DNA of 32,286 bases from the NCBI GenBank assembly GCA_945869855.1, contig CAMBQC010000012.1:1-32286 (forward strand). The letters are read 5' to 3'. Positions 1-32,286 of this stretch are shown one piece after another (within the stretch, counting starts at the first letter, position 1; each line of letters opens with the position of its first letter). Source of the stretch: Prosthecobacter debontii. GTDB lineage: Bacteria > Verrucomicrobiota > Verrucomicrobiia > Verrucomicrobiales > Akkermansiaceae. The notes beneath the pieces were generated by a model. It was not told the DNA's origin. It made no database searches and saw only the letters and a list, made by a program, of their open reading frames with translations. A program made the position numbers and the translations under genes.

Positions 1-754
1 TGCCGCGGTCGTTGTGCGTGTGCAGGGAAACGGCCACCGCATCGCGCTTCGGCAGGTGGCGGCACATCCACTCGATCATGTCCGCGTGGACATTCGGCGA
101 GGCCCACTGAACGGTGTCCGGCAGGTTGATAATCATCTTTTTCTCCGGCGTCGGCTGCCAGACATCGATCACCGCCGAGCAGACCTCCAGCGCATAATCC
201 AGCTCGGTGTCGGAAAAGGACTCGGGCGAGTATTGCAGCACCACCTCCGTATTGGGAATCGTTGGAACTAGTTCCTTCACCAGCTTCGTGCCGTCGATGG
301 CGATCTGCTTGATCGATTCCCGCGAGGCGTCGCCAAATGTCACGCGGCGCTGCAGCGGCGAGGTGGAATTGTAGATGTGGACGATCGCGCGCCGCGCCCC
401 AGCGATCGCCTCGAAGCTACGGCGGATCAGTTGCTCGCGCGTCTGCACCAGGATCTGGATCGTCACGTCTTCCGGGATGCGATTTTCCTCGATCAGTCTG
501 CGGCAGAAATGAAATTCCGTATCAGCGGCGGAAGGGAAACCGATCTCGATTTCCTTGAAGCCGATCGCCACCAGCAGATCGAAGAACTCCAGTTTCTCCT
601 CCACCGACATCGGCTGCGGTAGCGCTTGGTTGCCGTCGCGGAGATCCACCGAGCACCAGATCGGCGCGCGCGTGATCGTCTGATCCGGCCAGGTGCGGTC
701 GGGCAGGGCAACGGCTTGGAACGGCCGGTATTTTATGAGGGACTTCGGGTTCAT
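1..754 (-). CDS. leuA: 2-isopropylmalate synthase, N-terminal part (truncated by window edge)
   Basis: Own translation of the minus strand from ATG at 754: MNPKSLIKYRPFQAVALPDRTWPDQTITRAPIWCSVDLRDGNQALPQPMSVEEKLEFFDLLVAIGFKEIEIGFPSAADTEFHF..., typical of LeuA; open to the window edge, so absent from the ORF track. Confidence 0.93.
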   Translation of the reverse strand, partial: MNPKSLIKYRPFQAVALPDRTWPDQTITRAPIWCSVDLRDGNQALPQPMSVEEKLEFFDLLVAIGFKEIEIGFPSAADTEFHFCRRLIEENRIPEDVTIQILVQTREQLIRRSFEAIAGARRAIVHIYNSTSPLQRRVTFGDASRESIKQIAIDGTKLVKELVPTIPNTEVVLQYSPESFSDTELDYALEVCSAVIDVWQPTPEKKMIINLPDTVQWASPNVHADMIEWMCRHLPKRDAVAVSLHTHNDRG

Positions 755-881
755 ATCGGTAGGGCTGGAGGCTACCGCAATCAAAGGAGCAGACGCAAGG
801 GCGGCGAAAACAGACCATCATTACCGACGGAAAGACAAATACGCATGGATGTATCCCTCCTTAAACAAAAAATACAGGATA

Positions 882-1709
882 TCACTCCTCCACGACCATA
901 TCTGCCGGATTCCACGTGGTTTCCGGGAACTTCATGTCGAGCCGCTTCATCGTATCGACCATGATCCTTGCGACGACGAGGTTACGATACCATTTGCGGT
1001 TTGCGGGGACGACATACCAAGGCGCGTGCGCGGTGGAGGTTTTCGATAGGACTTCCTCATAGGTATCCATGAAATCCGGCCACAGCGCGCGATCCTTAAG
1101 GTCATCGGGGTTGAATTTCCAATGTTTTGTCGGATTCACGAGGCGGGAATCGAGCCGCCGCTTTTGCTCGTCCCGCGAGATGTGGAGGTAGATTTTCACG
1201 ACGGTAGTGCCCTCTTCGGCAAGCATGCGCTCGAAGTCCGCGACGTGCCCGAAGCGTTGTTTCCAGATCTTTTCCGGGAACAGCTTTTTCACTTTTACCG
1301 CTATGATGTCCTCGTAGTGGCTGCGGTTGAAAATGACCAGTTGTCCGTTGCGCGGGACTTTGTCGTGGACGCGCCACAGGAAGTCCCGCGCCAGCTCCTC
1401 CTCGCTGGGCTTCTTAAAGGAACGGACATGGATACCCTGCGGATCGATGCGGGAGAAGACATGCTTGATGCACCCATCCTTGCCGCCGGTGTCCATCGCC
1501 TGCATCACCACGAGAATGCGGTGCTTGTTCTGCGCATAAAGCACGGTCTGCAGAAGCTTCAGCTCGTCCTGCAGTTTGTCGAAGGCCTCTAAGCTCTCCT
1601 CTTTCCCACCGTCGTCGAAAAGGTGACGGTCGTCGGCGTCAATTTTACGCAGATCCACCTTTGCTCCGGGCTTCACCAAATATCTTTCCAATGCACCGCT
1701 AACTGGCAT
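882..1709 (-). CDS. Polyphosphate kinase 2 (PPK2) family protein
   Basis: 275 aa; VVMQAMDTGGKDGCIKHVFSRIDPQG Walker A-like motif, NRSHYEDI and lid/Walker B region typical of PPK2. Confidence 0.92.
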   Translation of the reverse strand: MPVSGALERYLVKPGAKVDLRKIDADDRHLFDDGGKEESLEAFDKLQDELKLLQTVLYAQNKHRILVVMQAMDTGGKDGCIKHVFSRIDPQGIHVRSFKKPSEEELARDFLWRVHDKVPRNGQLVIFNRSHYEDIIAVKVKKLFPEKIWKQRFGHVADFERMLAEEGTTVVKIYLHISRDEQKRRLDSRLVNPTKHWKFNPDDLKDRALWPDFMDTYEEVLSKTSTAHAPWYVVPANRKWYRNLVVARIMVDTMKRLDMKFPETTWNPADMVVEE

Positions 1710-1803
1710 ATTTCTTTATCCATGCTTGCTGCCGCGATGACAAGCACGGACTCCCCGCGTTTTCGCGGTTGTAAAAATCGGACTCAGCCATTCTGATGAT
1801 GGC

Positions 1804-3366
1804 ATGCCGAGCGCGCGGAAAAAGAACATCCTTCCCTCCGCCGATCCGGCGTCATTGCTCACCGCGTTACACATCGGCGCGAGTTCCGTATCCATCATCA
1901 TCGCGGAGCGCGATTCGGAGGGGAACCCCACACCCATCGATTTCTTAGAGCAGCCCGCGCCGCTCGCGCAGGATGTTTTCGGTGGCAATGTCGTCTCCAA
2001 CGCGACCACCGAGCGCATCGTTTTCATCATCCGCGGTTATCAGGAAACGCTTTCGGAAATGGGCCTCGACCCACATAACCTTACCCGCGCCGTCGCCACC
2101 AATGTCCTTCACGAGGCCGCGAACCACGAGTCTGTCCTCAACCGCATCCGCATCGCCTGCGGACTGCCCGTTTCCATGATCGACGATGGCGAAATGACCC
2201 GCCTCATCTACCTTAAGACCCGCCGCCGCCTCCAGCACCTTCCGGCCATGACGCGGCGCACCGCGCTCGTCGTCCACGTCGGCCCCGGCAACACCCGCGC
2301 CCTGCTTTTCCACGAAGGCCTGATCACCCGTTACACCAGCTACCGCATGGGCACGCACCGCACCCGCGAGGCGGTCGAGGCCTCACATGCCGAAGGCCCT
2401 GCTCTCCTCCGCGTGATCCGTGAACACGCCTCGGGAAATCTCGCCCAGCTCCGCTTCGATTTCTCCGATGTGTCCATCGAAGGCATCATCCTCATCGGCT
2501 ACGAGATCCAGTCCGTCTCCTCTTTCCTCACGAAAAACAACGAGGCGTGCTCGCTCAAGGATTTCCGGAAATTCACCGCCGAAACCGCCATCCTCAGCGA
2601 TCTCGGCACGGTGAAACGCTTCCAGCTCGATTACCAGACGGCCGAGGCGCTGATCCCTGCCTTGGAGATCAATCTCGCCATCGCCGAGGCGCTCGGGATG
2701 AAGGAAGTCCACATCCCCAACTCAGACTACGAGCAAGGCCTGCTGCACGATCTCCTTGTTTCCCGCGAGATGAGCGGCTCCTTCGCCTCCGAGGTGCTGC
2801 GCTCCGCCCGCATCCTCGCCGAGCGCTACCAATCCGATCCCGGCCACGGCGAGCATGTCGGGAAACTTTGCGCCCATTTCGTCACCAACCTCCAGGATCT
2901 CCACCACCTCACCGAGCACGACGCGCTGCTCCTCCAAGTCGCGGCCATCCTCCACGAGGTCGGAACCTATGTCAGCCCCCGCGCCCATCACAAGCACTCG
3001 GAATACATTATCCTGAACTCGGAAATCTTCGGGCTCGACCGCCTCGACGTTACCATCGTCGCCCTCGTTTCACGCTACCACCGCCACTCCGGCCCGAAGC
3101 TCGATCACCCCTCCTACGCCGCGCTCTCCACCGAGGATCGCATCCGCGTCTGCAAGCTCGCCGCCATCCTCCGCGTCGCCGATGCCCTCGAGCGCACCCA
3201 CGCCCAGCGCATTTCCAAGATCGAGATCCTCCGCACCCACGACAAGCTCCGCATCCGCCTCCCCGGCCTCAAGGACGCCGCCATCGAGCGCCTCGCCATG
3301 GACTCCAAGGCCGATCTCTTCGAGCAGGTCTTCGGCCTCACCGTCGTCATCGAGGAGGATAACTGA
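1804..3366 (+). CDS. Ppx/GppA-type exopolyphosphatase with C-terminal HD-like domain
   Basis: 520 aa; N-terminal ASKHA-like fold (LHIGASSVSIIIAE, LVVHVGPGNTRALLF), C-terminal LLLQVAAILHEVGTYVSPRAHHKHSEYIILNSE as in Ppx/GppA proteins. Confidence 0.85.
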   Translation: MPSARKKNILPSADPASLLTALHIGASSVSIIIAERDSEGNPTPIDFLEQPAPLAQDVFGGNVVSNATTERIVFIIRGYQETLSEMGLDPHNLTRAVATNVLHEAANHESVLNRIRIACGLPVSMIDDGEMTRLIYLKTRRRLQHLPAMTRRTALVVHVGPGNTRALLFHEGLITRYTSYRMGTHRTREAVEASHAEGPALLRVIREHASGNLAQLRFDFSDVSIEGIILIGYEIQSVSSFLTKNNEACSLKDFRKFTAETAILSDLGTVKRFQLDYQTAEALIPALEINLAIAEALGMKEVHIPNSDYEQGLLHDLLVSREMSGSFASEVLRSARILAERYQSDPGHGEHVGKLCAHFVTNLQDLHHLTEHDALLLQVAAILHEVGTYVSPRAHHKHSEYIILNSEIFGLDRLDVTIVALVSRYHRHSGPKLDHPSYAALSTEDRIRVCKLAAILRVADALERTHAQRISKIEILRTHDKLRIRLPGLKDAAIERLAMDSKADLFEQVFGLTVVIEEDN

Positions 3367-3403
3367 GCTTGAAAACGGAGTCCTTTTCCCCTATCCATAT
3401 CCC

Positions 3404-3637
3404 ATGACAGCCGCCGTGAAACATCTCGTGGAAGAAGCCCTGCGCCTCGCCCCGGAAGAGCGCGAAGAACTCGTGGAAACCCTCCGCAGCCACAGCGAGC
3501 CCGACGAGGAGTGGTCGAAAGAATGGGGCGAGGAGATCGGAAGGCGCGCCGAGGAAGTATTGAGCGGAAAATGCGAATGCATCTCCGCGGAAGAAGCTCA
3601 CCGGCGCGTGCGGCAGTCCCTCTCGGAAATCCGATGA
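3404..3637 (+). CDS. Putative addiction module component (antitoxin)
   Basis: 77 aa from internal ATG 3404: MTAAVKHLVEEALRLAPEEREELVETLRSH..., matches the style of the putative addiction module antitoxin family; ATGA overlap with the next ORF. Confidence 0.75.
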   Translation: MTAAVKHLVEEALRLAPEEREELVETLRSHSEPDEEWSKEWGEEIGRRAEEVLSGKCECISAEEAHRRVRQSLSEIR

Positions 3638-3939
3638 CAACGGATTTCCACAACGAGGCGCTCGCCGAATACCACAATTCCGCGGCATACTCCGAGAATA
3701 TGTTCGGCTTGGGGGAGGAATTCGTCCAAGCGGTGGAACATGCCATCGCCGCCATCTCATCGGAACCCAAACGCTACAAACCCGTTGGCGAAAATCTCCA
3801 TGACTTCCGCATGGAACGCTTCCCATACCACCTCTTTTACCTCCATCTCCTCGGCTCGGAACGCGTCACCATTCTCGCCGTCGCCCACACCTCCCGCCGC
3901 CCCAACTACTGGAAATCCCGCATCCCCCCACTTCCTTGA
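3634..3939 (+). CDS. RelE/ParE-family toxin
   Basis: 101 aa from ATG 3634: MTTDFHNEALAEYHNSAAYSENMFGLGEEFVQAVEHAIAAISSEPKRYKPVGENLHDFRMERFPYHLFYLHL...VAHTSRRPNYW; typical RelE/ParE pattern, overlaps the antitoxin stop by 4 nt. Confidence 0.85.
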   Translation: MTTDFHNEALAEYHNSAAYSENMFGLGEEFVQAVEHAIAAISSEPKRYKPVGENLHDFRMERFPYHLFYLHLLGSERVTILAVAHTSRRPNYWKSRIPPLP

Positions 3940-3966
3940 GTTTTGAAATTTAAAATTTAAAGTTTT

Positions 3967-6057
3967 ATGTCCCCATACCACAACCGCGAACTCTCCTGGC
4001 TCGAATTCAACCAGCGCGTCCTCGCTCAGGCCTTCCGCGATGACCTGCCGCTGCTGGAACGCGTGAAATTCCTCGCCATATCCGCCAGCAACCTCGACGA
4101 GTTTTTCCAGGTCCGCGTCGGTTCCCTGATGCTGTTGCGCCGTAGCGGTCGGAAAACCCGGGACAACTCCGGCTACACCCCCGCGCGCAACCTCACCGCC
4201 ATCCGCGAGCGCGTTTTGAAAATGAACGCGGACCAATACGGACTCCTCAACGGCACCCTGCTCCCCACACTCGCGGAAAAGGGCATTGTCCTCCTCTCCG
4301 CCGCGCAACTCACCGATGCCCAGCGCGCCCAGACCGCCATCGCTTTCGACGACAACATCTCGCCGCTGCTCACGCCGCTCGCCGTCGATCCCGACTCCGC
4401 CCCCCCCATCGTCCCCGCGCTCCAGATCGTCCTCGCCTGCACCCTCCACGATCCGGTGGCAAAAGCCTCGCGCCACGTCCTCATCCCCATCCCCGAGAAC
4501 CTGCCGCGCCGCATTCCCATCTCCACCGATGACGAAACGACCGCCTTCCTAGTCATCGAGGATCTCATCGCCACCCATGCCGAGCGGCTTTTTCCTGGCG
4601 AGAACATCACCGCCACCACCGCCTTCCGCGTCACCCGCAACGGCGACATCGCCGTCCAGGAAGAGGATGCCACCGACCTCGCCGATGAAATGGAGGACGT
4701 CCTCACCGCCCGCCGTTTCGCCGACACAGTCCGCCTGGAAATCCGCGCCGACGCCCCGCGCGACCTCTCCTCACTCATCCAGAAGGTCACCGCCTCCTCC
4801 CCGCAGGAAATCTACCGCCACGCGGGCCCACTCGGCCTTTCGTCCTTTATGGAGCTCGCCTTTCTCCCTGATCACGACCACCTCCGCGATGAGGATTGGC
4901 CCGCGCAGAACTCGCCCTCGATCGCTCCCGGCGCCTCCATGTTCGAGACGATCGCCGCCGGCGACGTTCTGCTTTTCCACCCCTACGAATCCTTCGATCC
5001 CGTCATCCGCCTCATCGAGGAAGCCGCCGCCGATCCCGATGTCATCGCGATCAAGCAGATCCTCTACCGCACCGCTCGCCAGTCCCGCATCATCGACGCC
5101 CTCATCCGCGCGGCGGAAAATGGCAAGCACGTCACCGCACTCGTCGAGCTCAAGGCCCGCTTCGATGAGGCGCGCAACCTCAACCGCGCCGATGAACTCC
5201 AGCGCGCCGGCGCCCAGATCGTCTATGGCGTGAAAAACCTCAAGACCCACGCCAAGATCTGCCTCGTCCTCCGCCGAGAGTCCGGCCACATCCGCCGCTA
5301 CGTCCACCTCGGCACCGGCAACTACAACGAGACCACCTCCCGCCTTTACACCGATCTCTCCTACCTCACCTGCAAGTCGGAGTACGGAAACGACGCCTCC
5401 CTCCTCTTCAACGCCGTCACCGGCCGCTCGAAGCTTCTCCGCTTCCAGCGGCTCATCCCCGCCCCATCCGCGATGAAGCCCCGCCTTCTCGATCTCATCG
5501 CCGGCGAGGCCGAGCGCGCGAAGCAAGGCCTACCCGCGAAAATCATCGCCAAAACCAACTCACTCCAAGATCCAGACATCATCGCCGCCCTCTATGCTGC
5601 CTCCCAAGCCGGCGTCGAGATCAAGCTTAACGTCCGCGGGATCTGTTGCCTCATTCCTGGGGAGAAATTCTCGAAAAATATCGAGGTTTTTTCCGTCATA
5701 GACCGCTACCTCGAGCACGCTCGGCTCTTCTATTTCCACCAAGGCGGCGACCCCTTGGTCTTCATCGCTTCCGCCGACTGGATGACGAGAAATCTTGAAA
5801 AACGCGTCGAGCTGATGATCCCCATCGAGGAAAAAACAATCAAACGCCGCCTCATTAAAATTCTCGAAACCTATTTCAACGACAACCGCAATGCCTGGCG
5901 CATCCTTCGCGACGGCAGCTCCACCCCCGTTGTCCCCGCCAAAGGCGAAAAGCCCTTCCGCGCCCAAGAATCCTTCCACCAGCAATCCCGCCGTGCCGCC
6001 AAAGCCCGCGAGCATGAACGCTCCATGACCTTCGAACCCCACGTCCCGCAGGTTTGA
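3967..6057 (+). CDS. ppk1: Polyphosphate kinase 1
   Basis: 696 aa; NRELSWLEFNQRVL, SNLDEFFQVRVG, LLFHPYESFDPVIRLIEEAAADPDVIAIKQILYRT, KTHAKICLVLRRE, HLGTGNYNETTSRLYTDLSYLT. Confidence 0.97.
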   Translation: MSPYHNRELSWLEFNQRVLAQAFRDDLPLLERVKFLAISASNLDEFFQVRVGSLMLLRRSGRKTRDNSGYTPARNLTAIRERVLKMNADQYGLLNGTLLPTLAEKGIVLLSAAQLTDAQRAQTAIAFDDNISPLLTPLAVDPDSAPPIVPALQIVLACTLHDPVAKASRHVLIPIPENLPRRIPISTDDETTAFLVIEDLIATHAERLFPGENITATTAFRVTRNGDIAVQEEDATDLADEMEDVLTARRFADTVRLEIRADAPRDLSSLIQKVTASSPQEIYRHAGPLGLSSFMELAFLPDHDHLRDEDWPAQNSPSIAPGASMFETIAAGDVLLFHPYESFDPVIRLIEEAAADPDVIAIKQILYRTARQSRIIDALIRAAENGKHVTALVELKARFDEARNLNRADELQRAGAQIVYGVKNLKTHAKICLVLRRESGHIRRYVHLGTGNYNETTSRLYTDLSYLTCKSEYGNDASLLFNAVTGRSKLLRFQRLIPAPSAMKPRLLDLIAGEAERAKQGLPAKIIAKTNSLQDPDIIAALYAASQAGVEIKLNVRGICCLIPGEKFSKNIEVFSVIDRYLEHARLFYFHQGGDPLVFIASADWMTRNLEKRVELMIPIEEKTIKRRLIKILETYFNDNRNAWRILRDGSSTPVVPAKGEKPFRAQESFHQQSRRAAKAREHERSMTFEPHVPQV

Positions 6058-6068
6058 GTTCCCAAAGT

Positions 6069-6088
6069 GGCGGCGATCTTCGGCCGCC
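6069..6088. other. Short GC hairpin downstream of ppk1 (GGCGGC-N8-GCCGCC)
   Basis: 6-bp perfect stem, 8-nt loop; no clear U-tract, so not called a terminator. Confidence 0.4.
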
Positions 6089-6136
6089 GGCTATCTTAGC
6101 GGCACAACATCTGATATCCGACCCCAGCATCTGGAA

Positions 6137-6421
6137 ATGGAACCGAACGGCGAAATCGAACAGTCCGTCTTTCTAAGGGTGCAATTCCGCAACGAGAACG
6201 CGGCTTATTACCAATTCCATGTATTCCCCTCACCTGATCCCACTTCGAGCATTTGTATGGCTCGTCTGCGGAACGGCGACTCCCAATACATGCAGGTGTT
6301 TTTCACGGATGCAGGGGATTTCGCCGAATTTGAGCGCAATCTCCACGGCAATCCCCATGTCATCGCAGTGAAGGTGATTTCGGAGCAAGAGTTCCAATCC
6401 AAGCGTTCCGAAGCTGTGTAA
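6137..6421 (+). CDS. Hypothetical protein
   Basis: 94-aa ORF, coherent amino-acid composition, co-oriented with the following ORF. Confidence 0.55.
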   Translation: MEPNGEIEQSVFLRVQFRNENAAYYQFHVFPSPDPTSSICMARLRNGDSQYMQVFFTDAGDFAEFERNLHGNPHVIAVKVISEQEFQSKRSEAV

Positions 6422-6429
6422 GCAGCCTT

Positions 6430-6849
6430 ATGAAATATGGAAAGCGCCTCGCCATCGTTTCAGCGATACTTCTTTCGCTGGCGGTCGTCTTCGCCATCAA
6501 AAGCTCCCGGATCTTCGACACGTTCAACAAGGACACCCTGATCCGGAGCGCATTCGGATCCGACCTTACGCCCTACATCGCGAAGGAGAAAACCAACTAC
6601 TCCGATGGCTGCCTCCAATTCCACGGGATCACAGACTCCCATCCGTTGTTCCTGCGCTATTTCTCGGAACCATTCGAAAGGAACTTTCACATCTCCTTCC
6701 TCCATGAGGAATTCGACGATTCCACAGTCCGGAACGGCATCTATCTCCGCCGGCTCGGGGAGCGTTTCGACGCCTACGTTCCGATCGTAGCCTATATTCC
6801 CGATCGGAAAGTTCTGATCTTCGGCTATTCCGACGGCATCGGCGGGTAA
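6430..6849 (+). CDS. Hypothetical protein with N-terminal transmembrane/signal segment
   Basis: 139 aa; MKYGKRLAIVSAILLSLAVVFAIKSS. Confidence 0.6.
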   Translation: MKYGKRLAIVSAILLSLAVVFAIKSSRIFDTFNKDTLIRSAFGSDLTPYIAKEKTNYSDGCLQFHGITDSHPLFLRYFSEPFERNFHISFLHEEFDDSTVRNGIYLRRLGERFDAYVPIVAYIPDRKVLIFGYSDGIGG

Positions 6850-6913
6850 GCCTGAAAATATCACAGCAAGCAGGCTGGGATTTCATGTCGGGTTTGGGAG
6901 CGCTTCAAGTTCT

Positions 6914-7321
6914 CTATCGCCTCCCCTCCACCACCGCCACATGCAGGCACGAAACGCCGGCTCTCGGCGCCGCCATCGCCGCTTCCATGAATTTCCCGGC
7001 ATCCGCATCGGCGGGAATCCTCAGCCGTAAGTTGCTTCTCAGTCCGTGCGTCTCCGCATTTTCCGTCAGGCGGCGGAGATGGGCTTCGATTTCTCCGTTC
7101 CTGATGCATCCCCCTTCGCCCACCCATCCACCGGCTTTCGTCCAGCTCAGTTCGTCGCCGAAAAAGCAATGGCAGCAATGCGTCCGGTTCGTCGCGACCG
7201 GCAGTTTCATCCACGGCCTGTCTTTTCCGTAATGATCCAGGAACAAGCTCACGGTCGGAAAAAGCGAAAGTTGAACCAGCAGCAGTGCCGTAACCAAGGC
7301 GATCCCCATTGAACGCATCAT
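6914..7321 (-). CDS. Hypothetical membrane-anchored protein, C-terminus weakly ExbD/TolR-like
   Basis: 135 aa from MMRSMGIALVTALLLVQLSLF; C-terminal LRLRIPADADAGKFMEAAMAAPRAGVSCLHVAV resembles the ExbD/TolR periplasmic domain; weak by eye only. Confidence 0.5.
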   Translation of the reverse strand: MMRSMGIALVTALLLVQLSLFPTVSLFLDHYGKDRPWMKLPVATNRTHCCHCFFGDELSWTKAGGWVGEGGCIRNGEIEAHLRRLTENAETHGLRSNLRLRIPADADAGKFMEAAMAAPRAGVSCLHVAVVEGRR

Positions 7322-7390
7322 GAAGGTGACAACGCCCCGCGCCGGTGCTTTCTTAGTTCGTCCGCAAATCCCCGCCGTTTTCACACAGCC

Positions 7391-10300
7391 ATGTCCCGTT
7401 CTCCCGCAACCTTCCGCATTTTCACCGCATTCTGCCTCGCCGTCTTCATCGGGGCACTGGTCTGGATCGGTTTTCGCGATCCTGCGCCCACTCTCACCAT
7501 CCCAAGCACTCCTGCGCCGACCGCCGTAAAGCTGACCGTCGAGACTCCGGAAACCGTCAGCTTCAACGCCCACATCCGCCCCATCCTCTCGGACAAGTGC
7601 TTTGCCTGCCATGGCTTCGACTCCACTACCCGCGAGGAAAACCTCCGACTCGACACCGCCGAGGGTGCTTACGCCGCGCTCGAGAGTGATGCCAAGAAAC
7701 ACGCCATTGTTCCCGGAAAAACGGCGGAGAGCATCGCTTGGCAGCGCATCCACGACATAGAGGATCCCATGCCACCGGAGGATTTCCACAAACCCCTTTC
7801 CAAAGAGGAAAAAAACCTCATCACCCGCTGGATCGAGCAGGGCGCTGAATACCAAGAGCACTGGGCCTTCGCCGCTATCGCAAAACCCGCCATACCCGAA
7901 TCGGACACGAAAAACCCCATCGACGCTTTCGTCCGTGCGAACCTCGTCAAGCACGGCCTGAAACCCTCCCCGCCTGCCGATAAGGCCACTTTACTTCGCC
8001 GTCTTTCACTCGACCTCACTGGCCTCCCGCCGACGCCGGTGGAACTCCAAGCTTACCTATCCGACGAATCCACCGACGCCTACGTAAAACAGGTGGATCG
8101 CCTGCTCGCCTCCCCTCGCTACGGCGAGCGCATGGCTGTCACTTGGCTCGACGCCGTCCGTTACGCCGATTCCGTCGGCTATCACGGCGACCAGAACGCC
8201 CGCATCTTCCCGTTCCGCGACTACGTGATCGACTCCTTCAACGCGAACAAGCCCTTCGACCAGTTCACCCGCGAACAGCTCGCCGGCGACCTCATGCCGG
8301 ACGCGACCGAGGAACAGAAAATCGCCACCGGTTTCCTGCGCCTGAACCTGATGACCCGCGAGGGCGGCGCGCAGGACAAGGAATACCTCGCCAAATATGC
8401 CGGCGACCGAGTCCGTGCCATCGGCGGCGCATGGCTCGGCCTCACCACCGGCTGCGCCGAGTGCCACGACCACAAGTTCGACCCCTTCACCGCCAAGGAT
8501 TTCTATTCGCTGGCCGCCTTCTTCAACGACGTCCGCCAGTGGGGCATCTACACGACCTACGGCAACACCCCGAACAAGGATCTGCCCGGCTTCAACAACG
8601 AATCGCCTTTCCCGCCCGAAATCTTCGCAAAAAACCGCGCCGTCCAGCAAAGCCTGGAAACCGCGCGCGAAGCCACCCTCGCCGCCGTGAAAGGCATGCC
8701 CTACGATGCCGCCGCGCTGGAGGCATGGCGCAAATCCGCAGCCGCGTTCCTCACCGCGAACCGCGACGGCTGGCTCCCGCTCAAAGCCACCGCCATCACC
8801 CGTGGCGGTGCGAACCAACCCTCGCAGGCGGCCGACGGTTCCATCCTCATCACCGGCGCGCCGGAAAAGGAAACCATCACCGTCACCTACGCGCTGCCCC
8901 CCGGGATTCCCCTTAAAACCCTCCGCCTGGAGGTTCTTCCGGACGCCGCTAACAGGAACAGCGTCGGCCGCCAGCCGAACGGCAAGTTCACCGCGATCCC
9001 GACATTCGCGATCAACGCCGAAAAACTAGGTTTCTCGTACCAACAAGCCGACCGCCGCACGCCCGCGAGGTATAGCAACGGCTACCAAGCCCCGACACTG
9101 GAGGAAACCTGGCAATCCGCCCCGGCGATTTTCGAGGAACCGTCCAACGCCGCGAGCCTGCCCCACCACGCCCATTACCACCTCAAGCAATCCGTTTCCC
9201 CCGCGGAGAACGCCACGCTCACCCTAACCCTCGCGTCCGCCGACATCGGGAAATTCCGCCTCAGCATCAGCCCCTTCGCCGATCCCATACCCGGCGAGCA
9301 AACCGCCCTGCGTTCCGCGCTCGCCTCCGCTTTCAACACGGACAACACTTTCCATCCCGAGATCGAGGCCGCTTTCCTCCTCGCCAACACGGCGGATGAC
9401 AAGCTCCCCGCCGCCTACAAGGAAGCCCGCGCCGACATGCTCGCCGCCCACGCCGGTTACGCCCACTCGATGATCGCGCAAACCCTGCCGCCCGATCAAA
9501 TCCCGCAGGCGCACATACTGCCTCGCGGCGATTGGATGAATCCCGCCGAGAAAGTGGAGCCCGCTTTCCCCGCCTTCCTCGCGAAGGACGGCGCGCCCGC
9601 CGGGAAGCGTCTCAACCGCATGGATCTCGCCGAGTGGCTACTCGCACCGAAGAACCCGCTCACCTCCCGCCATTTCTCCAACCGCCTGTGGAAGCAGTTC
9701 TTCGGCAAAGGGTTATCCAACATCCTCGACGACCTCGGCAACCAGGGCGAGTGGCCTTCTCACCCGGAGCTCATCGACTGGCTCGCTTCCGAGTTCCAAT
9801 CCTCCGACTGGGACGTGAAACACATGGTGCGCCTCCTCGTCACCTCGGAAACCTACCGCCAGGTCTCCGCCGCGAACCCCGATCTCGCTGAGATCGACCC
9901 TGACAACCGCCTGCTTTCCGAGCAATCGGCGCGCCGCCTCGAGGCCGAGTTCGTCCGCGACAACGCCCTCGCCATCGCCGGCCTCCTCCGCGCTGACGAG
10001 GTCGGCGGCCCGTCCATCCGCCCCTACCAAGCCGAGGATTTCTGGGCGAACCTCAATTTCCCTGAGCGGAAATACCTCTCCTCGAAAGGCTCCGACCAAT
10101 ACCGCCGCGGCCTCTACGTTCACTGGCAGCGCACCTTCATCCATCCGATGATGGCCGCCTTCGACGCACCCTCCCGCGAAGAGTGTGCCGTGGACCGTTT
10201 CCCATCGAACTCGCCGCAGCAGGCGCTCGCCCTCCTCAATGACCCCACCTTCGTCGAAGCCGCAAAAGCCCTCGCCGCCCGCCTCGAATCCGAGCCGACC

Positions 10301-10480
10301 GATGCCGACAAGATCAACCGAGCCTACCTCCTCGCCCTTTCCCGCGATCCGAGCGCCGGTGAAAGGAAAAACCTAATCGCCTTCCTCGAAAAGCTCCGCA
10401 AGGAACTTCCTGATGCCAACCCCACGGAGCAGCTCTGCCGCGTCATCCTCAACCTCCACGAAACGATCACGAGGTTTTGA
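7391..10480 (+). CDS. PSCyt1/DUF1549/DUF1553 domain protein (planctomycete-type cytochrome c domain)
   Basis: 1029 aa; FNAHIRPILSDKCFACHGFD haem motif, DLTGLPPTPVE, TTGCAECHDHKFDPF, SRHFSNRLWKQFFGKGL. Confidence 0.93.
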   Translation: MSRSPATFRIFTAFCLAVFIGALVWIGFRDPAPTLTIPSTPAPTAVKLTVETPETVSFNAHIRPILSDKCFACHGFDSTTREENLRLDTAEGAYAALESDAKKHAIVPGKTAESIAWQRIHDIEDPMPPEDFHKPLSKEEKNLITRWIEQGAEYQEHWAFAAIAKPAIPESDTKNPIDAFVRANLVKHGLKPSPPADKATLLRRLSLDLTGLPPTPVELQAYLSDESTDAYVKQVDRLLASPRYGERMAVTWLDAVRYADSVGYHGDQNARIFPFRDYVIDSFNANKPFDQFTREQLAGDLMPDATEEQKIATGFLRLNLMTREGGAQDKEYLAKYAGDRVRAIGGAWLGLTTGCAECHDHKFDPFTAKDFYSLAAFFNDVRQWGIYTTYGNTPNKDLPGFNNESPFPPEIFAKNRAVQQSLETAREATLAAVKGMPYDAAALEAWRKSAAAFLTANRDGWLPLKATAITRGGANQPSQAADGSILITGAPEKETITVTYALPPGIPLKTLRLEVLPDAANRNSVGRQPNGKFTAIPTFAINAEKLGFSYQQADRRTPARYSNGYQAPTLEETWQSAPAIFEEPSNAASLPHHAHYHLKQSVSPAENATLTLTLASADIGKFRLSISPFADPIPGEQTALRSALASAFNTDNTFHPEIEAAFLLANTADDKLPAAYKEARADMLAAHAGYAHSMIAQTLPPDQIPQAHILPRGDWMNPAEKVEPAFPAFLAKDGAPAGKRLNRMDLAEWLLAPKNPLTSRHFSNRLWKQFFGKGLSNILDDLGNQGEWPSHPELIDWLASEFQSSDWDVKHMVRLLVTSETYRQVSAANPDLAEIDPDNRLLSEQSARRLEAEFVRDNALAIAGLLRADEVGGPSIRPYQAEDFWANLNFPERKYLSSKGSDQYRRGLYVHWQRTFIHPMMAAFDAPSREECAVDRFPSNSPQQALALLNDPTFVEAAKALAARLESEPTDADKINRAYLLALSRDPSAGERKNLIAFLEKLRKELPDANPTEQLCRVILNLHETITRF

Positions 10481-10500
10481 AGAGGAGGGGGTGAGGGAGA
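10479..10500 (+). repeat. Left arm of inverted repeat flanking the four-helix-bundle gene
   Basis: GAAGAGGAGGGGGTGAGGGAGA; the first 19 nt are the exact reverse complement of 10927..10945 (21/22 over the extended arm). Confidence 0.9.
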
Positions 10501-10515
10501 GAGTGGGGGAGGGGG
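10487..10515 (+). promoter_or_regulatory. Canonical G-quadruplex motif (sense strand)
   Basis: GGGGG-TGA-GGG-AGAGAGT-GGGGG-A-GGGGG; four G-runs >=3 with loops of 3, 7 and 1 nt. Confidence 0.65.
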
Positions 10516-10537
10516 AGATGGAAAATGAGCAACCAAG

Positions 10538-10921
10538 ATGAGAATCAGCCGACATACTGAACTGGAAGTCTTTAAGAAGGGCTTCTCTGCCGCCATGGAG
10601 ATCTTCCGGATCAGCTCGGCCTTCCCCAAGGAAGAGCGCTATTCGCTCACCGATCAGGTGCGGCGCTCCTCGAGATCGGTTTGCGCGAACCTCACGGAAG
10701 CATGGAGAAAGCGCCGCTACCCCGCCGCCTTCGTGGCCAAGCTCTCCGATGCCGAAGCCGAAGCCGCAGAGACGCAGACATGGATCCAATTCGCGGTGGA
10801 ATGCGGCTACATCGAACGTGAGTCCGCCAAGGTTCTCTACGCCGAATATGATGCCATCCTAGGCATGCTCGTCCGCATGATCTCCGATCCCAACTCCTGG
10901 ATCATTACGCCGCAAAAGTAA
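10538..10921 (+). CDS. Four helix bundle protein (23S rRNA-intervening sequence protein family)
   Basis: 127 aa; LEVFKKGFSAAMEIFRISSAFPKEERYSLTDQVRRSSRSVCANLTEAWRKRRYPAAFVAKLSDAEAEAAETQTWIQFAVECGYI is the characteristic pattern of this family. Confidence 0.93.
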   Translation: MRISRHTELEVFKKGFSAAMEIFRISSAFPKEERYSLTDQVRRSSRSVCANLTEAWRKRRYPAAFVAKLSDAEAEAAETQTWIQFAVECGYIERESAKVLYAEYDAILGMLVRMISDPNSWIITPQK

Positions 10922-10923
10922 TA

Positions 10924-10945
10924 TCCCCCTCACCCCCTCCTCTTC
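10924..10945 (-). repeat. Right arm of inverted repeat flanking the four-helix-bundle gene
   Basis: TCCCCCTCACCCCCTCCTCTTC; 10927..10945 is the exact reverse complement of 10479..10497. Confidence 0.9.
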
Positions 10946-10948
10946 CCC

Positions 10949-12367
10949 ATGAACCACCATCACCTCCACAACGTCCTCCAGAACGACTGGTCGCGCCGGA
11001 CGTTCCTGAAAAAATCCTTCGCCGGTCTCGGCGGGATCGCGCTCTCGCAGTTCGCGGGTGCATCCCTGCCACGCCTCCACGAGCAGGGCGGACTCCACTT
11101 TCCCGCGAAGGCGAAACGCGTGATCCACCTCTGCATGGCCGGCGGTCCCTCGCATTTGGAATCGTTCGATCCGAAGGCGGAGCTGAACAAGCTCAACGGC
11201 CAGCCTTTCCCGGAATCGTTTACCAAAGGCCAGCAGCTCGCCCAGCTCCAGGGTGCTAAGCTTGTCGCCCGCGGCTCCTTCACAGGCTTCAAGAAATACG
11301 GCCAAGCGGGCATCGAGATTTCCGACCTTTTCCCCTACACTGGTGCGATCGCGGACGAGATCTGCGTCGTCCGCTCCATGGTTACCGAGCAGATCAACCA
11401 CGACCCCGCCCACGCCTTCATGAACTCTGGCTCCATCCTCAAGGGTCGCCCCAGCATGGGTTCGTGGCTGCTCTACGGCCTCGGCGCGGATTCGCAGAAC
11501 CTGCCCGGATACGTAGTCATGGTGTCGAGGGGTGATTTCCCGGATCAGCCGATCTCCTCCCGGCAATGGTCGGCGGGCTTCCTGCCATCTCGTTTCCAAG
11601 GCGTTCAGTTCCAGTCAAAAGGCGATGCCGTCCACTACGTCGGCAGCCCGGAGGGTGTCTGCCAATCCGCGCAGCGGCAGGTCATCGAGGAAGTCCAGCG
11701 CCTCAATGGTATGCTTCGCGAGCACCACTACGATCCTGAAATCGAGACCCGCATCGCGCAGTATGAAATGGCCTTCCGCATGCAATCCTCTGTGCCGGAA
11801 CTCACCGACATGAAAGGCGAGCCGCAGCACATCCTCGACATGTACGGCGTGAAAGAAGCCGGCGACGGCTCCTTCGCCTCGAACTGCCTGCTCGCCCGCC
11901 GCATGCTGGAGCGCGGCGTCCGTTTCGTGCAGCTCTACCACCGCGGCTGGGATCACCACGGCAACATCGACAAACAAATGCCCTACACCGCGAAGCTCAC
12001 CGATCAAGCCTCCGCCGCCCTCGTGAAAGACCTGAAACAACGCGGGATGCTCGAGGACACGCTCGTGATCTGGGGCGGCGAGTTCGGCCGCACGCCCATG
12101 GGCCAGGGCACCGGCCGCGACCACCACATCAAGGCCTTTTCCATCTGGATGGCCGGCGCGGGCATCAAGCCAGGTCACGTCCACGGCGCCACCGACGAGC
12201 TGGGCTACGCTGCTGTTGAAGACGTCGTCCATGTCCGCGACCTTCACGCTACTCTGTTGGAACGGTTCGGCATCGACCATGCCCGTTTCACCAAGAAATT
12301 CCAGGGCCTCGACTACAAGCTCACCGGCGTCGAACCCGCGAAACCCATCAAGGCCATCCTCGCATGA
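10949..12367 (+). CDS. DUF1501 domain-containing protein, Tat signal
   Basis: 472 aa; WSRRTFLKKSFAGLGGIALSQFAG Tat motif; HLCMAGGPSHLESFDPK; WGGEFGRTPMGQGTGRDHH. Confidence 0.95.
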   Translation: MNHHHLHNVLQNDWSRRTFLKKSFAGLGGIALSQFAGASLPRLHEQGGLHFPAKAKRVIHLCMAGGPSHLESFDPKAELNKLNGQPFPESFTKGQQLAQLQGAKLVARGSFTGFKKYGQAGIEISDLFPYTGAIADEICVVRSMVTEQINHDPAHAFMNSGSILKGRPSMGSWLLYGLGADSQNLPGYVVMVSRGDFPDQPISSRQWSAGFLPSRFQGVQFQSKGDAVHYVGSPEGVCQSAQRQVIEEVQRLNGMLREHHYDPEIETRIAQYEMAFRMQSSVPELTDMKGEPQHILDMYGVKEAGDGSFASNCLLARRMLERGVRFVQLYHRGWDHHGNIDKQMPYTAKLTDQASAALVKDLKQRGMLEDTLVIWGGEFGRTPMGQGTGRDHHIKAFSIWMAGAGIKPGHVHGATDELGYAAVEDVVHVRDLHATLLERFGIDHARFTKKFQGLDYKLTGVEPAKPIKAILA

Positions 12368-12421
12368 GATCGTAGGTGGTCTTCGCCGAGCAGGTTCACA
12401 CGCCACTCAGTTAGGCTGGTC

Positions 12422-12645
12422 GCCAAAAGTCCGTGGGCGAAAAGGTGACAACAAAGTAAAGTGCGCCGCAGGCTCTGGACTGCTGTGATTTTTCATTCAC
12501 AGCTCTCAAGGGCGGCTTTGTTTTGCGGGACAACGGGTTGCTACCGAGTTACTTCGTTTTTCCATCTCGAATCCAAAAAACGGCGGATGAGAACCGCCGC
12601 AGTCAAAAGCCTCCGGCGGCATGGATCTGCGCACGGACTTTTGGC
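12422..12645. repeat. ~224-bp intergenic element with 14-bp terminal inverted repeats and nested stems
   Basis: GCCAAAAGTCCGTG (12422..12435) is the exact reverse complement of CACGGACTTTTGGC (12632..12645); 12464..12483 pairs with 12599..12618 at 17/20; hairpins at 12482..12503 and 12581..12599. Confidence 0.75.
12575..12599 (-). terminator. Rho-independent-like terminator for recG (minus strand)
   Basis: Minus strand reads CGGCGG-TTCTCAT-CCGCCG-TTTTTT, about 75 nt downstream of the recG stop. Confidence 0.75.
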
Positions 12646-12671
12646 AAATGGTCTAATTGAGAGGTGAGTGC

Positions 12672-14714
12672 TCAATGCGCTCCCTGCGTTGCGGCGTTTT
12701 CACTGATAAACGGGCGGAGGTTCGCGTAAGCTTTTGTTAGGTGGGGGTCTTCTAGGAATACCTTGTCAGCCAGAGCGCGCGCTTGGCGGATAAGTTCGAT
12801 GTCGGTGATGAAATCGGCGAAGCGTAGATCGGTGAGGCCGGATTGGGCTGTGCCGAGGATATCGCCTTGGCCGCGGAGGCGTAGATCGGCCTCGGCGATC
12901 TCGAAGCCGTCGGATGTCTTTTCGAGGACGCTGAGTTTCTCGATGGCTTCGGGGAGTTTCGAATCGGTGAGGAGGATGCAGTAGGATTTGTGCTCGCCGC
13001 GCCCGATGCGCCCACGGAGCTGATGGATCTGGGCGAGGCCGAAGCGCTCGGCGTGGTGCAGGATCATTAGGTTTGCGTTGGGGACATCGACACCGACCTC
13101 GATCACCGTGGTGGCGACGAGGGCTTTCGTTTTCCCGTTGCGGAAATCCTCCATGACCGTGTCCTTTGCCTCGGGGCGCAGTTTGCCGTGGATCAGGCCG
13201 ACGTTTTCCGCACCGAGGCGTTTTTGCCATTTCGGAAACGCCTCGGTGGCGGATTCGGCTTTCACGGCATCGCTTTCCTCGACGAGCGGATAGACGAGGT
13301 AGGCCTGGCGGCCTTCGGCGAGCTGGGCTTTCACGAAATCGGTAATGTCCTGCTGCTTCGGCTTGGTGCGGAGGGCGGTGATGATCTTGCCGCGGCCCGC
13401 CGGTTTTTCATCTAACAGCGAGACATCGAGGTCGCCGTAGATCGTCATGGTCAGCGAGCGCGGGATGGGCGTGGCAGTCATCACGAGTACATCGGGAAGC
13501 GTGCCCTGGCGGATCAGCGCGGCGCGCTGGACGACGCCGAACTTGTGCTGCTCGTCGATCACCACGAGGCCAAGGTCGGTGAACAGCGTTTCATCGTAGA
13601 GCAGGGCGTGGGTGCCGATGAAAATCGTCGACCCGTGGGATTCCATGATTTCCTCGCGGCGGTTCGCGGTGCGTAGGACGATGTTCACTCCGAGCGGCTC
13701 CAGCCATTTCCGGAAGGTGAGGAAATGCTGCTCGGCGAGGATCTGGGTGGGTGCCATCAGCGCGGCGTCGGCTCCGGAGTCGATGGCCAGTAGCATGGAG
13801 GCGAGGGCGACGAAGGTTTTTCCCGATCCGACATCGCCTTGCAGCAGGCGGTTCATGGGGCGCGGTTGGCGCATGTCGTTGATGATTTCTTTGATGGAGC
13901 GTTTCTGTGCGCCGGTGAGGTCGAAGGGGAGGCTTTCGTAAAAGGCTTTCAGCAGGGTGGTTTTTTTACCAAGCACACGGCCTAGGTGGGAGAGGTGGCG
14001 GGTGCGCTGCCAGACGACGTTGAGCTGTAGGGTGAAGAAGGATTCGAGCGCGAAGCGGCGGCGGGCGGCCTTGCCCGTCTCGGCGGAGGTGGGGAAATGG
14101 GTTTCGAAAAGGTCGGCGGTGCGGGTGGTTTCGGAGACGGGAAATGGAAAGGGGAGAGGGTTGTGTTCGGCATGGCGGATGCAATCCGCCGCCGCGTTGT
14201 GGATGATCTCGCGCAGGCGGCGCTGGTTGAGGCCGGAGATGTTTTTGTAGATGGGGACGATGCGGTTGAGGTGGATCGTTTTCTCACCGTCGTCGGAAAC
14301 GACCTCGATCTCCGGGTGGTCGATGATGAGGCGTCCGCCCTGCTCTTTCACTTTTCCGTAGGCGATGACTTCCTGCCCGGCGGCGATGACCTTGGACATG
14401 AAGGGCATGTTGAACCAGCGGCAGGTGATTTTCCCGGAGCCGAAGACCCCGCCGGAGCCATCCATGATCACGGCCTCGTAGAAACGCGTTTTCCCGAAGC
14501 CCTTGGTGCCCGCGTCGATCACGCCGCCGTGCAAGCAGACGGGTTTGCCGGTCGGCAGGGTGGGGAAGGCATCGAACTGGCGTCTGTCCTCGTAGCGTTT
14601 TGGGAAATGGGCGAGAAGGTCGGCGATTGTGGTGAACCCTACGGACTCCAACGCCTGTGATTCCTTGGTGGAAAGGGTCGCGAGCGAGGCGAGTAGGGTT
14701 TGGCCGGAAGTCAC
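12672..14714 (-). CDS. recG: ATP-dependent DNA helicase RecG
   Basis: 680 aa; RLLQGDVGSGKTFVALASMLLAID, MAPTQILAEQHF, VIDEQHKFGVVQR, VMTATPIPRSLTMTIYGDLDVS, HAERFGLAQIHQLRGRIGRG. Confidence 0.97.
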   Translation of the reverse strand: MTSGQTLLASLATLSTKESQALESVGFTTIADLLAHFPKRYEDRRQFDAFPTLPTGKPVCLHGGVIDAGTKGFGKTRFYEAVIMDGSGGVFGSGKITCRWFNMPFMSKVIAAGQEVIAYGKVKEQGGRLIIDHPEIEVVSDDGEKTIHLNRIVPIYKNISGLNQRRLREIIHNAAADCIRHAEHNPLPFPFPVSETTRTADLFETHFPTSAETGKAARRRFALESFFTLQLNVVWQRTRHLSHLGRVLGKKTTLLKAFYESLPFDLTGAQKRSIKEIINDMRQPRPMNRLLQGDVGSGKTFVALASMLLAIDSGADAALMAPTQILAEQHFLTFRKWLEPLGVNIVLRTANRREEIMESHGSTIFIGTHALLYDETLFTDLGLVVIDEQHKFGVVQRAALIRQGTLPDVLVMTATPIPRSLTMTIYGDLDVSLLDEKPAGRGKIITALRTKPKQQDITDFVKAQLAEGRQAYLVYPLVEESDAVKAESATEAFPKWQKRLGAENVGLIHGKLRPEAKDTVMEDFRNGKTKALVATTVIEVGVDVPNANLMILHHAERFGLAQIHQLRGRIGRGEHKSYCILLTDSKLPEAIEKLSVLEKTSDGFEIAEADLRLRGQGDILGTAQSGLTDLRFADFITDIELIRQARALADKVFLEDPHLTKAYANLRPFISENAATQGAH
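14169..14193 (-). repeat. Copy of the REP-like arm inside the recG coding sequence
   Basis: Minus strand GGCGGCGGATTGCATCCGCCATGCC matches plus-strand 16842..16866 GGCGGCGGATTGCATCTGCCATGCC at 24/25. Confidence 0.65.
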
Positions 14715-14767
14715 GCAGGGAGCATGGCGGGAAAAGCGGGGTTTTCAACGCAAAGCCGCAACAGGCG

Positions 14768-15085
14768 TCACAGTTTGAGCCATACGCGAAGCCGATCATC
14801 CAGTGCATCACGGTCGCGGGTGGAAAGGCGACCTACTACCTTGCGCACCAGGCTGTCTTCCACCGTGCAGATCTGGCCTTTGATACCGCTTGCCACGTTT
14901 AACCCCGCAGCATTCCAATCAACAAGGGTTAGGTCGGCGCTGGAGAGCTGGGATGTCACGGGCACCACGAACAGATCACCAAGCCACGCACCATGTCCAA
15001 CCACGATGGCGGGGCGCACTTTAGAGCTGCGCAGATCCGTGAACGGGATCGGGAGCAGCACGATGTCATTTCGTGAGCAGGGCAT
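14768..15085 (-). CDS. Type II toxin, PemK/MazF family
   Basis: 105 aa; NDIVLLPIPFTDLRSSKVRPAIVVG...DLFVVPVTSQLSSADLTLVDWNAAGLNVASGIKGQICTVEDSLV. Confidence 0.9.
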   Translation of the reverse strand: MPCSRNDIVLLPIPFTDLRSSKVRPAIVVGHGAWLGDLFVVPVTSQLSSADLTLVDWNAAGLNVASGIKGQICTVEDSLVRKVVGRLSTRDRDALDDRLRVWLKL

Positions 15086-15278
15086 TGTAAACTTCGTCGG
15101 CTTCGTTGTCCCACGTCTCCATCAACTTATGCTTACCCTGCGCGAGCCACTCGCGCCGCCCCGCGTCATTGTCGGCTGTCTCCACCGAAATCCTGACCAA
15201 GGTGTTTTCGGGCAGTATCAACGGTGCGAGCGGCCGGAGTTTGCCGCCTTCGTAAATGGCATCGATGGCGAGATTCAT
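15066..15278 (-). CDS. Antitoxin of the MazF-like toxin (DUF104/AF2212-like)
   Basis: 70 aa; MNLAIDAIYEGGKLRPLAPLILPENTLVRISVE; overlaps the toxin start by 20 nt. Confidence 0.8.
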   Translation of the reverse strand: MNLAIDAIYEGGKLRPLAPLILPENTLVRISVETADNDAGRREWLAQGKHKLMETWDNEADEVYNALLTK

Positions 15279-15418
15279 GCTGAAAGGCTACCCTATTCGC
15301 CGGGCATATCAATCCGTTTCGCGGGATGCCAGTGACCGATCGAGATATTGCGCGGAGGTGGAAAGGCTTGCGGGATTTCACTTGGCGGCTAGCTTTCCGG
15401 GCATTCATCGCGATACCC

Positions 15419-16837
15419 ATGACCACCCTCCAAACCATTCTTCAAGTCCTGCTACTGATCTTCGTGGTGGTGATGCTTTTCAACGTTGTTATTTTTGTCC
15501 ACGAGCTCGGCCACTTCCTCGCCGGGAAATGGCGCGGTCTGCAGATCGATCGTTTCCAGATCTGGTTCGGCAAGCCGATCTGGAAAAAGGAATACAAAGG
15601 TGTGCAATACGGCCTCGGTTGGATCCCGGCGGGCGGTTTCGTCGCGCTGCCGCAGATGGCTCCGATGGAGGCCATTGAGGGCGGGGACAGGGATCGTAAG
15701 CCCTTACCGCCCATCACGCCGATGGACAAGATCATCGTCGCTTTCGCCGGGCCGCTGTTCTCTGTCCTGCTCGCCTTGGCCGCGTCGCTTGTGTTATGGG
15801 GAGTGGGGAAGCCGAAGGATTTCGTGCCGAGCACGACAGTAGGATATGTGATGGAGAAAAGCCCTGCTGAGAAAGCGGGTATCTTGCCTGGTGATGAGAT
15901 CATTGCAATCAACGGTGAGGCAGTGAACGGCTTCGCAGGATCGTTGGAAAGCATCACCGAGCGCGTCATCCTCAGCAGCGGCGACAAGATCGAATTCACC
16001 GTGAAGCGCCCCGGCGTGGAGGAGCCGCTCAAGCTCATCAGCGAATTCGAAATACCGGAGAGTAAATGGTTTCAGCGCAGCGGTCTGCGCCAAGTCGGCC
16101 TTGCCCCGGCGGGCAAGGCGTTGATCGGCGGAGTGATCAAGGGAAGCCCGGCCGAGAAGGCGGGTCTTGCCAAGGGCGATGTGATCATTTCCGTGGACGG
16201 CAAGCAACTCTTCAGCGACATCCAGCTCGCGCAATACCTCAAGGCGAAGGATAACAAAACGGTCAGCCTCGGTGTGAAAAAGGCGGGCGGTGAAGAGGTG
16301 GTCGTGGAGGTCACGCCGGAAGTCCCGTTGAAGCCGGAAGGCCGCGATCCGATGATCGGGGTGGCCTGGGATCAGACTGGGGATGTGGACGTCCGCATCG
16401 TGCATCCGAACCCTTTCGAGCAGGTGTCTGACAGCGTTCGCATGATGTATGTCACCGTCACCAAGGTGGCCGATCCCAAATCGAGCATTGGGGTCGACCA
16501 ACTCAGCGGCCCCATCGGGATCGGGAAAATGATTTACCAACTCCTCCTAACCGAAAACGGCTGGCGGCGCATCATTGGGTTCATGGTTCTTCTGAATGTG
16601 AATCTAGCCATATTCAACATGCTGCCTTTCCCAGTCCTAGACGGCGGGCACATCACCCTTGCTGTGCTTGAAAAAATTGCTGGGAAACCGGTTCGGACAA
16701 AAGTCTTGGAGGTTATCCAAACCGTGTGTGCATTCATTATCTTTTCCTTGTTTCTCTACATCACCAGCAAGGATTTGTTTGATCCCATGGGCAGGGAAAA
16801 GAACGCAGGACAGGGAGAAGTTATCTTCGCAGATTGA
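15419..16837 (+). CDS. rseP: Site-2 protease family zinc metalloprotease RseP
   Basis: Start taken as internal ATG 15419; VIFVHELGHFLAGKWRGL (HExxH), two PDZ-like segments, NLAIFNMLPFPVLDGGH. Confidence 0.93.
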   Translation: MTTLQTILQVLLLIFVVVMLFNVVIFVHELGHFLAGKWRGLQIDRFQIWFGKPIWKKEYKGVQYGLGWIPAGGFVALPQMAPMEAIEGGDRDRKPLPPITPMDKIIVAFAGPLFSVLLALAASLVLWGVGKPKDFVPSTTVGYVMEKSPAEKAGILPGDEIIAINGEAVNGFAGSLESITERVILSSGDKIEFTVKRPGVEEPLKLISEFEIPESKWFQRSGLRQVGLAPAGKALIGGVIKGSPAEKAGLAKGDVIISVDGKQLFSDIQLAQYLKAKDNKTVSLGVKKAGGEEVVVEVTPEVPLKPEGRDPMIGVAWDQTGDVDVRIVHPNPFEQVSDSVRMMYVTVTKVADPKSSIGVDQLSGPIGIGKMIYQLLLTENGWRRIIGFMVLLNVNLAIFNMLPFPVLDGGHITLAVLEKIAGKPVRTKVLEVIQTVCAFIIFSLFLYITSKDLFDPMGREKNAGQGEVIFAD

Positions 16838-16839
16838 CC

Positions 16840-16902
16840 GTGGCGGCGGATTGCATCTGCCATGCCTTAGAATTAATCGACATGGTGGATGCAATCCGCC
16901 AC
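16840..16902. repeat. REP-like imperfect palindrome filling the rseP/nadB convergent intergenic region
   Basis: GTGGCGGCGGATTGCATCTGCCATG (16840..16864) and CATGGTGGATGCAATCCGCCAC (16881..16902) are inverted copies apart from 2 mismatches and a 3-nt CGG indel; 16-nt spacer. Confidence 0.8.
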
Positions 16903-16908
16903 TACTCT

Positions 16909-18522
16909 TCAGAATTTTCTCAGCGTCGTGTCTTTTTTGAAACGGTCGTCGCCCTCAGGATAATCGAGGGTGTAATGCAGCCCACGCGATTCGCGGCGGC
17001 GCAGGGCGCACTCGACGATGATCCCGGCTACGGCGACGAGGTTGCGCAGCTCTAGGATGTCGGCGTTGACGCGGTGACCCCAGTAGAACTCGCGGACTTC
17101 CTTTTTCAGGTTCCGCAAGCGGGCGGCGGCTCGGCGTAGGCGGTTGTCGGTGCGGACGATGGAAACGTAGTCCCACATCAGGCGGCGGATCTCGTCCCAG
17201 TTGTGGTAGATGACGACGAGTTCATCCGGCTCCGCGACATCGCCGTGGTGCCATTCCGGGATCGGCGGCGCATCCATCGGCGGTTTGTCGGGCGGGTAAA
17301 GGCGCATCATCTCCGCCAGCGCGAGGCGACCCACCACGTTGCCTTCGAGCAGGGAATTTGAGGCCAGCCGGTTCGCGCCATGAAGGCCGGTACACCCAAC
17401 TTCGCCGACGGCGAACAGACCGCGCACCGTGGTTTTTCCAGTCACATCCGTCTTCAGCCCGCCGCACATGTAATGGGCTGCCGGAACGACAGGAATGGGT
17501 TCCTTTTCGCAATCCACGCCGAACTTCAGCAGGGTCTCGTGGATGTAGGGGAAGTGATCGCGCATGAAGCCGGGCGGCTTGTGCGTGACATCGAGATAGA
17601 CGCATGGGGCACCGGTTTTCTTGATCTCGCGGTCGATGGCGCGGGCGACGATGTCACGCGGCGCCAGTGACCCGCGCGGATCGATCTTTTTGGTGAAATC
17701 CTCGCCCTTCGCGTTGCGCAAAATTCCGCCCTCGCCGCGCACCGCCTCGCTAACCAGAAACGACCGCGCCTCCGGGCCGGTGGCCGCCGGGTTGTAGAAG
17801 CAGGTGGGGTGGAACTGGATGAATTCCATATTCGCCACGGTTGCGCCTGCGCGCCAGCCGAGCGCCACGCCGTCGCCGGTCGCGGAGTCGGGGTTGGTGG
17901 TGTAGAGATAAACTTTTCCGCAACCGCCGGCCGCGAGCACCACGCGGTCGGAGCGGAACACCGTGACCTCGCCCGTTTCCCGCTGGAGCACGTAGGCGCC
18001 GAGCACACGGTCGTTGGTGACTGCACCAAGCCGTGCGGAGGTGATGAGGTCGATCACGAAATGGTTTTCTAACAGGGTGATGTTCGGTTCGCGGCGTGCG
18101 GCCTCCAGCATGGCGCGCGCGATCTCGCGGCCGGTGGTATCGCGGGCATGGAGGATACGGCGGTGGCTGTGCCCGCCTTCTTGCCCCAGCACGAAACGAC
18201 CGTCCTCCTTATCGAAATCGACCCCGTATCCGAGAAGATCTGCGATGGCGTCGTCACCCTCCTCGATGATGCGCCGCACGACCTCCTCGTTGCAGAGCCC
18301 TGCGCCCGCGTCCAGAGTGTCGGTTACGTGGCTTTCCATGGAATCGCCATTGGTGCGTAGATCATGCGATAGCACCGAGGCAATCCCGCCTTGCGCCCAC
18401 GCGGTATTTGACTCCTCGGCTTTTCCCTTAGTCAGGATGGTCACCTTACCGTGTTTCGCTGCGTGCAAGGCGAAGGATAAACCCGCGATGCCCGCGCCGA
18501 TCACCAAGAAATCAGAAGTCAT
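16909..18522 (-). CDS. nadB: L-aspartate oxidase
   Basis: 537 aa; FLVIGAGIAGLSFALHAAKHGKVTILTKG, NTAWAQGGIASVL, GGHSHRRILHARDTTG, EFIQFHPTCFYNP, GLFAVGEVGCTGLHGANRLASNSLLE. Confidence 0.96.
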   Translation of the reverse strand: MTSDFLVIGAGIAGLSFALHAAKHGKVTILTKGKAEESNTAWAQGGIASVLSHDLRTNGDSMESHVTDTLDAGAGLCNEEVVRRIIEEGDDAIADLLGYGVDFDKEDGRFVLGQEGGHSHRRILHARDTTGREIARAMLEAARREPNITLLENHFVIDLITSARLGAVTNDRVLGAYVLQRETGEVTVFRSDRVVLAAGGCGKVYLYTTNPDSATGDGVALGWRAGATVANMEFIQFHPTCFYNPAATGPEARSFLVSEAVRGEGGILRNAKGEDFTKKIDPRGSLAPRDIVARAIDREIKKTGAPCVYLDVTHKPPGFMRDHFPYIHETLLKFGVDCEKEPIPVVPAAHYMCGGLKTDVTGKTTVRGLFAVGEVGCTGLHGANRLASNSLLEGNVVGRLALAEMMRLYPPDKPPMDAPPIPEWHHGDVAEPDELVVIYHNWDEIRRLMWDYVSIVRTDNRLRRAAARLRNLKKEVREFYWGHRVNADILELRNLVAVAGIIVECALRRRESRGLHYTLDYPEGDDRFKKDTTLRKF

Positions 18523-18571
18523 GTGAGGGAAAGGATGGACGCGGGAGCTTTTCTGGAAAGGGGAAATTTAA

Positions 18572-19255
18572 TTAGGGTAAAGGAAGTCGCACCGGCACCC
18601 CACCGACAGTTAGAGCCGCATCTTCCTCCACGCCCCGTTTCAAAAACCCCAAACCGTGCGAGCCGCTAACACTGGTTACCTCGCCACAGACCTTGCCTTC
18701 GGCATCGATGATTTCGCCGGTCATGCCTTCGGTTTCAAAAACGAACTTCACGAGCCGCCGGTTCACCTTGCCCGCGCTCTTGATCCGGGAAATTACCTCC
18801 TGGCCGATGTAGCAGCCCTTGTGGTAAGAGATATCGGTGGCATCCAGCCCGGCTTCGGTCGGCAGCATGCCTCCCTTGAGCTCGGCGCCCCATTTCGGAA
18901 TTCCTTTCGCGATGCGTTCCGCTTCGTCCATTTCCGGGATGGCAAAATCCCCGATGCGGAACTTGTCGCTCACATCGCGCACCTCCACGTCATCGGCGAT
19001 GAGATACCGCGTCAGGCGCGTTTCCAGATCCTCGGTCATGCCCTCGCGGCAGATCACCAGCACGCCGCCGCAGCCCTCCGCGATCCATACCCGGAACTGG
19101 AGTCGCCCCTTGGCATCCGTCACGCAGCTCGGCAGGACGAGGCCGGTGCCCATCACTTTCCGGACATCCTGGGTAATCTGCCCGTTGAGGAAGCGCACCG
19201 CGTCCGGCCCGCTGAACTCCAGCGCGCCAGGTGTTTCACCGAGATCAGCTTTCAT
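18572..19255 (-). CDS. Folate-binding YgfZ/GcvT-like protein
   Basis: FLNGQITQDVR, DISYHKGCYIGQEVISRIKSAGKVNRRLVKF (K-G-C-Y-x-G-Q-E signature); start chosen at MKADLGETPG, overlapping the upstream gene. Confidence 0.9.
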   Translation of the reverse strand: MKADLGETPGALEFSGPDAVRFLNGQITQDVRKVMGTGLVLPSCVTDAKGRLQFRVWIAEGCGGVLVICREGMTEDLETRLTRYLIADDVEVRDVSDKFRIGDFAIPEMDEAERIAKGIPKWGAELKGGMLPTEAGLDATDISYHKGCYIGQEVISRIKSAGKVNRRLVKFVFETEGMTGEIIDAEGKVCGEVTSVSGSHGLGFLKRGVEEDAALTVGGVPVRLPLP

Positions 19256-20078
19256 AAGCCTTAGCGAGTGCCGAGAAATCAAGCTCGCCGGAACCTTCCG
19301 CGCACATCTCGCCCATACGAGCGGAAACCGCCGTGATCGCGGGTAAATTCACTCCCGCCGACTCTGCGAGCGCGATGGCGTAGCGGCTGTCCTTCCACAT
19401 ATTTGCCATGGTGAAATGCGGCTCGAAATCGCCCTTGAGGATGCCGGGATATTTCATCGCCATGAGCGGGGAGCCGCTGCCGTTACGGATAGCCGCTTCA
19501 GTGAAAATTTCCGAAGCTACGCCATGTCGTGTCGCAATAGCGAGTGCTTCGGACATCGCCTGAACCGTGCAGGCGGAGATCAGGTTCGTGGCCAGTTTCG
19601 TGACCGTAGCCGCGCCGATCTCGCCGCAGTGGATGCGGCCTTTCGAACTCACAGCTAGGAAATCGGAAACACATTCCACCAGCTCCTCATTTCCGGCGGT
19701 GTAGTAAAGCAACTGCCCGGCGGCCGAGGCGTCCTTACTGCCGGTGAACGGCGCGTCGATGAAATCGCAGCCTTTTGCCGCGCATTGTTCGGCGAGCCAG
19801 AGGGTCGTCGAAAGATCGATGGTGGAATGGTTCAGCACGATCGCGCCGCTTTTCAGCCCCGCTTTCGCCCTCTCGAAAACCTCCCGCACCATCGGCGCGT
19901 CTTTCAGGTAGACCGACACCAAATCTGCTTCCTTCACCGCTTCCTCCGGCGAATCCTTCTCCCCATCCAGCCCGCGTTGCGTGCGGCTCCAGCAGGTCAC
20001 CGGATAAGCCGCCGCCAGCAGCCTCTCCCGCACCCGCGAGCCCACGATCCCCAACCCCAATAACGTGACTCTCTTCAT
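19245..20078 (-). CDS. NAD(P)-dependent oxidoreductase, 3-hydroxyisobutyrate dehydrogenase family
   Basis: 277 aa; LLGLGIVGSRVRERLLAAAYPVTCWSRT Rossmann motif, CDFIDAPFTGSKDASAAGQL, KLATNLISACTVQAMSEAL. Confidence 0.92.
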   Translation of the reverse strand: MKRVTLLGLGIVGSRVRERLLAAAYPVTCWSRTQRGLDGEKDSPEEAVKEADLVSVYLKDAPMVREVFERAKAGLKSGAIVLNHSTIDLSTTLWLAEQCAAKGCDFIDAPFTGSKDASAAGQLLYYTAGNEELVECVSDFLAVSSKGRIHCGEIGAATVTKLATNLISACTVQAMSEALAIATRHGVASEIFTEAAIRNGSGSPLMAMKYPGILKGDFEPHFTMANMWKDSRYAIALAESAGVNLPAITAVSARMGEMCAEGSGELDFSALAKAYES

Positions 20079-20116
20079 CTTCCTTAGGATTAAAAAATTT
20101 AAAGTTTAGGGTTTTC

Positions 20117-20953
20117 TTATTCCTGCCTTTGCAATGCCAGCTTCACCAGATTCGCCGCCTGCTCACGGATCTCCTTCACCTTTTCCACAGTCGGCTCCTC
20201 GCCGTCTGCGATCACCATTTCATTCCGCAGGCCGGAAAGCAGGTCGCGGATCTCAAGGTAGTTGGGTCTTTCGGAAATCCTTGGTTCAAGCCCCGCTACG
20301 ATCTCCGTGTAATAATCCGCGATGTCCTCGCGCATCACCTTGCTAGCGCGTTCGGGGGAAAACTGCTTGTCCACCGCGACGGTGGAAACCTCCAGCGCGC
20401 GGATCCATCCGCCCAGAGAAATCAAATGCGCCAGATCCGCATCGCGCAATGTCACCAGCTCGATCTCGACATCCTTCTGCGTGGCCGCTAGCTCTTTTTT
20501 GAGTTGCTCCACGTTCTGTTTCTTCGCGCTTTCCAGAAGAGCCGCCGCGTGGCGGTTGATGCGGTCGCCGGCACCCAGCGCCTTGCCGTAACGGGTCAGG
20601 TCGGTCGCCATTTTTTCCACTTTATCCATCTGCCCGGCCTGCACGATCAGGAAACCATCAGCGATCAGGAAACCCAGCTCGATGGCCAAATCCGCACGAT
20701 CCAGCGGCATTCGCTCATCGGGCGCACGTTCCATCTCCATTAGCGGCAGTGGCATGAGAAACTCCAGCGTCTCGAAAAGCTTGGAGATCGAGGGCGCGGT
20801 GAACTCGTTCACGCCCAGTTCCTCGCGGACATGCGCATCATCGAGCAAATCCTCGGGGATGTTGGGTTTCGCATCCTCATCCTGGCCGAAACCCAGCCCC
20901 GAAGCCAAAGTGAAGGCGAAGGCGAAAAGCGCTGAACTGAATCTTACTTTCAT
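20117..20953 (-). CDS. Hypothetical secreted protein
   Basis: Start at internal MKVRFSSALFAFAFTLASGLGFGQDED (signal-peptide-like); coordinate +/-1. Confidence 0.75.
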   Translation of the reverse strand: MKVRFSSALFAFAFTLASGLGFGQDEDAKPNIPEDLLDDAHVREELGVNEFTAPSISKLFETLEFLMPLPLMEMERAPDERMPLDRADLAIELGFLIADGFLIVQAGQMDKVEKMATDLTRYGKALGAGDRINRHAAALLESAKKQNVEQLKKELAATQKDVEIELVTLRDADLAHLISLGGWIRALEVSTVAVDKQFSPERASKVMREDIADYYTEIVAGLEPRISERPNYLEIRDLLSGLRNEMVIADGEEPTVEKVKEIREQAANLVKLALQRQE

Positions 20954-21074
20954 GTGTGGAAAATGACACCCGCCCCCCCGCTCCGCAACCGCCAATTCCT
21001 CTATACCCATACACCCGTTGGAATCCGTTCCTTTCTTGCCTGCTCGCGGTTCCGCTTCGTAACGCGGAGCAGGA

Positions 21075-21809
21075 TCAAACCCTGATTTCCCAGGGCGACG
21101 GATTAGGAAACCTTGCAGTCATCCATTGGCTCCATTTTTCCCCCACCTCTGCCGGATCCTGGACATTCAGCCACCGTTTGCCTGGCAAATCCCGGGTTTC
21201 GAAGGTGGCGTATTCACCCGCCGGGCGGGACATGGAACGGTGCAAGCCGTGATAGGCCAATTCCAGCGGATACTTGTGCCAGACACCGAAGTGATCGAAA
21301 GCTTGGCGGGCCTTTTCCCGTTCGTAAAGACACGGATAGTGGACCGAGAAATCCCGTAGGTGATCCAAACCCTGTTCATGGTGCAGGCGGCTAACGATGT
21401 GCCCACGGGAGCGGTTCCATATGTTATCGGAGGCTAGCAACTCAGGAATCCTTGGAATGAGATCCCCGGATGCAAGTTGGATCAGGTGATCTTCAACGCT
21501 GGTATCCATGAGGAAAAACATGTCGTCATTGACCCACAACACTCGGTCGGCTTGGGAGAACGCGCGCAGGAGAGCCTGAGGATAGGAGGGTTCCAGCTGG
21601 AAGATACCCTCATCCAGCCATTCCGGCCGGGCGGTCCCATAAATGATGACAGGCCACGGATGCTGCCAGTGTTTTTGGATCGAGCGCAATGCGTACCGCA
21701 GGGACTCTCCCTTCATGGGATCCCCCTCAAGATGAAACGGGATGGCGATGAGATCCGATAGTGGTGCTTTCTCGGGCCATTTCTTGATGGTCATTGAGGG
21801 ACGAGGCAT
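21075..21809 (-). CDS. Stealth-like/capsular polysaccharide phosphotransferase-like glycosyltransferase
   Basis: 244 aa; ESLRYALRSIQKHWQHPWPVIIYGT, RVLWVNDDMFFLMD, HIVSRLHHEQGLDHLRDFSVHYPCLYE; family by eye. Confidence 0.6.
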   Translation of the reverse strand: MPRPSMTIKKWPEKAPLSDLIAIPFHLEGDPMKGESLRYALRSIQKHWQHPWPVIIYGTARPEWLDEGIFQLEPSYPQALLRAFSQADRVLWVNDDMFFLMDTSVEDHLIQLASGDLIPRIPELLASDNIWNRSRGHIVSRLHHEQGLDHLRDFSVHYPCLYEREKARQAFDHFGVWHKYPLELAYHGLHRSMSRPAGEYATFETRDLPGKRWLNVQDPAEVGEKWSQWMTARFPNPSPWEIRV

Positions 21810-21902
21810 GGGTAGGAAACCTTGAAGCTGCCAAGTCGCGAGAACCTTGCCCTTGTCCTCTCCAGAACAGTGGTAGAACCATGCGCGGTGTTGACGCTCC
21901 GG

Positions 21903-22646
21903 CTAACCTCCCGGAGGCTGGCGGTTCCAGACCGAAGGAAGTGGGCGCCATACGATTTTGCCGTCGCTCACCGCATCCCTCAGGCAAAGGTTGAAATGAC
22001 CCGTAAGAGTCGTTGCCGTCATCAACGGGCGCCGCAGATAAGGGAGGAAATTCTCGGCCGTGGTACGGTCCAGCAAGAACACGCCATCATTGCAGTGGTT
22101 GTTGTCCGATTCCGTGCCGCGCTGGTGGTGCTTTATCACCCCTGCCTCCCGATCTTCGCTTGACTGTAATTGCTCCGGCTCGGGCATGGCCCACAGTCCC
22201 GGCTCGGAAAGATCATGCAGCGGGTGAGGTGCCAGGGGATGAACCATCACATCTGCATCTAGGTAAATCATCCAGTCGGCATCGCTGGCGAGAAACTCCG
22301 CGAGCATATCGGCAAGGACGTCAGCGGTGGAAGCATCATCGGAAGGCGGCTGGCGCCAAACCCTCATTTCTATCAAATTCCGCTCCGCCCACTTGGCCAT
22401 GGACTGAGCCATCCCCGCAATCCACGCATGCCCTCCATAGTGCCAGGTGTAGGCGCGGAGCTTCCGCAACCTGGAGGGATCCGCTATGGACTTTGGGAAG
22501 CGGACGGGGCTTTTGCCACCCAGTGAAATTTGCAGCGAGAAGTGCTCGGCACCCTCGGTCGTTGTGTCCGTCCCCAACTCCTGGATTGACCAGCATGGAG
22601 CTGCCCAAATGGGGCTTCCCCCTAGGTTCGTGTCTGCTTTCCGCAT
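21903..22646 (-). CDS. Glycosyltransferase-like protein (GT-A DxD motif)
   Basis: 247 aa; LASDADWMIYLDADVMVHPLAPHPLHDL, NDGVFLLDRTTAENFL. Confidence 0.65.
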   Translation of the reverse strand: MRKADTNLGGSPIWAAPCWSIQELGTDTTTEGAEHFSLQISLGGKSPVRFPKSIADPSRLRKLRAYTWHYGGHAWIAGMAQSMAKWAERNLIEMRVWRQPPSDDASTADVLADMLAEFLASDADWMIYLDADVMVHPLAPHPLHDLSEPGLWAMPEPEQLQSSEDREAGVIKHHQRGTESDNNHCNDGVFLLDRTTAENFLPYLRRPLMTATTLTGHFNLCLRDAVSDGKIVWRPLPSVWNRQPPGG

Positions 22647-22802
22647 GGTCGAATTGCCAAGCCTAGCTGTGGATATGTCAAACTCTTTTCATCCTGCCAG
22701 ACCCGTCAAATCCCGCATGCCGCTCGCGGCAACCCGGCCAGCTGCGATCTAGACGCTTTTTTTCATCGCCAGAACCACGGGCGGCGATTACCGAGAGCTA
22801 GG

Positions 22803-23495
22803 ATGAAAGCAATTACACATATTACCACCGCACTCTCCGTTACTGCCACCGCCTTTGCCGGCGACTCAAAGGAAGCCATCGCACCTGACTCAACTCCATC
22901 ACCAGATGTCTGGTTCTTTGGCGGATCATTCGGCCAATTCGAATCAGGGATAGGTTCCGAGGATTTCGTCCCATCGGATTTTGACCTGGGGGGGCTCGGC
23001 GGTGTCAGCGATGTCGAAGATGCCGAGTTTGACATGTACACCATGCACATCGGCCGTAACCTCAACCAGCTCCTAGGCTGCGATACGGCTGCATATCTTG
23101 AGGTCGGCTACCTCAATGGGAACATGGATGTCGATGTGTTCGGACCCGGGTTTGTTTCTGCCTCATTTGATGATTCATTGCAGGAAGTTGATCTGGAAGT
23201 TGTTCCCGTCACCTTGAACGTCAAGGTCGAGCGTCGGCTGTTCAATCCTGTGAGCGGCTACCTGACAGCCGGTGTCGGTTATGCCTTTACCAACATAAGC
23301 GTCCCTGCCGGAAGTGAGCGAGATGGCGGGATCTACGCGCAGGCCTCATTCGGCCTGATCTACAATATCAACGAGGATTACGAAATCTATGCGGGCAGCC
23401 GCTGGATGTATCTCGACAGCGTCGATTTTGGTGTCGGCGATTTGGAATTGGATAGCGCGCTCGCGTGGGAAGCCGGCCTGCGTTACAACTTCTGA
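22803..23495 (+). CDS. Outer-membrane beta-barrel protein
   Basis: 230 aa; signal-peptide-like start, alternating strands, C-terminal LAWEAGLRYNF ending in aromatic F. Confidence 0.8.
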   Translation: MKAITHITTALSVTATAFAGDSKEAIAPDSTPSPDVWFFGGSFGQFESGIGSEDFVPSDFDLGGLGGVSDVEDAEFDMYTMHIGRNLNQLLGCDTAAYLEVGYLNGNMDVDVFGPGFVSASFDDSLQEVDLEVVPVTLNVKVERRLFNPVSGYLTAGVGYAFTNISVPAGSERDGGIYAQASFGLIYNINEDYEIYAGSRWMYLDSVDFGVGDLELDSALAWEAGLRYNF

Positions 23496-23625
23496 ATCCC
23501 CTGCGTCCGCGCATACGAATCTGAAGGGCACACACAGCAAGGCGCGTGCCCTTTCCGCGTGGTTCTTCCAAAGCCATCGGTCGCCCTCGCCTCATGGCCC
23601 CATCGCCGGGCATAATGCGTTTTTC

Positions 23626-23641
23626 ATCGGCCTAGGCCGAT
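23626..23641. promoter_or_regulatory. Perfect 16-bp palindrome upstream of icd
   Basis: ATCGGCCTAGGCCGAT. Confidence 0.4.
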
Positions 23642-23668
23642 CCGGTAGGGGATGTTTTCCAAGCGTGA

Positions 23669-25963
<2,295 letters not shown>

Positions 25964-26008
25964 CGAAGTCTCAATATCAAAAATCTAATATCGATCCCCA
26001 TTTGTCCG

Positions 26009-26725
26009 ATGACCGACCCGCAAGAGCAGCCCACACGACACCCTTCCCTCATTCCTACTGCGAATTCTTCAGATTCCCTATCCAGCCGTCGCAAGGTGAT
26101 CGCCACATTGGGATTGGCTAGTGCGGCGCTCTGTGCTTCTCCCGGCAAGGCCAGTGCGATGTGGAAGTGGGGTGCCATAAATGATGTTCCTGTGGTGAAG
26201 GTGAAAACGATTCCCAGCGATTCACGCTTCGGCAAGGTTGCCGCACCGAGCCAGAAAGTCGGCGGTTTTCCCGAGGATTGGGTGCGCTTGCAGGGACGCA
26301 ATCTCAAGAACTACACGAATTACCTCAATTCACTGAAACTACGCAACATCAGCGCGCAGGATGTAATCGCGGCACACGCCAAAGAGCGCGGCTCGGTCTG
26401 GAACGCGCTCCCGCCACGTGAGTTATGGGTGCGCATGGGCTACACGCTCCGAGTGATCGACCGGATTTCCTCGGAAATGCGGACTCCCGTGAAGGAAATC
26501 GTTTCCGCCTACCGTACGCCCGCTTACAACGCCCGCTGCCGAGGAGCTAGGCGGCAATCCTGGCACTTGGCGAATGTCGCTGTGGATGTGCAGTTCGATA
26601 CCTCGGCACGAAACGTCACCTCCGCGACCCGCAGCCTCCGTGACCGCGGCCTCTTCAAAGGGGGGGTCGGCAGTTACTCGTCTTTCACGCACATCGACAC
26701 GCGCGGGCAAAACGTCAACTGGTGA
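26009..26725 (+). CDS. YcbK/DUF882-like M15-type peptidase with probable Tat signal
   Basis: 238 aa; SSRRKVIATLGLASAALCASPGKASA; EIVSAYRTPAYNARCRGARRQSWHLANVAVDVQF; FTHIDTRG. Confidence 0.8.
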   Translation: MTDPQEQPTRHPSLIPTANSSDSLSSRRKVIATLGLASAALCASPGKASAMWKWGAINDVPVVKVKTIPSDSRFGKVAAPSQKVGGFPEDWVRLQGRNLKNYTNYLNSLKLRNISAQDVIAAHAKERGSVWNALPPRELWVRMGYTLRVIDRISSEMRTPVKEIVSAYRTPAYNARCRGARRQSWHLANVAVDVQFDTSARNVTSATRSLRDRGLFKGGVGSYSSFTHIDTRGQNVNW

Positions 26726-26782
26726 ACAGGTGAGCGCCGATTCGGCATTCCCTTTCCTGTTTCGGCTGCTAGTTTTCCTGGT

Positions 26783-27400
26783 ATGACCTTCGCTACGAAA
26801 CTCACTGTGCTCCGGCTCTTGCTGGTGCCCGTGTTCGCGTTCTTGGCGATTTCCTACGGCCTTTCCACGTCGGCAGGCTGGCCCGATGAGACGCTGCGCT
26901 GGGCCGCTTTCTGGGTGCTCGTCACCGCCGCCGCCACGGATGGCATTGATGGCTGGATCGCGCGGCATTTCGATCAGAAATCGGAACTCGGCGCGTTCCT
27001 CGATCCCATCGCCGACAAGGCTCTCGTCATGAGCGCTGTGCTAATTCTGGCGTTTCTGGACTGGGGGCCGGATGGCTGGGGGATCCCCTGGTGGTTCGCG
27101 GCGCTCGTCATATTGCGCGATTGTGTGATCCTCGTCGGCATCCGGGTGATGTGGTCCGCGCGGAAAAATGTGCATATCCGCCCCCATTGGACAGGCAAGG
27201 TCTGCACGTTCCTCATGTTTGTCGTGCTAGGCTGGGTGATGCTGCGGGTGACCGAGCTTTCCCCCGCCTATCCCTGCGCCTTCGCCGCCGTTTTCATCCT
27301 GCTTTCCATGTGGGAATACATCTGGCAGGGGATGCGCATCATGCAGGGGAGGCAGGGATCAGGAGACAGGGATCAGGAATCGGAAAGAGGGGAGAATTGA
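26783..27400 (+). CDS. CDP-alcohol phosphatidyltransferase (PgsA-like)
   Basis: 205 aa; DGIDGWIARHFDQKSELGAFLDPIADKALV signature. Confidence 0.92.
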   Translation: MTFATKLTVLRLLLVPVFAFLAISYGLSTSAGWPDETLRWAAFWVLVTAAATDGIDGWIARHFDQKSELGAFLDPIADKALVMSAVLILAFLDWGPDGWGIPWWFAALVILRDCVILVGIRVMWSARKNVHIRPHWTGKVCTFLMFVVLGWVMLRVTELSPAYPCAFAAVFILLSMWEYIWQGMRIMQGRQGSGDRDQESERGEN

Positions 27401-27403
27401 TTC

Positions 27404-28243
27404 ATGTGGATCGCGAAAACGAAAGCCGAACTCCGTGCCCGCCTTGATGCGGTATCCCGTCCCGTGATCCTCGTGCCGACGATGGGTGCGCTGCATAAAG
27501 GGCATGCCTCGCTGATTTCGCTGGCTAGGGAAAAGGCCGGGACTAACGGCACGGTGATCGTTTCCGTTTTCGTGAACCCCATCCAGTTCGATCACGCGGG
27601 CGATCTCGCGGCCTATCCGCGTCCCCTGGCGGCTGATCTCGATGTCTGCGAAGCTCGCGGTGCCGATGGCGTATTCGTCCCAGACGATGGTGAGATGTAT
27701 TCCCCCGACCACTCCGTGACCGTCACGGAAAACTCGCTTTCCAAGCATCTGTGCGGCGCCGCGCGGCCCGGGCACTTCGACGGGGTCTGCACGGTGGTGC
27801 TGAAACTTTTTCTCCTCACTGGCTGCGATGCCGCCGTCTTCGGCGAGAAGGATTTCCAACAGCTCGCCGTGATCCGCCGCATGGTGCGGGATCTCGATCT
27901 GAGGACAGAGATTATCCCCCACCCCACGATCCGCGAAAGCGACGGACTCGCAATGTCCTCTCGCAACACCCGCCTCACCCCCGAACACCGCGCCGACGCC
28001 CCGCGCATCCGCCAAGCCCTGCTCACCGCCGCCGGGAAAAGCGACGCCGCTTCCATCCTCCGTGTCGCCGGGGAAATCATCGGCGGTTCGTCATACGCAA
28101 GGATCGACTACCTATCGCTGGTGGATGCGGAAACTCTCGCCCCCACGGAAAAACTTGCGAAACCGGCGATCCTTGCCTGCGCGGTTTTTTACGGAGAGGT
28201 GCGGCTCATCGATCACATCGCGGTGGCCCGCGCTTTCCCCTGA
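27404..28243 (+). CDS. panC: Pantothenate synthetase
   Basis: 279 aa; VPTMGALHKGHASLI, VSVFVNPIQFDHAGDLAAYPRPLAADL, FGEKDFQQLAVIRRMVRDL, SSRNTRL. Confidence 0.96.
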   Translation: MWIAKTKAELRARLDAVSRPVILVPTMGALHKGHASLISLAREKAGTNGTVIVSVFVNPIQFDHAGDLAAYPRPLAADLDVCEARGADGVFVPDDGEMYSPDHSVTVTENSLSKHLCGAARPGHFDGVCTVVLKLFLLTGCDAAVFGEKDFQQLAVIRRMVRDLDLRTEIIPHPTIRESDGLAMSSRNTRLTPEHRADAPRIRQALLTAAGKSDAASILRVAGEIIGGSSYARIDYLSLVDAETLAPTEKLAKPAILACAVFYGEVRLIDHIAVARAFP

Positions 28244-28302
28244 AGCGGCCGACTCTTCCCTTGCGGATGGGGGCAAGGGGCATTTGAATCCGCTCGTACC
28301 GA

Positions 28303-29676
28303 ATGTATCTGCTTAAGAAAGTTTTCGAACTCAGGGAAAAAGCCCACCCGGATCATGAGAAGCCGTTCCTCGACCATCTCGAGGATCTGCGGGTAATGGT
28401 CACCCGGGTGGTCATCACCCTTCTGGTCTCAATGATTGTGTGCTTCGCATTCCAGGATGACCTAATGCGGATCCTGCGCGCTCCGGTAGAGGATGTGATC
28501 TTCAGCAAGCAGCTGGAAACCATGCCGGACGGCGAGCTACACGAGGGTATCAAGGTTCCGACCGTGGAGACGTGGAACGAGGCGAAGGATGTGGAGCGCA
28601 TCGCCTCTAGCCTCGGCGAGGAGCAGAGAAAATCCTTCTACAAGGCGCTCGCGAAGCCGGACATGGAATTCCACTCGCGCAGCGTGACCCTGCTGCGGGC
28701 AGCGAAGGCGCTGCCGGAGGCGAAGCGCAAGGATTTCGTGGAAGGCCTTAGCGAGGGCGATGCCATGACGCGGCAGCTGCTCGCGCTGCTAGAGTCAGAT
28801 CCCAGCGTGGAGCCGGGCGTAGGATCGAGCACCCGCATGCTTTCCTCGCTGAAACCCACGGAGACTTTCATGCTTTCCATGAAGCTCGCCCTCTACGCGG
28901 GCATCGTGGTGGCGTTTCCGCTATTGCTGATGTTCATCCTCCAGTTCGTCCTGCCGGGGCTGCATGAGAACGAGCGCAAGGTCATGTGGCCGGCGATGGC
29001 GGTCGGCTTCGGGCTTTTCATCGGCGGCGTGCTCTTCGCCTATTTCCTCGTGCTGCCCAAGGCGCTGCTGTTCTTCTATGAATGGAGCGGCAACCTCGGA
29101 GTTTCCAACGAATGGCGCATCGGCGAATACATCACTTTCGCCACTCAATTCACCCTCCTCTTTGGCCTTTCCTTCGAGCTGCCGGTGGTGGTGATGGTGT
29201 TCGTAAAATTGGGGCTGCTCACCTACGATACGATGTCGCGCACGCGGACTTACGCGATCCTTGCAATCTACATCGCCGCCGCGCTGATCACTCCGACCCC
29301 GGACATCATGACCCTCAACCTTATGGCACTGCCCATGCTGCTGCTATATGAGATCTGCATCTGGCTCGCCTGGTTCGATAGAAAAAAGGCGCGCGAACAG
29401 GAAGCCCGCGAAGAGGAGGAGCTGCGGCAGCGCAGGCAGCAGTGGCTCCTGAAAAACGAAGAGCGCGAGGAAGCGCATTCGGATCATGCCGATCCCCACG
29501 GACATGATCCCCACGAGCACGACCACGAGAACGGCTGGCACGATGAATACCACCACCCTGCCGATCATGGTATGCCGGGCGACGAGGAATGGACCGAGCC
29601 TGAGGGTGCCGTGACGGGGGATGACATTCCCGAAGAGGAGCGGAAACGCATGCACGACGAGAACCGTGACACCTGA
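28303..29676 (+). CDS. tatC: Twin-arginine translocase subunit TatC with enlarged first periplasmic loop and His-rich C-terminal tail
   Basis: 457 aa; KPFLDHLEDLRVMVTRVV, ETFMLSMKLALYAGIVVAFPLLLMFILQFVLPGLHENERK, AALITPTPDIMTLNLMALPMLLLYEICIWLA. Confidence 0.92.
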   Translation: MYLLKKVFELREKAHPDHEKPFLDHLEDLRVMVTRVVITLLVSMIVCFAFQDDLMRILRAPVEDVIFSKQLETMPDGELHEGIKVPTVETWNEAKDVERIASSLGEEQRKSFYKALAKPDMEFHSRSVTLLRAAKALPEAKRKDFVEGLSEGDAMTRQLLALLESDPSVEPGVGSSTRMLSSLKPTETFMLSMKLALYAGIVVAFPLLLMFILQFVLPGLHENERKVMWPAMAVGFGLFIGGVLFAYFLVLPKALLFFYEWSGNLGVSNEWRIGEYITFATQFTLLFGLSFELPVVVMVFVKLGLLTYDTMSRTRTYAILAIYIAAALITPTPDIMTLNLMALPMLLLYEICIWLAWFDRKKAREQEAREEEELRQRRQQWLLKNEEREEAHSDHADPHGHDPHEHDHENGWHDEYHHPADHGMPGDEEWTEPEGAVTGDDIPEEERKRMHDENRDT

Positions 29677-29677
29677 T

Positions 29678-30529
29678 ATGCAAAGCCAAAGCGTGAGCGA
29701 AAAATCCCCCTACGCTGGCTGCGCGATCCTCATCGCCGCCCTGCTTGTCATGCTTTTCCTGATCGGCTTTTCCATCTCGGTGCTTTTCCGCCAAGCCAAC
29801 GAAATCGCAAAGTTCACCCATGATAAGCCCGCCGTGGTTGCTGTCGCGCCGCTCGAAGACCGGGAGGTCGAACTGAACCGCCTCGCGGAGAAACTAGAGA
29901 CCTTCCGCCTCGCCGTGATCAATGGTGAATCCGCCACGCTTGAGCTGACGGCAGAGGAAATGAACCTCGCCATCGCCGCCTACCAGCCTTTCAGGGATCT
30001 GCGCGGCATGTTGCGCATCGCTTCCATTTCCCGGGAGGAGATCCGGCTGGAAATCTCATTCCAGCTCAACGGTAAGCCGCGGCTTTCGAGGGAAGGGGAG
30101 GGTGGTATGGTCACCTCGGATCCCCGTTACCTCAACGGCACGATGGTCGCCAAGCCGGGCCTGCTGAACAAGGAAGTCGTCCTCCAGATTAGCGAGATCG
30201 AGGTGCCCGGCAAAACGGTCGCCCGGGGATTCCTCGGTCAGATGTCCCCCTACCGCATCGCAGAGCGCTACGTCGGCAAGGAAGGCATCGGCGGCGTCAT
30301 GTCGCAACTCACTTCCGTGGAACTCTCGGATGGCGCCGTCCGTTTCGTGAAAACCGCAGGCGTGAAACCCAAGGACACCATCACCAACGCGCAGGTGGAC
30401 TCCGCGAGCCAGCGCCTCTTCATGTTTTTTGCCGTCGCGGCCTGCCTTTTCCTTCTTTTCGTGGCGGTCGTGATCTTTGTGGGTCTGCGTTTGAGAAAAC
30501 GAAATGAGGGGGCAGTCTTAAAGGAATGA
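29678..30529 (+). CDS. Hypothetical membrane protein (two terminal TM segments)
   Basis: Start at MQSQSVSEKSPYAGCAILIAALLVMLFLIGF; C-terminal LFMFFAVAACLFLLFVAVVIFVGLRLRKRN. Confidence 0.75.
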   Translation: MQSQSVSEKSPYAGCAILIAALLVMLFLIGFSISVLFRQANEIAKFTHDKPAVVAVAPLEDREVELNRLAEKLETFRLAVINGESATLELTAEEMNLAIAAYQPFRDLRGMLRIASISREEIRLEISFQLNGKPRLSREGEGGMVTSDPRYLNGTMVAKPGLLNKEVVLQISEIEVPGKTVARGFLGQMSPYRIAERYVGKEGIGGVMSQLTSVELSDGAVRFVKTAGVKPKDTITNAQVDSASQRLFMFFAVAACLFLLFVAVVIFVGLRLRKRNEGAVLKE

Positions 30530-30660
30530 TATTCCATAAGACAACCGCATTTGTCGAGGAGATCGAACCAGACGGTAAGGTCCTCACCTACCTACCGCGT
30601 CTCAATCTCAAGGATGTCTATTTCCTCTACAATTCAAACGGCCATTACCGCATGCAATGA
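30526..30660 (+). CDS. 44-aa small ORF bridging two genes by ATGA overlaps
   Basis: MIFHKTTAFVEEIEPDGKVLTYLPRLNLKDVYFLYNSNGHYRMQ*; ATGA overlaps at 30526 and 30657; below the size cut of the provided ORF track. Confidence 0.6.
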   Translation: MIFHKTTAFVEEIEPDGKVLTYLPRLNLKDVYFLYNSNGHYRMQ

Positions 30661-31472
30661 GCTTGGAGGACGATTTCAACGACGTCATCGCCAAGGCAAT
30701 GTGCGGGCTGGGCATTGGTGTTTCTGCCCTTGCCGATGATAGCGGCATCGCCCCTTTTGAAATCGAAGCACTCCTCGGCGGTGCGATGGACAAGACCGCC
30801 GCGCGCGCGATCAGCCCCACTCTTGGTCTTGATGCCGCAGCTCTCATCGCTTTGACTGGATATCATCCGGAGCGGATCGCGTTTCCCGGCGTCCGCCGCA
30901 TCAAGCTGCCTTTCGGGAATTGGAACGTGAACGCGTGGGAGGTGAACATTGATGGCGTCTGCCTTCTGTTCGACGCCGGTTTCGGCGCGCGCGACGTTAT
31001 GGGGAAAGTTTCACCGCATGGACTCAAGGCTCTACTGATCACCCACTCACACCCGGATCACATAGGCGGCGTAGCGGCCCTCGCCGCTTCCGGCGTCCGG
31101 GTGATTTCTGAAACTGAAGCCCTCGCCGCCGGCAAATTCGTTTTCGGACCGCTGGAGTTGAAAGCCGTCGATCTCTCAGGCCACTGCACGCCCTCTACCG
31201 GCTATTTTGTGAACGGCCTTGGCCGCCAGCTCTTGATCGCCGGGGATGCCATCTTCGCTGGCTCCATGGGCGGCTGCAAATCCCGCGAGGCTCACAACCT
31301 CGCCAGCCATACCCTTCGCGCCGCCTTGGCGAATGCCAGTGCTGACTGCATCATTCTCCCTGGTCACGGCCCGGCTACGACCCTCGCTGAAGAGCTTAGA
31401 TCCAATCCTTTCCATCCCCGCTTCAACCCGAACTCAGACATCGATGGAAAAGTCCGACTCGATCTGTCGTAA
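30657..31472 (+). CDS. MBL-fold metallo-hydrolase with N-terminal HTH-like region
   Basis: 271 aa; ITHSHPDHIGGVAAL, LLIAGDAIFAG, IILPGHGPATT; N-terminal GIGVSALADDSGIAPFEIEALLGG resembles an XRE-type HTH. Confidence 0.85.
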   Translation: MSLEDDFNDVIAKAMCGLGIGVSALADDSGIAPFEIEALLGGAMDKTAARAISPTLGLDAAALIALTGYHPERIAFPGVRRIKLPFGNWNVNAWEVNIDGVCLLFDAGFGARDVMGKVSPHGLKALLITHSHPDHIGGVAALAASGVRVISETEALAAGKFVFGPLELKAVDLSGHCTPSTGYFVNGLGRQLLIAGDAIFAGSMGGCKSREAHNLASHTLRAALANASADCIILPGHGPATTLAEELRSNPFHPRFNPNSDIDGKVRLDLS

Positions 31473-31479
31473 CCATACA

Positions 31480-32232
31480 ATGCCTCCTAAGTCAGCCCAT
31501 CTACTTCGATCCAGCCTCGGTATCCTATTCGTTTCTTTTCTGACATCCATCGTCGTTATGGCGAAAGAGAAAAGTTCGATGGTCGAAAAGAGCGGTCATT
31601 TGTTCATCCTCTCTGGGCAGTCGAACATGACAGCAGGTCTGGAAAAGGGTTTCACTGACGTCGTCACCAAGGCGCTTGGAGATGATCAAGTGACGGTTGT
31701 CCGCAGCATGAAAAGCGGGCGGGGCATCCGTTTCTGGGTGAAAGATTATGAGTTGCCCGAAGGTCATCACGCTCATCGCAAGCTTACGGGGGGGAATGGC
31801 GAAGAGTATCCGAAACTCCTGCAAGCGGTCAAAAATACCGGCGATGCAACTAAATTCAAGACCGTAACCTTCATATGGATGCAAGGAGAATCCGATGCTG
31901 GAAGGAATCTCGCTGCCGCTTACGAGAAAAGTTTCAAGACCTTACACCAACAGCTCAAAGCAGATCTCGGATTGGAAAATATGCATTTCGTGATCGGTCG
32001 GATCAGCGATTTCGGGTTGCGTGGCGAGAGCAAGGAAGGCTGGCAACTCATGCGCGAGGTGCAAGTTCACATCGCTGAATCAGATAAACATGGCGCATGG
32101 ATTGATACGGACGATCTCAACGGCGGCGACGAAAAAAATCCGCAGGGTGAACTGCACTATCCAAGCGAGGGATACCCCAAACTCGGAGAACGTTTCGCCC
32201 ATAAAGCACTCGAGCAGTTGGGGGTGAAATAG
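31480..32232 (+). CDS. Sialate O-acetylesterase (SASA) domain-like secreted esterase
   Basis: Start at MPPKSAHLLRSSLGILFVSFLTSIVVMA; SGHLFILSGQSNMTAG, FIWMQGESDAGR, GELHYPSEGYPKLGERFA. Confidence 0.85.
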   Translation: MPPKSAHLLRSSLGILFVSFLTSIVVMAKEKSSMVEKSGHLFILSGQSNMTAGLEKGFTDVVTKALGDDQVTVVRSMKSGRGIRFWVKDYELPEGHHAHRKLTGGNGEEYPKLLQAVKNTGDATKFKTVTFIWMQGESDAGRNLAAAYEKSFKTLHQQLKADLGLENMHFVIGRISDFGLRGESKEGWQLMREVQVHIAESDKHGAWIDTDDLNGGDEKNPQGELHYPSEGYPKLGERFAHKALEQLGVK

Positions 32233-32286
32233 AATGGAACATGCGAAACCCTCAGCCTCCATTCCCATCACATCTCACTAGCGCAA

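Follow-up and report, generated by a model that had tools for sequence, protein, structure and literature searches.

In Prosthecobacter debontii a small gene of the PF05635 family (IVP, or S23) takes up all the space between a gene with PSCyt1, PSCyt2 and PSD1 domains and the DUF1501 gene that follows it; the family is known chiefly from insertions in rRNA genes, where its members have been described (PMC4990558, PMC11270868). The locus raises the question of whether such a gene, enclosed by inverted ends and standing between protein-coding genes, is an inserted element or a resident of the operon. We addressed this question in a window of 32,286 nt (the whole stretch of DNA analysed, contig CAMBQC010000012.1), in the window genome and its relatives, and in named genomes from many phyla. 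The features of the locus are as follows.

7391..10480, + strand: upstream host gene, PSCyt1-PSCyt2-PSD1 (profile search)
10479..10500, + strand: left (5') arm, pairing with the right arm without mismatch over its first 19 nt (inverted-repeat search, shuffles)
10479..10520, + strand: left array of degenerate 8-mers, rich in purines, that overlaps the upstream stop codon (sequence; homologues)
10538..10921, + strand: IVP gene, PF05635/TIGR02436, four-helix bundle of 127 aa (profiles, AF2, PDB matches)
10924..10945, + strand: right (3') arm, C-rich, ending 3 nt before the DUF1501 ATG (inverted-repeat search)
10949..12367, + strand: downstream host gene, DUF1501 (profiles; orthologues with and without the cassette)

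The original prediction had described a perfect 19-nt inverted repeat around the ORF at 10538–10921, with a left arm overlapping the upstream TGA and a right arm stopping 3 nt before the downstream ATG, and each of these details was recovered. The sequence GAAGAGGAGGGGGTGAGGG lies at 10479–10497 and its exact reverse complement CCCTCACCCCCTCCTCTTC at 10927–10945; the inverted pair reaches 22 nt at 95% (10479–10500 and 10924–10945) with an inter-arm distance of 423 nt, and the element has a total length of 467 bp. This was the longest exact inverted repeat in the window for loops of up to 1 kb, the runner-up having 14 nt, and dinucleotide shuffles of the element region gave inverted repeats of at most 11 nt. 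The arms were paired in the RNA fold predicted for the element (z = −5.0). The left arm also begins a purine-rich array of degenerate 8-mers (approximately 10479–10520), which the prediction had missed and whose array nature we deduced from the clearer arrays of homologues. No Rfam family matched at the element, and a search of the window genome for arm-only copies of the perfect core found none, the two perfect arm copies being the only ones. Elsewhere in the window, at 12404–12664, there is a 260-nt intergenic palindrome-like element with the arms CACTCAGTTAGGCTGGTCGCCAAAAGTCCGTG and CACGGACTTTTGGCAAATGGTCTAATTGAGAGGTG (fold z −6.15), of which four more near-complete copies (89–93% identity) and some shorter ones occur in the window genome; it appears to belong to a family of MITEs that is not related to the IVP cassette.

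The assignment of the ORF to the IVS-protein family was confirmed by profile searches (PF05635, E 5e-30, 104 bits with a cut-off of 33.8; TIGR02436, E 6e-28). The AlphaFold2 model of the protein is a four-helix bundle (pLDDT 93.8) that matches the PDB entries 2GSC and 2RLD, both of the S23 family, as well as Avd, a protein of diversity-generating retroelements (DGRs) (4DWL, TM 0.77/0.90). IVP genes have been described as relatives of Avd (PMC10053308). The bAvd Pfam match was weak and below its cut-off, and the Avd equivalog NF033474 scored 25.4 bits, below the cut-off of 80. The ORF is under purifying selection, with dN of 0.10–0.13 and a dS that is saturated or, at more than 1, near saturation.

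PF05635 genes were present in 55 of the 59 genomes searched, mostly in several copies each. To see how general the arms are, we took 68 such genes of the window genome and its relatives, picked by protein homology alone, scanned their flanks (350 nt per side) for inverted matches and called arms at a score of at least 13 (+1/−2), with other genes in the same regions as controls. Arms were detected around 84% of the IVP genes as against 1.7% of 537 control genes (Fisher p 8e-59); small control genes from the same regions gave 3.2% of 251. Some of the 68 loci are orthologous sites, so the independent cases are fewer, although the enrichment is far too large for this to matter. A second set, comprising 72 loci of named genomes from many phyla, showed arms at 58 loci and in none of 124 displaced control windows. 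The armed loci of this set belonged to Verrucomicrobiota, Planctomycetota, Chloroflexota, Cyanobacteria, Acidobacteriota, Armatimonadota, Nitrospirota and Thermodesulfobacteriota; arms in Pseudomonadota were seen in the plasmid set, and altogether no fewer than nine bacterial phyla carry the cassette, at sites unrelated to one another. The sole Bacteroidota locus sampled had an arm score below the threshold, approximately 16–20% of IVP homologues had no detectable arms, and a search for phage carriers found none. The expectation that other family members are flanked by inverted repeats was thus borne out in both sets. A chance arrangement or an assembly artefact is virtually excluded, being rejected by the gene controls, the displaced windows and the shuffles alike and by the repetition of the arrangement in independent genomes. 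Among single loci, that of Blastocatellia bacterium SSF51 (L149) carries 142-nt near-perfect inverted arrays at 2843–2984 and 3454–3595 around its IVP gene, composed of 8-mers of the GGGTGACA type (score 106). In the single-contig genome G041, four IVP homologues lie within about 11 kb (L069, 4895–16262), most of them with weak or absent arms.

Each arm is an array in which short 7- or 8-mers recur as direct repeats; the period is 7 in most subfamilies of the relatives and 8 in the window's own subfamily. Left arms are rich in G and poor in C: G exceeded C in 54 of 56 decided cases among the relatives and in all 58 of the multi-phylum set (112 of 114 together). The median element length was 475 nt. 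The left arm began a median of 6 nt past the stop codon of a co-directional upstream gene. From the end of the right arm, the median distance was 8 nt to the start of a co-directional gene and 0.5 nt to the stop of a convergent one. The arm ends thus adjoin the neighbouring stops and starts, and the element fills the whole gap. Upstream neighbours were co-directional in 58 of 65 cases, compared with 63% expected (p 4e-6).

The sequences of the arms follow the protein that they enclose. When each left arm was compared with 57 candidate right arms, the one from its own element ranked in the top three in 53 cases. Where no flank homology was detected between sites, the 5-mer overlap between arms rose from 0.06 for proteins of less than 40% identity to 0.42 for those of more than 70%, and arm similarity was associated with IVP identity at a permutation p of 5e-4, a statistic that still includes the pair L079/L089 and may include a few more whose flank homology escaped detection. 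The repeat unit thus follows the protein subfamily even across unrelated sites. Among orthologues at the metK site described below, own-arm pairing was stronger on average, yet best in only 4 of 9 rows. In four pairs of elements at unrelated sites (L061/L062, L039/L092, L046/L067 and L041/L085) DNA homology was limited to the ORF and the arms; it stopped at the arms, and the lack of conserved flanks at other sites is as predicted. The pair L079/L089 was rejected as a case of unrelated sites, since it proved to be one orthologous site, and was therefore not used as evidence of mobility.

Comparison of the same sites between genomes revealed filled, decayed and empty states. At the PSCyt1-DUF1501 junction the element was intact in the window genome and in G014 and, up to the contig end, in G001; it was decayed in G012 and G016, where internal deletions had left the arms, and absent from G010, G013, G044 and G040. 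The empty sites called for by the original prediction therefore exist, three of them with only 3–6 nt from stop to start and the fourth, in G040, with a longer element-free spacer. Between two genes presumed from their sequences to be metK and ahcY, the element was present at nine examined loci including that of the window genome, and decayed in G029. Many genomes lack it there, among them G005, which shares 99% identity with the window genome in its metK fragment. Between genes likewise presumed from their sequences to be yicC and radC, the window genome and G021 carry the element, G005 does not, and in G004 arm remnants without the ORF are left. No target-site duplication was visible when filled sites were compared with the empty ones of G044, G010, G013 and G005, in which the flanks have diverged. 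The occurrence of the cassette at unrelated sites and its absence from the same sites in close relatives point to a widespread, little-noticed inserted element.

The link to rRNA is provided by plasmid AZO_p2 of Azospirillum lipoferum, where a 23S rRNA gene (Rfam RF02541, positions 1792–4990 of locus L216, score 2693) contains an IVP homologue. This element measures 468 nt, compared with 467 nt in the window, and is bounded by TCAGAGGACGGATGACAGAGGACGGAGGAC and its near-perfect inverse, 30-nt inverted arms that form a G-rich array of period 7. The IVS of Coxiella likewise has a 28-bp stem and heptameric repeats before the S23p start, and is cleaved by RNase III in vitro (PMC4990558). With the ORF-bearing rRNA IVSs of the Coxiella and Leptospira type the window element shares its one PF05635 ORF, placed in a loop that inverted ends close, a size of about 430–470 nt, short tandem repeats upstream of the ORF and a sporadic presence with empty sites in relatives. 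It differs in standing between protein-coding genes of an operon and not in an rRNA helix, in that the repeat units of intergenic elements are diverse and linked to the protein subfamily, and in that RNase III excision is only presumed for it. Since it lies outside rRNA, the window element is not an rRNA IVS in the strict sense, whereas its AZO_p2 homologue lies within 23S rRNA. Intergenic elements and ORF-bearing rRNA IVSs have in common all the anatomy tested, and their difference is one of location.

Other known systems resemble the element less. Xanthomonas (GGGAATC, with 70 inverted pairs in Xcc) and Nostoc have arrays of G-rich 7-mers that often form close inverted intergenic pairs, although their description draws no link to IVP genes (PMC4692102); heptamer arrays have also been described on their own elsewhere (PMC4679880, PMC2700814). 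MITEs and REPINs are likewise small and intergenic, with inverted ends, and are apparently moved in trans, whereas IVP elements encode a conserved protein, their arms are variable 7/8-mer arrays, and the window element has only its two perfect arm copies in the genome. A classical IS or transposon would have a transposase between its ends, where here the IVP ORF stands alone.

We consider it likely that 10479–10945 is an IVS-type insertion element, made of inverted 7/8-mer arrays and one IVP (S23) gene, that belongs to the class of the ORF-bearing 23S IVSs and is placed between protein genes; its RNA steps and the role of its protein are ones that we infer. The proposal of an IVS-like cassette inserted in a protein operon is upheld by the empty sites, the armed relatives, the unconserved flanks elsewhere and the 23S rRNA homologue. 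In the transcript, the arms would form a long stem closing the IVP mRNA. RNase III would cut this stem and release the insert, leaving the flanking mRNAs or rRNA pieces usable, and such release would explain why insertions are tolerated in operons and in rRNA. The IVP, presumably a pentamer with the Avd fold, may recognise the arrays of its own subfamily and be required for the element to be maintained or to spread, while the host would provide catalysis in trans.

An excess of G.U over A.C mismatches in the arms, sought as a sign of selection on the sense RNA stem, was not found (22:45 and 50:44). Such selection is therefore not demonstrated, and correction of the inverted arms at the DNA level is a live alternative. 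The arms could be terminal inverted repeats that a host transposase or recombinase uses in trans as DNA, folded into a cruciform or a single-strand hairpin, with the IVP as an accessory and complementarity kept by template-switch (quasipalindrome) correction and slippage. The missing G.U excess, the joint change of both arms at orthologous sites and the Y1 transposases encoded by all but two of the 59 relatives fit this explanation; given that no target-site duplication is visible, that IVP and Y1 counts are not significantly correlated (rho 0.21, p 0.11) and that rRNA members are processed as RNA (PMC4990558), we regard it as somewhat unlikely. We give less credit to a retro-mobile element, in which a host reverse transcriptase, acting in trans, would make a DNA copy of the excised RNA hairpin with bound IVP, in the way that Avd helps the reverse transcription of DGRs. 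The model of the window IVP matches the four-helix bundle of Avd, and IVP and RVT_1 counts were weakly correlated (rho 0.27, p 0.04). As the original prediction noted, no reverse transcriptase gene lies nearby: the window contig has none, so that, going by such genes, no DGR was found on it, and the genome's single RVT_1 match is on C60. Moreover, RVT_1 was undetected in 18 of the 59 genomes, 16 of which still carry 1–9 IVP genes (seven in single-contig G041), which indicates that IVP genes do not require a resident reverse transcriptase to be present; dependence on one was not supported.

The element could also be a domesticated regulator. It would then be an operon gene that does not move, with a stem serving solely to keep two mRNAs apart or to autoregulate translation of the IVP, as the purifying selection on the ORF, the orthologous retention at PSCyt1-DUF1501 and metK-ahcY and the predominance of co-directional upstream genes would allow. 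Unrelated sites, rRNA and conjugative plasmids all harbour the same cassette, near relatives have empty and decayed copies, and there is no fixed partner gene, which makes this improbable. Returning to the IVS-type insertion element, we put forward, as a tentative extension, that IVP elements form a distinct cross-phylum minimal mobile class, in which one small Avd-fold protein would recognise its own inverted 7/8-mer arrays and need nothing beyond host enzymes to bring about insertion into short intergenic gaps and rRNA loops; the rRNA IVSs would be its first-noticed members and many G-rich heptamer arrays its products.

The S23/IVP family has lacked an assigned function ever since intervening sequences of 23S rRNA were first reported, and annotations label the protein ribosomal or rRNA-linked. 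No description of a class of IVP elements outside rRNA was found in the open-access literature, a scope that lends weak support to novelty. Eighteen IVP genes in cas loci, one of them between cmr3 and cmr2, have been read as CRISPR-linked (PMC3936711), and some of these may be inserted IVP elements. We also observed an IVP-like gene with no detectable arms directly after cas1-cas2 on plasmid pPg_04 of Pseudanabaena galeata (L217, 3001–3363). The IVP cassettes seen outside rRNA in the window genome and in the multi-phylum sample, bounded by arrays and with arms that track the protein, are grounds for another look at reports of IVP genes as parts of cas operons. Some G-rich heptamer arrays may have originated from IVP elements. 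The cassettes also make the function of IVP testable, beginning with whether it binds its own arrays.

Follow-up and report, generated by a model that had tools for sequence, protein, structure and literature searches.

What is the highly structured intergenic segment that lies between the converging genes for a DUF1501 protein (10949-12367, plus strand) and RecG (12672-14714, minus strand) in Prosthecobacter debontii? The segment falls within a 32,286-nucleotide stretch of DNA, referred to here as the window, and the original prediction, which drew it at 12422-12645, offered either a MITE-like or BIME-like dispersed repeat or a structured non-coding RNA. Inspection confirmed the pairing described there: perfectly complementary 14-bp arms (GCCAAAAGTCCGTG at 12422-12435 and CACGGACTTTTGGC at 12632-12645), a nested pairing of 12464-12483 with 12599-12618 at 17 of 20 positions, and two hairpins, GCTGTGA-N8-TCACAGC (12482-12503) and CGGCGG-N7-CCGCCG (12581-12599). 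Against a background of dinucleotide shuffles, the region 12400-12670 folded at -116.3 kcal/mol, compared with -85.7 ± 5.0 for the shuffles (z = -6.15, with 0 of 200 shuffles as good), and the opposite strand gave a z of -5.0.

A search of the host genome (G000; an assembly of 1.96 Mb in 136 contigs, 80% complete) returned seven copies at 79 to 96% identity, that of the window among them, with 79 to 93% for the six others, as well as several shorter repeats that match only the terminal ~27 bases. Among 73 species genomes of its Akkermansiaceae genus (Verrucomicrobiota), in a search whose copy numbers per genome are to be read as "at least", the element, termed the composite below, was found in seven (the host, G066, G094, G075, G080, G082, and G072), and a 77-bp remnant of it was kept in G005. 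The BLASTN-type copy count that had been proposed therefore did not return the single-copy sequence that would have spoken against a dispersed repeat: the element is multi-copy and has relatives in other species. Its copies adjoin unrelated genes. In many contigs of G094 we also observed a derivative of ~120 bp that has lost the left half of the composite and is possibly a separately amplified subfamily.

When copies were aligned with their flanks, near-full ones proved to be ~240 bp long and to carry TA on both sides in 12 of 15 cases. They end at this TA, 8 bases outside the arms, and not at the arms themselves. The predicted extent thus holds for the arms but not for the boundaries, as an imperfect terminal repeat runs 8 bases beyond each arm. 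The outer features of the window copy are as follows.

12412-12413: left TA target dinucleotide (TA in 13 of 15 left ends; a single TA at the empty site of another copy)
12414-12653: whole composite, read as a MITE, 240 bp between two TA (boundaries common to near-full copies; left-flank homology to G005 stops at 12413)
12414-12438, plus strand: left terminal inverted repeat (judged against 14 other copies and IS630 ends)
12629-12653, minus strand: right terminal inverted repeat, close to the inward-read consensus GACCGTTTGCCAAAAGTCCGTGCGC
12654-12655: right TA target dinucleotide (TA in 14 of 15 right ends)

No open reading frame longer than 68 amino acids lies within the 240 bp. The outer 8 bases of the left terminal repeat are decayed in the window copy, reading GGCTGGTC against GACCGTTT in the family. 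The word TGGTC, noted earlier in both flanks, is indeed present twice, but we rejected it as a target duplication, since both occurrences belong to the terminal repeats: on the right it forms the outer end of the repeat, and on the left it lies within the decayed one. The real target duplication is TA. This is seen to the base in one pair of loci: a filled site in G094 (contig C17) reads CATTCCGGGAT(TA ... TA)TGGCTCC, and the corresponding empty site in G080 (contig C34), 92% identical over 508 bp, carries a single TA in CATTCCGGGAATACGG (longer reading, CATTCCGGGAATACGGATCC). That pair is the only base-exact empty site. For the copy on host contig C10, G075 and G005 have an uninterrupted site that lacks the element, where the sequences have diverged near the junction, and the window locus is unusable for this comparison because DUF1501 and recG are not neighbors in those relatives whose loci were read.

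The outer ends could be assigned to a parent. The 26-bp family end TAGACCGTTTGCCAAAAGTCCGTGCG, with C or T at base 6, exactly matches the ends of IS630 transposons in G014, G016, and G075. In G016 (locus L281) and G014, the N-terminal part of a transposase follows within ~70 to 100 bases of this end, and in G014 and G075 the opposite end is followed by the C-terminal part of a transposase on the opposite strand. Contig ends interrupt the element in all three genomes, as is to be expected for an insertion sequence with multiple copies, and no single complete parent with exact 26-bp ends was therefore read. A complete IS630 element with TA, similar ends, and a frame of 371 codons is present in Roseibacillus ishigakijimensis (L284); its transposase scores 197.9 bits against the IS630 equivalog NF033545 (cut-off, 100) and matches DDE_3 at 1.9e-29, and the N terminus of the L281 transposase is 72% identical to it. 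Another intact IS630 (L124) has the outer ~17 bases of the end in common with the MITE. A 569-bp internal deletion derivative of IS630 (L283, JAAURL010000023.1, 1066-1653) still carries its two ends, the TA, and part of a transposase, and is likely an intermediate between insertion sequence and MITE. In the host, no intact transposase bearing exactly the MITE ends was found in the 80% complete assembly; the IS630 genes there are interrupted or cut off by contig ends, and one measured host IS630 end departs from the MITE end after ~19 bases.

Because the copies are dispersed and flanked by TA, an empty site exists, and the 26-bp ends match those of transposase-bearing IS630 elements from the same bacterial family, we conclude that the element is very probably a non-autonomous MITE of the IS630/Tc1-mariner type that carries a nested REPIN-like core. 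The MITE-like candidate was thus borne out by the IS630 parent, the TA duplication, and the empty site; its BIME- or REP-like counterpart describes a 157-bp core and not the whole element.

Several other cargos are framed by the same ends. A second MITE family of ~125 bp in the host, with the interior GTCCGTTCGTAAAAATTC..., shares its outer ends with the composite; further interiors between these ends occur in L086, L098, and L100, and in L086 (G072, contig C9, 1079-1520) the composite and a MITE with another interior lie end to end on one shared TA. The host members of the second family are as follows.

G000:C4:12633-12760, C48:13045, C85:6393-6516, and C20:117: second MITE family, ~125 bp (L009, L012, L021, L028)

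Within the composite, the inner complementarity resolves into a unit with its own boundaries.

12463-12619: nested REPIN-like core of 157 bp, two inverted REP-like units with a variable middle (found by itself, identically bounded, in G032, G014, and G016)
12463-12503, plus strand: left REP-like unit, GCGCCGCAGGCTCTGGACTGC and the hairpin at 12482-12503 (double-sided changes at column pair 24/37 in 15 of 45 cores)
12581-12619, minus strand: right REP-like unit, the hairpin at 12581-12599 and GCAGTCAAAAGCCTCCGGCGG (double-sided changes at column pair 122/142 in 11 of 45)

In G032, G014, and G016, matches are confined to window columns 12463-12619. These core-only copies have exact common outer boundaries, GCGCCGCAGGC ... 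GCCTCCGGCGG, and unrelated flanks; the 20-nt arms and the hairpins are conserved, and the middle can hardly be aligned. Terminal repeats could not be traced at the core-only copies of the three genomes, and G032 contained no match to the terminal repeat at up to 2 mismatches. In a comparison of 45 cores, changes on both sides affect 8 pairs, in 38 cells, compared with 4.2 and 15.2 in shuffles and at most 3 pairs in slid versions, although kinship among the cores can inflate such counts. The double-sided changes fall mainly in the two hairpins and speak for selection on these; we would place it in the core's own past, since many of the changes divide the composite from the core-only families.

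The core has the architecture by which REPINs are recognized, namely, two inverted hairpin-forming REP units with a variable spacer. Its tag words, GGAG in the right unit and GCAG in the left, stand ~10 nt from the hairpin, whereas REPs have GTAG or GGAG directly at the palindrome. RAYT-like genes are present in these genomes, that of the host on contig C37 scoring 59.3 bits against NF047646, below the cut-off of 80. No core REP motif was found near RAYT-like or Y1 genes in 20 Y1_Tnp loci and the wider RAYT loci read, a subset of such loci, and for this reason we do not claim membership in REPINs proper. The host has a further REP-like repeat, GCTTTTGASTGCGGCGA...TCGCCGC, which is related to the right core unit and several times occurs in inverted pairs.

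G000:C2:50387, C3:15278, C3:16000, C7:31231, and C63:3535: REP-like repeat GCTTTTGASTGCGGCGA...TCGCCGC (L018-L020, L026, L029)

These features suggest a course of events in which the ends would be bound in trans by an IS630 transposase, which would excise the element and insert it at TA, duplicating the dinucleotide. At some point the MITE would have acquired the 157-bp REPIN-like repeat, which is otherwise dispersed alone in related species, and the hybrid would afterwards have been dispersed as a single unit among at least seven species. We infer the capture step, as no coreless MITE sharing these linkers was found. A further proposal, that two transposition systems are involved, with IS630 moving the whole and an HUH (RAYT-like) enzyme having once moved the core and perhaps still recognizing it, is one we regard as rather unlikely; if it is true, a selfish repeat survived when its own enzyme was lost because it was carried within another.

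Three other accounts of the element were weighed. If the core were a remnant of old composite copies that had lost their ends, and not a separate mobile element, truncated composites and decaying element ends would be expected, and both are seen. Against this origin, the core-only copies of three genomes keep the same boundaries at both ends and bear no trace of terminal repeats, G032 has no terminal-repeat match within 2 mismatches, and core-only and composite copies differ in their hairpin pairs, with a middle that hardly aligns. We therefore consider this origin improbable.

It is less probable still, to the point of being quite implausible, that the element is a structured RNA, non-coding or cis-regulatory, with selection acting on its multibranched fold and with dispersal as a secondary matter. 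The great stability of the fold (z = -6.15), the covariation of the core hairpins across species, and a terminator-like hairpin on the minus strand count in favor of such an RNA.

12580-12600, minus strand: intrinsic-terminator-like site facing recG transcripts, a 7-pair stem followed by TTTTT (consensus scan)

The covariation check on composite copies nevertheless gave no excess over chance: 15 composites scored 0.071 against 0.068 for shuffles, with 148 of 500 shuffles as high. A selected RNA fold of the whole element was rejected. The element had no Rfam match up to an E value of 10, a consensus scan found no promoter-like site in it, its copies lie next to unrelated genes, and its outer stem is fully accounted for by transposon ends. 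The RNA candidate of the original prediction accordingly found no support, and the nested complementarity described there is mostly explained by transposon terminal repeats on the outside and inverted REP-like units on the inside. The terminator scan itself returned two overlapping matches against 0.5 expected, and the right core hairpin may, by its sequence, end recG transcription.

Scarcely credible is the notion that the whole element is a REPIN or BIME moved by a RAYT (Y1 tyrosine transposase), with the terminal repeats as an outer REP pair, since despite the RAYT-like gene of the host and the REPIN architecture of the core, the TA duplication and IS630-type ends are marks of a DDE transposase and not of an HUH enzyme, which contradicts the outer part, and no RAYT-like or Y1 locus examined had the core REP motif nearby.

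With the element taken as an IS630-type MITE with a REPIN-like core, its present position still has to be accounted for. Homology of the left flank to G005 extends to 12413, exactly at the TA, after which G005 continues into an ornithine-cyclodeaminase-family gene, intact on contig C119 (PF02423, 4.7e-50).

12364-12413, plus strand: 5' relic (17 codons, then a stop) of an ornithine-cyclodeaminase-like gene that the element truncates (homology to the G005:C119 gene stops at the TA)

The remainder of this gene was not found in the host assembly. To the right of the element, relatives become homologous again only at 12661-12669, the 3' end of recG; at the corresponding loci of G075, G082, and G094 (L275, L279, and L280), recG faces a converging gene for a RAYT-like Y1 transposase. 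That gene is missing beside recG in the window, and a similar one is found on host contig C37. In G066 (contig C236, L274, 1-60), the left flank of the window leads into a scar of ~20 bases from the element, reading GGCTGGTCGCCAAAAGTC and then TAGCCG, which looks like the product of an internal deletion between AGTC words. The scar directly adjoins a HAD-family gene, whose host counterpart lies beside another MITE on contig C4. The gene cut at codon 17 and joined to recG, the breaks in homology, and the arrangement in G066 imply a derived order of DUF1501, element, and recG, one that would have come about by recombination or deletion across repeats or else reflects a chimeric contig. The window copy interrupts the ornithine-cyclodeaminase-like gene at codon 17 and would have come to lie between DUF1501 and recG later, by rearrangement or through contig chimerism. 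Either way, the identity of the element is unaffected.

Parts of this arrangement are known from other bacteria. The direct precedent for IS630-mobilized repeats with TA targets is RUP of Streptococcus pneumoniae (PMC2229807), a 107-bp element proposed to be mobilized by IS630-Spn1 (PMC2229807, PMC3049150). RUP is likewise a short non-coding repeat with a TA target and terminal repeats resembling those of an IS630-family element in the same host, but its contiguous ends measure 9 bp and a nested second repeat is unreported, compared with 26-bp ends and a REPIN-like core here. The Correia/NEMIS elements of Neisseria have terminal TA, ~24-bp terminal repeats, and strong stem-loop folding (PMC2229807), but differ in sequence and host and in the absence of a REP pair inside. 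The core itself resembles the REPINs of Pseudomonas and others (PMC3116915) in its inverted pair of conserved units, variable spacer, and hairpins with compensatory changes; it departs from them in having no adjacent RAYT found, in its GGAG and GCAG words ~10 nt off the hairpin, and in being carried in an IS630-type MITE. Comparable in its nesting is Anabaena variabilis, where GTAG-15 REP dimers are inserted in long TATA-ended palindromes, so that REP dimers lie within another palindromic repeat, and where, as far as the available part of that account goes, the outer palindrome has no assigned transposon parent (PMC3733652); here the parent is identified and both layers also occur apart. Among the papers searched, none joined REPIN, MITE, and IS630 in Verrucomicrobia, the returns being a paper on a Pseudomonas syringae MITE and unrelated work. 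As kinds, IS630-type MITEs and REPIN-like repeats are known, and what is unusual is their nested combination with an identified outer parent.

The element thus offers a traceable capture of one small repeat inside another, with the layers both apart and together in one genus, and allows two questions to be approached by comparing many genomes: how MITEs come by their cargo, and how REP-like repeats last when no enzyme is linked to them. The predicted fold, though very strong, is here explained without RNA function, which calls for caution when intergenic regions are ranked by structure. In the host genome, repeats of this kind break genes and mark points of rearrangement.
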